In this document: one piece after another, positions 1-64,000 of the stretch
Layout of the letters: every line of letters starts with the position of its first letter
Position numbering within the stretch: position 1 is the first letter of the stretch
Origin: Polyangiaceae bacterium
Lineage (GTDB): Bacteria; Myxococcota_A; Polyangia; Polyangiales; Polyangiaceae
DNA length: 64,000 nucleotides
Assembly: GCA_013214025.1 (NCBI GenBank)
Contig: JABSRN010000003.1
Coordinates: 124,001 to 188,000 of the forward strand
Direction: 5' to 3'
Notes under the pieces: model-generated
What the model was told of the DNA's origin: nothing
Seen by the model: only the letters and a program-made list of their open reading frames with translations
The model's database searches: none
Translations under genes and position numbers: made by a program

Positions 1-312
1 CACAATCCGAGTCAGTTGTCGGGGGGCCAGCAGCAGCGGGTCGCCATCGCGCGCGCCCTGGTGACAGAGTCGCCGGTGTTGTTGGCGGATGAGCCGACGG
101 GCAATCTCGATTCGCGCACCAGCCTCGAAGTGTTGGCGTTGTTGCAGACGCTGGTTGCCGATCAGGGTATTTCCCTCGTGTTGGTGACGCACGAAGACCA
201 AATTGCCAGATGTGCTTCCCGGATCTTGACGGTGAGCGACGGCCGAGTGCAGCGGGATGAACCCAACCCAGAGATACTGGACGCGGCAGAGCTCCGGGCG
301 GAGATGGGGTGA
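1..312 (+). CDS. ABC transporter ATP-binding subunit, MacB/LolD type (5' truncated)
   Basis: The frame is open from the window edge, so the Walker A part lies upstream and is missing. What remains has the ABC signature [15 protein letters not shown], the Walker B stretch [14 protein letters not shown] and the switch histidine in VLVTHED, the sequence style of MacB, LolD and FtsE ATPases. The stop overlaps the GTG start of the next gene by four bases, so the ATPase and the two following permeases form one translationally coupled operon. It should power an exporter that acts on periplasmic or envelope substrates. The substrate cannot be told from sequence. Confidence 0.93.
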
Positions 313-1532
313 ACTCGCTGCTCACGGCACTACGCTTGGCGTTTCGGGCGATCACTCGTTCTGCTTTGCGTTCGGCACTGACGGCGTTGGGGATCCTCGT
401 CGGGGTGGCCTCCGTCGCGATCGTTGTGTCTTTGGGGCGGGCAGCCACCGAGCAGGTAGGTTCTCGGATCCAGAGTCTGGGCTCCAACGTGATCTACGTA
501 TTCAATCGGAGTGTCGCTAAGAGTGGGGCACGCGGTGCCGCGGGAACCGGCGGGGGACTCACTGAAGGGGACGCGCGCGCCATCGCGCGGGAAGTGCCCT
601 CGGTCTCTCAAGTCACTGTTTATTCCGACGTGGGCATGCAGGTGAGCAGTAGCTTCGAGAATACTCGGACCAAAGTCGTCGGTGCCGACGTCAATTATTT
701 CGATGTGCGGGGTTACACGATAAACGGCGGACGGAATTGGACGCCATCTGAGGAACTCACGCGGGCTAAGGTCTGTTTGATCGGGACGACCGCCGCTGGT
801 GCGCTGTTCGAGAATATGGATCCCATCGGTCAGACACTGCGTGTGGGCAAGCACCCGTACCGAGTGATCGGTACGCTCGCGTCGAAGGGGCAATCACCCT
901 TCGGAACGGATCAGGACGATCGCATTGTGATGCCCATCGGCTCCTTTCGTGCTCGAGTAGCGCCGTCTCCAGGCCGTCGAGTTGAGATGATCATGGCTTC
1001 CGCCCCGCCGGGTTCAGAATCTGCAGCTGTGCGCGACATGGAAGCCCTGATGTCTCAGCGTCATCACATCGCGGAGGGCGCGGAAGCGGATTTTAGAGTG
1101 CGGTCCCAGGCGGGTTTCCAAAAACGTCAGGCCGAGGTGTTGAATATTCTGAGCGTGTTGTTGCTCAGCGTTGCTGCCATCGCCCTCTTCGTCGGTGGCG
1201 TTGGCGTAATGAACATCATGTTGGTCAGCGTCACCGAACGAAAGCGTGAGATCGGCATCCGCATGGCCATCGGCGCTCGCGCATCCGACATCCGCGCCCA
1301 GTTTCTCGCCGAGGCCGCAGCCATTGCGCTATTCGGAGGCGTGCTCGGTCTCGCATTGGCGGGCGGGCTCACCTTTGCACTCAGCGCGGCGCTGGGCTGG
1401 GACCTTCAGCTCAGTCGGGACGCGATCCTGACGGGGCTAGCGACCAGTGTGGTGACGGGACTATTATTCGGCATCTGGCCGGCGGCCCGCGCCGCCTCGC
1501 TCGAACCCATCGAGGCCTTGCGCCATGAGTGA
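309..1532 (+). CDS. MacB-like ABC transporter permease (FtsX family)
   Basis: 407 residues with the MacB layout: a first membrane helix near residues 20-45, a periplasmic MacB-type core domain (about 50-270), then three helices in the last 130 residues. The conserved cytoplasmic-loop motif GGVGVMNIMLVSVTERKREIG and the C-terminal PAARAASLEPIEALRHE are typical of the family. The GTG start lies in the stop of the ATPase gene. The next gene is a paralogue of this one, so the exporter probably uses a heterodimer of two permeases instead of the MacB homodimer. Confidence 0.93.
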   Translation: MNSLLTALRLAFRAITRSALRSALTALGILVGVASVAIVVSLGRAATEQVGSRIQSLGSNVIYVFNRSVAKSGARGAAGTGGGLTEGDARAIAREVPSVSQVTVYSDVGMQVSSSFENTRTKVVGADVNYFDVRGYTINGGRNWTPSEELTRAKVCLIGTTAAGALFENMDPIGQTLRVGKHPYRVIGTLASKGQSPFGTDQDDRIVMPIGSFRARVAPSPGRRVEMIMASAPPGSESAAVRDMEALMSQRHHIAEGAEADFRVRSQAGFQKRQAEVLNILSVLLLSVAAIALFVGGVGVMNIMLVSVTERKREIGIRMAIGARASDIRAQFLAEAAAIALFGGVLGLALAGGLTFALSAALGWDLQLSRDAILTGLATSVVTGLLFGIWPAARAASLEPIEALRHE

Positions 1533-2805
1533 GCGGCCAGAGCCCACCGGTTGGCAGGCGCGCTCGCCCAATACTGGGTGGGTCAGCATTCTGCTCACTG
1601 CGGTGGGACTGGCTTTCGGGGCATTGCTGAAGCACCCTCTGCGTGCCTTCCTCACCGCCTTTGGTATTTTGGTAGGGGTGGCGGCGGTCACTGTGGTGGT
1701 CGCCCTAGCCGAGGGCGCGAAGCTGGCGATCGGCGCCAAGATCGATGCGATGGGCACCAATTCCCTGGTCGTGACCCCTCGGGACGTGAGTCGCAGCGGT
1801 GTCCGAGGCAGTGCCGCCCTGCCACCGCTAACCGTAAACGACGGCATCGCGCTGCAGAGGGAGTCGACTGCGATCGAGCGTGTCGCCCCGTTGTTAGAGA
1901 CCGGCGCTCAGGTTACGTTTTTCGAGGACAACGTCGCGACCGCCATCACCGGTACTACACCGGATTTTTTTAGCATTCGCGCTTGGACCCTGGAGTCCGG
2001 CCGATACTGGTCGGATGCGGAGGGAGCTCGCGGGGCGAAAGTTTGTGTGCTGGGAATCACGGTGGTGCGTGAGCTCTTCGGCTTTGCCGCGCCGGTGGGG
2101 GCCACGGTGCGTATCGGTCGCCACCCCTTCCGCGTGTTGGGAGTGCTGGAGGAGAAAGGCAACAGCCCCTTCGGTACGGATCTAGACGATACCGTGTTGA
2201 TCCCCATCCCGACCATGCGCGGCAAATTGGTGCGTACCCGACCGGGCCAAGTGCATCAACTCGCGGCTAGTGCGCCGAGCGCCGAGCTGGCCTCCCGTGC
2301 CAAGAAGGACATCATCGCTATTTTGAGGGATCGGCATGGTCTCAGGGAAGACGCGGAGAACGATTTTCGGATCCGCAGTCAGCAACAGTTCCGTGAGACC
2401 CAGGCAGGAATCATGGGCGTGCTCAGCATGCTCCTGTTGGCTATCGCTACCGTGAGTCTATTCGTCGGCGGCATCGGGGTGATGAACATCATGTTGGTGA
2501 GCGTCGCCGAGCGCACCCGAGAGATCGGCATTCGTATGTCCATTGGTGCTCGGGAGAGTCATATCTTGGCTCAGTTTTTGGTCGAGGCGATCACGCTGTC
2601 GGTCATGGGCGGGGCCTCAGGCGCATTGACCGCGGCAGTGGCCATTCAGTTTCTAGCTAAGAGTTTGGAGCTGCCGATGCGCTTGTCTCCGGAGGCGCTG
2701 TCGATCGCCATGGGGACCAGTGCGTTGATCGGACTGGTCTTCGGATTTTTTCCCGCCCGACGGGCCGCACGAATGGATCCTATCGAGGCCTTACGGAGCG
2801 ATTGA
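1525..2805 (+). CDS. MacB-like ABC transporter permease, second paralogue
   Basis: 426 residues, same order of elements as the preceding permease: N-terminal helix (about 22-50), periplasmic core, three C-terminal helices, motif GGIGVMNIMLVSVAERTREIG, ending in RAARMDPIEALRSD. It overlaps the preceding gene by eight bases. The sequence resembles its neighbour along the whole length, pointing to an old tandem duplication. About 100 bases separate it from the next gene, so it is likely the last gene of the exporter operon. Confidence 0.93.
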   Translation: MSERPEPTGWQARSPNTGWVSILLTAVGLAFGALLKHPLRAFLTAFGILVGVAAVTVVVALAEGAKLAIGAKIDAMGTNSLVVTPRDVSRSGVRGSAALPPLTVNDGIALQRESTAIERVAPLLETGAQVTFFEDNVATAITGTTPDFFSIRAWTLESGRYWSDAEGARGAKVCVLGITVVRELFGFAAPVGATVRIGRHPFRVLGVLEEKGNSPFGTDLDDTVLIPIPTMRGKLVRTRPGQVHQLAASAPSAELASRAKKDIIAILRDRHGLREDAENDFRIRSQQQFRETQAGIMGVLSMLLLAIATVSLFVGGIGVMNIMLVSVAERTREIGIRMSIGARESHILAQFLVEAITLSVMGGASGALTAAVAIQFLAKSLELPMRLSPEALSIAMGTSALIGLVFGFFPARRAARMDPIEALRSD

Positions 2806-2905
2806 GAACAGTCCCCGGGGGAACGAATATTAGCCATTGTTGGGCATTTGCTGGGGCATTGCCCTCATCTGGACGGCGCGAGTCACCCCGTGGTAGGCGG
2901 GACTG

Positions 2906-4330
2906 ATGGCTGACGATTTTGCGGCGATGATGGAATCCACGGGTCCGAGTGGCGGATCGAATAAAGCTCGCCCCCAGGTCGGCGACAGTGTGGAAGGGCG
3001 GGTCATCCAAATGTCTCGGGACAGTGTGTTCCTGGACATCGGTGCCAACGTTGACGCCCGTATCGACCGATTTGAGCTTGAGGATGGCGACGGCAATCTC
3101 AAGGTTGTAACCGGGGATCGCATCACCGCTCGCGTGGTCGCCGACGAAGAGGTCATGATCGTGCTCAGCACGGCGGTGGGCCGCGGACAGGTTGACGCTA
3201 CGAGCCTGCAGCGCGCGCTGGAATCCGGCGTGCCTATCGAGGGCTCCATCGCCAAGGCGGTGTCCGCCGGTCTCGAAGTGATGATCGGCAAGGTCCGAGG
3301 TTTCTGCCCGGCCTCCCATGTGGCGCTGGAACGTGTGAACGATCTCTCCATATGGGTCGGTGAAAACGCGATGTTCCGAGTCCTGGAAGTCAAGGATAAC
3401 GGCCGCTCGGTGATCGTGTCTCGTCGCGCCATCCTCGAGGAAGAGCAGAAGGAAAAGCAGGAAGAGCTGCTGAACGGCCTGGTCATTGGCGCTGATGTCG
3501 AAGGCACAGTGCACAGCATCCAGTCATTCGGCGCATTCATCGACATCGGTGGTGCTCTCGGCATGATTCACATCTCGGAACTGTCCCGTGGTCGAGTCGA
3601 GCGAGTAGATGATGTGCTTCAGATCGGTGACACAGTCACTGCACGGGTGCTCAACCTCGAAGCCAAGCAAAAGGGACTCAAGATCTCTTTGTCGCTGAAA
3701 GCTCTGGAGGCAGGAGGGGAAGCGTCAGCTCCCGCCCCTGTGCAAGATGAAGTGCTCACCGGCAAGGTCGTCAAGCACATCGGCGGCGGCTTATTCGTAT
3801 CCACCGTGAAGGGGGATGGATTCGTCCCCAACCGCGAACTCACGCTGCCTCACGGCGCGGATGCCCGGCGCACCTTTCCCGAAGGAAAAGAGATCGAAGT
3901 CGCCGTGCTCCGTCGCGACAACCGCTCGGGCAAGACGACGTTCAGTATGCGGGCCGTGAGCTCAGTGGAAGAGCGCAAGAACTTCGCAGAGTTTGCCAAG
4001 AAGACCGGCAAGAGCAAGAAGAAGAGCAAGAGCGGCTTCGGTAGCTTGGGCGATGTGATGCGGGCGAAGCTCGGCTTACCTGAGCCCCCCCCCGAGCCCG
4101 ATGAGCCCGATGAGGTGCCCGCGCCGCCACCGGTAAAGCGTGTTCAGTCCACGGAGAGCTTCGCGGATATCGCCGGTCCGAAGGCAGCCAAGGTGGTAGC
4201 AGCGAAGGCTCGCCCCATTGCGCGTGACCCTGAGGTTGAGGTCGTAGTCCCCAAGGGACCCCCGCCAGCAGGCGTCGTTCGCGGACGGCGCCGCGCCAAG
4301 CCGACCGAGCCGGAGCCGGACAAGGGCTGA
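2906..4330 (+). CDS. S1-domain RNA-binding protein (ribosomal protein S1-like)
   Basis: 474 residues. Four OB-fold S1 repeats can be followed: about residues 25-93, 105-185, 196-270 and 283-355. The third is the most canonical (GTVHSIQSFGAFIDI... MIHISELS). The tail (from about 370) is basic then proline/glutamate-rich. Ribosomal protein S1 usually has six repeats in such bacteria, so this is more likely an accessory S1-like protein that binds mRNA, but it could be a short S1. The ATG at 2906 lies six bases after TGGTAGGCG, a weak version of the extended -10 box seen before other starts here. Confidence 0.88.
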   Translation: MADDFAAMMESTGPSGGSNKARPQVGDSVEGRVIQMSRDSVFLDIGANVDARIDRFELEDGDGNLKVVTGDRITARVVADEEVMIVLSTAVGRGQVDATSLQRALESGVPIEGSIAKAVSAGLEVMIGKVRGFCPASHVALERVNDLSIWVGENAMFRVLEVKDNGRSVIVSRRAILEEEQKEKQEELLNGLVIGADVEGTVHSIQSFGAFIDIGGALGMIHISELSRGRVERVDDVLQIGDTVTARVLNLEAKQKGLKISLSLKALEAGGEASAPAPVQDEVLTGKVVKHIGGGLFVSTVKGDGFVPNRELTLPHGADARRTFPEGKEIEVAVLRRDNRSGKTTFSMRAVSSVEERKNFAEFAKKTGKSKKKSKSGFGSLGDVMRAKLGLPEPPPEPDEPDEVPAPPPVKRVQSTESFADIAGPKAAKVVAAKARPIARDPEVEVVVPKGPPPAGVVRGRRRAKPTEPEPDKG

Positions 4331-4373
4331 TCGTCCCTCGCTGTGACCATCGTAGCGACTGGGCCGCTCGGTC

Positions 4374-5645
4374 TCAGTCTACTTTTAGCGCCTGCTCGCA
4401 GTCGTGAATGAGATCTTCCGGGTGTTCGAGCCCGACGCTCATTCTGACCAAGCCTGCGGTGACGCCAAAGCTCTCAAGCTGCTCGGGCGGGACGTCCGAG
4501 TGCGTCATACAATAGGGTAACTGGACCAGACTCTCGGTACCACCGAGAGAGACCGCTAGGCGAGCGACCTCGAAGCGATTGAGGGCGGCCATGGCGGCTT
4601 TTTCGCCCCCATTGATCTCGAAGGCGATGAGCGCGCCGGGTCCGGTGCATTGTTTGTCGTAGATGGCGCGCTGGGGATCGCCCTTTTCGAGCAATCCTGG
4701 GTAGCACACCCTGTTCACCTGGGGGTGCGCCGCCAACATCTCCGCGACCTTCTGAGCGGTCTCGGCTTGTCGCCGCATGCGTACCGCCACTGTCTCCAAA
4801 GAGCGCAGTAGCAACCAGCCGCTAAATGGATTGGCCATGGTGCCAAGAATCGTACGCATGAGCATCAGCTCATCCATCACTTTCTTTTTCCCTGTCACGA
4901 CCCCAGCGATGAGATCGCTATGACCGCCAATGAACTTAGTCGCTGAGTAGATGACGAGATCGGCACCGTGTTTGGCAGGAGACTGGAAGATCGGTCCCAT
5001 GAATGTATTGTCCACGGCCGTGATGACTCGTCGATCGGCGCCGGCACTCAGCTCGTCGGCGAGAGCCGCGATGGACTCGATGTCGACCATGGTATTGGAG
5101 GGATTGGCGGGCGTTTCGAGGAACAGCATCCGTACCTTGTCTTTGCCAACCTTTGCGGCGGCTTCCCGCATGAGCTGGGCGGTGTTGTTGCCGCCGTGAA
5201 CCTGAATAGTGTGAATATCGAACTTCGGCAGAATGTGTTCGAACAAATAGTGCGTGCCGCCGTACACGGGCGCTGAGCACAGGATGTAGTCCCCGGGTTT
5301 GAGCAAGGTCAGGCTCAGCGTCGAGATGGCGGCCATGCCGGAGGCAAAGACGGATCCTGCGTCCGTGCCATCCCAAGCCGCTAGGCGCTCTTCGAAAATC
5401 TGCAGATTCGGGTTGTTGAGGCGGCTGTAAATCAGCCCGTCGATGTCTTTTTCCTCGCGCTCTTTCAGCCCATAGGCGAGCTCGAAGTAGTGCTTTCCCT
5501 CTTCCGCGGTTCGAAACTGAAACGTAGATGTGAGGAAGGCCGGTGGCTTGACCGCTCCCTCCGACCGAAACGGATCGTAACCAAGCCCGAGGGCCAGGGT
5601 TTCCGGATTGAAGGCGAATTGTGAGCAGCTATGTTTGCGGTCCAA
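4374..5645 (-). CDS. PLP-dependent trans-sulfuration enzyme (cystathionine gamma-synthase / methionine gamma-lyase family)
   Basis: 423 residues of the Cys/Met-metabolism PLP family, close to the usual 380-420. The Schiff-base lysine is K237 in SATKFIGGHSD; YSRLNNPN and the cofactor-binding GMAAI region near 100-110 fit the fold. Enzymes of this family swap or cleave C-S bonds in cysteine, homocysteine and methionine; sequence alone does not separate synthase from lyase. The start is a TTG preceded by a good ribosome site (gaggggg, spacing about eight). No sulfur-metabolism neighbour helps to fix the substrate. Confidence 0.9.
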   Translation of the reverse strand: MDRKHSCSQFAFNPETLALGLGYDPFRSEGAVKPPAFLTSTFQFRTAEEGKHYFELAYGLKEREEKDIDGLIYSRLNNPNLQIFEERLAAWDGTDAGSVFASGMAAISTLSLTLLKPGDYILCSAPVYGGTHYLFEHILPKFDIHTIQVHGGNNTAQLMREAAAKVGKDKVRMLFLETPANPSNTMVDIESIAALADELSAGADRRVITAVDNTFMGPIFQSPAKHGADLVIYSATKFIGGHSDLIAGVVTGKKKVMDELMLMRTILGTMANPFSGWLLLRSLETVAVRMRRQAETAQKVAEMLAAHPQVNRVCYPGLLEKGDPQRAIYDKQCTGPGALIAFEINGGEKAAMAALNRFEVARLAVSLGGTESLVQLPYCMTHSDVPPEQLESFGVTAGLVRMSVGLEHPEDLIHDCEQALKVD

Positions 5646-5884
5646 GGCGAGTCCCCCTCAATAAGGCTAGCGCCACAGCAGGAGTTAGCTAGTGAGGGCA
5701 AGCGCCGCGCGCGCGCAGGTCCTGATTGTGACGGGATCGGGTTCGGCGCTTCAGGTAGCCGCCAGCGTAGGCTCCCACATAGGCGTAGGGTGCCCGCTGG
5801 CGTGTTCCAGCGCTTGCGCATGTGGTGCCGATGCCGTACAGGTGCCGGCCTTGGCTCTAGCGTTGTGCGGAGCTAGCTCTGCGG

Positions 5885-5918
5885 GGCCGTTTCTTCGAGG
5901 CCGTTTCTTCGAGGCCGA
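5885..5918. repeat. 14-bp tandem duplication downstream of the uvrA remnant
   Basis: Two perfect copies of ggccgtttcttcga followed by a six-base partial copy. It lies just beyond the ancestral stop of the uvrA remnant and is one of several short perfect duplications in this window. Confidence 0.9.
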
Positions 5919-5933
5919 GGCCTTCTTCTTGAG

Positions 5934-8836
5934 CTACCGTTTGGTCTTGGCCCCGGCAGCACGCTTCTTTTCGTCTCCCAACAGCGGCGCTAGATGTTGC
6001 CCGGTGTACGAGCCCGGTGTGGCCAAGACACTCGGCGAGTGTGCCCTGGACGACCAACTGACCGCCCGCGGGGCCTCCGCCCGGACCGAGATCGATAATA
6101 TGATCGGCGCGTTTGATCACGTCCAGATGATGCTCGATGATGATCACAGTATTGTCGGTATCGAGCAAGTTCTCGAGCACGGCGAGCAGTTTTTTTACGT
6201 CTTCGAAGTGCAGACCGGTGGTGGGTTCATCGAGCACGTACACGGTGTGCCCCGTGGCGCGCTTGGCGAGCTCTCGCGCCAACTTGATTCGCTGGGCCTC
6301 CCATCCGGAGAGCGTGGGCGACGGTTGCCCCAGGTGCAGATAGTCGAGATCGGCTTTTTCGAGCAGCTGCAGAGCGGGGGCGACCTTGGGGTGTAGGGCG
6401 AACAGCTCCGCCGCTTCTTTCACCGTGAGATCGAGCACGTCGGCGATGCTTTTTTCCTTGAAGGTCACTTCGAGGGTCGCTTCGCTGAACCGTTTACCGT
6501 CGCACTCTTAGCAGCGAACGTACACATCCGCCAAGAAGTGCATCAAGATCTTCTTGACGCCATCGCCTTCGCGTCCAGCGCAGCGATCGCCCTTGACGTT
6601 GAAGGAGAAGCGCTCCGGACCGTAACCTCGCAATCGGGCCTCGGGTAAATCAGCGAAGAACTTACGAATGTGATCGAATACTTTGATGTATGTGACCGGG
6701 TTGCTTCGGGGCGTTCTGCCGATGGGGCGCTGATCGATGTTGATGATCCGATCGATGTGTTGCACTCCGAGCAAGGCTTCATAGTTCGTCGGCGTGTTCC
6801 CGCCGTCGCTTGACCCGGTGTGAAAGTCCAAGGCTGGGCAAAGCAGGTCGTTGACCAGAGTGGACTTGCCCGCCCCGGATACTCCGGTCACCGCTGTCAG
6901 TGCCCCCAGTGGAAAGTAGACGTTGAGTTTCTCGAGGTTGTTCTGTTCCGCACCCTTGAGCACGAGTCGATGCTGGTGAGCGCGTGGGCTCAATTGAGCC
7001 GGGATATGCTGCCGCCCGCTCAAGTAGGCTCCCGTGAGCGACTTCCGGCTCTTTTCGAGGGCCACTGGAGGGCCACTGAAGACGACGTGCCTGCCCTGAA
7101 CTCCAGCGCCCGGGCCAAAGTCGATCACATGAGCGGCGGCACGGATAGTGTCCTCGTCGTGCTCGACCACTACCACGGTGTTGCCGACGTCACGCATCTG
7201 CATCAGGGTGCTGATCAGTCGCTGGTTGTCCCGTTGGTGCAATCCGATGGAGGGTTCATCGAGCACGTAGGTAACGCCGCTCAATTCGGAGCCAACTTAG
7301 CTGGCGAGACGGATTCGTTGGGATTCACCGCCGGAAAGCGTCGCCCCCGGGCGGTCGAGAGAAATGTATTCGAGGCCCACAGCGTTGAGGAAGCCGAGGC
7401 GAATGCTAATCTCCTTGAGAATTTTCGTTTCAATAATTCCGTCGCTGCCGGACAAGTGAGAACTTCTTGAACCCGTCGCAGGCCTCGCTGACGGTCATCT
7501 GACAGACGTCGACCAGTGATTTTGTCGCGACGGTGACCGCTCTGCTCTCCTCGCGGAGGCGGCTCCCATTGCAGTGAGGGCAGTGGGTATTGCCCATGAA
7601 TTGGGCGTGCCAGCGCTTCGCTCGTTCGCTCTTGGTTTGACCGAAGCGCCGCATCAAGCGCGGAAGCAGACCTTCCCAAGTGACGTGGAAGCTGCCCTTG
7701 CCGGTCTTGCCTGTCCACTTGACGCGATAACGTTTACCACCGGTACCGTGCAGCAGTTGCTTTTGGCTCTTGCGGCTTAGCTTGTTGTAGGGCGTGTTGG
7801 GATTGATCTTCAGATGCCCGATGATCTGTCCACGAAAACCATGAGCCCATCCGATTTTTTTCGTAACGCCGGGTTCCCAGGGGGCGATCGCACCCATCGT
7901 CGATGCTCAGGCTGCGATCGGGGATGAGTAAGGCCGGATCAATGGCGACACATGTGCCCAGGCCGTGACACTCCGGGCACATGCCTTGGGGACTATTGAA
8001 AGAGAAGCCCTGGGGCGTGAGCTCAGGGAAGGAGAGATCACAATGGGAGCAGCCGAAGGCTTGGCTGAAGGTTCGCGAATCTTGCACCCGGCTCCGGCGG
8101 TTCTCGGCGGGGACCGCAGACATCGTCCCTTTGCCTAAGGTCAGCGCCTGTTCGACAGATTCCGTAAGCCTGCCACGGGTGGTCTTGCCCACGGTGATTC
8201 GATCGATGACCGCTTGGACTGTGTGTTTACGATGCTTGTCGAGGGCTTCGAGATCGTCGATTCGAGTGACCTACGCAATTGATGCGTAGGCGAACAATGC
8301 CGCTCTCTCGCATGCGCATCAGTAGATCGCGGTGCTCGCCCTTGCAGTTCACCAGCAAGGGCGCGAGCAGCAGTAGGCTTTGCCCCTTGGTGCCCCTTGG
8401 TGCCCCGCCGGATGACGCCAGAGATTTGTTGAGCGGACTGGAGCTCGACCGAGCGAGAGCGCTGAGGACAATGCTGTTTGCCGATGCGGGCGTAGAGGAC
8501 CCGTAACTAGTCGAAGATCTCGGTGATGGTGCCGGCGGTCGAGCGCGGGTTGGTCCCCGATGTTTTTTGTTCGATTGAGATGGTGGGGCTCAGCCCACGG
8601 ATACTGTCGTAACGGGGCTTGTCCATCTGACCGACAAACTGCCGTGCATAGGCGGACAGCGATTCCACGTAGCGACGTTGCCCCGCAGCGTAGAGAGTGT
8701 CGAAGGCCAGCCACGATTTGCCGGATCCAGAGACAGCGGTGAACACCACCAGTTTCTTCTTGGGGATCTTGACGCTGATGTCGGCGAGATTGTGTTCGCG
8801 CGCTCCCCGGATCCAGATGTGATCGAGTTCGGTCAC
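5934..8836 (-). pseudogene. uvrA: uvrA remnant (excinuclease ABC subunit A), multiply disrupted
   Basis: Read end to end on the minus strand this is a full-length UvrA (about 960 codons): first Walker [12 protein letters not shown], signature [14 protein letters not shown] with its last residue now a stop, YVLDEPSIGLHQRD, second Walker A GVSGAGKSTLVND, second signature [16 protein letters not shown] and [15 protein letters not shown]. It is broken by three nonsense codons (TAG 8507-8509; TAA 7297-7299; TAA 6508-6510), a 10-bp tandem duplication at 8381-8400, and single-base frameshifts near 8270, 7895, 7455 and 6030. The reading frame picks up exactly on the other side of each lesion, and the ancestral stop is at 5934-5936. 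Decay looks recent because motifs are nearly intact. The cell presumably has another uvrA. Sequencing error is possible but would have to be confined to this gene. Confidence 0.93.
8381..8400. repeat. 10-bp tandem duplication causing a frameshift in uvrA remnant
   Basis: tgccccttgg occurs twice in a row and is followed by tgcccc. Removing one copy restores a UvrA-like frame reading KGQSLLLLAPLL, so the duplication itself is one of the inactivating events. Confidence 0.88.
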
Positions 8837-8857
8837 GAGCTTTTTGGATGTGTTCGC

Positions 8858-9850
8858 TTACTTAGGTGGTGCGGCGGGACGGGCGCCGGGGACGGCTCCG
8901 CGCGGCTGCCCGCGATGCCCGGGCAGCTTCGGGAGCGGCGGTGGTAATATTTTTGTCAGTTCGACTTCGAAGACGAGGCCTTCGGTCGCCGGAGGTCGCC
9001 CGGGCGTGCTGAGCACCTTGGGGGATGCCCAGATGCGCGCCTTTTCTCCGAGGCTCATCGCTAGGACGGCGTCGCGCAAAGCGGGGATCAGATTTTTGGC
9101 TGGCAGGGTCAACGGTTTCCCCATCAGCCGAGAGGACTCGACGACTTTGCCCTTGTCGGTCCAGCCGGTGAACTCGAGGACCACCACATTGGCAGGTTGA
9201 GCGCGGGTTTTGCCGTCGCCTGGTGCAAGACTGATCCAAGCGAGACCGCTCTCGGTCGTTTTTGCGTTAGCTGGTGGTGAGGTGAGGTTCTCTGGCACCG
9301 GAGGCAAGGGCGGTGCGGGCATGATTTCCAGCAGCTCCACGTCGAAGACGAGCTCGCCGGCAGGGGCGCCGGGCGGAGGTGTCCCGCCGTAGGCCAGGGC
9401 GCTGGGGATCCAGAATCGTCGCTCTTCACCCAATGTCATCAGGGGAATGCCCTCGCTCCACCCAGGGATCACTCGGTCCAGGCGAAATGAGGCGGGCTGT
9501 TGGCGAACTCGTGAGCTGTCGAACATCTGGCCCGCAGTTGTCCACCCGGTGTAGTGAACCACCACCTGATCGTGCAGGGTCGGATGTTCTTTTGAGCGGC
9601 CCGCCTTGAGCCGCTTCGATTTCAGCCCGGAGGCAGTGACTTCGGCATCTGCGGGCGCTTTGGCTACGTCGGCGGGCGCTGGAATCGGCTTCGGTGCTTC
9701 CTGAAGTGAGGCGGAGCTCGCGCTCGCAACGGGAGAGCCGGAGCTGCTTGTTGCAGCGGTGGGCGCGTCCTTCTTGGGGGCTGTTTTACAGGCGCAGAGG
9801 CTGCTGGCGGCGAGTAGGATAGCGATAGGAGCGGCGTCGAGGGGCTTCAT
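8858..9850 (-). CDS. lipoprotein with two FKBP-type peptidyl-prolyl isomerase domains
   Basis: 330 residues. A signal peptide ends in the lipobox-like LCAC (Cys 21), followed by an Ala/Ser/Pro linker. The first FKBP domain (about 85-170) is canonical: VVVHYTGWTTAGQMFDSS, VIPGWSEGIPLMTLGEERRFWIP, AYGG and VFDVELLEI. The second (about 195-305) keeps the outline but lacks the conserved YTGxL...FDSS wording and the AYG loop, so it is probably structural or substrate-binding. Expected role is periplasmic or outer-membrane protein folding. It is transcribed alone; a gene of opposite orientation starts 195 bases upstream. Confidence 0.9.
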   Translation of the reverse strand: MKPLDAAPIAILLAASSLCACKTAPKKDAPTAATSSSGSPVASASSASLQEAPKPIPAPADVAKAPADAEVTASGLKSKRLKAGRSKEHPTLHDQVVVHYTGWTTAGQMFDSSRVRQQPASFRLDRVIPGWSEGIPLMTLGEERRFWIPSALAYGGTPPPGAPAGELVFDVELLEIMPAPPLPPVPENLTSPPANAKTTESGLAWISLAPGDGKTRAQPANVVVLEFTGWTDKGKVVESSRLMGKPLTLPAKNLIPALRDAVLAMSLGEKARIWASPKVLSTPGRPPATEGLVFEVELTKILPPPLPKLPGHRGQPRGAVPGARPAAPPK

Positions 9851-10044
9851 GGCTCGGAGTTTGCGTTAGTCCCCGGCAAAGTGCACTCCGAATCCGCAGT
9901 TTTTGCGGCTTCCGAGCGGTCGGCTGCTGAGCATGTTCCTCGGCTACGATTTGGGCACGGCAGCCGATGCGGCGCGGTCGGACACCATGTATAGATAGGC
10001 TCCTGGCAGCTATCGCTGTCCTTAGAATTTTCCGGAGAGTTCGC

Positions 10045-10551
10045 ATGTCTAGAGTCCGCATGTCTATCGATACGAGAATCAGCAAATCGCATATCGCCTT
10101 AGGCGTATGGCTCGTCTGTCTGGCCACCCCAGCGTGCAAGGACCAAGAGAAGTGCGATAGTGCGGTGGCTACGACCCGCCAGGCGTTGAGCGTCGAAAAT
10201 CCAGAGAGTGCCCGCCAGTGGCGTGAACACACCTGGCAGGTATGTGAAGACGCCGCTCTAGTGGCGACGCTGGATCAGGAAATTCAGGCGAAAGAAGAAG
10301 AGATCCGAAAGAAGCTGGAAGAGGTGGCTGCAGCCACCCAGACGGCGGCCCAGGCGCGGGTGGAGCGAGCCCACGAAATTTGGGCGAACTACGATGAGCT
10401 CGACGATAAGAAAAAGACCAAGGCCAAGGTAGCCCGCTATGCCCGTCGGGCACGCAAGACCCTGCGCGGGCTGTCCACCGAGCACGCCACGCAGTTAAAA
10501 GAATACATCGACGCCGCGGAAGAGAAGCGCCTCAAGAAAGCTTCCGACTGA
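10045..10551 (+). CDS. small putative lipoprotein with helical charged domain
   Basis: 168 residues with no family I recognise. The start at 10045 is chosen because ccggagag sits at the right spacing upstream; an ATG at 10060 is also possible. A signal sequence ends at a lipobox-like ATPAC. The rest is strongly helical and charged, with a coiled-coil-like region (QEIQAKEEEIRKKLEEVAAA) and a lysine/arginine-rich C-terminal half. TAGAAT at 10023-10028 could be its -10 box. It is probably anchored in the envelope; function unknown. Confidence 0.7.
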   Translation: MSRVRMSIDTRISKSHIALGVWLVCLATPACKDQEKCDSAVATTRQALSVENPESARQWREHTWQVCEDAALVATLDQEIQAKEEEIRKKLEEVAAATQTAAQARVERAHEIWANYDELDDKKKTKAKVARYARRARKTLRGLSTEHATQLKEYIDAAEEKRLKKASD

Positions 10552-10596
10552 GCGGCCAGTATTCCGAGCGGCCAGTATTCCGAGCGGCCAGTGTCC
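10550..10596. repeat. 16-bp direct repeat, three copies
   Basis: gagcggccagtattcc occurs twice perfectly and a third time with a changed end (gagcggccagtgtcc). The first copy contains the stop codon of the upstream lipoprotein gene. A different 16-bp triplicated unit sits in the same kind of place at 39301-39348. Confidence 0.9.
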
Positions 10597-10601
10597 TGCG
10601 C

Positions 10602-10883
10602 TTAGGACGCTAGCGTGTCCATCCGGGCGGCCAGATCAAAGTCCTTCTGGGTCAGACCGCCGGCATCATGCGTGCTGAGGCGCACTTCCACCGTGCGGTA
10701 AACATTGCTCCAGTCGGGGTGATGGTCCATGGATTCGGCGACTAGCGCCACGGCGCTCATCCAACCGAATGCCGTTACAAAGTCGGCGAATTCGAACTTC
10801 CGGGTGATGAAATTACCGTCTCGGCTCCACGCGGGAAGTTGAGCGAGACCGGATTCGATCCCGGGATCATCTAGTTTTGGCAT
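10602..10883 (-). CDS. pterin-4a-carbinolamine dehydratase
   Basis: 93 residues, the normal length for this family. The active-site motif is present as MDHHPDWSNVYRTVEVRLSTHDAGGL, ending in LTQKDFDLAARMD. The enzyme dehydrates 4a-hydroxytetrahydrobiopterin to recycle the pterin cofactor. A ribosome site (ggagag) precedes the ATG by about eight bases. No aromatic amino acid hydroxylase is nearby; the only other pterin gene in the window is GTP cyclohydrolase I at 53901-54521. Confidence 0.93.
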   Translation of the reverse strand: MPKLDDPGIESGLAQLPAWSRDGNFITRKFEFADFVTAFGWMSAVALVAESMDHHPDWSNVYRTVEVRLSTHDAGGLTQKDFDLAARMDTLAS

Positions 10884-10949
10884 TCTGCGGCTCTCCTGGG
10901 GTGCATCCTACTCCCTAGCGCGCTGGGCTGTGCTAGAACCGCCCGGATC

Positions 10950-11903
10950 ATGCGTTGGAGAATTCCTGTGTCGCCGTTCCGTCTATCTCGCGTCCTTTCG
11001 CCCTTGTTTTGCGCTGCTTTGCTCGCCCTGACCGCCACCTCTTGTATCAAGAAGGCCGCTCTAGACGCCCACATCGCGAACGTCCGGCGTGGCGGTGACG
11101 CAATGGGGACCCTTCACGACTACGAGGTCGCTAAAGCGGCCGCTCTCGGGGGGCTGGCCCAGTTGGAAGGCGTGCATCAATTGGCTCCGCACAACGCGGA
11201 CGCGACGTTCATGCTCTGTCGAGGCTGGGTGGGGGTCACCCTCGCGTTCTACCAAGACGACTACGAGCGTGCGTTATTGGAGGATGACGAGGAAGGCATA
11301 GCCTACCACGATCTGCGCACCCAAGCCGGCTTCAAGCGGGCGCGGCACTTCGGCATTACAACTATCAACCTCATCTCCGAGGGCTTCGAAGACAATTTGG
11401 CGTCGTCGGATACACTTCGCAAGTGGCTGGTGGAAACCTTCACCGACGATACCTACGCCGAGGAGCTGACGTGGCTCGGCTTCTCGTGGGTAACTTACGC
11501 GGGCTCCTCGCGTCACGATCCCGAAACCGTTTCTAGCCTTTGGGTCGGCTTGGAGATCCTCCAACGAGCGGTCGAGCTGGACGAGACGGTTGCCAACGCC
11601 GCGGCGAGTGCTGTGCTGGCCGCCTACTACTCAAGCCAGAGTACCGACGCTGCGGATCCTCACTTTGATCGGGCCAAACGCGTGGCTAGCGACAAATACC
11701 TCCCGCTGCACCTGGCTCGCGCTACCCAGTACTTCTGCGCCAAACACGACCTGGCGAATTTCAAAAAAGAGCTGCAGTTCATCGTGGACGCTGGCGACGA
11801 TATGCCGGAGGTGCGGTTTCTGGGGCTCTACGCCAAGCGTCGGGCTGTTCGGTACCTGAAGCACTACGAGACTTTGTTCGACCATTGCAGCTTTCAGAAC
11901 TGA
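10950..11903 (+). CDS. TatT-like (TRAP transporter T-component family) lipoprotein
   Basis: 317 residues. Signal peptide with lipobox ALTATSC, then an all-helical TPR-like body. Features such as the FKRARHFG segment and the run of amphipathic helices match the TatT family, first described in Treponema as a periplasmic trimer that partners TRAP transporters. No TRAP permease is adjacent, as is common in myxobacteria, so the partner is unknown. A TGCTAGAAC box ends ten bases before the ATG. The 3' end overlaps a possible TTG start of the next gene. Confidence 0.75.
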   Translation: MRWRIPVSPFRLSRVLSPLFCAALLALTATSCIKKAALDAHIANVRRGGDAMGTLHDYEVAKAAALGGLAQLEGVHQLAPHNADATFMLCRGWVGVTLAFYQDDYERALLEDDEEGIAYHDLRTQAGFKRARHFGITTINLISEGFEDNLASSDTLRKWLVETFTDDTYAEELTWLGFSWVTYAGSSRHDPETVSSLWVGLEILQRAVELDETVANAAASAVLAAYYSSQSTDAADPHFDRAKRVASDKYLPLHLARATQYFCAKHDLANFKKELQFIVDAGDDMPEVRFLGLYAKRRAVRYLKHYETLFDHCSFQN

Positions 11904-12919
11904 CGACCCTGAGTCACGGCGCAGTAGCCCGTGGCGCAGTAGCCCACGGTAAAGTGCCGCAAGTACAGGGCCCCGGCGCCTCGGGCGATGACAACATCGT
12001 TCGTAGCCCGGGCAGGCTGTCACGACCGTGTTGGTTGATTCTTTTTGTTTGTGGCGTGTTGGGCTGTCAAGAGTCCGCGCCGACGGCGACTCCGTTGACC
12101 TCCGCAGCAACTACCGACGAAACTTCCCGCCAGCGGCGCTGGGTGTCCTTGGCGCCGGCGGTCACCGAAACCCTATTTGCGCTCGGGGCTGGGAACCGCA
12201 TCGTGGGGGTGAGCGATTATTGTTCCCACCCTGCGGATGTACAAAAATTGCCAAGAGCCGGCACCGCTTTGCGCCCCAACTTCGAGGCCTTGGTCCAGCT
12301 GAACCCCACGCTGATACTGAGCGAGAACAACAAGAACACTCAGACCACAGCGTTGTCTAAGCTCGCACCGACCCTGGCCCTGCCGTGGTTGTCCCTCGCC
12401 GAGGTGACCGCGAGTGTGCGGCTGCTCGGCAAAAAGGCGGGGTTGCCTCAAGCTGGAGAGAAACTGGCACAGCGCCTGTCGACGACTCTGAGGCGTTCTC
12501 CACCTCCGAATGCTCCTCGGGTGTTGTTAGTGCTGGGCTACTCACCCAAGCAGCTGAGCGAGGTGTGGTTCATTCGCAAAAATTCTCTGCATGGCGCCGC
12601 GCTGCGGGCCGCGGGGGGGCGGAACGCTATTGATCGTGATGTAGACGGTCTGCCGAAGCTGAGCTTGGAAGCGGTGTTGGATCTCGATCCTGAACAAGTG
12701 GTCGTACTGATTTCTCCTGAGCGGACCGAAGGGGTGAGCGACGAGCAGATATTGGCGGGTTGGCGAAAGCTCACGGTGCTTTCCGCCGTGAAAACCGACA
12801 AGTTAGCGATCGTTCGCGATGCCGGTATCTTCGCGAACGGACCCCGTATTTTGGACCTGGTACCGAAGCTTCGTCGGGCCTTGGCGCAACTCGGTGCCAC
12901 CCCTGCTGATCCGGGTTAG
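11885..12919 (+). CDS. periplasmic substrate-binding lipoprotein of a cobalamin/iron-chelate ABC importer (BtuF-like)
   Basis: Contains the BtuF/FecB fold: RRWVSLAPAVTETLFALGAG, IVGVSDYCSHPADV, and LVQLNPTLILSEN, followed by a C-terminal lobe with EAVLDLDPEQVVVLIS. A lipobox-like VLGC follows a hydrophobic stretch near residue 60 of the longest frame. The start is uncertain: TTG 11885 overlaps the preceding gene, and GTG 11954 would give a more sensible signal peptide. The leader region contains a 15-base direct repeat (ggcgcagtagccc at 11918 and 11933). ATPase and permease genes follow directly, so the importer is complete. Confidence 0.88.
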   Translation: MQLSELTTLSHGAVARGAVAHGKVPQVQGPGASGDDNIVRSPGRLSRPCWLILFVCGVLGCQESAPTATPLTSAATTDETSRQRRWVSLAPAVTETLFALGAGNRIVGVSDYCSHPADVQKLPRAGTALRPNFEALVQLNPTLILSENNKNTQTTALSKLAPTLALPWLSLAEVTASVRLLGKKAGLPQAGEKLAQRLSTTLRRSPPPNAPRVLLVLGYSPKQLSEVWFIRKNSLHGAALRAAGGRNAIDRDVDGLPKLSLEAVLDLDPEQVVVLISPERTEGVSDEQILAGWRKLTVLSAVKTDKLAIVRDAGIFANGPRILDLVPKLRRALAQLGATPADPG

Positions 12920-12933
12920 GCTGGCAAGCAATC

Positions 12934-13728
12934 GTGAGTTTGTTGGATCTGCGTGATGTAGGCGTCCGTCGCGGTGGGCGTGAGTTGCTCTCGGGCGTCA
13001 GTCTTGAGGTCAATCCGGGGGACTTGCTCGCGATACTCGGTCCCAACGGAGTCGGTAAGAGCACGCTGTTGCGACTCATGGCGGGACTGGTACCGCCCAG
13101 CGCCGGCCATGTTCGCCTGGGTACTGAACCCACCGGGGCGCTCAGCCCGCGTGAGCGGGCTGCCCGAGTCGCCTGGTTGCCCCAGGAGCGAAGCTCCGAT
13201 TCTGCCCAAACAGTTGAAGAGTTCGTTGCTACGGCTCGATTTCGATTTGGTGAATCGACTAGCGTCGCTATCGAACACTGTGCTCGTGCCTTCGGTCAAG
13301 CTGATGTCACCGGGCTGCGGGCTCGGCGTTGCGGTACTTTGTCGGGTGGCGAGCGACAGCGGGTGGCGGTGGCCGCTCTGCTTGCGCAAGAGACCGATCT
13401 GCTATTGTTGGACGAGCCCGCTAATCACCTGGATCCGAGCTACCAGCGGACCATTTACGAATTGATCGCTAAGCTCTGGCGCGCTGGCCATGGTGTGGTG
13501 TGCGTCACCCATGACGTCAACCTGCTGGCCCACCTCGGGGACGCTGACCGATTGCGAGTCATCGGTCTGGGCGCTGGCGGTGTCCGCTTCCAGACGACTT
13601 TTTCCGATGAAAGTTTGCCGGAAAAACTGAGTGCATTGTTCGACACGCGAATCATTGCACTGCGTGATGGACGGGCTCGTTATCTAGTCCCCGCGATTGG
13701 CGAGTCTGCCCCTCGAGAGCCATCATGA
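12934..13728 (+). CDS. ABC importer ATP-binding protein (BtuD/FecE/HmuV type)
   Basis: 264 residues. Walker A GPNGVGKSTLLR, Q-loop region LPQERSSDSAQT, signature LSGGERQRVAVA, Walker B LLLLDEPANHLDP and the switch histidine in VTHDVN are all intact. The GTG start lies 14 bases after the binding-protein gene and the end overlaps the permease start by four bases (ATGA). It energises uptake of a metal chelate, cobalamin or haem across the inner membrane. Confidence 0.94.
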   Translation: MSLLDLRDVGVRRGGRELLSGVSLEVNPGDLLAILGPNGVGKSTLLRLMAGLVPPSAGHVRLGTEPTGALSPRERAARVAWLPQERSSDSAQTVEEFVATARFRFGESTSVAIEHCARAFGQADVTGLRARRCGTLSGGERQRVAVAALLAQETDLLLLDEPANHLDPSYQRTIYELIAKLWRAGHGVVCVTHDVNLLAHLGDADRLRVIGLGAGGVRFQTTFSDESLPEKLSALFDTRIIALRDGRARYLVPAIGESAPREPS

Positions 13729-14675
13729 GCAAGCTGTCGAGCCGACGCCGGGCGCTCACAGGTGTCGCTTTGTGCTTGGTCGTATTGCTCGGTGCTCCTT
13801 TTGTTGGCGACACGGTGCGGCCAGAGGCGGCGGAATTCGTGCTGTGGGAGCTGCGCGTGCCGCGGGTCATGGTGGGTGCTCTGGTTGGTGGCATTCTCGG
13901 TATCGTAGGCGCCGCTTTTCAGACGATCTTCAATAACCCGCTGGCAACACCGAGCACGGTGGGCACAGTGGCGGGGGCCACGCTGGGAGCTTTGATGGCT
14001 TTGGTGTTGCCGGTTCCCGCCGTGCTGGCTGGATTGCCGGTAGTCACCGTGGCTGCCTTCGCGGGAGCTGTGGGCACTAGTTTGGTGGTGGGGGCCGTGG
14101 CCAGTCGTGGGCAGACCCGGGTAGAGGACATATTGCTTGTGGGCATCGCCCTCACGCTCGGCGCTAGTGCGATCTCTACTGGTCTTCAGTACACGGCGGA
14201 CATGTTGGCCCTGTTCTCCGCGGCTCAGTGGTCCCTGGGGCATCTGGCTCAGCTGGGATATGACGGCGTGTGGGTCCTCGGGCCTGTGGCGGTCCTCTGT
14301 GCTGCGGTGTTGCTCAGCCAAGTCCGTGGTCTAGAAGCACTGGTCGCCGGAGACGAGCTGGCCGAGAGCCGGGGCGTTCACGTACGGCAATTGCGTGCTG
14401 CGGTGGTCATAGTCGGGGCTTTGGGGGTAGCGGTCTGTGTTGCATGGTGCGGGCCCATTGCCTTCGTCGGGCTCATTGTCCCGCATATTGTTCGGCGGGT
14501 TTTTGGCTCGGCCCAGCGCGTCCTACTGCCTGGCTCATTGGTGACCGGAGCTGCGTTCTTGGTTTTCTGCGATGCTCTGGCCCGTGTCGTGGCATCGGGA
14601 CGCGAGCTGCCCGTTGGCGTGGTGACAGCTGCCCTCGGTGCCCCCGCCCTGGTTGTCCTGATCCGCCGACGTTAA
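13725..14675 (+). CDS. FecCD/BtuC-family permease
   Basis: 316 residues, nearly all hydrophobic, with about nine or ten membrane helices. Diagnostic parts are LRVPRVMVGALVGGILGIVGAAFQTIFNNPLATPSTVG, read here in two pieces: LRVPRVMVGALVGG and FQTIFNNPLATPS. Near the C-terminus FVGLIVPHIVR is the family motif that touches the ATPase. No cobalamin riboswitch is visible before the operon, so vitamin B12, haem and siderophore remain equally possible substrates. Confidence 0.94.
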   Translation: MSKLSSRRRALTGVALCLVVLLGAPFVGDTVRPEAAEFVLWELRVPRVMVGALVGGILGIVGAAFQTIFNNPLATPSTVGTVAGATLGALMALVLPVPAVLAGLPVVTVAAFAGAVGTSLVVGAVASRGQTRVEDILLVGIALTLGASAISTGLQYTADMLALFSAAQWSLGHLAQLGYDGVWVLGPVAVLCAAVLLSQVRGLEALVAGDELAESRGVHVRQLRAAVVIVGALGVAVCVAWCGPIAFVGLIVPHIVRRVFGSAQRVLLPGSLVTGAAFLVFCDALARVVASGRELPVGVVTAALGAPALVVLIRRR

Positions 14676-14794
14676 CGAAGTACGTGCCCAGCCACGGTCG
14701 TCGGGACGGGCAGTCTGGCGCGGGCCACGCTGGGAAGTGGCGTCAATATTCGGGTGATTGAGTTATCAGAAACGACGCCTCGCCCAAGTTTCAC

Positions 14795-14803
14795 TGCTAG
14801 CAT
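14795..14803 (+). promoter_or_regulatory. extended -10 box TGCTAGCAT, leaderless start predicted
   Basis: Matches TGnTAnnnT and ends seven bases before the ATG at 14811, so transcription should begin at or next to the start codon. This decides for 14811 over the upstream GTG 14754 and ATG 14802, neither of which has a ribosome site. Confidence 0.55.
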
Positions 14804-14810
14804 GGATCCC

Positions 14811-17240
14811 ATGTCGAGCCGTGCGGTGCTGGTCCTGGGAGATCCCGATACCGATCTTCCGGCGCTGATCGCTGAACTGGGCCGGCAGGGGGATTTTGAC
14901 GTCACCCTGGTACGGAGCGCCGAGGCCGGCATTGCGAAGCTCAGCGGCGCTCATTTCGACGCGATCCTGCTAGATATGAGCGTGCCGGGAGCTGCGCGCC
15001 TGTCGTTGGTAGCCAGGAGTCGGGGGGAAATGGCGTTGGTGCCCATCCTGGCTCTATCCGACAATTTGAATGCCCTCAGTTTTGAGAAGGCGTTTCGCTC
15101 GGGTGCGGACGATGCCGTCGCCCTCGAAGCGGGTGCCATTCTCAGTCGACTGACGGCATTGCCTGAAGACTCTGCACTGAAGGACGTGCAGCCTCGAGGC
15201 GAAGCTCTGGTGGCGGACTCGGATCGCGCGCGCTGCGACGTCGTTGCCCGTATCCTCACCCACGCCGGTTACCAGGTGAAGTTTGCGGCGGATGCTCTGG
15301 CTGCTCGTTTTTATCTTACGAAACCCAAGTTGACCCTGGTGGTGATTGGCGGCGACGTAGGTGAGCTGCGCTCCATGGTCGAGGACGCCCGCCGAAAGGG
15401 CAACAAGGCGAAATGGGTGTTTTCTGGGCGCCCCGACGATCTGCCGGGGTTTCACGAGGAGTTGAAAGGGCTCGGTGGCGTGGCGACCGTCAGCGCCTTC
15501 GGGCCGCCGGAGAATGTTCTCTATCTCGCCAACGAATTGTCTGCGGACGCGAAGGAGGACAATCGCGATGATGAACGTTTGTTGTATGGCACCTTCGCGA
15601 CCTTTCGTCCGGCGGATGGCGGCGAAGCGGAACCCGCCTTCACTTATAACGTAAGTCGGGAAGGGCTTTACATCCGAACCCTGGCGCCGCCCTCAGCGGA
15701 TCGGTTGCTAGTGGTGCTTAGGCCGCCAAACAGTGACCGAACAGTGGAGCTCACCGTTCAGGTGCTGAGACACCGCAAGTTCGGTCCCCCCGGTGGCGAA
15801 ACCGCTCCTCCGGGCTTCGCCATGAGTGTGCTCGAAGGGGATCCGGACGACCTGGCTCGTTGGAAGAGCGCGTTTTCTGAAGTGTCGATGGTGGAGAGCC
15901 TGATCCCCTCGCCGGGCGAGGCGAAACCAGTGAGCTCACGGCTCAGGTTGCCGTTGCCGACGCCGGTGGCGAAAAAGCAGGCCGCGACAAAACCGGCGCC
16001 CGCCACGCGGTCGAAGCCGAAAGCGACACGGTCAACTCCGAAACCCAGCAGCCCGGAGCCAGCGACGCCAAAATCTGGCGCTACAAAGTCGTCCACTGCG
16101 GATGCGGAGGAGAGCTCTCCACGCACGGCTGGCAAGCTGCCCACGAGTGAGCCGGGAGCCAGCAAGTTGCCGCCCACGCCACAGCCTTCCGCCAAGACGG
16201 CTGGCAAGACGGCTTCCAAGGGGGCTGCCAAGACGGCTTCGAAAGGGGGGGTAACAAGAGCTGGTAGAACGGTCGGATCGGGGGAGTTTGACATGAAGGA
16301 TGTCGATCTTGATGCGGTGATTCCCGACGAGTGGTCCAAGGAGGCGGAGAGTTCTCCGCCGGATCGCCCCTCCCTTAGCGCTGGAGTTTCCGATGACGAA
16401 CTACTGCCGGACTCGGCTTCCGAAATGCCTGCAGCGGAGGCTCGTGAGGATTCTGAAATCCCGGAATCGATCACCGCACATGCGGAAGTGCTAGCACCGG
16501 ATCCTCTGGCGCGTGATGTACCGGAATCGGTGACGATGGACGCCGAGCCAATGGACGCCATCCCGCCCGGGCCAGTGGAAGATACGTCGACTGAGCCGGC
16601 GCGGACTCCTGCGGAGAAAAAGCCTCCCATCGAGGAGCCCAGCGGCGATTCGGAGATCGATAGTTTGATTCCGCCAGCGCCGACCGCCAAGAAGAGTCGG
16701 GGGCCGCTGATCTTCGTGTGCGCAGCGGTCGTGCTGGGAGCGCTGGGAGCTGAACTTCTCGGTACGTCGTCAGAGAGCGGGGAGCCCGGTGTTGCGACAC
16801 CCGGTGTTGCGACGCCGCCCGCGGAACGGCCGCCAGCGCTAGCGCCTGCCCAACAAACAGGTACGAAGCCGGAACCGAGGGCAGCACCAGGGGCGCCTCC
16901 GGAGTCCAGTGCTGCGGAGTCCGGTGCTGCGGAGTCCAGTGCTGCGGAGCCAGAGCAGCCTGTCGAAGCGGAGCCGCCAGCACAGGCAGAAAAGCGCGAG
17001 AGCCCCCCGCCCGGTGAGCCTGGCGCTCTGCCGGCGCAATACGGCTACTTGGTTGTGACCTCGTCGTTAGAGACGGATGTGTATGTGCACGGAGTACTCG
17101 TCGGCCCCACGAACCAGTCTCTGAAAAGTCGATGTGGGATGCGCTTCATCAGATTGGGCGCTCCGGGTGCGTGGAAAAGCGTGGGCTACCCGACGAAGAT
17201 TGCTTGTCAGCAGGTCACCACGGTGGACATCAACAAGTAG
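14811..17240 (+). CDS. receiver-like / PilZ signalling protein with membrane anchor and periplasmic tail
   Basis: 809 residues from ATG 14811. Two receiver-like domains come first: about 1-115 (acceptor-like Asp in ILLDMSVPGA) and 120-240 (no clear phosphoacceptor). A PilZ-like domain follows (about 253-355), where cyclic-di-GMP-type control would be expected, although the usual RxxxR signature is not obvious. Then about 270 residues of low complexity rich in Pro, Ala, Lys and Ser; a membrane helix near 630-650 (GPLIFVCAAVVLGALGAELL); an Ala/Pro linker; and a small PEGA-like domain starting YGYLVVTSSLETDVYVHG. Short in-frame repeats (15 bp near 16905-16950) build part of the linker. Likely couples intracellular signals to the envelope. 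Confidence 0.75.
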   Translation: MSSRAVLVLGDPDTDLPALIAELGRQGDFDVTLVRSAEAGIAKLSGAHFDAILLDMSVPGAARLSLVARSRGEMALVPILALSDNLNALSFEKAFRSGADDAVALEAGAILSRLTALPEDSALKDVQPRGEALVADSDRARCDVVARILTHAGYQVKFAADALAARFYLTKPKLTLVVIGGDVGELRSMVEDARRKGNKAKWVFSGRPDDLPGFHEELKGLGGVATVSAFGPPENVLYLANELSADAKEDNRDDERLLYGTFATFRPADGGEAEPAFTYNVSREGLYIRTLAPPSADRLLVVLRPPNSDRTVELTVQVLRHRKFGPPGGETAPPGFAMSVLEGDPDDLARWKSAFSEVSMVESLIPSPGEAKPVSSRLRLPLPTPVAKKQAATKPAPATRSKPKATRSTPKPSSPEPATPKSGATKSSTADAEESSPRTAGKLPTSEPGASKLPPTPQPSAKTAGKTASKGAAKTASKGGVTRAGRTVGSGEFDMKDVDLDAVIPDEWSKEAESSPPDRPSLSAGVSDDELLPDSASEMPAAEAREDSEIPESITAHAEVLAPDPLARDVPESVTMDAEPMDAIPPGPVEDTSTEPARTPAEKKPPIEEPSGDSEIDSLIPPAPTAKKSRGPLIFVCAAVVLGALGAELLGTSSESGEPGVATPGVATPPAERPPALAPAQQTGTKPEPRAAPGAPPESSAAESGAAESSAAEPEQPVEAEPPAQAEKRESPPPGEPGALPAQYGYLVVTSSLETDVYVHGVLVGPTNQSLKSRCGMRFIRLGAPGAWKSVGYPTKIACQQVTTVDINK

Positions 17241-17348
17241 TCGAGCGTTCCGCGTCCGCCCCTCGGGCCGTGTCCCGGTCGATCGGGGATATAGCGCGTA
17301 ACTTTCGGGCGGACCATACCGCCGCACCTCGGCGCCGGCGGCTGCTCA

Positions 17349-17357
17349 TGCTAGCTT
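17349..17357 (+). promoter_or_regulatory. extended -10 box TGCTAGCTT, leaderless start predicted
   Basis: The box ends six bases before the GTG at 17364, with no ribosome site in between. Same arrangement as before the preceding gene. Confidence 0.55.
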
Positions 17358-17363
17358 CGTCAC

Positions 17364-18110
17364 GTGTCGGAAGGCGTTGTACTGATCATCGATGGTGGTG
17401 AAGACTCAGCGGGTCGTTTTGCGGCCGCGCTCCGTGAAGAGGGGTTCCAGGTGAAGATCTCTGGCAACGCCCGGGACGCCCTGACACAGCTCCAGCAATT
17501 TCCGCCGGATTGTGTGCTGTGCGACTTCGATCTGCCGGACATTGACGGCTATTGGGTGGTTTCTCGAGTCCGCGCATCGGCAGCAAAGGTGCGAGCCGTA
17601 CCGTTCGTGATGCTGATGCCGAGCAGCGAGAGCATCGCGCGTATGCAAGATATCGCCGACGGCGCGGATGCCTATATTGAAAAGCCGGGTGAGACACGTG
17701 AGGTGGTCGCCCAGGTCTCGGCTCTCGTCGGGATGATCGCCCGTCTCAAAGAAAGGGAGTCCCTCACCGCTGTTTCAGCGAGCGGACCCACGGCGTTTCG
17801 TGGCGATCTGTCGCAAATGTCTCTTGGTACTCTGCTGACCATGCTCGATATGGAGCGGCGCGAAGGGACTGTCCGTATTGACGACGAAAAAAACAACCAC
17901 ATGGTTGTGGAAATCAAAGAGGGATCCATCGTGAGTGCGACGGTCAACGGCAAGAAAACGCCGAGCATCGATGTTCTCCGACGCGCTCTAGGGCTTACCG
18001 GCGGACGCTTTACGTTCCAGCCGGGCGAGATCAAAACCAAGCTCGCCAAGCGACAGGCGATTCAGCACCTCATGCTGGAGGCCATGCGTCTCGAGGACGA
18101 AGAAGCCTAG
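17364..18110 (+). CDS. response regulator receiver with C-terminal DUF4388-type domain
   Basis: 248 residues. An N-terminal receiver (about 1-120) has the phosphoacceptor region CDFDLPDIDGYWV and the conserved lysine in YIEKPGE. After a short helix, residues 145-245 match the DUF4388 / PatA-like domain common in myxobacteria (FRGDLSQMSLGTLLTMLDMERREG... GRFTFQPGE). That domain is thought to mediate protein contacts and not DNA binding. The 3' end overlaps the end of the convergent kinase gene by 41 bases, probably because that gene is frameshifted. Confidence 0.88.
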   Translation: MSEGVVLIIDGGEDSAGRFAAALREEGFQVKISGNARDALTQLQQFPPDCVLCDFDLPDIDGYWVVSRVRASAAKVRAVPFVMLMPSSESIARMQDIADGADAYIEKPGETREVVAQVSALVGMIARLKERESLTAVSASGPTAFRGDLSQMSLGTLLTMLDMERREGTVRIDDEKNNHMVVEIKEGSIVSATVNGKKTPSIDVLRRALGLTGGRFTFQPGEIKTKLAKRQAIQHLMLEAMRLEDEEA

Positions 18111-20388
18111 GGCGATTCGGTTTCTTGGGGAGCGACGGGCGAGTGCCCGGGGCTGCGTTGTCGCCCGGGGCTGCGTTGTCGCCCGGGGCTGCGTTGTCGC
18201 CCGGGGCTGAGCCCCGCCGCTCCCCAGCCCAAGCCACCGAGTAGCCAGCCTCCCAGCATCGGGGCTCCGAGCCCAGCCCCGGGCGACAACGCAGCCCCGG
18301 GCGACAACGCAGCCCCGGGCGACAACGCAGCCCCGGGCGACAACGCAGCCCCGGGCGACAACGCAGCCCCGGGCGACAACGCAGCCCCGGGCGACAACGC
18401 AGCCCCGGCGATGGGTTTGTCGTCGGGGCAGCGGGCGCGGGGGCCAGCGGCGCCGGCACGACGGGCATGGGGTTCAGGCCTGAATTGGCAGGCTGTGGTT
18501 TTGGGTTTTCCATCGGTTTGAATGGAGCGGAGGGCTTTTTCCCCGTCGGGTCGGGGGAGCGCGGCGGAGCTGAGTCCCGCGGGCTGGCGGCGTCTGCCGT
18601 GCGGATTGATGCATCGGTATCGTTGAGCATTACCTGAGCGGCTAAGTCGACTGAAATAGGAGCGTGGGTCGGAAGTAGCTCAGCGTCCGGCGCGAGTACG
18701 GGCACCGGCACGGTGGGTTCGACGCCGGGAATTCTGCGCAAACGAACGATCAGCTTCGAGGTGGAGCCGTCGACCTTTACTTTGCGCGAGTGGAATCCCT
18801 GACGACGTACCTCGAGTATGGCGGTTTGCCCGTCGCGGATTCGTGCGTTGATGGGCATGGTGCCCAGATCCTTGCCGTTCTCAAAAACGTGGGCATCAAT
18901 TGGCGAGAAGACCAGGGCGACTGTGTGGAACTCTTCGCCCCCGGCGTCAGCGGCTGCTGACTCGTGCGCGCCGCCGCGCCCTCCAGGTACGACGCTGAGT
19001 AGCCACCAACTGATGGAGAGTAGGCAGGCACCGATTACGTAGGTCTGCCAGCGTTGGTTCAGCGGGCGTCGAGCGCGCGCTCGTTGGATGAACGGCGCGT
19101 ACTCTTCGACTGCATCCCGAGCGAGCATGTCGCCGACAGCCTTCGGTAGGCCGCCGCTGGCGCAGAGGTTGAGATCGTCGGCTAGCGCGTCCATCGACGG
19201 GTATCGAAGGGGAGGCTCTTTGGACAGGCATTTCAGAATGATCGCCTCGATTTCGGGACGAATCTCTACAGGTGGTTCGAGTCCGCTGGGAGCGATCGGC
19301 GGCACGTACATGTGCTGGGTCAGAATGCCGAGGGGGTTCTCGCCGTCGAAGGGGACCTGGCCAGTCGCCATCTCGTAGAGGATCACGCCGAGCGCATAGA
19401 CGTCGGTGCGAGCGTCGATGTCCGAGCCCGAGCCTTGCTCGGGAGACATATAGTGTGGCGTGCCAAAAATCTTTCCGGCTCGGGTGAGCTTGTTCTGTGC
19501 GCCGGCGACTTTGGCGATTCCAAAGTCTAGTATCTTCAAGAAGTCAGCCTGTCCGTCTCGCTCGGTTAGGAACAAGTTGTCGGGTTTCAAATCGCGGTGA
19601 ACGATGCCGGCCTTGTGAGCGGCCCCCAGACCTTCCGTGATTTGAATGCCCAGCTGGATCAGCTCAGCTTCTGGCAGCGCGGACCCCTTCATGCGCGCGC
19701 TCAACGGCTCGCCCACCAGAAACTCCATCACCAGGTAGGTGGCGCCGTCTGGCAACTCGCCAAAATCCGTAATGTCTACGATGCGGCTATTGCCGATCGA
19801 AGAGGCCGCCTTGGCTTCGATGAGAAAGCGCTCGGTGGCCTCGGTGTCTCCAGCTAAATCGTGCCGCAGAATTTTCATCGCCACGATCTTGTCGATCACG
19901 CGATGCTGGCACTTGTACACAACGCCCATGCCGCCCTGAGCGATCACGGATTTGATGTGGTAGCGGCCGTCCACAATGTAGCCGACGTATCGCGCCGGAT
20001 CGGGCAGATCTTCGTCGCGTTCGTACTTGTCGGGATCGTCGGAGGCGCTCAGCGCTGTTTCGCGGATCGAGCTGGATTCCCAAGTGACCTTGCGCAGGCT
20101 GCCGGCTTTTTCGTCGGTCGGGCGCACGTCCAGTTCGGTCGGGGCTCGCGGTGTTTCGGTGCCCGCTCCTTCCCGCAATGTCGAGTGCGCTTCGACTTCG
20201 GTGGCGGCGACATCCTCCGTATCGATGCCGGTAACACTGGCGAGGCCGTCAGCGCTGTCGAGAACGTCAGCTGTGATCGCGGGCGCAGCCGAGCTTGTCC
20301 GCTCGGCCGCTTCCGTCGAGTCCTCACCGGTATTCTCCGAGGAGGGGGACTCCTCCAGATCCGGCTCTTTTCCATCGTGCTCGCTCAT
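18070..20388 (-). CDS. transmembrane Ser/Thr protein kinase with PEGA-like and repeat tail (tail probably frameshifted)
   Basis: 772 residues from ATG 20386-20388. Kinase domain about 140-405 with GQGGMGVVY-type loop (AQGGMGVVY), catalytic lysine in AMKIL, HRDLKPDN, DFG and SPEQ, so it should be active. A membrane helix lies near 447-467, then a PEGA-like beta domain (VFSPIDAHVFENGKDLG). The C-terminal tail is Pro/Ala-rich up to about 18410. There one base is missing from the first 18-bp repeat; with it the repeats would read PGAALS and the protein would end at 18107 in VAPQETESP. As sequenced it reads arginine/cysteine-rich GLRCRP repeats and runs into the neighbouring gene. Confidence 0.88.
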   Translation of the reverse strand: MSEHDGKEPDLEESPSSENTGEDSTEAAERTSSAAPAITADVLDSADGLASVTGIDTEDVAATEVEAHSTLREGAGTETPRAPTELDVRPTDEKAGSLRKVTWESSSIRETALSASDDPDKYERDEDLPDPARYVGYIVDGRYHIKSVIAQGGMGVVYKCQHRVIDKIVAMKILRHDLAGDTEATERFLIEAKAASSIGNSRIVDITDFGELPDGATYLVMEFLVGEPLSARMKGSALPEAELIQLGIQITEGLGAAHKAGIVHRDLKPDNLFLTERDGQADFLKILDFGIAKVAGAQNKLTRAGKIFGTPHYMSPEQGSGSDIDARTDVYALGVILYEMATGQVPFDGENPLGILTQHMYVPPIAPSGLEPPVEIRPEIEAIILKCLSKEPPLRYPSMDALADDLNLCASGGLPKAVGDMLARDAVEEYAPFIQRARARRPLNQRWQTYVIGACLLSISWWLLSVVPGGRGGAHESAAADAGGEEFHTVALVFSPIDAHVFENGKDLGTMPINARIRDGQTAILEVRRQGFHSRKVKVDGSTSKLIVRLRRIPGVEPTVPVPVLAPDAELLPTHAPISVDLAAQVMLNDTDASIRTADAASPRDSAPPRSPDPTGKKPSAPFKPMENPKPQPANSGLNPMPVVPAPLAPAPAAPTTNPSPGLRCRPGLRCRPGLRCRPGLRCRPGLRCRPGLRCRPGLRCRPGLGSEPRCWEAGYSVAWAGERRGSAPGDNAAPGDNAAPGDNAAPGTRPSLPKKPNRPRLLRPRDAWPPA
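18145..18408. repeat. 18-bp repeat array with perfect 64-bp inverted arms
   Basis: Left block: three copies plus ten bases of an 18-bp unit (18145-18208). Right block: the same unit in reverse orientation, six full copies plus partial ends (18275-18408). The left block is the exact reverse complement of 18275-18338, separated by 66 bases. The array codes for the kinase tail in both orientations. It is not CRISPR: there are no spacers. Confidence 0.93.
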
Positions 20389-20475
20389 GCAGCCCTGGCT
20401 GTGTACCAACTGTTGGGATCGGGGTCGACCCGCTCATTGCGTCGGTTTTTGTCACTTTTTTGGGAATATTTCGGC

Positions 20476-21351
20476 CTAGGACTGACAGTGCGGGCAAAAA
20501 TGAGAACTTCGCTGGCCGATGACCAGGCGTTTGATGGTCTCTGAGCAGCTGCAGCAAGGCTCACCCGTACGGGCATACACTCGACGCTCGTCCTGGAACT
20601 TGCCGTCTTCCCCGTCCGGATTGACGAAATCACTGATGCTACTGCCGCCGGTTTCGATAGATCGCAGCAAGATGCGCTGAAGCGCGGCGATCAGCCGTCC
20701 GCACTCTTTGCGCGTTACCCGAGGTGCCCGGCGAGTCGGTCGCACCCCAGCTGCGAAAAGTGCTTCGTCGGCGTAAATGTTTCCGACACCAGCCAAAACT
20801 GACTGGTCGAGCAGCACATTCTTGATGGCCGTTTTCCGTGACTTGCAGGCGCGAAACAGCGCTTCAGGATCCGCTTTCAGGGCGTCGGTGCCGAGCTTCG
20901 CAATCCGCGGATCGATCTCCCCGGTGCCCAGCAACTTGACCTTGCCGAACTTTCGCACATCGCGGAACAACATGTGGGGGCGGTCGTCATCAAAGTACAT
21001 TTGAAAGTGAGTGTGTTTGTCCGTTACAAAGGTGGGCTGAGCCTCCGGGGAAAGTGCTACGTGGGCGGTGGATTGCAGCAGTCGCAAGCTGCTGGCCCCG
21101 CTCATGAACAGTTGCCCTGTCATTCCTAGGTGAAGCAGCAACGTGTTGCCGCTGTCGAACTCCAAGCTAAGGTATTTGCCCTTGCGGACTAGCCCTCTGA
21201 CGGTTTGTCCCCGCAGGCGTCGTTTCAATGTCCCAGGTGACGTGAGAAAAAAGTAGCTGGGTTCTGTTGTGACGATTCGACGAATGGTCCGTCCGGTCAA
21301 TTGGGGTTCGAGCTTCCGGCGGACGACTTCAACTTCCGGCAGTTCGGGCAT
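20476..21351 (-). CDS. mutM: formamidopyrimidine-DNA glycosylase
   Basis: 291 residues, slightly longer than usual. The N-terminus PELPEVEVVRRKLEPQL supplies the catalytic Pro2 and Glu3 after Met removal; VRKGKYL holds the conserved lysine; the H2TH region includes LLDQSVLAGVGNIYADEALF; the C-terminal zinc finger is CCSCSETI...FCPHC. It removes oxidised purines such as 8-oxoguanine from DNA. All catalytic elements are intact, unlike the uvrA copy in this window. Confidence 0.96.
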   Translation of the reverse strand: MPELPEVEVVRRKLEPQLTGRTIRRIVTTEPSYFFLTSPGTLKRRLRGQTVRGLVRKGKYLSLEFDSGNTLLLHLGMTGQLFMSGASSLRLLQSTAHVALSPEAQPTFVTDKHTHFQMYFDDDRPHMLFRDVRKFGKVKLLGTGEIDPRIAKLGTDALKADPEALFRACKSRKTAIKNVLLDQSVLAGVGNIYADEALFAAGVRPTRRAPRVTRKECGRLIAALQRILLRSIETGGSSISDFVNPDGEDGKFQDERRVYARTGEPCCSCSETIKRLVIGQRSSHFCPHCQS

Positions 21352-21360
21352 AGCCGCCGG

Positions 21361-21369
21361 AAGCTAGCA
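21361..21369 (-). promoter_or_regulatory. extended -10 box TGCTAGCTT before mutM
   Basis: On the minus strand the box ends nine bases before the ATG at 21351; transcription would start at or within two bases of the start codon. No ribosome site is present. Confidence 0.5.
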
Positions 21370-21383
21370 CGGCTCTGACAAAC

Positions 21384-22457
21384 TCACGGCTCGCGACGAG
21401 TGATGTAGAAAAAGTCGCGGTAGGAGGGGCGTTTGACATAGCCCCGGTCGTGATACTCGAGCTCGGGCACCAGCGTTTGGCTGACTTTTAGCTGCCCGTT
21501 CTCATCCGGGGAAAAGTACAGGAAACGAGTGTAGGACCAGTTGATGTCGAGCTCAGCGGCCTGAGTCGCGCCAGCGGAGGCCATGGCGAGGGCGAGGGCC
21601 TTCGGATCGATCCAGTCTCCCAGCGCGAAAAAGAGCGTCCTTCCGTCACCGTTTGTGCCGAGAGCGGTCCGACGAATTTCAGGCTCCTTCTTGATTGACC
21701 GGCCCCACTTGCGACTGCGGGTCTTGTGCCCGAGATCTGGGTGAGGTGTGCCGTCGGCAATCAAGCACGGGGGCGTCTGTCGCCAGGAGGTCAGCTCGGC
21801 TTCATGAGTAGCGAAGCGCTCCCAAGGTCCGACTTTGACCGTTCCTGTATTATCCAGCACGACGGTGCACATGCCGGCACGGGGGCCGACGAAGCTCTGG
21901 GTCCCGAGTCGCATGCCGAAGCGACCGTGCTTGGCCTGAAAGCCTCCGTTGAACACGGCGAGCAACGCTCCGAGATCTATCGTCGGGATCAATCCCGGGC
22001 GCTGGGCTTTGTCTACTTTGTCACTGGTGGGTTCGTGAGTCCCGGCAACCAGGGTGGTACGCACCCGGGCCATGTCGATAGCGACGATGACGGCGTATAC
22101 CCACTTCTTGTAGCTGTTGGGGTGGACGAGGCTCTTGAGCAGGTACGGGGCATCTTTGTCTTGTTCGATCTCGCTGATGGCCGTCCATTGCCCATCGCCG
22201 GCTTTGCCCGTTTTCTCGAAAGGGGGCTTGAACTCGGCTACGGACCAGGCCGGCAGCGCGGGGGCTGGGGCGGCGGGCTCTGGGGAGGGAGGCCCGGCAT
22301 CGGGCGAAACCGCTTCGGCGAGGGTCGTGGACGGCGCGGGCGGTACGCTCGGTGGGGCTGTTTCGGAGGGCTTCGGCTGGCAACGCGGCAACAGACACCC
22401 GAACAGGCCGACGATTGCCAGTAGGCAGGGGTCTTGCCATCGCCAGGGAGTCATCAA
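21384..22457 (-). CDS. putative lipoprotein with phosphodiester glycosidase (NAGPA-like) domain
   Basis: 357 residues. A hydrophobic signal (LLAIVGLFGCLLPRC) has two possible lipidation cysteines, followed by a Pro/Ala linker. From about 115 to the end the sequence matches the phosphodiester glycosidase / DUF2233 family: AVFNGGFQAKHGRFGM, RRTALGTNGDGRTLFFA and the conserved aspartate in AAELDINWS. Family members hydrolyse phosphodiester-linked sugars, as in the human mannose-6-phosphate uncovering enzyme or in bacterial wall polymers. The substrate here is unknown. It lies 32 bases upstream of nothing else on its strand except mutM. Confidence 0.8.
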   Translation of the reverse strand: MMTPWRWQDPCLLAIVGLFGCLLPRCQPKPSETAPPSVPPAPSTTLAEAVSPDAGPPSPEPAAPAPALPAWSVAEFKPPFEKTGKAGDGQWTAISEIEQDKDAPYLLKSLVHPNSYKKWVYAVIVAIDMARVRTTLVAGTHEPTSDKVDKAQRPGLIPTIDLGALLAVFNGGFQAKHGRFGMRLGTQSFVGPRAGMCTVVLDNTGTVKVGPWERFATHEAELTSWRQTPPCLIADGTPHPDLGHKTRSRKWGRSIKKEPEIRRTALGTNGDGRTLFFALGDWIDPKALALAMASAGATQAAELDINWSYTRFLYFSPDENGQLKVSQTLVPELEYHDRGYVKRPSYRDFFYITRREP

Positions 22458-22609
22458 AGTTACCGGGGGGATTCTAGGCCTCCGACGCTCGAAAGTACGA
22501 ATTTCCGAGGGTCAGATCGGGCCCAAGTGCGTGATTTGTGCCGTGTCTTCGGGGATGCAGGAGCGGGCCGGTTGAGTAGTGCCCGAAACTAGGGCAGGAG
22601 TACCGGCGC

Positions 22610-22993
22610 ATGGACAGTTTAGTAACTCGCGGAGTCAAAATTTCGGTCGTTTCCCAATACTCGCCTGAACATTCGGATCCGCAACATCGTCAGTGGTTTT
22701 TCATCTACACGATCACTATCAACAACGAGAGTGAGGAAACCGTTCAGCTCATCAGTCGCCATTGGAAAATAATGGACGCCGAGGGCAGGCACGAAGAGGT
22801 TCGTGGCTCCGGAGTGGTGGGGGAACAGCCTGTTCTCGATCCCGGCGAGTCTTTCGAATATTCATCCGGTTGTCCGTTGCCGACGCCGTTCGGCTCGATG
22901 GACGGCACCTATTCGATGGTGGACGAAGCGGGAACCAGTTTTGACGTCACAATTCCTCCCTTCGCGCTACGAAATCCAGAAAACTTGCAGTGA
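22610..22993 (+). CDS. apaG: ApaG family protein
   Basis: 127 residues, full length for ApaG. The fold-defining parts are GVKISVVSQYSPEHS, FIYTITINNESEETVQLISRHWKI, GEQPVLDPGESFEYSSG and FGSMDGTYSM. ApaG is a small immunoglobulin-like protein linked genetically to divalent cation efflux and Ap4A metabolism in enterobacteria; its molecular role is unclear. A ggag ribosome site lies about 11 bases before the ATG. It stands alone here. Confidence 0.95.
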   Translation: MDSLVTRGVKISVVSQYSPEHSDPQHRQWFFIYTITINNESEETVQLISRHWKIMDAEGRHEEVRGSGVVGEQPVLDPGESFEYSSGCPLPTPFGSMDGTYSMVDEAGTSFDVTIPPFALRNPENLQ

Positions 22994-23050
22994 ATCGGGT
23001 GAGATAATGGGACGGGCGGGCGTAGTACGGGAAGGACCGAGATAATCATT

Positions 23051-23878
23051 ATGAAAAACCGTGCATTCGTTCTTTGCGCTTCCCTGGCTTCCTTACTCTC
23101 CGCCCCGGCTCTAGCGGATGATGGCAGCCCGGCTGCGCCTGGCAGTACGCCTCCGGACACGAGCACTTTCGCCGAGCCCGTCGAATCTACGACGGCCGAA
23201 CCAGCGCCAGTTGCGACTTCAGCGAGCCCCGCCAGTACGGATGTGCCCGAAGCCTCTCCCGCTCCTGCCGAGGATGACAGCGTACCCAAGGGGACGGTTC
23301 AGATCAGCGTTCCGGATCTACCGCCGCCGACAGTACGTACGTCTCATGTGCACGACGGATTTTACGCTCGCATCAATATGGGTGTCGGCTCCTTGGGGGG
23401 CGAGCTAGATGACAATGACCCTAGCGGTCAGGATCTAAACCTGAGTGGAACGAGCCTATCCCTCGATCTACTCGTGGGCATCTCGCCAGCGGCTGGCGTA
23501 GCGGTAGGGGTTGGCCTGTTCACGGACAATGTCGTTTCTGCCGAGACGGAGTGGGACGGTCAGTACGGAGCCGATCGCAACATGCAACTCCAGATCGTCG
23601 GACTCTTCGTTGATGGTTTTCCGAAACCGCGGCGTGGTTGGCATCTAGGAGGGGCCATCGGAGGAGCTCACCTAGGCATCGAAGGTGACGTTGGCCGGGG
23701 CATGTCGGACGCCATTGGGTTCGGCGGAGCGGTGTGGGGCGGATACGACGCCTGGGTCGCGGACCAATGGAGCGTGGGCGGACTGGTTCGTTTGGCCGGT
23801 AGTGTGACCAGCGATGATGAGGATATCACGGTGTCGACGCGATCCATCACGTTCATGCTGACCGCATTGATGCACTGA
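23051..23878 (+). CDS. secreted protein with outer-membrane beta-barrel-like domain
   Basis: 275 residues. Cleavable signal peptide ending SAPALADD, a linker rich in Ala, Pro, Ser and Thr to about 90, then about 175 residues of alternating, glycine-rich strands (FYARINMGVGSLGGEL, VAVGVGLFTDN, GWHLGGAIGGAHLGIEG) resembling an OmpA/OprF-type eight-stranded barrel. A gaagga ribosome site precedes the ATG. No specific family recognised; probably an outer-membrane protein. Confidence 0.75.
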   Translation: MKNRAFVLCASLASLLSAPALADDGSPAAPGSTPPDTSTFAEPVESTTAEPAPVATSASPASTDVPEASPAPAEDDSVPKGTVQISVPDLPPPTVRTSHVHDGFYARINMGVGSLGGELDDNDPSGQDLNLSGTSLSLDLLVGISPAAGVAVGVGLFTDNVVSAETEWDGQYGADRNMQLQIVGLFVDGFPKPRRGWHLGGAIGGAHLGIEGDVGRGMSDAIGFGGAVWGGYDAWVADQWSVGGLVRLAGSVTSDDEDITVSTRSITFMLTALMH

Positions 23879-23911
23879 CCGCAACCCTGAGGCGCCGCCC
23901 GGAAGGGATAG

Positions 23912-24886
23912 CTAGCGACTCGGAGGCCGCTGGGATGGCGAAAGCGCGCTGATGGCGACGCAAACGTTTCGGCCGCGAGCCTTGGCCTCGTAGAGCGCAA
24001 GGTCGGCGGCTCCGATGACCGCGGCGGCGTCGGAGAACACGACATCGGAGGTCATGGTGGCAATGCCCAGGCTCGCGGTGACCTTCAGCTCCTGACCCTC
24101 CCAGGGGATGCGGAGCTTTTCGATGGCCGTTCGAATTCGTTCTCCCAGGACGTCGGCATTGGACGGACTGATTCCGCGGGCGATCACCGCAAACTCTTCG
24201 CCACCATATCGAGCGAAGGTGTCTTCCGTGCGCACAGTGGTGTCCACAATCGCGGCGACGTGTTTGAGCACCTCATCACCCGCTAGGTGGCCGTGTTCGT
24301 CGTTGAAGCTCTTGAAGCGATCGATGTCGAGCATCATCAAAGTGAGCGCGCTACCGTGACGGGTGGAAAATGCCAGCTCGCTGTCCAGGCGGTCATCGAA
24401 GACCCCTCGGTTGTAAGCACCGGTGAGCCTGTCGCGAATGGCGGACTCGTAGAGCCGAATTGTAGCCTCTTGTTCCATCGAGTCCTGAACGAGGAACTTC
24501 ACAATGGAGCGCCGTCCGAGACCGATCCGTTGCCCATCGGCGATGACTGTCGGGACCGATATTTTCTCGCTTCCGATGAAGGTCCCGTTCGTGCTCTGGT
24601 TGTCGGCGACGTAGTATTGATTCAGGTGGGAGTAGATGACCGCGTGCACGCGCGACAGATTCGGATCATCAATGCGCACGTCGGCTTCTTCGGCTCGACC
24701 GATTGTGTTCCGATCGCCCTCCAGCTTGATCACTTGTCCCTGGGAGGGCCCGGCCAGCACCGTTAGCAGGCAGTTGTTTTTTTGATGGGCTGACGGCGGC
24801 GGAATTGAATATCCCGCCGCGTCCTCCACGATGGTTTCAAGGGGAGGCCGGTAGGACACGGATTTGCGGTCTGGCGGCATAGTCAT
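23912..24886 (-). CDS. FHA-GGDEF diguanylate cyclase
   Basis: 324 residues from ATG 24884-24886; longer frames upstream would run into the next gene. FHA domain about 38-125 (IGRAEEADVRIDDPNLSRVHA... NQSTNGTFI). GGDEF domain about 145-305 with an intact GGEEF active site and an inhibitory I-site RTED five residues before it. It should make cyclic di-GMP and be recruited to phosphothreonine partners by the FHA domain, matching the kinases nearby. It lies 17 bases after the TerB-like gene on the same strand, so the two are probably one operon. Confidence 0.92.
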   Translation of the reverse strand: MTMPPDRKSVSYRPPLETIVEDAAGYSIPPPSAHQKNNCLLTVLAGPSQGQVIKLEGDRNTIGRAEEADVRIDDPNLSRVHAVIYSHLNQYYVADNQSTNGTFIGSEKISVPTVIADGQRIGLGRRSIVKFLVQDSMEQEATIRLYESAIRDRLTGAYNRGVFDDRLDSELAFSTRHGSALTLMMLDIDRFKSFNDEHGHLAGDEVLKHVAAIVDTTVRTEDTFARYGGEEFAVIARGISPSNADVLGERIRTAIEKLRIPWEGQELKVTASLGIATMTSDVVFSDAAAVIGAADLALYEAKARGRNVCVAISALSPSQRPPSR

Positions 24887-24903
24887 GAGTTCGCTTGAGT
24901 GAA

Positions 24904-25368
24904 CTATTCGTCCGGTCCCGGGCGAAGTGACGGCAGCTTTTCCTTCAGTCGGGTGTTCAGCGCGTCGAAGTCGTATTTGTCGGGTCGATGACCGCCCGGT
25001 AGGCAAGCAACGTCGAAGGCGGACGACGCGGCAGCTTCTAGTTTTAGGTCGGGCAATTCCAACACGGCGCCCAGTGCGGTGAGGCTCTCGCTCTCCGCTG
25101 GGTTCACGACGCCGTCGAGCTTAGCGACGAAGACCGCAATGGCGTAGGCAAAGGCCTTCTCCCAGTCAGTCAATTGGCTCGGATCGAAGTCGTCCAACTT
25201 TACACCGGCTTGTACCGCGGTCTCCAGTGCCTCGAAGTCTTGCCCTTCGATGCCAGATTCTCGCGCGGCGCGGAGTAGTCCTACGCTCTCGCCGTTGCTC
25301 AGGCGTCCATCGGCCCAAGCAACGGACGCCACGGCGACAAATGCCTGTCTGTGTAGTTTGAGTCCCAT
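24904..25368 (-). CDS. TerB-like tellurite-resistance family protein
   Basis: 154 residues, all-helical, beginning HRQAFVAVASVAWADGRLSNGES, the typical TerB/DjlA core with the acidic WADG loop that binds metal in family members. A second acidic repeat (VFVAKLDGVVNPAES) follows, as expected for the two-fold symmetric fold. TerB domains are associated with stress and membrane-linked metal sensing; no other ter genes are nearby. The start is supported by an extended -10 box six bases upstream. Confidence 0.8.
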   Translation of the reverse strand: MGLKLHRQAFVAVASVAWADGRLSNGESVGLLRAARESGIEGQDFEALETAVQAGVKLDDFDPSQLTDWEKAFAYAIAVFVAKLDGVVNPAESESLTALGAVLELPDLKLEAAASSAFDVACLPGGHRPDKYDFDALNTRLKEKLPSLRPGPDE

Positions 25369-25374
25369 GACGCG

Positions 25375-25383
25375 ACGCTAGCA
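25375..25383 (-). promoter_or_regulatory. extended -10 box TGCTAGCGT, leaderless start predicted
   Basis: On the minus strand the box ends six bases before the ATG at 25368 of the TerB-like gene. No ribosome site lies between. Confidence 0.5.
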
Positions 25384-25470
25384 TTTCTTCGTCGACTACG
25401 GGAATCGTGCGCTAGGGCGGCGATTCGCTGATGTGGGAGCGGTCGGCGTCGGCTTTGGGCGGAACCTGAT

Positions 25471-25893
25471 TTAGCGGAACTTGAATCGCCAACTGACGTC
25501 GGTGTCCGCTTCTGCCTTGGGGAACGACGTGGCCATGACCACGGCGAGCACGCAGCTTTCGAGGTCGGAATTGTGCTCGGTGCGGTCTGTCACCCGAGGC
25601 GCGCTGACCTTGCCCTTTTCACTCACTGTCCAATCAAGGGTTAGGGAGCCAGGGTCCTCGCTGGTCCCGCCGTAGGCGACGCTGTGACAACCGCTCACGG
25701 CTGGGTAGCGAGCCTTGACGGTGTTGACAATTTGATCGCGGCTAAGCCCCTTGGCGAAGACCTCCGGGGCTGCGGCTTGTTCCGCCCGGGCGACTTGTGG
25801 GGCCGGTGCTTTGGCGGGGGCCGGGTTGGAGCAGCCGAACGCTGTCACAGAGAATCCGAGAATGGCGACGACGAGCATATTGTGCGGCCTCAT
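25471..25893 (-). CDS. AgmX/PglI-like lipoprotein
   Basis: 140 residues from ATG 25891-25893. Signal peptide with lipobox VTAFGC, short Ala/Pro linker, then an 80-residue domain: LSRDQIVNTVKARYPAVSGCHSVA... LDWTVSEKGKVSAPRVTDR... LESCVLAVVMATSFPKA. This pattern, with paired cysteines and the xGxV turn, is the AgmX/PglI C-terminal (TonB-C-like) domain of myxobacterial gliding and envelope proteins. TAGGGT ends seven bases upstream of the ATG. It is probably a periplasmic component; partners unknown. Confidence 0.78.
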   Translation of the reverse strand: MRPHNMLVVAILGFSVTAFGCSNPAPAKAPAPQVARAEQAAAPEVFAKGLSRDQIVNTVKARYPAVSGCHSVAYGGTSEDPGSLTLDWTVSEKGKVSAPRVTDRTEHNSDLESCVLAVVMATSFPKAEADTDVSWRFKFR

Positions 25894-26181
25894 GGCGGCT
25901 ACCCTATCGAAGGATCCGTAGTCTGGGAATGTGGGTTTTCTAACGATTATTACGACAATTTTCTGCTCTGGGGCGACGTGTGGGAGGGCGCTCGGGGGCG
26001 ATTTTCGGCGCTCCTGGAAGCTCGAAAACGTGCCGAATGGGTAGAGGCTCAAGCCCCCAAACCTCCGCATCGACGGAGATGAGGCACCAAAAAGTACCCC
26101 GAACCGAACCGATCCGGTGGGGGCTACAGCCCTTCGAATCCTGTTGCGAGCACTCACCCACGGCGCCTATGGTGCCCGGCG

Positions 26182-27381
26182 ATGAAGCTCCATTACGACG
26201 AGGAAACCGAAAAATTCCGCACTGAGCTGCGAGACTGGCTCAGCAAAAATCAGCCGACCAAGGCCGAAATGGACGCGGAACCGCCGAAGAGCTCGGCGCA
26301 CCTTCCGGACTGGGCGAGGGCTTGGCAGCTCCGCTTGTTCAATGCGGGTCTCTTGGTTCCCGGTTGGCCCAAGGAGCTTGGTGGCCGCGACGCGACGCCG
26401 ATTCAGCAACTCATCTACTTTGAGGAGTTTGCTAACATCGGCCCCTGGCGCGCTTACAACATGCAGGGCGTGCAAATTATCACGCCCTCCATTCTCGATT
26501 TCGGCACAGAAGGCCAGAAGGAGCGCTTTGTGCTGCCCTGTTTGCGGGGTGAAATCACCTGGTGTCTAGGCATGAGCGAGCCGGGCGCGGGCAGCGACTT
26601 GGCGGGGCTCTCTACCCGTGCGGATCGGGACGGCGACGATTTCGTCATCAATGGTCAGAAGGTTTGGACTTCGGGCGCTGCAGAAGCAGACTTTTGTTTT
26701 TGCTTCGTCCGCACGGATCAGGACGCCCCCAAGCACAAGGGCATCAGCGTGCTGATCATCGACATGAAGTCCGAAGGCCTAGAAGCGCGTCCCTTGCCCG
26801 AGCTGACCGACCGCCATCACGGCGACTTCAACGAGGTGTTCTTCGACAACGTTCGAGTCCCAGCGAGCAATCTTGTCGGCAAGCTCAACGACGGTTGGCG
26901 CATGGCCGCCGGCTCTCTCGCGCACGAGCGCGGCATGCTTTGGACCGGCCAGTGCGCTCGCATCGAGCGGCGCCTGCGCGAGCTTGTCGAGCTCGGCAAG
27001 ACTCAGAAGGGCCCCGACGGCAAACCCTTGAACGAAAGCAAGAAGTTCAAGGAAGAGCTCGGCGAGTTGTGGACCAGCGGTCAGGCGCTGAAATTCATGG
27101 GCTACCGAGGCTTCAGCAAGTTCGCCCGCGGCGAAGCGTCTCCGGAGCACTCCGTGATGAAGCTGGCCTGCGGCGAGATGGAGCAGAACCTGTTCCTGTG
27201 GGGCGCGGAGGTAACCGGTCCCCGTTCCTTGGACACCCACCACAAGCGGGTGGCTTACGACGCGCCGGCTCCGTGGGCGCGGCAGTATCTGTCCAGCTTC
27301 AGCTACACGATTGCTGGCGGCACATCTGAGATTCAGCGCAATATTATTGCTCAGCGTGTGCTCGGGCTTCCTCGGAAGTAA
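26182..27381 (+). CDS. acyl-CoA dehydrogenase
   Basis: 399 residues, standard length. The FAD- and substrate-binding segments CLGMSEPGAGSDLAGL, INGQKVWTSGA and the C-terminal TIAGGTSEIQRNIIAQRVLGLPRK are intact. It oxidises acyl-CoA at the alpha-beta position and passes electrons to ETF. The ATG is preceded by TATGGT ending eight bases upstream. A second, less similar acyl-CoA dehydrogenase lies at 29213-30343; together with the carboxylase operon this suggests fatty-acid or branched-chain degradation capacity. A large hairpin follows the stop. Confidence 0.95.
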   Translation: MKLHYDEETEKFRTELRDWLSKNQPTKAEMDAEPPKSSAHLPDWARAWQLRLFNAGLLVPGWPKELGGRDATPIQQLIYFEEFANIGPWRAYNMQGVQIITPSILDFGTEGQKERFVLPCLRGEITWCLGMSEPGAGSDLAGLSTRADRDGDDFVINGQKVWTSGAAEADFCFCFVRTDQDAPKHKGISVLIIDMKSEGLEARPLPELTDRHHGDFNEVFFDNVRVPASNLVGKLNDGWRMAAGSLAHERGMLWTGQCARIERRLRELVELGKTQKGPDGKPLNESKKFKEELGELWTSGQALKFMGYRGFSKFARGEASPEHSVMKLACGEMEQNLFLWGAEVTGPRSLDTHHKRVAYDAPAPWARQYLSSFSYTIAGGTSEIQRNIIAQRVLGLPRK

Positions 27382-27394
27382 CCCTGATCGGCGC

Positions 27395-27457
27395 CAACGC
27401 AGAGCTAGATTAATTAGCCCCCCTTTGGTGAGGGCTAATTAATCTAGCTCTGCGTTG
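27395..27457. terminator. perfect 26-bp inverted repeat after the acyl-CoA dehydrogenase gene
   Basis: Arms 27395-27420 and 27432-27457 are exact reverse complements around an 11-base loop. The arms are unusually AT-rich for this DNA (core gattaattag). An imperfect extension on both sides (ggcgc, gaagtaaccc) carries the symmetry into the gene's last codons. It could act as a transcription terminator or mRNA 3' stabiliser, though there is no long T run; a miniature mobile-element end is the alternative. Confidence 0.75.
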
Positions 27458-27463
27458 TTGTTT

Positions 27464-27750
27464 GCGCCGGGGTTACTTCTTCCTGTTTGTGTGTCTGGGG
27501 CCCCGGAGCCCCAGACGGCGTGCAGTTGGCGTGATGGTGGGGGCCCCGGCGTTAATGCCTTGTGTGGGCGTTCAACCATTTCGGCCTTGGGTATGCGCCG
27601 GGGTTACTGCACCTGTTTGTGTGTCTGGGGCCCCGGAGCCCCAGACGGCGTGCAGTTGGCGTGATGGTGGGGTTGATAGCGCGGGGCTTTGGGGTTGCGA
27701 CCAACCCTGATCGGCTTCGGGTATGCGCGGGGTTACTTCTCTGCAGGGCA
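27464..27750. repeat. about 130-bp tandem intergenic repeat containing a GC hairpin
   Basis: Two copies (from 27464 and 27595) begin gcgccggggttact and share a 58-base core that includes gtctggggc / gccccagac, a nine-base stem with a six-base loop. A third copy beginning near 27725 is cut short after the ggggttacttct part. The second halves of the copies differ. The 500-base gap 27382-27897 otherwise holds no gene that I can support. Confidence 0.85.
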
Positions 27751-27897
27751 AGAGTAGTGCGGTAATAATGTTTTGGGCTGCCGGAGAAACGTAGTGAGGC
27801 CCGCAATCGAGTCGGTCGAGCTGTATTGGAAGCTGTGTGGTGCGCGCTGTCGTGTTAGCTAGAGCGTCACTCTCCGACCTATCTTCGGACTTACACG

Positions 27898-29031
27898 ATG
27901 ACGACCCAGGGATACTTCGAAACATGCGGTTGCGCCGCAATCCTGCTTCTCTGTGCGAGCTGCGCGGGGGCCGGTCGGTCCCCTGGATCGAGCGCGGCAA
28001 CAGCTCCGCCGCCGACGGTAGCCGCTGCCGCCCCTGTGGTTCCTCCCTCCGCTTCTGGGGAGACCAGGCGCTTCACTTTTCGCTACGCGGTTCGAATCGG
28101 CCCGCTACCGGCCGGCTCCGTCCACGTATTCATTCCGGTAGCGAAAACGTCCGACAGGCAAATCGTTCACGAATTGACAATAGCGACGCCGATTGACGGG
28201 AATTTGGAAGTGGAGGAGCAGCACGGGAATCAGTTTTGGCACGGCGCGGTGGTGTCGACTGAGGGTCAAAGCTTCGACTTGCGTTTCGACTATGACGTAA
28301 CTCGCATCCCTTTTCAGAAGCGTGGGTTCGGGATGCCGAAAGAGGAGGCGTCTGCAAGCGAACAGGAGGCTTCCCGTCAATATCTCGCCCCGAGTCCTAG
28401 CGTACCGGTTGGGGATCCCGTTCTCGCTCCCATTGTGCACGAGGTCCGTCGAAAGCTGGGCCCCGGGCAAAGTCGCGCGCAAGTGGCACGAGGGATTTTC
28501 GACTGGGTTGTCGACAATATGACCTACAAGAAAGTCGGATCCGGTTGGGGCCATGGCGATACGTTCTGGGCATGCAGCGAGCGGTACGGTAACTGCACTG
28601 ATTTTCACTCGCTGTTCATCTCCCTGGCGCGAACGGAGTCGATACCCGCGCGGTTCGACATTGGCTTCCCTGTGCCCATGGACCGTTCCGGAGGTGAGGT
28701 CAGCGGCTATCACTGTTGGCTTAATTTTTTCTTGCCCGTCATAGGCTGGGTCCCGCTCGACGCTTCCCAGGCGCACCAATACCCGGATCGCCGGAATCAG
28801 TTGTATGGCGCACAACCTGCAGATCGGTTGCATTTCACGACTGGGCGAGCCCTTCAATTGGGAGCTGATCAAAAAAGCGGCGCCTTGAACTACTTTATCT
28901 ATCCGCTGGTGGAGGTAGACGGAGAGCGTTTTACCGGTGCGATGGATACGCGGTTTAGCTACCGAGACACCAAGGCGATTGGGTTCAAGGCGACGGTGGC
29001 AGCCTCGGTTGCGAAACCCCTACCAATCTAG
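27898..29031 (+). CDS. lipoprotein with transglutaminase-like domain
   Basis: 377 residues. Signal peptide with lipobox LLCASC, a Pro/Ala linker, a beta-rich N-terminal domain (about 55-170), then a transglutaminase-like papain-fold core (about 190-310). The catalytic triad is visible: Cys in YGNCTDFHSLF, His in SGYHCWLNFF, Asp in GWVPLDASQA. Such bacterial proteins act as peptidases or amide-forming enzymes in the envelope. A TATCTT box lies 12 bases before the ATG. The convergent neighbour is an acyl-CoA dehydrogenase, so context gives no substrate. Confidence 0.88.
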   Translation: MTTQGYFETCGCAAILLLCASCAGAGRSPGSSAATAPPPTVAAAAPVVPPSASGETRRFTFRYAVRIGPLPAGSVHVFIPVAKTSDRQIVHELTIATPIDGNLEVEEQHGNQFWHGAVVSTEGQSFDLRFDYDVTRIPFQKRGFGMPKEEASASEQEASRQYLAPSPSVPVGDPVLAPIVHEVRRKLGPGQSRAQVARGIFDWVVDNMTYKKVGSGWGHGDTFWACSERYGNCTDFHSLFISLARTESIPARFDIGFPVPMDRSGGEVSGYHCWLNFFLPVIGWVPLDASQAHQYPDRRNQLYGAQPADRLHFTTGRALQLGADQKSGALNYFIYPLVEVDGERFTGAMDTRFSYRDTKAIGFKATVAASVAKPLPI

Positions 29032-29212
29032 CCGTCACCAAGCTCCGGCTCTTCTGCGAGGCGGGACGTACTTAGGTGTGAGGGCAGGGGGCTCCAGGTG
29101 AGGAGCCAGGGGCACACCGCACTTGGCGCGGACTCGTGCAGTTTTCGTAGCTCCGCTGTGGCGCCGCGCTGGGGCGGGCGTCTCGGGTTCGCGCCTGTGG
29201 GGTTGGCTGCGA

Positions 29213-30343
29213 CTACGAGCGGGTGGTGTCGGCGGTGATTAGGTCGGCTACTTTTACTTTGTGCTCGGAGGTGGTGCCTAGGAGCTGGGCGCCGGATTTG
29301 GCGCGGCGCACGAAGAGGTGCATGTTGTGCTCCCAGGTGTAGCCGATGCCGCCGTGGATCTGGATGCCCTCTTTGCCCATGCGTTTTTGGCAGTCGCCGG
29401 CGGCAGCTTTCGCCATGCTCGCGGCAATACGACGCTGACCGTCGTCCTCTGCCAGGGTCATGGTAGCGTAGTAAGCCGTGGAGCGGGCCTTCTCTAGTAA
29501 CACGAATAGATCGGAGAATTTGTGTTGGATGGCCTGGAAGGTGCCAATGGCGACGCCGAATTGCTTTCGCTCTTTGGCGTACTCAAGCGAGACGTCGAGA
29601 ATGCGCTGACAGGTGCCGACCATCTCAAGAGAAAGAGCGGTGACGGCGACGTCGAGGGCGCGGTCCAAACCGGTTTGGGTGTCCGAGGCTCCAGAGAGTC
29701 GGCGGTCATCGCTGATTTCGTAGGCTTCCAGGGTTAGCGTGCACAGGCTGCGACTCTCGTCGAAGCTCTCGATCTTGACGAGCTTGGCATCGCTGGAGGG
29801 CACCACGAAGAGCTGTAGCCCGCCGTCGGCATCTCGCGCCGACACGATGATCTCGTCCGAGTGGTTCGCTTCCATCACCCAGTGGCGCTGGCCGTTGAGT
29901 TTCCATTTGTCACCGTCACGCTTGGCGGTCATCGAGTCGTCGACTGCGCCGAGCCCGCCCGCTTCGTTCGAGATGGCGAGTGTGCCGCGCAGCTCACCCT
30001 CGGCGAGAGTCGGCAGGAATTTCTCTTTTTGCGCGTCAGTGCCGCACTCGATCATTGTCGGCAGAAACTGAGTGGTGGTCGTCAGAAAGGGGCCAGGCGC
30101 CACCGCGCGGCCGTGCTCCTCGAGCACCAGGGCCATGGAAGCGAAGTCGAGGCCGAGGCCGTCGTTGTCTTCGGGCACCATGAGCGCGGGCCAGCCCAGC
30201 TCGACGGCGGTCTCCCAGGGTTGGGTCGCGCGCTTGCCGCTCTCGACGATGCCGCGGACCAGCTCGATCGGACACTCTTTCTCAAGGGCCGTTCGGACGG
30301 AGGTTCGAATTTCTAGCTGTTCTTCTGTGAAGTCGAATTCCAT
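29213..30343 (-). CDS. acyl-CoA dehydrogenase, second copy
   Basis: 376 residues from the ATG at 30341-30343, which begins the typical MEFDFTEEQLEIRTSVRTAL. It has ISNEAGGLGAVDD in place of the usual SEPGAGSD region, LNGQRHWVMEANHSDEIIV, and the C-terminal signature IQIHGGIGYTWEHNMHLFVRRAK of the FadE-like branch often seen in sterol or aromatic side-chain catabolism. The GAGSD-type FAD loop is altered, so activity or substrate may differ. The 180 bases between its stop and the transglutaminase gene hold a GGCTCC/GGAGCC hairpin (29090-29107) and nothing else recognised. Confidence 0.92.
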   Translation of the reverse strand: MEFDFTEEQLEIRTSVRTALEKECPIELVRGIVESGKRATQPWETAVELGWPALMVPEDNDGLGLDFASMALVLEEHGRAVAPGPFLTTTTQFLPTMIECGTDAQKEKFLPTLAEGELRGTLAISNEAGGLGAVDDSMTAKRDGDKWKLNGQRHWVMEANHSDEIIVSARDADGGLQLFVVPSSDAKLVKIESFDESRSLCTLTLEAYEISDDRRLSGASDTQTGLDRALDVAVTALSLEMVGTCQRILDVSLEYAKERKQFGVAIGTFQAIQHKFSDLFVLLEKARSTAYYATMTLAEDDGQRRIAASMAKAAAGDCQKRMGKEGIQIHGGIGYTWEHNMHLFVRRAKSGAQLLGTTSEHKVKVADLITADTTRS

Positions 30344-30543
30344 AAAGCGAGGGGACCCTACACAAAAGCGCCTGGGGATGGAGGGGTCGGCCGGAGATTT
30401 TTCCTCGCCAAGTGAGGGCCATGTCGGGCCGCTGGCAGATCTACAAAAACCTCGGCAAGAGTCGCGATTTGGGCTTGCCGATACGCTACGCTCTTCCCTC
30501 GCGGCGCCACGTGTTGGGAGGTAGCGAGTGGGAGACGGCCGCC

Positions 30544-31335
30544 CTAGAAGGTAGGTGCGGGAATCGTCTTGAAACCGCTGCCCGGCGGGCGGGAATTCGG
30601 CGGCGGGGGCCAGGAGATCCTCGGCATGGGATTCGCCGGCTTGGCGAATAGGTAGCCCTGTCCGAAGTGTGCACCGGTGTCCATCAGGGCGCTGTATTCG
30701 TCGCCGGTTTCCACCCCTTCGGCAACGACCAGTGCACCGAGGTCGACGCACAATCGGACGACCGAAGTAACGAGGGTTCGTTGTCGGGGATTCCGGTCCA
30801 GACCACAGATCAATTCGCGGTCCAGTTTGACGACCTTTGGCTCCAGATCGGCGATGTATTTGAAGTTGGAATAACCGGCGCCCAAATCATCGATCACCAG
30901 GTATTGCCCGGAGCGCGAGCAAACTTCAGAAAGCACGGTCTTGCAGAGGTTGGAGTGGGTGAGCGGCACCGACTCGGTGATCTCGAGGTACAGCTCGTGG
31001 TCGTGAAAGTAGATCGGGTCGTCCGGACGCACGAGCCAACGATCACTCAGTTCCCGCGGGTGCAGGTTGAGAAAGAGTGGCACCCCCGAGCATGCCGGGA
31101 CCGCGATCTCTCGAATCATTCGTCCCAGACGTCCGACGCAACCAGCTTCCACTGCGTTGTCGAAAAGCTCAGGAGGTGAGTTGTAGCGGCTGCACCGAAC
31201 CAACGCCTCGTAAGCGAAGAGCTCGCCGTTGTGCATGTGGATGATCGGCTGAAACACCACCCTCAGTTCGTCCCGCGATACGATTGCGTTCAGGGCTCGG
31301 TTCGAGTCACGTAGCTCGCTGTCTGGTCCAGGCAT
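30544..31335 (-). CDS. EAL-domain cyclic-di-GMP phosphodiesterase
   Basis: 263 residues from the ATG at 31333-31335, chosen because ccggag lies eight bases upstream. Essentially a single EAL domain. The catalytic set is present: EAL in FAYEALVRC, Asn in FLNLHP, Glu in EITESVPL, the double Asp in IDDLGAGYS, Lys in VKLDREL and VAEGVET. It should hydrolyse cyclic di-GMP. No sensor domain is attached. A related but altered EAL gene closes the window at 63001-63987. The 282 bases upstream show no gene. Confidence 0.92.
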   Translation of the reverse strand: MPGPDSELRDSNRALNAIVSRDELRVVFQPIIHMHNGELFAYEALVRCSRYNSPPELFDNAVEAGCVGRLGRMIREIAVPACSGVPLFLNLHPRELSDRWLVRPDDPIYFHDHELYLEITESVPLTHSNLCKTVLSEVCSRSGQYLVIDDLGAGYSNFKYIADLEPKVVKLDRELICGLDRNPRQRTLVTSVVRLCVDLGALVVAEGVETGDEYSALMDTGAHFGQGYLFAKPANPMPRISWPPPPNSRPPGSGFKTIPAPTF

Positions 31336-31617
31336 GGGAGAACTCCGGAAGAAAAGGTGGCCGCGCGCCGCGCCAGAGGTCACAATACTCTGTTCCGTGC
31401 CTGGGAGCCAAGTCCCGAGGGCGCGATTCGATGTCGTTGGAATTCGCACTGGGCGGGGCAACAGGAGTGGGACCGTGGTGGGTCAGCCTTGGCTATCTCT
31501 GCATAGTCAATATTGCTGAGTACCGAATGCTGGTGCCAGAGTTCACGTAAAAGGGGAGCGGGCTGAGACCGGCCCCTGTTCGGGCTTCAGCGGCCCCCTA
31601 ATACGAGCCGTTGTGGG

Positions 31618-32064
31618 TTAGGAGCTTCGCTCGATCAGCACAACGCCGACCACCAACAATAGAAGACCCAAGATCCGACCACCGCTGATCGGCCTCACGG
31701 AGTAGCCGACCCAGCCGAAGTGATCGATGACCACCGATGAACCCAGCTGTCCCGCCACCAAACAGGCGACTAGCAGTGCCGCTCCTAGCTTGGGGGCAGC
31801 GATCACTGCCGTGAGCACCAAGCTCGCTCCGCAGATCCCGCCTAGGTAGCTCCAAAGGGGAGCTTGCCCCATGCGCTCGAGGCTTGGCATCGGGATCCCC
31901 ATCACGGCGACCACCACCGAGAGCACAAACAGCCCGACTCCGAAGTTGGTGACGGCGGCCCACAGGGGGTGACCGGTGTGGCGACGCAGTTCCGCGTTGA
32001 TTCCGGATTGGAGGGGCAGAATCATGCCGACACCGACGGCCAGGGCTATCAACAGAGCTCGCAT
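31618..32064 (-). CDS. DMT-family transporter of the YdcZ type
   Basis: 148 residues with four or five membrane helices and almost no loops: LLIALAVGVGMILPLQSGINAELRR, WAAVTNFGVGLFVLSVVV, YLGGICGASLVLTAVIAAPKLGAALLVACLVAGQL, GRILGLLLLVVGVVLIE. The phrase PxxxGxxLxxACLVAGQ is the hallmark of the YdcZ (DUF606) branch, a half-size drug/metabolite transporter that works as a dimer. An aaagg ribosome site precedes the ATG. Substrate unknown. It stands between unrelated genes. Confidence 0.88.
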   Translation of the reverse strand: MRALLIALAVGVGMILPLQSGINAELRRHTGHPLWAAVTNFGVGLFVLSVVVAVMGIPMPSLERMGQAPLWSYLGGICGASLVLTAVIAAPKLGAALLVACLVAGQLGSSVVIDHFGWVGYSVRPISGGRILGLLLLVVGVVLIERSS

Positions 32065-32170
32065 CTTGGGTGATTACCTTTCAGCCGCCAGGGTGGCGTG
32101 CTGGGGCCGATGCTAGCTCGACTCGTGGCGCCGGGTCCCGCGCTTTTATTCGGGTCTGGCGCCAGCACGC

Positions 32171-33418
32171 TCAGCGGACGCCTGCTGTCGAGTTCGCTTT
32201 AGAAGAATCGAGGCGCAACGCCATTCCGGGCAGCACGGTTCCGAGGCGACTCGTGATGATTTGATCCCCAGGCCTCAGTCCCGCGCTCACCAACACCGTG
32301 TCCTTGCGTCTGCCCGCAATGGAAACCGGTCGAATCTCAAGAGTCCCCTTCGAATAGACGTACACCTTGTCGCCTTCTCGCAGGGTGTGGCGGGGGATTT
32401 CGAAGACTTCCATTGGCTGGCCGCCGGCAATTTCCACCGTGACGTAGGCTCCTAGCAATAGCGGGACCTGCGGTGTTTTTGTGGCGGACTGCTCTGACGA
32501 CGGCGGCGTGTTCGGCGCGGTCGAGCCATTCGCACCCTGGGGATCGATGATTTCAATGACGATTCTCGCCATCCGCCCGACCGGATCGAGTTCACCGAGG
32601 AGTCGCAACACGGTGCCGGACCACTCGGCGTGTTCATCTCCCATCGACTGGCGGATCGCCGCCGTGGAGCCCTCTTTGGCGCCGGCTATCCCCGGCACGC
32701 GGAGGCTACCGAGGGACGCTACGGGGATCGAGACTTGAACCCAATATCGATCCGTTGCGACCAGCGTGGCGAGGGCACGGCCCGGTGCAATCACCTGATC
32801 GAGCTCGACGGATTCTTGGGTGACAATGCAGTCGAAGGGGACTTTGAGCGTCGTGCGGGTCAGCGCGAGTTGCGCCGTGCTCAGCGAGCTTTCTGCAGCG
32901 GAGAGCGAAGCTTCGGCGCTTTTGAGCTGCGGCTGTCGTAGCGCTAAGGCGCGCCCCTCATCGGTGGCGTTTTTGTCTTCGCCGATGATTTTCCACTCGT
33001 CGGCGGCGATCCTTTGGCGGCTGCGCTCCACCTCCAGCTGAAGTTCCGCCGCGTTCACGTTGGCTGCGCGCTGCTTGGCGGCGAGGGAGTAGTCCCGGGG
33101 ATCGATGCGAATCAGTCGCGACCCCTTCTTCATGCGGCCCCCCAACACCAATGCCGGGTTTTGCCAGACGATCTTGCCGGAGACTTGGGCGACCACGCTG
33201 AGTTCCCGAGAGGGGATCACCGAGCCTTGAGCGCGAACGGCGACCGATTGTTGTGACGGCACGGCATCGAGCAAAGTCACCAGCGTGCCGCGTGTGTTGG
33301 CGGCGCGGGTTACGGGTGCGGGTTTGGAGTTCAGCAGGCCGCGGAAAACCGCCACGCCCGCAGCGATGACAACAACCGGCAGCGCGACTTGGACGACACG
33401 ACGGAGTAGCGGGTTCAT
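32171..33418 (-). CDS. RND efflux periplasmic adaptor (membrane fusion protein)
   Basis: 415 residues: N-terminal membrane anchor (LLRRVVQVALPVVVIAAGVAV), lipoyl-like half-motifs, an alpha-hairpin with heptads (about 100-190), the second lipoyl half FDCIVTQESVELDQVIAPG and a beta-barrel domain. This is the AcrA/HlyD-type adaptor. Its ATG overlaps the stop of the tetR gene by four bases, so the two are translationally coupled. No pump follows it; the only RND pump in the window lies 6 kb away on the same strand. Confidence 0.92.
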   Translation of the reverse strand: MNPLLRRVVQVALPVVVIAAGVAVFRGLLNSKPAPVTRAANTRGTLVTLLDAVPSQQSVAVRAQGSVIPSRELSVVAQVSGKIVWQNPALVLGGRMKKGSRLIRIDPRDYSLAAKQRAANVNAAELQLEVERSRQRIAADEWKIIGEDKNATDEGRALALRQPQLKSAEASLSAAESSLSTAQLALTRTTLKVPFDCIVTQESVELDQVIAPGRALATLVATDRYWVQVSIPVASLGSLRVPGIAGAKEGSTAAIRQSMGDEHAEWSGTVLRLLGELDPVGRMARIVIEIIDPQGANGSTAPNTPPSSEQSATKTPQVPLLLGAYVTVEIAGGQPMEVFEIPRHTLREGDKVYVYSKGTLEIRPVSIAGRRKDTVLVSAGLRPGDQIITSRLGTVLPGMALRLDSSKANSTAGVR

Positions 33419-34065
33419 TCCTTGCCTTTCGAGCTGCGGATCCCCGCCACCAAAATGTCGATAAAGCCCGGAACGAGAGCGCCCCTACTGCCCGCGCTCG
33501 GGACGCGCCGCCCGAGTTCTTTTTCATTGGAGCTGAGCAAGAGAACGCCCGCCAGGCCGCCCCATAGCTGGACTGCCGCCGTTGCTGGGTTGAGATCCGA
33601 ACGCACGCTCTTGTCCTCGATGCCCAACTGTAATGCGGCAACACCGTGCAGAAATAGTCGCGACGTGGCCGATTGATAGGCTTCAAATGTTGCGCTTCCG
33701 CTCACCACATAGCCCGCGGTGAGCCAGCTCAGCGCGACTTGGAATCGACTCGGATCCTCGGAGGCTTGGGTTGCGTGAATATGTAGAAATCGTTCGAGCC
33801 GCTCTAACCCAGTGCCGGGAATTTCGACTGCCTGGAGGTAGTCGGACTCCACTTCCGTGAGTACCCGCAGAGCGATCTCCAGATACAATTCGTCTTTGCT
33901 CTCGAAGTAGAGATACAGCGTGCCCTTACTGAGCTCGGCTGAGCGCGCGATGTCAGCCATGGTCGCGCCCGCTAGACCTTGGGTGAGGAACACCTGCTCG
34001 GCTGCGTCGATGATGCGGCTCTTGCGCTCTTCACGCTCACGCTGTCTTCGCTCCTCTACTCCCAC
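33415..34065 (-). CDS. TetR-family transcriptional regulator
   Basis: 216 residues. The helix-turn-helix region is textbook: RIIDAAEQVFLTQGLAGATMADIARSAELSKGTLYLYFESKDELY (read in parts: AGATMADIARSAELSKGTLY). The C-terminal ligand domain is divergent, as usual. The start is GTG. A palindrome with overlapping half-sites lies 34 bases upstream, so autoregulation together with the co-transcribed adaptor gene is expected. Confidence 0.93.
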   Translation of the reverse strand: MGVEERRQREREERKSRIIDAAEQVFLTQGLAGATMADIARSAELSKGTLYLYFESKDELYLEIALRVLTEVESDYLQAVEIPGTGLERLERFLHIHATQASEDPSRFQVALSWLTAGYVVSGSATFEAYQSATSRLFLHGVAALQLGIEDKSVRSDLNPATAAVQLWGGLAGVLLLSSNEKELGRRVPSAGSRGALVPGFIDILVAGIRSSKGKE

Positions 34066-34092
34066 TTTACCTCGATGACTGGCGCTATCAAT

Positions 34093-34129
34093 GACCGACG
34101 GTCAGAACCTGACCGATAGTTAATGTCAA
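34093..34129 (-). promoter_or_regulatory. TetR-type operator and -35 box
   Basis: CGGTCAG-aac-CTGACCG at 34099-34115 is a perfect 7-3-7 palindrome, and GACCG-a-CGGTC at 34093-34103 overlaps it as a second symmetric site. On the minus strand a consensus TTGACA (34124-34129) lies just upstream, so a bound repressor would cover the core promoter of the tetR-adaptor operon. The -10 box is not obvious. Confidence 0.7.
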
Positions 34130-34142
34130 TAGCCGCCCCGTG

Positions 34143-34162
34143 CAAGTCTGGGGTCAGACTTG
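34143..34162. repeat. perfect 8-bp hairpin CAAGTCTG-gggt-CAGACTTG
   Basis: Eight paired bases with a four-base loop in the gap between tetR and the next gene. The ggggtcagac core resembles REP-type elements associated with RAYT transposases in other bacteria, but no such gene is visible here. The surrounding region 34163-34352 contains an AT-rich patch (gttaaataaaac) and no supported gene. Confidence 0.55.
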
Positions 34163-34352
34163 TGTGCCCGGCGTTTCTAAAAGGTTAAATAAAACATAGG
34201 CGTATGCAATTGTCCGGCTCTGCCCTGGGGGCCGCTAGCCCCACCTCTAGCTGGGCTCTGCGCTTCGGTGTCGCCAGGACGAAGCCGTGTTTCGCGCTCG
34301 CAACATGTGCCGCATCCCTTGAGCCCAGCGACGGGAGCACTAGGTTCGTGGG

Positions 34353-34622
34353 GTGGAGGTTGATGGTGTGGGCGGTGTAGCTAGCGCGCTCGGGGTGGTG
34401 GCAGCTGCGCTATTTTCGTCCCTTGGCATCGCCTCGATGGTGGGCTTTCTTGAGAACGGCGAAGCGGGCAAACGCACTTTTCTCCCGGTTCTCTTACTCT
34501 CTGGCATGGTGGCGACCTTCCAGATAGCGCCAATGAAATCAGCGCCGACCTTGGCCGTTGTGTTCGCCGTGGTGTTTGGCGGCGGCTGGTGGGTACGGCG
34601 TCACCGACGGAGCGGCCGGTAG
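34353..34622 (+). CDS. small putative membrane protein
   Basis: 89 residues with two or three hydrophobic segments (GVVAAALFSSLGIASMVGF, FLPVLLLSGMVATFQIA, LAVVFAVVFGGGWWV) and a basic end RRHRRSGR. No family recognised. The GTG start follows TAGGTT by six bases, the spacing seen for other genes here, and a strong terminator-like hairpin lies downstream at 34783-34823. These support a real gene, but its small size keeps the call tentative. Confidence 0.4.
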   Translation: MEVDGVGGVASALGVVAAALFSSLGIASMVGFLENGEAGKRTFLPVLLLSGMVATFQIAPMKSAPTLAVVFAVVFGGGWWVRRHRRSGR

Positions 34623-34782
34623 CTCGTTTCGATTCGGCACTTCCCGAGGTATTAATTCGGGCGACCAAAGCGTTCGTCGGACGCTGGGTTTCACCAATAT
34701 TTCCGGGGATTTATTGGCGAACATTGAGCGCGCGATGCGGTTGCCGGCTGCGGTTTCATCTAGTATGACGCCCACCAATCCA

Positions 34783-34823
34783 GGCAAAAACCGACGTTTT
34801 TCTCGGTATTTTTGCCGTTTTTT
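34783..34823 (+). terminator. intrinsic terminator or attenuator before the carboxylase operon
   Basis: GGCAAAAA (34783-34790) plus CCGA pairs with TCGG and TTTTTGCC (34808-34815), with a two-base bulge and an eight-base loop, followed directly by a run of six T. It ends 43 bases before the carboxylase start, so it either ends transcription of the small upstream gene or attenuates the operon. Confidence 0.65.
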
Positions 34824-34866
34824 CGCACCCCCAACGGGGGCGCGATGCCAGCTGAAATAACGCCCC

Positions 34867-36537
34867 ATGACCGCAACTAGTTTTACGCTGAATAATCCCC
34901 TTCAAGAGACTAGCCGAGCGAGTGGCGCAGGCGGTACGGCGACTGCCGCCAAGCCTGGTCCCTACGACGATGCCCTCGCTCTCGGCACAGAGCTAGTCTC
35001 CAAGGCACGGGCCGGTGGTGGGACTGACCGCATGCGCGTCCAGCACAGCAAGGGACGCATGACGGTGTGGGAGCGCATTCGCGTGCTCACCGACGAAGAG
35101 CCCAACCTCTACTTCGAGAACTGGGGCAAACATCTTGACGGTGCCTCTATCGTCACGGGGATCCTGAACGTGAAGGGTCGCGACGTAGCCGTTTACGGTC
35201 ACGATTTTACCCTGCGCGCCGGATCCATCGACGCGACCAACGGCGCCAAGCTCGCGCGCCTCATTCAGATGGCGGGCCAACACGGGATCCCGCTGATCGG
35301 TCTCAACGATTCCGCTGGTGCGTTTGTGCCGGCTGGTGTCGGCGGCCTGGACGGATACAGCGAAGCTTTCACAGCTCTGCGTAAGCTCAGCGGCGTCGTG
35401 CCGAGCATCATGTGTATGTTCGGCTACAACGCTGGCGGTGGCGCCTACCTGCCAAGGCAGGGCTCCTTCATGATTCAGTCCGAGAACACCTTCTTCGGAC
35501 TCACGGGACCGGCGGTCGTCAAATCCGCCTTGGGCGAGGACATCACGGCGGACGCCTTGGGCGGACCCGGTGTGCACGGCCAGAGCGGTGTCGTGGATCT
35601 CGTGACTCCAGACGAGCTCGGCTCCCTGAGAACCGCTCTTCGATTGCTTTCCTACCTACCGGACAACAATCGGAGTTCCGCTCCCTTCGCAGAGACATCC
35701 GATCCGGTGGATCGCGTAGTGCACGAAGAGCGCATTCTGTTCCGCAACATCTTCAACTCGCCGGCGGGCATGAACACCCCGCTGGATATCACTCTGTATT
35801 TGCAGCAAATCTGCGACCACGGAGAATATTTCGAGCTCCAGCCCGAGCGGGCGCGGAACATCGTCACGGCCTTTGGGCGCATCGGTGGTCACGTGGTCGG
35901 ATTCTTGGCGAACAACTCCGCCGTGTCGTCCGGACAGATCGACATTGACGCGGCTCAGAAGGGCACGCGCTTCGTGCGCTTCTGCAATCTGTACAACATC
36001 CCAATGATCTTCCTGGAAGACACGACTGGCTTCTTGCCGGGCAAGGAGCAGGAACACCGTGGGATTGTGTCGGCTGGTCGCCGCCTGCTCGATTCCATCA
36101 TCGATTTGCGCACCCCGCGAATCACTCTGATCATCCGCAACGCCTTCGGTGGTGCCTACGCTGCTTACAACTCGTACTTTACTGGCGCCGACTTGGTGCT
36201 CACCCTGCCGACAGCTCGTATCGCCGTGATGGGTCCTGCCGGAAAAGACTACGTCTACAAGTCCGAAATGCAGCAGATCGCTCGAACCTTCAAAGCCGAC
36301 ATCGAAGGAGGCGCGTCCGACGCGGATGCTGCCGCGTCACGGGACGCCGCGTTGGCGAAGCTCAGCCTGCGCTACGAAGCGGAATTGATGAACCCCAAGG
36401 AGGCTCTGGCCCTCGGCTCCGTGTCGAGCGTGGTCATGCCAGGGGAAACGCGTCAGGTGCTAGCCAAGAACCTCAGCTTCCTCATGCGAAAATACAGACC
36501 GGAACCCATGGGCGCGCCACAACGGGAGTTTGAATGA
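34867..36537 (+). CDS. acyl-CoA carboxylase carboxyltransferase (beta) subunit
   Basis: 556 residues, typical for propionyl/methylcrotonyl-type carboxyltransferases with fused N- and C-halves. Recognisable parts: [69 protein letters not shown], and in the second half [20 protein letters not shown] and [13 protein letters not shown]. It moves the carboxyl group from biotin to acyl-CoA. The stop overlaps the start of the biotin-carboxylase gene (ATGATG), so the two subunits are coupled. Substrate (acetyl, propionyl or a longer acyl group) cannot be fixed by eye. Confidence 0.93.
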
Positions 36538-39281
36538 TGTTGGATTCCAATTTCCGTTCGCAACGTTACGAAGACGCCGATTCCGAGTGGGTTAGCGGTT
36601 TCGGCCTCGGTCGCGTGAAATGTCTCATCGTCTGTCGTGGCCCCGTACGCAAAGAGGCCATGGAGATCTTCGAGCGCATGGGGGTCGAGTGCGGGATGTT
36701 GCTGTCCGAGAAGGATTCCATCGTCTACCCGCGATGTTTGGCTCCAGAACTACGCGGATTGGAATATTCGGAGAACGTTCATCGTGTGCCGGATTACATG
36801 GGCTCGGGCCAAGAAGAGAAGCTCGCGCGAATCCTGCAGATCACAGCTATCGCTCATGACAACGGCTACACGCACCTGTTTGCTGGCTACGGTTTCATGG
36901 CCGAGGACGCGGAGTTCATCCGCGCCGTAGAAGACGCCGGTATCATCTTCGTGGGCCCCTCTTCGAGCGTGGCTCAGCGCGCGGGCGCCAAGGACGAGGC
37001 CAAGAAGCTAGCCCGGAGTCTCGGCAACTCGGTCATTCCCGGTGTCGACAATATTTCGGCTATCTGCCTGCTCCACAAGTCCAAGGACCGCGGCGCTCTC
37101 GAAGTATTGGCGAAGAAGCACAGCCTGTCCTTCCAGTACGACGATAGTTTGTCCTTGCCGGACAACGCCGACGCTCTATTGCTTCTCGGCTACGCCGCAC
37201 AGGTTGAATTAGTGACAATCGAAGAACTGCAGGCTGAGGCCGGCGGGCAGTCCGCAACCATTTGGAAGAAGTACCCTGGTAAGCGGATTCGCTTTAAGCA
37301 TATCGGTGGCGGTGGCGGCAAAGGTCAGCGAGTCGTGGCTCAGCCAGGCGATGTGTCCTCCGCGGTGATGGACATCTTGGCCGAATCCAAGGTGGTGCAA
37401 CCGGGATCCAACCGAAACTTCCTATTAGAGCTCAACATCGAAATCAGCCGTCACAATGAGATCCAGATCATTGGCAACGGCGATTGGTGTGTCTCCCTTG
37501 GTGGGCGCGACTGTTCGCTTCAGATGCACGAGCAAAAGCTACTGGAGCTCTCCCTCACTCAAGAGCTGCTTGAGGCGGAGATAGAGGCATCTGCTGGCTT
37601 AGCTGCCGCGGCGGTGCTCAAACGAGATCTGGTCACGCTTCAGGCTATGGAAGCAGAAGGTGAGCGTTTCGGCGCCGCCGTGAACCTCGATAGTGTTTCA
37701 ACCTTCGAGTGCATTGTGGACGGCAACGACCACTTCTTCATGGAGATGAATACGCGCATTCAAGTGGAGCATGGCGTCAGCGAGTTGGTGTACCGACTTT
37801 GTTTCACGAACCCCGACGATGCGACCGATTGTTTTTACGTCGATCAACTGATCGAAGCGATGGTGCTGCTCAGTGTGCACGGCAGCCGCTTGCCCAAGCC
37901 CACCAGGGTCTCGCGTAGCCTCTCCGGCGCCGAGGTCCGAGTGAACGCCACTAACGCGAGCCTGCAGCCCCATGCCGGAGGCGTGATCCGGTACTGGTCG
38001 CCGCCCATCGAAGGCGAAATTCGTGATGACCAAGGCATTGGGGGGCGCAACCCGGATACGGGCGCTTTCGTTTACTACAACCTAGCGGGCGCCTACGATT
38101 CCAACATCGCGCTGCTGCTCACCGACGGAACGACCCGGGAAGACAACCTGGAGCGTATCTCGGAGATTTTGCGCTCCACCGAGCTGCGAGGCCGTGATCT
38201 AGAAACGAACCTTTCGGTACATTACGGATTGGTCAGCTGGATTTTGGGTCACGGCGCGATGGTGAAACCCACCACGCGTTTCATGGGGCCTTACCTGGCG
38301 GGAGTGGGCGCGCTTCAGACGATCTTGCGCGATGTCGACTTGGATCTCACTTGGGCGGATCTGCTGGGTCGACAATCGGAGGATTCGGCGAAGCTCGCTC
38401 TGCGCCGGCAGCAGACCCTAATACTCCGTCCCTTGGGGGCACTATTTGGAGACCCACATCTATTGGCGGGTTATATCGGCTGCCACGAGGGCACCCTGTG
38501 GAGCGCCGGCGGCAAGCCGAAGTTCTTGGCGAACCCGCTAGAGGTACTGAACGCGCTGTACCGTTATCTCAACTTGGACGCGTCTCCGGGTAAGCCACCG
38601 TCTGCCGAAATTTGGAGTCACGACTTGGACGTTCTGAGGGAGGGCCTTAGCTTTTACTCAGATCTACAGAAGCGTCTCGGTACCGATAGCTGGACGGAGA
38701 CCGAAGCGCTGCTGTCAGCTGATAGCGCGCCGAAGAACTTCGGCGGGGGCGCCGAGCTTTGGGCGGCCTGCAGGTCGGCTCATCGAGGCTTCACTGTTGC
38801 CGTGGACTTGCTCCTGATGGTGCCGCGAATTTCCCATCGCTCTGAGTTCGGTCAGATCCGCGTGGATGACCAATTGGAATGCCACTTCCCGGACCGTTTC
38901 ACAGACGCGGAGCAGGCCGCGACTCTGGCGCGTTCCCTGGTTCCGCCGCCTGCTGCCAGCTCCGATGAAATCGTTGCCCCCACGGGAGGTCACTTCTACT
39001 CGCGCGAAGCGCCGCATTTGCCGGTGCTAGTGCAGGAGGGGGACCGCTTTGAGGCAGGTCAGCCGCTGTTCGTCATCGAAGTGATGAAGATGTTCAACAA
39101 GGTGCTTGCGCCCTTCGCCGGAACGGTGACCCGCGTGCTTCAGGAGAGCGACGGCACCATCATCGCCAAGGGCCAGACTATTTTCAAAGTGACGCCCGAT
39201 GAGGTCGTACAGGTCGAGTCCCTGGAGCAGATCCAGAAGCGTCGCCATCGGGTGACGCACGGCTTGTTGGGCCAGGTCTGA
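36534..39281 (+). CDS. biotin carboxylase / biotin carboxyl carrier fusion (alpha subunit), divergent
   Basis: 915 residues. N-terminal biotin carboxylase domain (about 25-180), ATP-grasp part with [15 protein letters not shown] and the active-site [17 protein letters not shown], a long middle domain, and a C-terminal biotinyl domain with the attachment lysine K852 in [12 protein letters not shown] (EVMKM instead of the usual EAMKM). Between the ATP-grasp entry PGVDNIS (about 172) and the glycine loop there is an insertion of roughly 70 residues compared with ordinary enzymes, with the usual AxxIGYPVxxKA segment absent. It carboxylates its own biotin with bicarbonate and ATP for the upstream carboxyltransferase. 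Confidence 0.9.
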
Positions 39282-39300
39282 TCGCCCGAGTTCTGTTACG

Positions 39301-39348
39301 TCTGGGCTCCTAGGATTCTGGGCTCCTAGGGTTCTGGGCTCCTAGGAT
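39301..39348. repeat. 16-bp direct repeat, three copies
   Basis: tctgggctcctaggat / tctgggctcctagggt / tctgggctcctaggat in a row. The last copy supplies the stop codon and final codons of the convergent RND pump gene. Confidence 0.92.
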
Positions 39349-42300
39349 TCTGGTGGCCGCTCCGCCTCAGGTGGGGCGTACAGGTTGCGTACGCCTCCGA
39401 CCAATCGGGACGCGCTATTCTGGATGTCCTCAACGATGTGGTAGATGGCGGGCACTAATAGCAGCATCAGCGTCGTGGCCAGCAGGACGCCAAAACCCAG
39501 ACTCACGGCCATGGGAATGATGAACCGTGCCTGAGTTGAAGTCTCAGTGATCATCGGCATCAATCCGAAGAAGGTGGTCAACGAGGTTAGTAGAATGGGC
39601 CGAAAACGCTGGACGCCGCCAATCACCAGCGCGTCGCCGACATTCTTGCCTTCCGCTCGGGCTTCGTTGACGGCCACGATCAAGATGAGGGAGTCGTTGA
39701 TCACCACACCGGATAAGGCGACCATGCCCATCATGCTGATCATGCTCAGATCGTAGCCCATGAACACGTGGCCCCAGATAGCGCCAATGAGGCCGAAGGG
39801 GATCACGGCCATGATGATAAGCGGCTGAACGTAGCTCCGAAATACGATCGCGAGCAGAGCAAATATCGCCAACATGCTGATCCCGAAGCCGCGCTTGAGG
39901 GAGCCCAGCGTACGCGCTTGTTCGCGTTGCTCACCCTGCAGGGAATAACCGAGCCCTGGGTATCGGCTGGCCAGATCCGGCAGACTGTTGTCGCGGAGTC
40001 GTTCGGACACAAGCGTGGCGTTGGTGACCGTCGCCTCCACGTCGGCCCTTACATTGAGGCGTCGCTGCCCAGCGCGTCGCTTGATTTCCGAGTGAGATCG
40101 GCGACGGGACACCTCGGCGGCTGACGCCAAGGGGATTTCTCCTCCACGAGGGGTGCGAATCATGAGGGTTTCGATATCGTGTTCGCTGCGGCGCTCCGAC
40201 TCGGGAAGTCGCACGTAGGCGCGGACTTCGTCCCTGCCGCGCTGCTGGCGGGCGGCCTCGGCTCCGAAGAACGCGCTACGAACTTGGGTGGCAAGAGACC
40301 GTGCGGTCACACCTAGGGCTTGGACCTCGGGGCGCACCTTGAAGTCGAGTTGAGCTTTCCCGGCGCTGTACCCGTCGTCGATATCGATAACGCCATCGAA
40401 GCCACGGAGAGCTGCGGCGAGTTCGGCGGAGGCAGCCCTAAGGGCATCCAAGTTGTGGTGGGTGAGTTCGATGTCAATGGGGGAACCGGCGTTCGGTCCA
40501 GTGGAGAAACCGAATGATAGGGACTCGATGCCGGCCACCTCGCCCATTTTTTCTCTCCATCTCTGGGCGAATTCTTGGGAGCTAAAATTCCTATGGGTTA
40601 GCGGTACGAGCGAGATGGCCACTTCGCTGAGGTGGCTGCCTCGGTTGTAATTGCCGGGTCGCGCGCCGTGCCCCATCGTGCCAGTGGCGCCGATTTGGGA
40701 GAAGATTCCGCGACTGAGCTCCTGCTCCTCGCCCATATCTTCGAGCACCTCTTGGGCGGAACGGACGAGTCGCTGGGTGGCTGCTTGAGTCTCCACGTTG
40801 GCGGTACCGAAGGGGTAACGAAGGTTGGCGATGACGACATCGCCGTCGACCTTAGGCAAGAAGGTGAATTGCAAGCGTCCACCCGCCACCAATCCCAAGG
40901 AGGCGATCAACACAGCCAGACAGATGGCACAGGTGAGATATCGGCCGCGGATCGCGGCAGCCAGGACGGGGGAGTAGACACGGTGGATCAGCGCTTCCAC
41001 CATGCGGCTGACCTTCTGCTGCTGGCGATGTATTAAGCCAAAAAAACGTCCGGGCTCAGTGCTGATATGGGCGAGATGTGCCGGCAATATGAGTAGCGAC
41101 TCCACCAGACTGATGCACATGACCGAAATGACGACGATGGGGATCAGTCTGAAAAAATTGCCTCCAGGACCAGGCACAAATAGCAACGGGACAAACGCGA
41201 TGATGGTCGTGCTGACGGCGAATATTACCGGCGTGGAGACAGAGTGAACCCCCTCGATAGACGCCTGCAACGAGGGCAGCCCCTGAGTCCGTTTCTGGTG
41301 AATAGCTTCGCCGATCACGATGGCGTCGTCGACCACCATGCCCAGCGTGATGATGAACGCGAACATCGAAATCATGTTGATGGATGCGTTGGCCGAGGGA
41401 AGGAACAACAAGGCCCCGACGAAGGAAACCGGGATCCCTAGGGTCACCCAGAAGGCCAGACGGATGTCGAGGAACAGCCCCAAGATGACGATCACCAACA
41501 ACAGACCCATAAGGCCATTGCGGATCATTAGGTCGCGGCGACCTCGATACATTTCCGACGAGTCTCCCCAGGTGGAGAGCGTGAGGCTTGGCGGAAGCGT
41601 CGGTTGCTTTTTCTTGATGTAGCGATGTACGGCGGCTGCGACTTCGATGGGCGTCTGGTCACCGACCCGGAAGACCTTGACGACCGCGGCACGCTCCCCA
41701 TTGTAGTGGGCGGCCTGGTCGGTATCCGCGAAGCCGTCCCTGATGTCGGCGATGTCGGCGAGCCGTACTTCTGTGCCGTCCGCCTCGCTTAGCACAATGA
41801 TATCCCGGAATTCCGAGCCCGTACTTCTGCGTTCTGTGGTGCGGACTAGGACCTCGCCGGCGGTTGTTTTGATGCCACCCCCTGGAACCTCCACGGAGGT
41901 CTGACGGATTTTTTCTGCGATGCCACCCAGCGTGAGTCCGTATCGACGGAGCGTCTCTTTGGGAACATCAATGCTGATTTCTGGTGCGCGGACTGCCGAG
42001 AGATCCACAACGGTGATCTCATCTTCCAGGATCAGCTCTTGGCGAATCTCTTCACTCAGAGCTCTCAGGGTGGTCTCGCTCTGATCACCGTGCACGACGA
42101 GGGAGATGACCTGCTTGCGGTTTGTCGCGAGACTGATCACGGGGCGCTCTACGTTGTCCGGAAAACTAGTCACCCGGTCGACGGCGCTCTTGACGTCCGC
42201 CAGTGCGCGATTGGTGTCGGTGCCCGTCAACAGTTCCACTGCGATGACTGCCGAGCCCTGGGAGGCGGTGCTGCGGATATCTTTCACGCCGTCCACAGCG

Positions 42301-42569
42301 CGCACCGCCTCTTCCACCGAAAGCACCACACCCTGTTCTACTTCCGCCGGGCTAGCTCCGGGATAAGCCGTCTGGACGAGCACCAACTCCATTTCGAAAG
42401 TCGGGAAAACCTCCTGTTTGATCTGAGGGGCGATCATCAAGCCGCCCACCAGCAACATGACCATCAACAAGTTGGACGCGACTGCGTTCCGCGTCATCCA
42501 CGTGAGCGGTCCGACTTTGGACGGAGCTGAAGCAGACTCGTCGGCGGGGCTAGGGTCCGGATTGGGCAT
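39342..42569 (-). CDS. RND-family efflux transporter, inner-membrane pump
   Basis: 1075 residues from the ATG at 42567-42569. Helix 1 NLLMVMLLVGGLM, porter domain with AYPGASPAEVEQGVVLSVEEAV, and the helix-4 region with GMVVDDAIVIGEAI, where the paired Asp used for proton relay in AcrB is present as DDA. A second set of helices ends with VIPFGLIGAIWGHVFMGYDLSMIS and GVVINDSLILIVAVNEAR. The sequence is of the multidrug/hydrophobe type and not a metal pump. No adaptor or outer-membrane factor is adjacent; the tetR-adaptor pair at 32171-34065 is the nearest partner candidate. Confidence 0.94.
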   Translation of the reverse strand: MPNPDPSPADESASAPSKVGPLTWMTRNAVASNLLMVMLLVGGLMIAPQIKQEVFPTFEMELVLVQTAYPGASPAEVEQGVVLSVEEAVRAVDGVKDIRSTASQGSAVIAVELLTGTDTNRALADVKSAVDRVTSFPDNVERPVISLATNRKQVISLVVHGDQSETTLRALSEEIRQELILEDEITVVDLSAVRAPEISIDVPKETLRRYGLTLGGIAEKIRQTSVEVPGGGIKTTAGEVLVRTTERRSTGSEFRDIIVLSEADGTEVRLADIADIRDGFADTDQAAHYNGERAAVVKVFRVGDQTPIEVAAAVHRYIKKKQPTLPPSLTLSTWGDSSEMYRGRRDLMIRNGLMGLLLVIVILGLFLDIRLAFWVTLGIPVSFVGALLFLPSANASINMISMFAFIITLGMVVDDAIVIGEAIHQKRTQGLPSLQASIEGVHSVSTPVIFAVSTTIIAFVPLLFVPGPGGNFFRLIPIVVISVMCISLVESLLILPAHLAHISTEPGRFFGLIHRQQQKVSRMVEALIHRVYSPVLAAAIRGRYLTCAICLAVLIASLGLVAGGRLQFTFLPKVDGDVVIANLRYPFGTANVETQAATQRLVRSAQEVLEDMGEEQELSRGIFSQIGATGTMGHGARPGNYNRGSHLSEVAISLVPLTHRNFSSQEFAQRWREKMGEVAGIESLSFGFSTGPNAGSPIDIELTHHNLDALRAASAELAAALRGFDGVIDIDDGYSAGKAQLDFKVRPEVQALGVTARSLATQVRSAFFGAEAARQQRGRDEVRAYVRLPESERRSEHDIETLMIRTPRGGEIPLASAAEVSRRRSHSEIKRRAGQRRLNVRADVEATVTNATLVSERLRDNSLPDLASRYPGLGYSLQGEQREQARTLGSLKRGFGISMLAIFALLAIVFRSYVQPLIIMAVIPFGLIGAIWGHVFMGYDLSMISMMGMVALSGVVINDSLILIVAVNEARAEGKNVGDALVIGGVQRFRPILLTSLTTFFGLMPMITETSTQARFIIPMAVSLGFGVLLATTLMLLLVPAIYHIVEDIQNSASRLVGGVRNLYAPPEAERPPES

Positions 42570-42668
42570 CGGTGACCGCGGGTCAGAAGGTGACCGTAAG
42601 TGTAGAGCGGTGGCGCAGGGGGGCAACCGGGTAATGCGAAAGTGTATGAAAATAAGGGAAAATTAATG

Positions 42669-42701
42669 GTCGCTCAGGGGCCGAAGCGGAGCCTGAGCGA
42701 C
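42669..42701. repeat. 10-bp perfect hairpin in divergent intergenic region
   Basis: GTCGCTCAGG and CCTGAGCGAC flank a 13-base loop in the space between the RND pump start and the next gene. No T run follows, so an operator or a structured leader is more likely than a terminator. The rest of 42570-42807 shows nothing else. Confidence 0.55.
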
Positions 42702-42792
42702 TGCGATCGCCGTACAAAGCGGTGCGTCGCCCGGCCGGAGAAACTGCCGTTCAGCTGGCGACGGTGAACATCACCCCGCCCGTGTAGGCGGG

Positions 42793-42801
42793 TGCTATCG
42801 T
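42793..42801 (+). promoter_or_regulatory. extended -10 box TGCTATCGT, leaderless start predicted
   Basis: Ends six bases before the ATG at 42808; no ribosome site. Same geometry as at 14811, 17364 and 25368. Confidence 0.55.
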
Positions 42802-42807
42802 TTCGTC

Positions 42808-43227
42808 ATGCATGAACCGGGGCCCTCCTCCGCACGTGACGTACTCAATGGCCTGGCCACCTTTAAGTCGAAGTGGCCAGGTGGTTGGAGCTGGGATGCC
42901 CGACTGGACTGCATCTGTTCGTCATTTCGCTGCGACGATAACATCATCGCCGAAACCGCTATCAAGCCTCTGTTCCCCATCATGTGGGCGGAGGGCAATT
43001 TACGTGAGTCGCCCATCGTTGTGCAGCAATTAGTCGAACGCTGCGGCGGGCTCCGCGCCGAGCAATTCATGTACTGCAGCCAACCTGTGGGTGGGAGCTT
43101 CTTGTTCGGCTTGTGGTGGCCCTGGGGGGACGATGTAACGCTATCGTTCCGGCTCGGTTTGGGCGGCGCCTCTAGGCAACGTGATTTGGTGCAATTACGT
43201 GATTTGTTCGCCGTCGATCTTTACTGA
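42808..43227 (+). CDS. protein of unknown function
   Basis: 139 residues, no family recognised. No signal peptide or membrane helix. Two halves: an N-terminal part with WPGGWSWDARLDCICSSF and a C-terminal part rich in aromatic residues (GGSFLFGLWWPWGDDVTLSFRLGLGG). The promoter-like box six bases upstream and normal codon use support a real gene. It is followed after 61 bases by another unknown gene on the same strand, possibly co-transcribed. Confidence 0.6.
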   Translation: MHEPGPSSARDVLNGLATFKSKWPGGWSWDARLDCICSSFRCDDNIIAETAIKPLFPIMWAEGNLRESPIVVQQLVERCGGLRAEQFMYCSQPVGGSFLFGLWWPWGDDVTLSFRLGLGGASRQRDLVQLRDLFAVDLY

Positions 43228-43288
43228 GGTGTTGGAGCCCGATCCGGCTGCATGGAGTGACGCGGTTAACCAGCGTCGGCTGAAGTAG

Positions 43289-44089
43289 ATGTTCGTTGTT
43301 GCGATTACCCGATGGGGAGGCGAGCCCGGCGCGAAGGCGAATGAGTCTCAGCTGGGACTGCTAGCAGAACTCGCTGGGGTCGGCGCCTACGATGCTCGGC
43401 AGTTGGCCGCGCGTGACATTCCTGTGATTGCTGTACGCACCTTGGACTCAGCCGAGGCTTCGGCGGCTCTCGGAAGGATCATCCGGGAAGGCATGGGAGC
43501 TGTGGCGTGTGACGTTGGGGTTGTCAATCCTCTGCGGGTTCGTGCCTTCCGTTTGGAGGAGACGTCTCTGCACATAACCAGCGGCAATGGAGAACCCCGA
43601 ATAGGAGACCCGGATAAGTGGGAAACCCTGGGGTTTTCAGACGTCGTCTCCATCATATTGACGCTTTGCAAGACCGATGACCGATCCGTCGAGACCGTGA
43701 TGGTGATGGAAACCGACGCTTCGGGCGACAGGCACGAGCAGCGTTACGAGCAGCACAGTTCTAAGCAGTCAGCGGAGCGGGTGCTCTATGTGTACAACTC
43801 CTCGGGGACGGTGGTGGCGTCTATGGGTCAGGAAAGCGTGCGTTTCGGCGGCATGGGGCAGCCCTTAGAACGCACGACCTTGGGCAATTTCAACAAGTTG
43901 TTGGGCCTTCTCCGTGCACGATGCGCCGGCGCTTATTTCGACGACCGCATGCTGCATCGAGCCCGTGTCGCGGGGACCGTGTCGATTCGTGGAGCCTCCA
44001 ACGACCAAACCGTCAGCACGACCAACCGCGGCGAGACAGATTTGGCCGCGCATTTGTTGACCGTTGCCCAGCTCCAGAAGCAGCTCTGA
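43289..44089 (+). CDS. protein of unknown function
   Basis: 266 residues, soluble, no signal peptide. Begins MFVVAITRWGGEPGAKANES and has an alpha/beta-looking N-terminal 90 residues (LLAELAGVGAYDARQLAARDIPVIAVRTLDSAEAS), then a mixed region with RAFRLEETSLHI and a long middle beta part. No catalytic motif could be assigned. It ends 28 bases before the stop of the convergent ScyE-like gene. Confidence 0.65.
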   Translation: MFVVAITRWGGEPGAKANESQLGLLAELAGVGAYDARQLAARDIPVIAVRTLDSAEASAALGRIIREGMGAVACDVGVVNPLRVRAFRLEETSLHITSGNGEPRIGDPDKWETLGFSDVVSIILTLCKTDDRSVETVMVMETDASGDRHEQRYEQHSSKQSAERVLYVYNSSGTVVASMGQESVRFGGMGQPLERTTLGNFNKLLGLLRARCAGAYFDDRMLHRARVAGTVSIRGASNDQTVSTTNRGETDLAAHLLTVAQLQKQL

Positions 44090-44117
44090 GCGCCACTGTG
44101 ACGCGCGATGCGCTGGC

Positions 44118-45374
44118 CTAGAGGGTGATTCGCTCTATGAATCCGCTGAGCGTCTCGCTTCCTATGCCAGTTGCGTTAGGAATCCGGCGCCCTGGCGTTC
44201 CCATGCCCTGGCTGATCCAGAGTTGATTGCCACTCAATAACAGGTTGCTGGGCGTATCCAGCCCGGTGGCGAGCACGGTGACGGAATGTCGCTTGGCTTC
44301 AATACGTAGCAGGCGCCCAGAGTGACGACGGAAGCCGCCGTGGGAAACACCCCGACTGAAGGACTTTCGATCCGGTGTGGGATCCAGAAAGGAATCGCAA
44401 AGCTCCAATGCATAGATGGTCCCATCGGCGCTGACTGCCAGATCAGTCGGCGCGGTTAGCCCGACCAAGAGCGGTCGCCATTTGAAGCTTTGCGGGTCCA
44501 TTTCGATGATCGAGCCCGAACTGGGCACCAATTCTGTCCCGTCGCCAGCTGACTCGCCAACAGGCGATCCGCCAAACACGCTGATCAGTAGCTTGCCGCT
44601 CTGGGGGTTGAGATCGATATAGGCGGGCACAGCGTCTTGGCCGTCAGCCAATTTCGGCAGCTTGAGTAGCTGGCTCGCGTGACCCGCGTCGTTGATGCGG
44701 ATGATCTCGTCGCTTGAGCTAGACACGGCGAACCACTCGCTACGCTGCGCCGAAAATACGATGTCGTTCAGCGTGCCCTCGATCTCGGACCACTTCGAAA
44801 CTTGTTTGTCACGCAAGAGAAACAGGCTGGACGCGCCATCAAAGGGCGCGTGGGTGACAACCATTTTCGCCCCTCCACCAGCGATGCCTGCCATCCCGAA
44901 AACCTCGTCGCGATGGACGATGTCGAGAATATTCGTAGAGAACTGTCGTCCGAGTAATACTGTGCGTTCGCCCGGGTCATCGAAATCTCCATCGTGGTTC
45001 CGATCGCGGAACTCGCTAAGCGACCCGGTGAAAGGCGCGTTCGGGTTGCCGGTTCCCGCCTGGCTTACCAATAGGACTCCTGCTTCGGTTTCGTAGAGGC
45101 CGCGCGGATTGACCAAGCCGCTCGCCACCCGGACTCTCGGCTTCAGCTCGTGGGGAGGCATTTTGGGGAGCGTCCACTCGCTCGCGGCGGGATGCTGAGG
45201 GGTGACGGACGTCGCGTGTTGCTCATTAGTCGTGGCGGGACCCTCGGCAAGCCGCCCGCCGCTGTGGGGGGGGCCCTGGGGCGGGCCGCAGCCCAGCTGA
45301 CAGCTAGCGATGACTGACAGAAGAGGGGCCAGCAGTGCGCTGCCCTGTCGCCGGCAGGCTCGGTAACTCCACAT
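44118..45374 (-). CDS. ScyD/ScyE-like beta-propeller lipoprotein
   Basis: 418 residues from the ATG at 45372-45374. Signal region with several cysteines (LLSVIASCQLGCG), Pro-rich linker, then about 330 residues of NHL-like propeller blades: ASGLVNPRGLYETEAGVLLVSQAGTGN, a calcium-loop-like FRDRNHDGDFDDPGE, GLTAPTDLAVSADGTIYALEL and GLDTPSNLLLSGNQLWISQG. This blade pattern, starting at GLxNPRG, is that of the ScyD/ScyE family known from cyanobacterial scytonemin clusters. It is divergent from the ebo operon 168 bases away. The family call is by motif, not by search. Confidence 0.68.
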   Translation of the reverse strand: MWSYRACRRQGSALLAPLLSVIASCQLGCGPPQGPPHSGGRLAEGPATTNEQHATSVTPQHPAASEWTLPKMPPHELKPRVRVASGLVNPRGLYETEAGVLLVSQAGTGNPNAPFTGSLSEFRDRNHDGDFDDPGERTVLLGRQFSTNILDIVHRDEVFGMAGIAGGGAKMVVTHAPFDGASSLFLLRDKQVSKWSEIEGTLNDIVFSAQRSEWFAVSSSSDEIIRINDAGHASQLLKLPKLADGQDAVPAYIDLNPQSGKLLISVFGGSPVGESAGDGTELVPSSGSIIEMDPQSFKWRPLLVGLTAPTDLAVSADGTIYALELCDSFLDPTPDRKSFSRGVSHGGFRRHSGRLLRIEAKRHSVTVLATGLDTPSNLLLSGNQLWISQGMGTPGRRIPNATGIGSETLSGFIERITL

Positions 45375-45528
45375 GATGCTCACGCGTAACTTGGGGCGCC
45401 ACATTCTACAAGTGCGCACGCTGTCGGATCGGTGTCGTGAGCGCTTGCGCACGCTGGCGCCACGGGGGAGGTGGATGTCGGAGCCGCGCTTGGGTGTCAG
45501 CGGACTGGCACTTCCTTGGATCTCGCGC

Positions 45529-45534
45529 TAGCGT
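45529..45534 (+). promoter_or_regulatory. -10-like box TAGCGT before the first ebo operon
   Basis: GCGCTAGCGT ends seven bases before the ATG at 45542. The TG part of the extended box is replaced by CG, so it is a weaker match than the others. It fixes the EboA start at 45542 over longer upstream frames. Confidence 0.4.
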
Positions 45535-45541
45535 TTCCGGC

Positions 45542-46237
45542 ATGCCGGAGTCAGTCACGAACTTGACCGCATTGACAGCGGGCGTTGCTGAGGTGATTCG
45601 GCAGGCTGCCGGAGAAGTGCCTTCAGTTTGGCTCACCGAACGGCTTGAACTGCATCGCCGTCAGCCCGACGCTCGTGCCTGGGCGCGGGATTTTTCGCGA
45701 GTATCCAGACGTATGGGGAGACGCGCGCTGAGGCCCAGCTCAGCCGACGTATCGCGGTTGCAGCTACTGGGATTGGCTTGGCCCGATGCTAGCTTCGCGG
45801 TCGGCGCTTTGGCTCGCTGGTTGTTGGTGACTCTGCCCGCCGAGACCGCCCAGCGGCGAGTATGGATTGGCGCTCAGCTCAACTACGGCGACGCCGACGA
45901 GCAGTCGGTGTTGCTCCGCTCCTTGCCGTTCGTAGACCATTCAGGCGAGCTGGTGGATTTGGCGGTGGAGGCCGGGCGCACCAATGCGCTGGACGTGTTT
46001 GCGGCGATCGCCTGCCACAACCCCTATGCGGCTCGACACTACACGGAAGCGCAGATGAACCAACTGGTGATGAAGGCTGTCTTCCTAGGGTTGTCGCTAC
46101 AGGACATCTTGGGACTGCAAGCGCGTAAAAACGCCGAGTTGGCACGCATGGCTAGAGATTTCGCCGCAGAGCGACGCTCCGCGGGACGGTCGATTCCTGA
46201 GGATCTTGGCGTAATAGCCGACGCCGGCGGGCTGTGA
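45542..46237 (+). CDS. eboA: EboA family protein
   Basis: 231 residues, mostly helical. The C-terminal third is characteristic: LAVEAGRTNALDVFAAIACHNPYAARHYTEAQMNQLVMKAVFLGLSL (read as DVFAAIACHNPYAARHY and NQLVMKAVFLG), the part by which EboA is recognised. Its biochemical role is unknown; it occurs only with other ebo genes. First gene of a four-gene operon (EboA, EboB, EboF-type, metallophosphoesterase). The EboB start follows after 18 bases. Confidence 0.88.
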   Translation: MPESVTNLTALTAGVAEVIRQAAGEVPSVWLTERLELHRRQPDARAWARDFSRVSRRMGRRALRPSSADVSRLQLLGLAWPDASFAVGALARWLLVTLPAETAQRRVWIGAQLNYGDADEQSVLLRSLPFVDHSGELVDLAVEAGRTNALDVFAAIACHNPYAARHYTEAQMNQLVMKAVFLGLSLQDILGLQARKNAELARMARDFAAERRSAGRSIPEDLGVIADAGGL

Positions 46238-46255
46238 CGCGCTAGGACTGGGTCT

Positions 46256-47146
46256 ATGAAGTTTCTGGATCCTCACATTCACATGACGAGCCGCACGACG
46301 GACGATTACCAACGAATGTCGGAGGCTGGCTGTGTAGCTGTGATTGAGCCGGCGTTTTGGATGGGCCAGCCGCGCAAACACCTGGGCACTTTCGATGACT
46401 ACTTTTCCAGCTTGGTCGGTTGGGAACGGTTTCGCGCCAAGCAGTTCAGCATTCACCACTTCTGCACGATTGGGTTGAACCCTAAGGAGGCAAACAATGA
46501 CGCTCTGGCGGATGATGTTCTTGAGTTGATGCACCGCTACCTAGAGAAGGACGGCGTGGTCGGAGTAGGCGAGATTGGCTTCGACGATCAGACGGCGGCG
46601 GAGGAGCGAGTGTTCATCGCGCAACTGGAACTGGCTCGGGAGTACGAACTGCCGGTGATGATTCACACGCCACACCGTGACAAGAAACGCGGCACTGACC
46701 GTAGCATGGATGTCGTCACCGATGTGGGCATCGACCCGGGCCTGGTGCTGATCGACCACAACACCGAAGAGACGGTGAAAGACACATTGGACCGGGGATA
46801 CTGGGCCGGGCATTCCGTCTATCCAGAAACGAAAATGGACGAAAGCCGGATGGCCGAGTTGGTCGTTCAATACGGCAGCGAGCGGATCCTCGTGAACAGC
46901 GCTGCGGACTGGGGAGTGTCCGACCCATTAAAAGTTCCGAAGTCCGCGAAAAAAATGCAGGAACGGGGAATCAGCGAGGACGTGATCGAAACCATCATCT
47001 GGCGCAACCCGATCGAGTTCTTCTCTCAGAGTGGTCGTCTGGATTTGGCGATGGATGACGGTTCGCCGAATCGGGACCAGCGGGAGCTGTGGCAGGGAAA
47101 CTCGGTGCTCCGAGGTCAGAGCCCCGTGGTCGACGAGCCCAGCTAG
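46256..47146 (+). CDS. eboB: TatD-family metal-dependent hydrolase EboB
   Basis: 296 residues with TIM-barrel hydrolase metal ligands in order: LDPHIHMTSRTT, Glu in GVGEIGFDD, His in MIHTPHRD, His in VLIDHNTEET and Asp in NSAADWG. The DPHIHM start and the DHNTEET segment are typical of EboB and not of housekeeping TatD nucleases. Reaction and substrate unknown. A TAGGAC box seven bases upstream of the ATG could give an internal promoter. The next gene follows after seven bases. Confidence 0.9.
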   Translation: MKFLDPHIHMTSRTTDDYQRMSEAGCVAVIEPAFWMGQPRKHLGTFDDYFSSLVGWERFRAKQFSIHHFCTIGLNPKEANNDALADDVLELMHRYLEKDGVVGVGEIGFDDQTAAEERVFIAQLELAREYELPVMIHTPHRDKKRGTDRSMDVVTDVGIDPGLVLIDHNTEETVKDTLDRGYWAGHSVYPETKMDESRMAELVVQYGSERILVNSAADWGVSDPLKVPKSAKKMQERGISEDVIETIIWRNPIEFFSQSGRLDLAMDDGSPNRDQRELWQGNSVLRGQSPVVDEPS

Positions 47147-47153
47147 TCGCGCA

Positions 47154-48572
47154 ATGCATCGCACTCTGGTCATTAATGTCGTCGGGCTGACGCGAGCGTT
47201 GATGGGTGAGCACACGCCCGCACTCTCGCGCCTCGCAGCAGCTGGCTGCGTTCGAGAGCTGGGGGATATATTGCCGGCCGTCACCTGCGCGGCTCAGGCA
47301 ACGATGCTGACGGGTAGCCCCCCTCGTGAGCACGGTATTGTCGGGAACGGCTGGTACCATCGAGACTTGTCCGAGGTGATGTTCTGGCGTCAGTCAGCCG
47401 CACTGTATCAAGGAGAACGCGTTTGGGAGGCGGGGAAGAAGCGCGATGCTGCCTTCAGCTGCGCGAAGTTGTTCTGGTGGTACAACATGTATGATTCGGT
47501 TGACTGGGCTGTGACACCCCGCCCGATGTACCCCGCGGACGGTCGAAAGATTCCGGATCATTGGGCGAATTCCCCTGCATTACACGACGAACTAAACGCT
47601 AAGCTGGGTCAGTTCCCGCTCTTCAGTTTCTGGGGGCCGAATGCCAACATCGAGTCGAGCCGCTGGATCACCGACTGTGCATTGCACATCGAGCAGACCC
47701 GTCGCCCCACGCTCAACCTCGCCTACCTCCCGCATCTCGACTATTGCCTGCAGAAGTTTGGCCCTGGCGCCCCCGAGATCGCGGTCGAACTTGAGCGAGT
47801 GGACGAACTCTGCGCAGAGCTGATCGAGCACGCCAAGCGCGAAGGGCTTCGCGTGCTCGTACTCAGCGAGTATGGCGTAAGCGCTGTTCGGGGATCCATC
47901 GCGTTGAATCAGGAATTTCGTCGAGTCGGTTGGCTAGCGATTCGTGAAGAACTAGGCCTCGAATTGCTCGATGCCGGGATGTCGGACGTATTTTCAGTGG
48001 CGGATCATCAGATCGCCCACATATACGTTCGCAATCCCGAGCGTGTGGAAGAGGTGGCTGAGTTTGTCCGCCAGATTGCCGGTATTGACTGCGTCCTCGG
48101 CGCTCAAGCGAAGCAGGAACGGGGCTTGGACCACGCGCGTTCCGGTGAGCTGATAGCGGTGGCCTCCCCGGACAAGTGGTTCAACTACTACTATTGGCTA
48201 GACGACGATCGTGCTCCAGATTTTGCTCGCTGTGTGGATATCCATCGGAAGCCCGGTTACGATCCCGTTGAGCTTTTTATGGATCCGGCGATTCGATTCC
48301 CGAGGGCCAAGGTAGCGTCTCGGGTGGTGAAAAAAATGCTGGGCTTCCGCATGCTCATGGACGTGATTCCCCTGACTCCCTCGCTCGTGCGGGGCTCTCA
48401 CGGTCGACCGGTAGGCGATCCGGGAGCGGGCCCCCTATTGTTGTCGAGTGAGCCAGACAGTTTGCCGTCGGCGCCGCAGCAGAGTGACGTGAAACGCATC
48501 ATGCTTGAGCACGTTTTTGATGAGCGCCCAGGGAATGTTACCGCTGCAGGGCTCGATAGCGATTCCCAGTGA
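47154..48572 (+). CDS. eboF: alkaline-phosphatase-superfamily protein, EboF type
   Basis: 472 residues of the nucleotide pyrophosphatase/phosphodiesterase branch. The nucleophile Thr44 lies in ILPAVTCAAQATMLTG, metal-site pieces are AYLPHLDYCLQKFGP, VLSEYGVSAV and SVADHQIAHIYV. The usual first-strand Asp-Gly is replaced by VINVVGLT, and SDHG by SEYG, so metal binding is modified. It is cytoplasmic by sequence (no signal peptide). It lies between EboB and a membrane phosphoesterase with a four-base overlap to the latter. Likely acts on a phosphorylated or nucleotide-linked intermediate. Confidence 0.82.
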   Translation: MHRTLVINVVGLTRALMGEHTPALSRLAAAGCVRELGDILPAVTCAAQATMLTGSPPREHGIVGNGWYHRDLSEVMFWRQSAALYQGERVWEAGKKRDAAFSCAKLFWWYNMYDSVDWAVTPRPMYPADGRKIPDHWANSPALHDELNAKLGQFPLFSFWGPNANIESSRWITDCALHIEQTRRPTLNLAYLPHLDYCLQKFGPGAPEIAVELERVDELCAELIEHAKREGLRVLVLSEYGVSAVRGSIALNQEFRRVGWLAIREELGLELLDAGMSDVFSVADHQIAHIYVRNPERVEEVAEFVRQIAGIDCVLGAQAKQERGLDHARSGELIAVASPDKWFNYYYWLDDDRAPDFARCVDIHRKPGYDPVELFMDPAIRFPRAKVASRVVKKMLGFRMLMDVIPLTPSLVRGSHGRPVGDPGAGPLLLSSEPDSLPSAPQQSDVKRIMLEHVFDERPGNVTAAGLDSDSQ

Positions 48573-49801
48573 CAAACGGAACGCAAACGTCTCGGACGTC
48601 GCCTGCCGATCATTCGAGTCGGCGTCCGCTGTTGCCCCGGCTGATGAGTCTCGCTGGGACGGTGGCTGTGGCAGCCATCATGTTGGCTAGTCACGTTTAT
48701 TTGCTGAGCTTGTTGGACGGTATAGGGCTTTCGGACGATGCGTCGTCGTGGATCCGTGGGGGCGTCTGGTGCTTCAGCCTATCGCTATTTTACCCGCACA
48801 TCGCGTCCCGCTGTTTACCTCGATCGCTGGCGCAATGGGTGGTGCTTCCGGCCTGCCTATGGATGGGCTTCGCCTTCCTATTGATTCATTTGTTATTCGC
48901 CTGGGATTTCTGCTCGGCGCTTCTGGTGGCCTCCGGCGTGAGCGAGTTGTCGGCCAGTGCGGACTACGCCAGTTGGCGCAGTGGCCTGGTCATCGGCAGT
49001 GCCAGCGTGCTGAGCGTTCTTGCGCTTTGGAAGGGCACCCGCTTTCCGGCAATCCGCACGGTCGAGATTGAACTGGACCGTTGGCCTCGAACACTCGACG
49101 GCTTTACCATCGCGCAGCTCAGCGATGTTCATATCGGTGCGCTGCTGGGGCAGCGCTTCGCGAGACAGTGCGTGCGGCATGTTCATGGTATCGAGCCCGA
49201 CATGATCGCGATCACAGGAGATCTTGTGGATGGCCGTGTCGAGTGTTTGGCGAACCAACTTCAGTGCTTTTCTGAACTGACGGCGCCGGCGGGCGTTTAT
49301 TTTGTGACCGGCAATCACGATCACTATTCAGGCGCCGAGTCCTGGGTCTCACACATCCGAGGGTTGGGCATTGAGGTGTTGAGGAACGAACACCGCCGTG
49401 TCACCCCTCAGGGGGGAGAAGACGCTTCCTTTATTATTGCGGGTTGTGACGATCGTCGCTCCAGGCGATATCCAGACGAGGGCGGTGAAGACTTGAACGC
49501 GACCTTTCGTTCTGTGCCGAAAGAGCTGGCGCTGGTGCTTCTCGCTCATGACCCCAACTCGTTTAAAGACGCTGCCGGCCGTGTTGACTTGCAGTTGTCG
49601 GGACACACTCACGGCGGCCAATTGTTCCCCTTTGTTTGGGCGGTCCGCTTAGTGACACCGTTCATCGCCGGCTTGTATCGCCGTGGCAAAAGTCAGCTCT
49701 ATGTCAGCTCAGGAACCGGATACTGGGGGCCCCCCATGCGTCTCGGGACCACGGCGGAGATCACTGCGGTGGTACTCCGGAGTCCTGAAGGCTCCCCATG
49801 A
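48569..49801 (+). CDS. membrane-anchored calcineurin-like metallophosphoesterase
   Basis: 410 residues. Four membrane helices fill residues 20-160 (LMSLAGTVAVAAIMLASHV, WIRGGVWCFSLSLFY, VVLPACLWMGFAFLLIHLLF, SGLVIGSASVLSVLAL). The catalytic domain follows with all five family motifs: LSDVHIGALLG, ITGDLVDG, VTGNHDHY, LLAHDPN and SGHTHGGQ. The YaeI/YkuE-like architecture with an N-terminal membrane block suggests a lipid- or polyprenyl-linked phosphate substrate at the membrane. GTG start overlaps the preceding gene (GTGA). It is not a standard ebo gene but is translationally coupled to one. Confidence 0.9.
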   Translation: MTNGTQTSRTSPADHSSRRPLLPRLMSLAGTVAVAAIMLASHVYLLSLLDGIGLSDDASSWIRGGVWCFSLSLFYPHIASRCLPRSLAQWVVLPACLWMGFAFLLIHLLFAWDFCSALLVASGVSELSASADYASWRSGLVIGSASVLSVLALWKGTRFPAIRTVEIELDRWPRTLDGFTIAQLSDVHIGALLGQRFARQCVRHVHGIEPDMIAITGDLVDGRVECLANQLQCFSELTAPAGVYFVTGNHDHYSGAESWVSHIRGLGIEVLRNEHRRVTPQGGEDASFIIAGCDDRRSRRYPDEGGEDLNATFRSVPKELALVLLAHDPNSFKDAAGRVDLQLSGHTHGGQLFPFVWAVRLVTPFIAGLYRRGKSQLYVSSGTGYWGPPMRLGTTAEITAVVLRSPEGSP

Positions 49802-49866
49802 GCCTTGAGAGCAGTTAGCCGGAAGTTGTCGGCGCCCATGGTCACGTGAAGACAGCCCCGTGAGGC

Positions 49867-50790
49867 TCATGTGCCCGGTACAAGGCGTTGGAGCCCGAGG
49901 GTGGCAAGCCATGCTGCCGGAGCTATCCAAAAGTACGGGCTGGGTGCGAACGCGAGGATCAGGAACCCGTCCACCAGCGCAATCGTGGCGATGAGCAGCC
50001 CAACGGAATCCCCGATGTTTTTCTGCGCCTGGCCGAGCAAGGGACGGACTGCGATCACCGCGCAGACGAGCACAGAACAAAAACTGAGAGCGAAGGGCCA
50101 CGAAAGGCCGGCGGGGCCAACGGCGCAGACGCCGAGCAGTAGGGGGGCGCTGAGGAACAGCAACGGCCAATAGGCAGTGAGCCTCTGTCCAGACTCGAAG
50201 CGGGCGACATAGGTCAGACTGCTGACATACAAGAGAAGGCTGAAGGCGCCGGCGAGCAGCGCGGGTTGCAGAGACCCTCCCCCCGCAGTGGCGGCGCAAA
50301 TGTACACAAGTGCGCGACAGCTTCCCATCAACCACGGCGCGTGAGTGTTGCCCTTGTGATGCCGATTGTAGATGAGAATGAAGCCCGCCAAGCACAGTCC
50401 GGAGAGGGTGGCGGCCAAGGGAGTGGGCGATGCCGCCACAAGGCTGACTACGGCCACTAGGAGTAGAACGCCTCCGACCGTGAAAACCTCTCGGCGCGTA
50501 ATTTTCCCGGACGGGATGGGTCGCTCGGGTCGTTCTCGGGCGTCTATTTCGGCGTCCCAGGCATCGTTGAGGAACATGCCCGCGACGTAGAACAGCGAAA
50601 GACTGAGCCCTGCGAGCGGGGCGAGAGGAGAGGCACCACTTAGCAAGCTGCCGGCGACCACATTGCTCCATACGGTCGGCAAATTCGATACTCGACCCAG
50701 CTGAAGATAAGTGCGGAGGGCGGCCATGGTGCACTGTAGTCCGAAATACTCGCGGGTGCTGGTGGGCTCGGGGCTATAAGGTGGGCTCAC
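49867..50790 (-). CDS. eboC: UbiA-family prenyltransferase EboC
   Basis: 307 residues from GTG 50790, or 286 from ATG 50727; neither has a ribosome site. About eight membrane helices. The first prenyl-diphosphate motif is NDAWDAEIDARERPERPIPSG; the second, usually DxxxD, is only weakly seen around IGDSVGL. EboC proteins attach or handle a prenyl group on an unknown acceptor in the inner membrane. Last gene of the EboD-EboE-EboC operon, 14 bases after EboE, and convergent with the EboA-B-F operon. Confidence 0.9.
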   Translation of the reverse strand: MSPPYSPEPTSTREYFGLQCTMAALRTYLQLGRVSNLPTVWSNVVAGSLLSGASPLAPLAGLSLSLFYVAGMFLNDAWDAEIDARERPERPIPSGKITRREVFTVGGVLLLVAVVSLVAASPTPLAATLSGLCLAGFILIYNRHHKGNTHAPWLMGSCRALVYICAATAGGGSLQPALLAGAFSLLLYVSSLTYVARFESGQRLTAYWPLLFLSAPLLLGVCAVGPAGLSWPFALSFCSVLVCAVIAVRPLLGQAQKNIGDSVGLLIATIALVDGFLILAFAPSPYFWIAPAAWLATLGLQRLVPGT

Positions 50791-50804
50791 TGACTGACGC
50801 CTGA

Positions 50805-52034
50805 TTAGAGTAACGCGTCGCGAGCCCAGACGAGTTCTTCCACCAGAGACTCAGTTAGTGAATCGCCCCGGAGGGCGGTCGGGAGCACGCCCCAGGTGTA
50901 GGTTTCCACTTCGTAGTGATCACATAGCGCTTCGCGCTGGCAGTACCGGAGTAGTTCCCGGAGCGATTGCTGGGTGCTACCGAAAAGGCCCAATGCCGAA
51001 CGAAAAACGGGCACATGAAAGTGCACGCGCCACTGCTGGGGTTGGGGGTTGGCGAGCTGATGTCGAATGGCGTCATCCAAGTCCCGGAATCGGCTAAGCT
51101 GACCGTCGCGGCTCCGGGCCACTACCTGGTGCAAATAAATCCCGTCGTCGAAGTCTGCTAGTTGTTCGAGCTGAGCAGTGTCGCCTTCGTCGCCTTGGAG
51201 TTCGAGAGACAGCGCCGAGCTGATTTGTAGTTTGGCGACTCGGAGTCCTGCGGATTGGATGTAGCCGAGAGCGGATTCCGGATTTTCGTAGGCAACGGCT
51301 AAGTGGCAGGCGTCGACACAGAGGCCGAGTTGATCACGCAAGAATATTTCTGATTGGGCAGCGCTGAGCCCTGTTCGCTTGCCGAACGACGCCAAGCCCG
51401 CCTTGCCGAGAATCTCGGTTTGTAGAAACTCGGCCGCTTGCCGGGTAGTTTCGAATAGGCAATCAGGCTCGGGTTCCAGGGCGAGTCGAATGGATCGCCC
51501 CCTCTGGTCCCGGATCTCCAGCAGGCAGGCGGCGTGTTGCAGCAGGCGCTCCCGGATCTGTCCCACCGACTCGTTGTCTAAGTGTTTCTTGTAGCCACCA
51601 GGAACCGTGCTGAGGCTCAGCGCCTGGCCACGGGGTGCGATGGCGTCGCCGAGCCGCGCCAGGCGGTCGGTGTAGGCGAGGCGTTCGCGCGTCCGCCAGT
51701 CCGGCGTGTACACGAGATCTTTCACTTTGCCGTCGTGGAAGTTTCCATAGGGGAAGCCGTTGAGACTGAACAAATAGAGGTCTCTGTCCTGGAGGAGTTG
51801 ACGAAATTCTTCGCATCGCCCGGGACCTTCTAGTTCAGTGGCGGCAGCAGCGGACAGTCGTAGCCCCATTCCGAAGGGGAGAACCCCACCGGACGCGCAA
51901 TACTCCTGCCTCCAGCGGCGTGCGACTTCGCTCACGGGTCCCCGAATTATCTGTCGGAGCTCTCCCAGAGTTTCTCCTGGATGCACGTTGGTGCAGTAGG
52001 TGAGATGCGGCTGTCCGGCGGCGTCCAGTTGCAT
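50805..52034 (-). CDS. eboE: metabolite traffic protein EboE (TIM-barrel, sugar-phosphate-isomerase-like)
   Basis: 409 residues. Opens with LTYCTNVHPGETL, the signature start of EboE, then xylose-isomerase-like barrel strands: RLSAAAATEL, DLYLFSLNGFPYGNFHDG, LEPEPDCLFETT (Glu pair), LGLCVDACHLAVAYENPES and VHFHVPVF, carrying the Glu, Asp and His metal ligands of the AP-endonuclease-2 fold. Reaction unknown. Separated from EboD by two bases and from EboC by 14, so all three are co-expressed. Confidence 0.92.
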   Translation of the reverse strand: MQLDAAGQPHLTYCTNVHPGETLGELRQIIRGPVSEVARRWRQEYCASGGVLPFGMGLRLSAAAATELEGPGRCEEFRQLLQDRDLYLFSLNGFPYGNFHDGKVKDLVYTPDWRTRERLAYTDRLARLGDAIAPRGQALSLSTVPGGYKKHLDNESVGQIRERLLQHAACLLEIRDQRGRSIRLALEPEPDCLFETTRQAAEFLQTEILGKAGLASFGKRTGLSAAQSEIFLRDQLGLCVDACHLAVAYENPESALGYIQSAGLRVAKLQISSALSLELQGDEGDTAQLEQLADFDDGIYLHQVVARSRDGQLSRFRDLDDAIRHQLANPQPQQWRVHFHVPVFRSALGLFGSTQQSLRELLRYCQREALCDHYEVETYTWGVLPTALRGDSLTESLVEELVWARDALL

Positions 52035-52036
52035 TG

Positions 52037-53353
52037 CTATCGCTCTCCTTGGTTCGGAGCCGAGGGGATTTTCGGATTGCCTAAGATTCGCGGCGGCGGC
52101 GCGGGGTTGAGAGTTGACCTCGATGTGGCTAGGAGTGCACGCTCCAGGGCGCCAGCATCAAAATGCTGAATTTCATCCACCACCGCTATACCGCGCAACA
52201 TCGGAACCCGTAGGTCGCCGCCTAGGTGTTGCCGAAATTCATCGATGCCAGCCAGAACTCTCCGCTCGCCACTGGGAGCGCGAAGATCTAGCGATGGGTG
52301 ATGGGTGGCGAGCTGAAGCTGGTGCAAGCAATTGATGATTCTCGCGCAGTCCGCAGTGGACAACCAGCCAAGCTGCTCGCTGTACAGGGCATCGATGGCG
52401 AGTCCAATGGCGACCGCTTCGCCATGACGTAGTTCGTACTGGGTGAGGGATTCGAGCTCGTGGGCCGACCAATGGCCTAGGTCGAGCGGGCGAGAGCTGC
52501 CCTGTTCGAACGGGTCTCCGCCAGTCGTAATGTGTTCGAGATGCAGCTCCGCGCACCTCCGAATTAGATAGCGTAAAGCATCGTCGTTCAGTTCACCCAA
52601 GGACTGGCTATGCTCACATATCCAGTCGAAGAACTGGTCGTCGCGGAGGACTGCCACCTTGACGGCCTCCGCCATTCCGGCTCGTAGGTCTCTATTCGCT
52701 AAGGTGGAGAGGAACGCGTGGTCGTTGAGCACTGCCCACGGTGGCGCGAAGGTGCCTAGAAAGTTCTTTTTACCGAAGGCATTGACGCCGTTTTTTACTC
52801 CGACACCACCGTCGTTCTGGCTGAGAACCGTTGTCGGAACGCGAACGATGCGCAAACCGCGATGGGCGAGGCTGGCACAATAGCCGACCATGTCTTGGAA
52901 GGCACCGCCGCCGATGACAACCACGCAACATTGCCGGTCGAGACCTACCGTCGCAAATCGTTGGAGCAGTTGGGGGGGAATCGATGGGTCGTTCTTACAC
53001 GCCTCGCCGCCGTCGAGAATCATTGGCGCTGAAACCTGGGAGAGATGTTGGTGATGTTCGGCGAAGTATTTTTCGATGTCAGCGCGAAGCTCGGGCCACA
53101 GGCGGTCGATGGCGGATTCGAGCACTAGCTGGCAGCGCCGGGGACACGGCGCGGTGCCACGGCGAACGGCGTCGACTAAGGACAGGTTGCTAGACTGAAA
53201 CAACGAATCTGTGAAGACCACCGGGTACTCGAACGCCAGCCGGAATCGCTGTTCTAGCGGAGGCACGACGGAGCCCACCGGCGTGGCGGGCGCGGACGCT
53301 GAAGTCTGTGCGGGAGACTTCCCAGACTGACTGTTGTGGTTGTCGACTGGCAT
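52037..53353 (-). CDS. eboD: sugar phosphate cyclase of the EboD clade (3-dehydroquinate-synthase-like)
   Basis: 438 residues, longer than 3-dehydroquinate synthase because of an N-terminal Ser/Pro stretch of about 25 residues. NAD-site VVIGGGAFQDMVGYCASLAHRG, PTTVLSQNDGGVGVKNGVNAFGKKNFLG, and the zinc ligands Glu in AGMAEAVKVAVLRD and His in LGHWSAHELE and RHGEAVAIG are all intact, so it should be catalytically active on a sugar phosphate. First gene of the second ebo operon. Its start is only about 30 bases from the divergent FHA gene, so the promoters overlap. Confidence 0.93.
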   Translation of the reverse strand: MPVDNHNSQSGKSPAQTSASAPATPVGSVVPPLEQRFRLAFEYPVVFTDSLFQSSNLSLVDAVRRGTAPCPRRCQLVLESAIDRLWPELRADIEKYFAEHHQHLSQVSAPMILDGGEACKNDPSIPPQLLQRFATVGLDRQCCVVVIGGGAFQDMVGYCASLAHRGLRIVRVPTTVLSQNDGGVGVKNGVNAFGKKNFLGTFAPPWAVLNDHAFLSTLANRDLRAGMAEAVKVAVLRDDQFFDWICEHSQSLGELNDDALRYLIRRCAELHLEHITTGGDPFEQGSSRPLDLGHWSAHELESLTQYELRHGEAVAIGLAIDALYSEQLGWLSTADCARIINCLHQLQLATHHPSLDLRAPSGERRVLAGIDEFRQHLGGDLRVPMLRGIAVVDEIQHFDAGALERALLATSRSTLNPAPPPRILGNPKIPSAPNQGER

Positions 53354-53368
53354 TCGATAGGAACAGCA

Positions 53369-53377
53369 TGATACTCT
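53369..53377 (+). promoter_or_regulatory. extended -10 box TGATACTCT before the FHA gene
   Basis: Ends eight bases before ATG 53386, predicting a leaderless mRNA and favouring 53386 over the in-frame ATG at 53368, which overlaps the box. Confidence 0.5.
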
Positions 53378-53385
53378 ATTCGTCT

Positions 53386-53853
53386 ATGTATCGGCGACTC
53401 TGCGCACTGCAAGGCCCGCTGTCTGGGCAGGTTTTTCTGCTTTCTGCCAGGATAATGTTCGGCCGTCGCGGCGATACGGACATTCAAATATTGTCAAAAG
53501 GTGTATCCCGACATCACGCATGTGTGTTCGAAGACGACGATGGCGGCATGGTCCTGATGGACCTTTCGAGCAAGAATGGCACTTTTATCGGTGAACAGAG
53601 CATTGGGCGCCACGAGCTGCAGCCAGGGGACGTGTTTCGCATCGGTGAAGGTGAGTTCATGTATGAGGAGGTCAACGGGGAGGATCCGACTGCCGACTCC
53701 GTCAACCTGAAGATCCTGTCGGGGCCAGCCGAAGAACGTACGGTCATGGACGCGGCCGAAGCCTACGAACGAACCTGTGATCGGGATGATTGTCCCGCGC
53801 TGGACGCTGCTGACTGGCAGTTTTGTCCGCGCTGCGGACTGGCGATCACCTAG
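53386..53853 (+). CDS. FHA-domain protein with C-terminal zinc ribbon
   Basis: 155 residues. FHA domain about 15-85: MFGRRGDTDIQILSKGVSRHHACVF and LSSKNGTFIGEQ hold the conserved Arg, Ser-x-x-His and Asn used to bind phosphothreonine. The C-terminus has CDRDDCPALDAADWQFCPRCG, four cysteines spaced like a zinc ribbon. It should dock to kinase-phosphorylated partners. Divergent from eboD with about 30 bases between starts. The ATG at 53368 would add six residues. Confidence 0.88.
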   Translation: MYRRLCALQGPLSGQVFLLSARIMFGRRGDTDIQILSKGVSRHHACVFEDDDGGMVLMDLSSKNGTFIGEQSIGRHELQPGDVFRIGEGEFMYEEVNGEDPTADSVNLKILSGPAEERTVMDAAEAYERTCDRDDCPALDAADWQFCPRCGLAIT

Positions 53854-53900
53854 CGGCGCGCTACGCGTTGTTTGAACGAGGGCGCAGTATTCGCCGTCGA

Positions 53901-54521
53901 TTAGCCCTGATTTTCGATACTTCGGTTCATTCCGATCAGCGTCAAAAGTTCCATCCGGGCGGCTGAATCTGAGAGGAATATTCCGTGCAGCTTACTGGTA
54001 GTGGTCCACGAGCCAGGCTTGCGGACGCCGCGGTAGCACATGCAGTAATGCTGACATTGTATGATGACTGCAACCCCTTGGGGTTGTAGATGTTCCTGTA
54101 GGGCGCGGGCGATTTGAGCGGTCAGTTTTTCCTGCACCTGAAGTCGTTTTGCGTACACATCGACCACTCGGGCGACCTTTGACAATCCGACGACCTTGCC
54201 GCTTGGAATGTACGCGACATGTGCCTTGCCGACGAAGGGCACCATATGATGCTCGCAGTGGCTATACACCTCGATGTCGCTAACCAGGACAAGCTCGTCG
54301 TATCCCTCAACCTCCGAAAAAGTCTTGTGCAGGTAGTCAGCCGGTCTCTGAGCGTAGCCGGCGAAATGTTCCGAAAGAGCGCGTACCACCCGAGCCGGAG
54401 TTTCGAGTAGTCCTTCCCTTTCGGGATCGTCCCCTAAGTAGCCCAGTAGTGTCTTGATGGCGGCTTCGGCCTGCTCCGGCGTCACGTCGGATTTCGGGGG
54501 GGGCGGATCTGAGATCGACAT
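53901..54521 (-). CDS. folE: GTP cyclohydrolase I
   Basis: 206 residues, full length. Zinc and catalytic motifs [19 protein letters not shown] and [35 protein letters not shown] at the N-terminus. It converts GTP to dihydroneopterin triphosphate, the first step of folate and tetrahydrobiopterin synthesis. A pterin dehydratase lies far upstream in the window (10602-10883). Stands alone, convergent with the FHA gene. Confidence 0.97.
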
Positions 54522-54605
54522 AGCGGAACCGGTATCACAGCGGGGCAGCGGTGAGTAGGACGAGCCGGCGGCGGGGCTCTGAGCACAAACATCCGGGGTG
54601 CGGCT

Positions 54606-54624
54606 GGCGGATCCTGAATCCGCC
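54606..54624. repeat. 7-bp hairpin GGCGGAT-cctga-ATCCGCC
   Basis: Perfect stem in the 228-base divergent gap between folE and the next gene. No T run. Function not clear; the rest of the gap 54522-54749 shows no gene. Confidence 0.4.
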
Positions 54625-54749
54625 GAGAGCGGGGGAAAATGCCGCCATTGGCCTGTTCAGGGCGCCCCCGCACCCAGAGTTTGCCAGATGCTCCTCCGGG
54701 CGCTATGCGTCGTGTTTGTGTCGCAGTAGACGGAGTTAGCTAGGATTCC

Positions 54750-55793
54750 ATGGACGATATTGACGATAGCTGGGATGCCCCGGCGAGCCCCACGACGGCG
54801 TTGCCTAAGCCGGCGATAAAAGCCACCGAGGGGCTTGCGGATTTAGATGATGGCTGGGGCGAGGAGTCGTCCGATCCGCCGGCAGTGGCCGCTCCTCTTG
54901 CCAAGAAGGCGCCTGCCCAGTTGGACATGCCCATCGCCAAATCTGGGGGTAAGAGCGCTACGGTCTCACGGGCGTTGACACCCACCGCGAAAGCGTCGCC
55001 CGCCAAAGCATCGCCTGGGGCATCGCGGACGACTTCGGCCAAAGTTTCCCCCAAGCCGTCGAGCCAGGTGTCAGCCCGCAAACAAACGTCATTCGCTTTT
55101 GATTCCAAGAAGCCAGCGGTGAAGGCCAAGACTCCGTTGCCCGCGATTCGGACCGGGAGTTCTAAGCCGTCTACAGGAGCGAGTGCCGTCAAGCTGCCGC
55201 CCGCGTCTCTCAAGGGGAAGTCGGTGCCAAGCCATCGCCTCGCGGCAACAAAGACCGACTCAACGAGTTCCCCGGGGAGCTCGTCCGTAGCCGCAGCCAA
55301 AACGGAGCGTCGCAAGTCGCATAAGGCAAAGAAGGATCAGCCTCAAGGCACGGCCGTCGTCGCGGCCGCGCCTTCTAAACAGAAGAAGGTATCGGCAACT
55401 CCGCGTCGCGGCGCGACCGAGGACAAAGAGGAGCGTTCAGCGCGCAAGGCGAAGAAACAGGCGCGTCAAAGCCGAAAGGCCAAGCGCCGACAGAAGGAAA
55501 AGGAGAAAAAGCGCGCGCAGCGAAATATCTCGACCTCTGCGAAGAAGGAAACTGGTCAGCCGGCGCCCAAGAAGGTGTCCAAGCAGGTACCGAAGCGCTC
55601 AACCAAGTCGAAGGCGAAGAGACGGAAATCTCCGGCTGATTCCGCCCCTGTCTCGGAGTCCCCGCAGTCCCCGCAGTCCCCGCAGTCTACGGAGCAGCCC
55701 GAGCGTGCTACGGGCGGTAATGATTGGCGGCCGGCAGTTGCCGTGGCGTGTGTTTTTGGAACCGCGGCTCTGGGTTGGTACCTGAGTCGCTAA
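54750..55793 (+). CDS. lysine/alanine/serine-rich protein with C-terminal membrane anchor
   Basis: 347 residues of low complexity. The first 45 residues are acidic (DDIDDSWDAP, DLDDGWGEESS); residues 60-325 are rich in Lys, Ala, Ser, Pro and Arg with histone-H1-like runs (RKAKKQARQSRKAKRRQKEK). Three nine-base repeats near 55663-55690 encode SPQ triplets. A single helix WRPAVAVACVFGTAALGWYL ends the protein at LSR, like a tail anchor. It could tether nucleic acid or acidic protein to the membrane. No family recognised. Confidence 0.72.
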   Translation: MDDIDDSWDAPASPTTALPKPAIKATEGLADLDDGWGEESSDPPAVAAPLAKKAPAQLDMPIAKSGGKSATVSRALTPTAKASPAKASPGASRTTSAKVSPKPSSQVSARKQTSFAFDSKKPAVKAKTPLPAIRTGSSKPSTGASAVKLPPASLKGKSVPSHRLAATKTDSTSSPGSSSVAAAKTERRKSHKAKKDQPQGTAVVAAAPSKQKKVSATPRRGATEDKEERSARKAKKQARQSRKAKRRQKEKEKKRAQRNISTSAKKETGQPAPKKVSKQVPKRSTKSKAKRRKSPADSAPVSESPQSPQSPQSTEQPERATGGNDWRPAVAVACVFGTAALGWYLSR

Positions 55794-55808
55794 CAGTTGG
55801 AGCCCTGG

Positions 55809-56633
55809 CTATTCGCTAGCTGGCCAATGCTGCCCGAAGAAGTTCATCAATCCGTCGGGGTTGTCGACGTGGACCCAGTGTCCTGAGTTTTCCAGACGGT
55901 GAGTGGACACTCGGCTCGCTGCCGGCAGCGATTCGGCCCGAGCACGGGTATGGGGCGAGATACGGTCGCTTCGGTCGGCGACTACGATATGCACGTCGGT
56001 ACTCTTGGAGCAGTCCTCGAGAAATTCCCATAGGTCGCGGGCTCGATAGTCCACCAAGAGTTCGCCTATACTGTCGAGATCGAAGGTCCATTCGTAGGCG
56101 CTGCCGACACGGCGGAGGTTAGTTGTCATCCAGCGGGAGAGCATCATCGAAAACCCTTGCTCAGTGAGATGGCTGACGACGTCATCCCGTTTGGCAATAG
56201 GTTGCGGCACTTTTCGCACGCCCTCCATCACGGCTTCGACTTCACCCACCGCTGAACCGCGAGGGCCTGGTGAGATGACGCCGGGATCCGAATCCAGAAC
56301 CCAAACCTGACGAAGACCTTCAGGCCTGGATGCGGCGAAATCCAACGCGACTTTTCCCCCGAAGGAGTGACCGATGACGACTTGTGGATCGCCCGCAAGC
56401 CCGGCGAGGCGTTGAAGATCGTTGGTGCATGAGGCAAGCGTGTTGGGGCCCGGTGCCGGGTGCGATGCGCCGTGGTGGCGCAGGTCCGCACATACGAATT
56501 TCCAGCTCGGATAGGCGCGCTGGAGGCGTTTCGCAAGGCTCCTGAAATTTTGACCGCTACCGAGGGCGCCGTGGAGAAGCAGCGCGACGTTGGCGCCTTC
56601 GCCGATGGCGAAGTGGGCTAGTTGAAAACTCAT
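55809..56633 (-). CDS. alpha/beta hydrolase
   Basis: 274 residues, cytoplasmic. Oxyanion region LLLHGALGSGQNF, nucleophile elbow GHSFGGK with the catalytic serine, acid in the DRSDRISP region and histidine in ENSGHWVHVDNP. Closest in style to YbfF/epoxide-hydrolase-like esterases. Substrate unknown. Convergent with the lysine-rich protein gene, 15 bases apart. Confidence 0.9.
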   Translation of the reverse strand: MSFQLAHFAIGEGANVALLLHGALGSGQNFRSLAKRLQRAYPSWKFVCADLRHHGASHPAPGPNTLASCTNDLQRLAGLAGDPQVVIGHSFGGKVALDFAASRPEGLRQVWVLDSDPGVISPGPRGSAVGEVEAVMEGVRKVPQPIAKRDDVVSHLTEQGFSMMLSRWMTTNLRRVGSAYEWTFDLDSIGELLVDYRARDLWEFLEDCSKSTDVHIVVADRSDRISPHTRARAESLPAASRVSTHRLENSGHWVHVDNPDGLMNFFGQHWPASE

Positions 56634-56687
56634 GGGACGGCATTTAGCTCACGCAGCTGGTTGGCGACTAGTCCAACTTCGGCTTTC

Positions 56688-57710
56688 CTAAACAGAGCTA
56701 TGCTCTGAGACTAGCGCGAAGCGAGAATCAGTGTGCCCATCCGGATGCGTCAGGTCGATGCGCCGGAGGGCGTCGGGCAACCACTCGATTTCGTTATCCC
56801 CTAGTTCTTCGAGATAGGCTGTTCTCACGTGCGGATTACCCGCCACCTTATGCAGCGTGCCGCTGATGGCGTTGCAAACTTCTTACCCGCCACCTTATGC
56901 AGCGTGCCGCTGATGGCGTTGCAAACTTCGGAAGCTGCTGCGATAGAGTCTTCGGAGGATTTTTAGCGCTTCAACTGATTGTCGCGCTCGCCTTCGTGTA
57001 GCATCATCAATGTCCCGCCAAGGTAAACGCGGAGCTTGAGAGCCAGCAAGATAACGCCGATCCCCTCGTCGTCATCGTTGAGCACGCGAGCGCTAAAGTC
57101 GCTCTTAAGCTTGGTTGTCGGCTCTGATGTAGTCGCGTCGAATGCAGTGTCGAGCAACATGGCAACGCATTCGTTGATCTCATCCGGGCTCGAAAAGACG
57201 AACTTGGGCTCCTGCTTTTCCGCTTCTTCCTCGGTTGTCGCCGGTTCTGCCTGGGCGGGATTGTCGCTACTTGGGGTCGCGGCTTGCGGCGCACCCGCCG
57301 GAGGCGCGCCGCAAGCGAAATACCCGGGGGCGGTGCAGCGACCGCAGCGAGAGCGAGCCGCTGATGGCGTCGAATGTGGGCAATTGGCCGGCCACGGTTT
57401 GTGGTCCTGCCTGGGAGATGACGGCAGCTGATACGAGTTTTTCTTCGATTTCTGTGACTCTTCTCTTCAGCCGGTCATGCGCGGCCTTGAGCAACAAAAA
57501 GTCGACTCGACGCTCAGAGATTTGCGTTCTAGTGGAGTTTTTGTCGACGGACCTTTGTTGCTTGGCGAGTCCCTGAATGTAGCCCGGCGAAATCGTCGAT
57601 AAGGGCCACTCTCCCTGAACGGCGTCGTAGCTGCGATCCTCGCCGCCGCCGGCTTCGGCGAACAGCGCTTGGGCACCGTTGGCGAGATACTTCCCGTCCT
57701 AGCGTGGCAT
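56688..57710 (-). pseudogene. remnant of a coiled-coil / zinc-ribbon / CheX-like protein
   Basis: Reading across lesions gives a protein of about 340 residues: MPR-stop (TAG at codon 4), then an N-terminal part with PGYIQGLAKQQRSVDKNS, a helical charged stretch (LKRRVTEIEEKLVS), a zinc-ribbon-like CGRCTAPGYFACGAP after a frameshift near 57345, a Pro/Ala/Glu linker, and a C-terminal domain with GVILLALKLRVYLGGTLMMLHEG and EVCNAISGTLHKVAG, resembling CheC/CheX-like phosphatase folds. A TAA at 56963-56965 and a 47-bp duplication (56836-56929) break that domain. The ancestral end is VSEHSSV at 56688. Family assignment is tentative; that it is a broken gene is well supported. Confidence 0.72.
56836..56929. 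repeat. perfect 47-bp tandem duplication
   Basis: 56836-56882 is repeated exactly at 56883-56929. Since 47 is not a multiple of three, it shifts the frame of the surrounding pseudogene; removing one copy restores HKVAGNPHVRTAYLEEL. Confidence 0.95.
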
Positions 57711-57953
57711 GTGCCTAATCAATACGTCCCGTTCGGCCCAGCAGCCAGCTAAGCGTTCCCCAGAAATGCCTGATAATTAAGGACCTATTTTTCTAGGGCT
57801 CCGATCCGAGGAAATTTGCCGTCGGATCGACGTCTGTCAGGCGGGCGCGCCCCGTGGACCGGATTGCCGCATCGTCTCTTTCTTGGGCAAATGCTCAGGA
57901 ACCAGCCAAAGTAGCCCCCCCCACTGGGGACCAGTTCGCATCCCCCCGTTTAC

Positions 57954-59936
57954 ATGAGCAATTCCCCGCCCCTCGCAGGTCGCTACGCATTTCACGGCTC
58001 CATTCACACGGGAGGGGACGCTCCCACATGGTTAGTGGTCGACGAAAAATCGGGTCAGGAATACCTCGCCGAGCTGGTCGATATGCGGGTGGCCCTACAA
58101 TTGTCGAGCGGCAAGGGGCTTCAGCATCTCCACCTGTCGGGCATTGTGGATTTGATTCAACGTCCTGCGAAGGAGCAAGTGCCATTCGACGTTCCGAAGG
58201 GGACATCGGTCTTGTTGTCGGAGTACGTCGCCGGGCGTAGCCTTCACGAAGAAATTCAGATGGGCCCATTGCCGGCTTTCCGAGCAGCGGTTTGGGGTCG
58301 TCGTCTGGCGGCTGCCGTTGAACTGCTTCATTCGAAAAAATCGGTGCACGGACGGATCAACCCGCGCTGCGTAATTGTCGATCCAACGGCGGGCCGAGCC
58401 GTGTCTCCGGTGCTCAGCCGTGTGTGGTCGCCGTTGTTGGCGAGCTTCGTGTCCCCCGAGAGGGTTCGGGGTGAGCCGCCCAGTCAGTTAGATGACGTAT
58501 GGGCGTTGCATGCTTGTTTGTACGCAATGCTCACAGGAGAGCCGCCCTGGCGCGGCGATTCTGCCACCGATATCGTGGAACAGATGGCTTCCGATGCCCC
58601 AGCGCCGCTGTCCATGTTTGGACTGGATGAGCCGGAGCTTCAGGTGTTGCTCGATCGCGGATTGCGCCACGAGAAGCGTGAGCGAAGCAAGACAGCGAAG
58701 AGCCTTCGTGAAGCGCTGGAAGCATGGGAGTTGGACCCAGCCACCGTACCGGAAGCTGATTCTGCGGGCGTGCCGTTACCCGGAGCGATGCCTCGGCCGG
58801 ATGCAAGCGGGCGCCCCAAGGCCATCATCAAGAATGCTGCTCTGCTGTTCGACGATGGGGAACTGCCTGATCGATTCAGCATTACCCGACTAGCGAGTGA
58901 GCCCCCGGCTCCTGGGGATGAGCCCCCAGCGGTCTCGGCTGTTGAGGACCCGGCTTCCGATGAGGTGGCAGAGCGTGAAGAGTCTGGCGAATCAATACCC
59001 GTGCCGGTGTCAATCAGTGAGCTTCCCATCTCCATGTCGGATTTTCCCAGTGAAGGGGAGTTGATAGCCCCGAGCTCCGAGGAGCCCACCGAGCCCGCTG
59101 AGATTCCTGCGGATTTGAAGCCGGAGCCATTCCCGGAGCCCGAGTTTGCCGCTCAGCCTGAAATCACGACAACACGGCGCTCCGTTCGCTTCTCGGTCAA
59201 TCCGTTCGAAAAAAAGTTCCCGACTGCGCTGGTCGCGGTCATCTTGCTTGCGCTGGTCGCGGTCGGATTAGGTGCATTCGTATGGCAAGAGCGTGAGCTA
59301 CAACTAGCCGCGGCCGTCATCGCCGCACAGCCGCCTCCAGGCGCGAGTTCGGCCGCACCCAAGCTGATACCGCCCACCGCTCCGACACAAGAGCCGCGGG
59401 TGAGGCGAGAGGAGTGCGTTCACGCCCATTTCGGGTCGGCTACCTTCGAGACAAGGCCGGACGTCGCCTTTGTATGCGGCGACAAAGATTTTCGAGAAGT
59501 GGCTACGGAACTTTATCGCTTGGCCTACCTGCCCAAAGCCGCGGCCGAGGATGGCCAGGAAGAACTCGACACCCGAGACAACGTCGACATCGTTCGCGGT
59601 GCGGGGTTCATTCGCGGTTCGGGCATGGCGTGGTATGAGATGCCCGCCACGGCAATCATCCGCAACACCTGCTGCCCAACCGCTGCTCCCGTTCGGCTAC
59701 CGGAGACTCGCGGTTGGTGCGAGCAAATCCAGACGGTGGTTCGCAGCATGGCTCAGGAGAGCAATGGTGTCCGCGACTTGGGACCGCTGCTCAAGCGCTT
59801 CGACAAGGCAGTGTTCTGTCTCTACGCCAACGGCCTTCGGAAGCCGTACAAGTACAGGAAGAGCCCCAGCAAGGCGAACCGTTTAGAGTTTCAACGTTTC
59901 CTTGGCCGGGCCGCCGAGGCAGGCGCCGTCTACTGA
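57954..59936 (+). CDS. transmembrane Ser/Thr pseudokinase
   Basis: 660 residues. Residues about 8-255 follow the kinase fold (LSEYVAGRSLHEEIQMG, AAAVELLHSKKSVHGRINPRCVIVD, DDVWALHACLYAMLTGEPPWRG), but the catalytic sites are lost: HRDLKPEN is HGRINPRC, there is no DFG, and the glycine loop and AxK lysine are not recognisable. An acidic, Pro-rich linker with many E and P follows, a membrane helix near 422-445 (ALVAVILLALVAVGLGAFVW) and a 180-residue outer domain with several cysteines (MPATAIIRNTCCPTAAPV). No ribosome site before the ATG. It may sense or scaffold but should not phosphorylate. Confidence 0.85.
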   Translation: MSNSPPLAGRYAFHGSIHTGGDAPTWLVVDEKSGQEYLAELVDMRVALQLSSGKGLQHLHLSGIVDLIQRPAKEQVPFDVPKGTSVLLSEYVAGRSLHEEIQMGPLPAFRAAVWGRRLAAAVELLHSKKSVHGRINPRCVIVDPTAGRAVSPVLSRVWSPLLASFVSPERVRGEPPSQLDDVWALHACLYAMLTGEPPWRGDSATDIVEQMASDAPAPLSMFGLDEPELQVLLDRGLRHEKRERSKTAKSLREALEAWELDPATVPEADSAGVPLPGAMPRPDASGRPKAIIKNAALLFDDGELPDRFSITRLASEPPAPGDEPPAVSAVEDPASDEVAEREESGESIPVPVSISELPISMSDFPSEGELIAPSSEEPTEPAEIPADLKPEPFPEPEFAAQPEITTTRRSVRFSVNPFEKKFPTALVAVILLALVAVGLGAFVWQERELQLAAAVIAAQPPPGASSAAPKLIPPTAPTQEPRVRREECVHAHFGSATFETRPDVAFVCGDKDFREVATELYRLAYLPKAAAEDGQEELDTRDNVDIVRGAGFIRGSGMAWYEMPATAIIRNTCCPTAAPVRLPETRGWCEQIQTVVRSMAQESNGVRDLGPLLKRFDKAVFCLYANGLRKPYKYRKSPSKANRLEFQRFLGRAAEAGAVY

Positions 59937-59976
59937 GCACTGGCGGCGCGCCAGAATACGGTTACGATCGAGGCAC

Positions 59977-60246
59977 ATGACGACGAAACTTGAGCGCCGG
60001 CTCCAGGCCAGTCGAGATAAAGAAGAGAGTCGGCGGAGCGGCGCCAAACGCGTGCTGATACGCATGGGCATCGTTGGTGGGCTCAGTTGTCTTCTAGGGG
60101 CGAGTTGTAGCCTCTTCATATTGGAGGGCGCGGGCGTTCGAGCTCACTGGTCAGTGGGACTCATCGTCGGGGTGCTGATCGCCTATGTTGTCCGCCATCT
60201 CAGCAATGAGCGTGTCGACGCCTTTCGAAAACGTCATGACATCTAG
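59977..60246 (+). CDS. small membrane protein, two helices
   Basis: 89 residues: a basic N-terminus (LERRLQASRDKEESRRSGAKR), two membrane helices (MGIVGGLSCLLGASCSLFIL and WSVGLIVGVLIAYVVRHL) and a basic end. TACGAT ends eight bases before the ATG at 59977. No family recognised. Lies 40 bases after the pseudokinase gene, same strand, and could be co-transcribed with it. Confidence 0.65.
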   Translation: MTTKLERRLQASRDKEESRRSGAKRVLIRMGIVGGLSCLLGASCSLFILEGAGVRAHWSVGLIVGVLIAYVVRHLSNERVDAFRKRHDI

Positions 60247-60261
60247 TGGCGGGCCCGCTGG

Positions 60262-60918
60262 CTAGTTCTTCGGCGTGATGCCGTGGAGGAAGACTTCGAT
60301 CATGTTGTGCAGGGTTTTACGCTCTGGGCGCGGTGCCTTGGTTGTCCCTTTGAAGAAGCCAAACAGCGTGACTAGAAAGATGATTGTAATCTCTTCGGTC
60401 GGGATGTCGTCGCGAACATCCCCGTTTTCTACGCCCTGTTGGAACACGCGGCTCAAGCCGCCGATCAGCGGTTCCTCCTCGTAGTTGAGCTTTACGGGCT
60501 GCCGCAAATACAACGATAGGATCTCTCGCAGTAAATCTTGGTCGCCGATGCTCTCGGACTCCTCCAAAATGGCGTCGATAATCCGCGTCAAAAAATCTTT
60601 CACGGAAGTGGGCACTGTGCCGTGACGCGCGAGTCGCTCCATGACGGAGGTTTCGATGCGTCGCTGGAGCTCCAGCAGTACGTTTTCCTTGGCCGGAAAG
60701 TGGAAGTAGAAGGTGCCGCGGGCGACACCTGCAGCCTCCACGATTCGGTCGATCTGGGCGTTGGCGAATCCTACGCGCTGAAATTCGGCGACCGCGGCTT
60801 CGTAGAGGCGATTCCGTGTTTCCAGGCGGCGCTGTTCCCGGATGCCGGCTTTTGGGCGCTGGGTGGGGGCTCGTTTTGACGCCACGGTGACAAATGACTT
60901 GAACAGGTTCGCTGACAT
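60262..60918 (-). CDS. TetR-family transcriptional regulator
   Basis: 218 residues. DNA-binding region: TRNRLYEAAVAEFQRVGFANAQIDRIVEAAGVARGTFYFHFPAKENVL (motif part VEAAGVARGTFYFHFPAKEN). The C-terminal domain is of the AcrR-like ligand-binding kind. Divergent from the kinase-propeller gene, sharing a 107-base control region that has an imperfect palindrome CCCGCT...AGCGGG at 60932-60951. Targets unknown. Confidence 0.93.
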   Translation of the reverse strand: MSANLFKSFVTVASKRAPTQRPKAGIREQRRLETRNRLYEAAVAEFQRVGFANAQIDRIVEAAGVARGTFYFHFPAKENVLLELQRRIETSVMERLARHGTVPTSVKDFLTRIIDAILEESESIGDQDLLREILSLYLRQPVKLNYEEEPLIGGLSRVFQQGVENGDVRDDIPTEEITIIFLVTLFGFFKGTTKAPRPERKTLHNMIEVFLHGITPKN

Positions 60919-60979
60919 GCGTCAATGAATTCCCGCTAGCTGGGCAGCGGGAGGGCTCTCCGATCGGGCGCTTAAAGCC

Positions 60980-60988
60980 TGCTAGCCT
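60980..60988 (+). promoter_or_regulatory. extended -10 box TGCTAGCCT
   Basis: Lies 37 bases before the kinase start at 61026, giving a leader of about 30 bases, in contrast to the start-abutting boxes elsewhere. The ATG at 61002 meets a TGA before 61026, so it could only be a very short upstream frame of seven codons. Confidence 0.45.
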
Positions 60989-61025
60989 AGTGCGGTACAC
61001 GATGGTCACACGCGAGAACAGCTGA

Positions 61026-62966
61026 ATGGGCGCCGACATAGATGAGACACTCGATGACTTGATAGGCCAGTCGTTGCGGTCCACGGCCTACGCTGACGTC
61101 AGCTATCGCATCGAGAAAAAGCTGGGCGTTGGCAGCATGGGGGTGGCGTTTCTAGCGAGCCGACTCTCCCAAGCGGGTCAGATCCCGGTGGTGATTAAGG
61201 TGATGCGGCCTGACTTTTTTCGGGCGGCGTCTGAGACGGCGCTGCTCGCCATCACGAAGGAGTCGGTGGCGCTCGGAAGGCTCAACGAAAGCGTCCCCGC
61301 GTGTCACTTCGTTGTGCGCTTCATTGAAACGAGTTCGGTACCAGTCGTGCTGTTCGGTACCGCGCTAGAGTTGCCATGGCTTGCCACGGAATACGTGCAC
61401 GGCGGTACACTGTTGGAACGTGTCACCGTTTCTATGCGTGAAGTGGGACGCGCATTCGAGCCAGGGCGAGCGGCGCTGTGCCTAGAGGCTCTGGCGAATG
61501 GGCTCGATGCGATCCACGGCGTGAATGTCATTCATCGTGACATCAAACCCGACAACGTTCTCTGTTGCGGAACGGGAGCGGACGAAGTCTTCAAGATCGT
61601 GGATTTTGGAGTCGCGCGACCTGTTGGGCTTCAACAAACCTTCTCTCAGGGATCGCTCGGGACCCCGGGTTTCGCCGCGCCCGAGCAGATCATCATGCAC
61701 CATGACAAGTTGGGTGCTGCGGCGGACGTATTCAGTTTGGCGTCGACGATGTTCAGCGTTCTAACCGGAGAGTGTTTGTTTCCAGGCGAATCTCCCCTCG
61801 AAATGGTGCAACACGCCCGCGAGCCCAGTCGGCGCGGCATTCGAGATTGCCCTGGGTTAAGCGACGCGTTGCGGGCGGAGCCGGCGGCGTGCGACACCAT
61901 TGATGCGGTGATCGCCCACGCGACGCAGTCCGAGCCCCACGCACGTCCGCAACGGGCGAGTATCTTCGCGGCTGGCATGATGCCGGCCCTGCGTCGGGAT
62001 GACAATCGTGGGACCGGTGTGGTGCCGGAAACAGTGAGGCGCCCCATCACGCTCTATGCCGAGAGCGGGGTGTCGGTCGACGGCGGCTGGACGTGGCGCG
62101 TGCGCCACGCCGTGGGGGATGCGCGAGCCGTGAGCAGTGTCGCTTGGGACGGCGATGGCACATGTTTGGCAGCGACGGATCGAGGCCTGTCCTATTGGGA
62201 CGGCCTCTGCTGGCAGGCAACCGATTTGGGTGGCAACTGGGAGCATTTTCCGCGAGTCGTGCGACGCCTTTCTCCTGGGGTCTGGTTGGTCGGCGGGGAA
62301 CTTGGTATGTTGGCTTACTGTTCCAGCAGCCGGTCGCCGATGATGGTCAACGTCCCGGATAACAGTATTCGCTTCGACGCTGCGACAGGTGAACCTGACG
62401 ATTTGGCGGTACTCCTTGGGTGCGGCTCCTCGGGCTGGCCCACTCTGTACTGCATCTGCGGCAATCGGTGGGTGAAGGAGCTGGTGCTGCACGACTGCCA
62501 GTTTGTACCGGCGCTGGCTCGTTTTGACGATGCGCGTTGGATCGTCGGAGGTCGAAACGCAGACGGGCAGGCCTTCGTAGGTCTTTACTCGCCGTTGCGT
62601 TGGGAGCTGACGACCTTGGCTACTCCGAATGTCCGAGCGCTACTCGCGGCCTCTGCGGTGCCAGAGCTCCGCTCCGCGATCTTGGTGGGAGCCGAAGGCT
62701 GCACCGTCAGAGTGACCGAAGCTGGGGTGCATGAAAGTTTTGTACCCGGTGCACCGGATCTCTCCGCTGTGGTTCTGGACATCGGTCAGCGTGCCTACGC
62801 GGCGAGCTTGGGGAAAATTTGGATGAACGAATCTGGTAGCTCGGAGTGGGTCCCGATCTGGGAGGACGCCGAGTGGAGCGTGCCATTGGTGAGCCTGTAC
62901 GCAGACGCCAATCGAATCGTCGCGGTTGCCGCGGATGGCGGTGTGTTGGAAGGCGTGACCGCCTAA
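61026..62966 (+). CDS. Ser/Thr protein kinase fused to a beta-propeller-like domain
   Basis: 646 residues, no membrane helix. Kinase domain about 24-300 with LGVGSMGVAFLAS, catalytic lysine in VVIKVMRP, VIHRDIKPDNVL, VDFGVARP and the APEQ activation-end motif, all intact. From about 345 to the end, repeated short beta segments (GDGTCLAATDRGLSYWDGLCW, GVWLVGGELGMLAYC, ARWIVGGRNADGQAFVG, LGKIWMNESGSSEW) suggest a WD/Kelch-like propeller. It is cytoplasmic, so the propeller may hold substrates. A TetR gene is divergent. Confidence 0.9.
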   Translation: MGADIDETLDDLIGQSLRSTAYADVSYRIEKKLGVGSMGVAFLASRLSQAGQIPVVIKVMRPDFFRAASETALLAITKESVALGRLNESVPACHFVVRFIETSSVPVVLFGTALELPWLATEYVHGGTLLERVTVSMREVGRAFEPGRAALCLEALANGLDAIHGVNVIHRDIKPDNVLCCGTGADEVFKIVDFGVARPVGLQQTFSQGSLGTPGFAAPEQIIMHHDKLGAAADVFSLASTMFSVLTGECLFPGESPLEMVQHAREPSRRGIRDCPGLSDALRAEPAACDTIDAVIAHATQSEPHARPQRASIFAAGMMPALRRDDNRGTGVVPETVRRPITLYAESGVSVDGGWTWRVRHAVGDARAVSSVAWDGDGTCLAATDRGLSYWDGLCWQATDLGGNWEHFPRVVRRLSPGVWLVGGELGMLAYCSSSRSPMMVNVPDNSIRFDAATGEPDDLAVLLGCGSSGWPTLYCICGNRWVKELVLHDCQFVPALARFDDARWIVGGRNADGQAFVGLYSPLRWELTTLATPNVRALLAASAVPELRSAILVGAEGCTVRVTEAGVHESFVPGAPDLSAVVLDIGQRAYAASLGKIWMNESGSSEWVPIWEDAEWSVPLVSLYADANRIVAVAADGGVLEGVTA

Positions 62967-63000
62967 CGCGAGACAGTATCGCGAGGAGCTCGGATTGTGG

Positions 63001-63987
63001 CTACTTGAATTTCGGGGGGCCGGTGGGGGGAGCCGTTTCGGTGGTTGGTGACACGCTGGGACTTCGTCGCCCCAGCGGGGTACCGCCGGAAACGTTACCG
63101 GGGGCTTTGGATTCGTTGCTCGGCGGTGCAGCACCCAGCAGGGTGCGGCCGGAGCGCGAGGGACCGTCACCGAAGGTGCTGGGCTGAACCGCTGTTGATT
63201 GGAGCCCGCGAGGGTCCGCAGCTTCTTGCGGTGGGTCGGCCGCGCGAATGGGAAACGCCGGCCGCGCGAAGATGTGTCCTTGAGCGTAGCCCACGCCGAG
63301 CGCCTGGAGGGTGCGGAGCTCAGCGATGGTTTCCACGCATTCTGCGATCACCCAGACGTCGTCATTTTCGCAACGCTGCACAGTCGCGTTCACCATCGCG
63401 TGTTTTGATGGTTGAGAATCAATGCTCCGGACCACCGATTCGTCCAGTTTTATCGCCTTCGGCCGAAGGGCAAGTACGTTGTCGACGGTGGCGTTCCCTC
63501 GCCCGAAGTCGTCAATGACCAGCTGCGCCCCGATGCGTGTGCAGACCTCAGTGAGAACGCTCCGACAAAGTTCGGAATGCAGCAACACCGTCTCTGCGCC
63601 TACCTCTAGGAACACCCCCCGGTCGTGATAACAAATGGGGTCGTCGGGTCGTACCAACCAACGGGCGCTCAGTTCTTCAGCGTGCACGTTAATGAACACG
63701 GTGGAGTCCGGAGCTCGCTGGAATGTGACTTCTCGGATCACGCGGCCCAGGTGTCCTGCGGCCTGCTCGTATACGGCTTGGGCGAACAGCGCCTGGGGAG
63801 CGGCGTACTGAGGGGTCCGGCAGCGTACGAAGGCTTCGACGCCAATTTCCGAATTGTTGGCCAGCTTCACGATCGGTTGGAACACGACATCGATGTCGTT
63901 GATCGTCATGTCTCGAACTGCCGGAGACTGTCCGGGCGCGGTTGGTACTTTGCCGCCCAACACCGTCCACTTCCCTCGTACCGCCAT
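63001..63987 (-). CDS. EAL-domain protein with altered EAL motif
   Basis: 328 residues from ATG 63987 near the window edge; an internal ATG at 63909 (TINDIDVVFQPIVKL) would give the EAL domain alone. The catalytic signature is EAF in IGVEAFVRC instead of EAL; the Asp pair in VIDDFGRGNATV, Lys in IKLDES and Glu in IAECVET remain. Shared phrases with the EAL gene at 30544-31335 (LSARWLVRPDDPICYHD) show that the two are paralogues. The last 90 residues are a Pro/Ser/Gly-rich tail. Confidence 0.88.
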   Translation of the reverse strand: MAVRGKWTVLGGKVPTAPGQSPAVRDMTINDIDVVFQPIVKLANNSEIGVEAFVRCRTPQYAAPQALFAQAVYEQAAGHLGRVIREVTFQRAPDSTVFINVHAEELSARWLVRPDDPICYHDRGVFLEVGAETVLLHSELCRSVLTEVCTRIGAQLVIDDFGRGNATVDNVLALRPKAIKLDESVVRSIDSQPSKHAMVNATVQRCENDDVWVIAECVETIAELRTLQALGVGYAQGHIFARPAFPIRAADPPQEAADPRGLQSTAVQPSTFGDGPSRSGRTLLGAAPPSNESKAPGNVSGGTPLGRRSPSVSPTTETAPPTGPPKFK

Positions 63988-64000
63988 ATCTATCGATTGT

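Follow-up and report, generated by a model that had tools for sequence, protein, structure and literature searches.

The window analysed here, a 64,000-nucleotide stretch within a 228-kb contig, comes from a single draft assembly of a 5.77-Mb genome in 184 contigs. On its minus strand, an ORF at positions 18070 to 20409 encodes a Ser/Thr protein kinase of 779 aa as now read (PF00069 match, E = 8.6e-47). The protein comprises the kinase domain (residues 150-410), a hydrophobic segment at about residues 457-475, a short extracytoplasmic beta-like domain, and a low-complexity tail. Pfam did not recognize the beta-like domain; its relatives, at about 31-51% identity, occur in 40 other genomes of the same family. 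The membrane Ser/Thr kinases of this family share a kinase domain, a hydrophobic segment, a related C-terminal domain, and a Pro/Ala-rich low-complexity tail. The convergent gene on the plus strand (17364 to 18110) codes for a 248-aa protein with a response-regulator receiver domain (PF00072) and a DUF4388 domain (PF14332). In a scan of genome contigs, the only match of the neighbouring protein was a distant relative in a Myxococcales MAG. The kinase ORF, in its present frame, overlaps the 3′ end of the convergent gene by 41 bases, as stated in the original prediction.

Two arrays of one 18-bp unit sit in the last part of the kinase ORF in opposite orientations. The array nearest the gene end (18145 to 18209, minus strand) holds 3.6 copies and the other (18274 to 18408, plus strand) holds 7.5 copies, both 100% perfect, with a unique 64-bp centre (18210 to 18273) between them. 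The predicted inverted array is therefore real, and its proposed dimensions (64-bp arms around 66 bases) were close to the perfect 65-bp arms (68 bp at 99%) and the 64-bp centre that we find. Allowing up to two mismatches, no further copy of the unit was detected in the 5.77-Mb genome. The next-longest inverted repeat in the window is 26 bp. Since the unit is unique in the genome and every other inverted repeat in the window is far shorter, the opposed array is not a chance arrangement. A contig-wide search showed no comparable opposed arrays elsewhere in the 228 kb. A mobile or dispersed repeat was also considered and ruled out, as the unit is unique in the genome and absent from viral contigs. 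No known RNA family was found in the window. The unit contains the palindrome CCCGGG.

We also noticed repeats at other places. In the window, a perfect 26-bp inverted repeat with an 11-base loop and an A+T-rich core (27395-27457) begins 14 bases past the stop of an acyl-CoA dehydrogenase-like gene (26182-27381) and is followed by a 130-bp tandem repeat (27463-27737), while a 47-bp unit forms two perfect tandem copies at 56836-56929. In a separate stretch (L074), a perfect 27-bp inverted repeat with a 22-base gap (19287-19362) lies at the end of a Gly-rich lipoprotein-like ORF (19626-19327, minus strand), the last codons of which (TPPGGGNA) are mirrored just past the stop.

In the present kinase frame, seven units read GLRCRP, and three units of the second arm, nearest the gene end, already read APGDNA. 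Among the same-family kinases read, the Arg/Cys-rich GLRCRP block is present in this kinase only. The original prediction ascribed it to one C missing just before the array, and the difference itself is there. At the junction (18400 to 18412), the kinase strand reads TCG-CCGGGG where the unit has TCG-CCCGGGG; comparing the flanking arm (TCG-CCGGGGCTG) with the array unit (TCG-CCCGGGGCTG), the C is what differs. Restoring it does yield seven PGAALS repeats and a stop at 18109-18107, in place of the seven GLRCRP repeats of the frame as it stands. All three kinase-strand frames of the unique centre are atypical. The plus strand of the centre encodes SPAAPQPKPPSSQPPSIGAPS, which runs straight into the APGDNA repeats, and this continuity made us suspect an inversion of the centre together with the seven-copy array.

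Inverting 18201-18408 fuses both arrays into one perfect, uninterrupted array of 191 bp and 10.6 copies. Exactly ten neighbouring endpoint pairs (18201-18210 / 18399-18408, an ambiguity over 9 bp) are equivalent in restoring this array, so a 9-bp inverted repeat, CCGGGGCTG...CAGCCCCGG, marks the breakpoints. In the unchanged kinase frame, the flipped tail reads NPSPGLSPAAPQPKPPSSQPPSIGAPSPA, then ten PGDNAA repeats, and then the present end; no indel is needed, and the protein length stays at 779 aa. The seven-copy array thereby changes from GLRCRP to PGDNAA, and the shorter array would already be in its original orientation. Flipping raises GC3 from 0.75 to 0.82. No separate event is needed for the missing C because, under the inversion, it belongs to the flanking half of the 9-bp repeat; it is most likely the signature of an inversion junction and not a lost base.

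Performing composition tests, we scored these readings against the tails lying 3′ of the homologous domain in 24 related kinases (1555 residues). These tails contain 22% Pro, 19% Ala, and 10% Ser, and no Cys, which supports the earlier claim that the tail did not start out as GLRCRP. Over 92 codons, the log-odds were -89.9 bits for the current reading, -27.7 bits with one C added, -89.4 bits with one base removed, and +31.0 bits for the inversion, values that rank the readings and are not probabilities because the model is small and repeated units were scored as independent. The C-restored tail, which had been proposed to match the rest of the protein, thus scores negatively against the relatives' tails. 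On the same ranking scale, the best of 63,189 inversions (18210-18405) improved the score by 123.8 bits, the leading ones lying at the array boundaries, and the best single indel improved it by 64 bits. Control inversions of 23 relatives' tails gained at most 18.6 bits, and when 49 pieces of relatives' tails were scored in all six frames, the true one ranked top in 47. Per unit, GLRCRP scored -11.6 bits versus +2.3 bits for PGDNAA. The non-repeated centre by itself points to an inversion too. Its six-frame log-odds was +9.0 on the plus strand versus -2.4 to -13.9 for the others; the kinase strand gave -10 to -14 bits, and the top frame of the opposite strand was ahead by 11 bits. A similar hexapeptide repeat, GSAAAPGSAAAP, occurs in the tail of a related kinase (L049), where 18-bp repeats encoding GSAAAP at 1891-2040 are akin to the inferred APGDNA tail.

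Another inversion (18145-18153 / 18276-18284) would likewise join the copies into one array of almost the same length (189 bp), which would read as GLRCRP and restore the centre. The centre is flipped relative to the original in both candidate inversions, and the GLRCRP-sense array appears disfavoured by protein composition alone. For the inversion of 18201-18408, the protein end that follows the array (GTRPSLPKKPNRPRLLRPRDAWPPA, where the ORF overlaps its convergent neighbour) looks by composition slightly less typical of a tail than does the +1 frame (GHSPVAPQETESP, then a stop), and an extra frameshift may have occurred there beside the inversion. We consider it highly likely that the kinase tail was recoded by a one-off microinversion of about 208 bp at a 9-bp inverted repeat, and we infer that the change ran from the APGDNA sense to the GLRCRP sense.

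We propose that the disordered tail of this membrane Ser/Thr kinase contained a coding minisatellite and originally read SPAAPQPKPPSSQPPSIGAPSPA followed by about 10.6 units of PGDNAA. One arm of the 9-bp repeat, CCGGGGCTG, would lie in SPGLSP just upstream of the array, and the other, CAGCCCCGG, inside the array. One inversion, spanning about 208 bp, probably turned the unique stretch and about seven copies to the reverse orientation, the likely step being a switch of template during replication, or recombination between the two short arms, for which a recombinase would not be required. The ORF stayed open, since inverting a segment leaves its length unchanged and no in-frame stop occurs in either orientation. 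The event would have left coding inverted repeats of 63-68 bp, between which further inversions should all keep the frame; indeed, all 32 array-paired inversions preserve an open ORF of 779 aa. Since these repeats remain and every pairing keeps the ORF, ongoing flipping of the opposed arrays is possible, in line with the original view of the array as a rearrangement-prone spot. The relatives' tails are free in sequence and range from 3 to about 160 residues. The changed tail was probably tolerated because it lies beyond the hydrophobic segment and its length varies in relatives; judging from these comparisons, the extracytoplasmic tail is probably dispensable.

The originally proposed cause, loss of one C at 18408/18409 from a tail of seven PGAALS repeats ending at 18107, would account for the one C fewer than in the unit, and its restored frame stops without overlap at the natural-looking end GHSPVAPQETESP, about 62 bits better than the current frame. 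It leaves the inverted array unexplained, however, turns the centre into GAPMLGGWLLGGLGWGAAG and the last copies, in the second array, into SPGRQR, and falls about 59 bits below the single inversion, making it very improbable. Equally improbable, in our view, is a role of the inverted repeat as a terminator of transcription between the two genes. The repeat does start 35 bases past the plus-strand stop, the mRNA folds far more strongly now than it would flipped back (-261 versus -146 kcal/mol over 330 nt), and two other long perfect hairpins stand at gene ends on the contig; but the stem has no terminator-like T run, lies inside the kinase ORF, and leaves the coding signal of the opposite strand unexplained. 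An artefact of assembly or library, in which the genome has one uninterrupted array and a fold-back chimera or misassembly produced the opposed ones, is unlikely. The fragmented draft, perfect repeats of up to 135 bp near short-read limits, and the palindrome in the unit speak for it, yet an uninterrupted array offers an assembler no long inverted repeat to mislead it, the two junctions are exact and keep the frame, and the contig holds nothing comparable. The assembled orientation may also represent a minority variant. We infer that the assembly is correct at this locus.

A programmed or ongoing phase-variable switch, an intragenic inverton whose tail alternates between APGDNA and GLRCRP, seems quite unlikely. 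The coding inverted repeats do flank a segment that is open in both orientations inside one ORF, and six tyrosine recombinases in the genome score above the cut-off. However, these PF00589 matches are all on other contigs, PF00239 (serine recombinase) has no match in the genome, the arms are tandem repeats and not a recombinase site, relatives vary freely in the length and sequence of the tail, and one orientation was seen in a single assembly. A site-specific recombinase at work was rejected, as neither PF00589 nor PF00239 has a match on the contig. Decidedly unlikely, too, is a multi-state coding inverton, in which the population would hold tails with varying numbers of flipped copies, from acidic APGDNA to basic, Cys-bearing GLRCRP.

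Template switching between short inverted repeats gives coding microinversions (Abraham and Hazkani-Covo 2021, PMC8604942). The one-off microinversion proposed for the kinase tail shares with them a short inverted repeat, inversion of the spacer, a kept frame, and replaced residues. At most five neighbouring residues change in those cases, whereas about 69 codons change here. Unlike in those cases, one arm lies within a tandem array, and the inversion would thereby have generated inverted repeats of much greater length. Intragenic invertons (Chanin et al. 2024, Nature 634:234, as cited in PMC11868660) likewise recode part of a protein by inversion within a gene; the kinase differs in that its arms are minisatellite copies with many registers, one orientation is known, and there is no link to a recombinase.

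The locus provides a readable footprint of how one inversion can recode a coding minisatellite wholesale while keeping the frame, and it illustrates that what looks like a one-base frameshift next to a repeat can in fact mark the junction of an inversion. Should the arrays still be flipping, the result would be an inverton with many states and no need for a dedicated recombinase. Such a multi-register in-frame inverton, if true, would tune the charge and disulphide capacity of the kinase tail.
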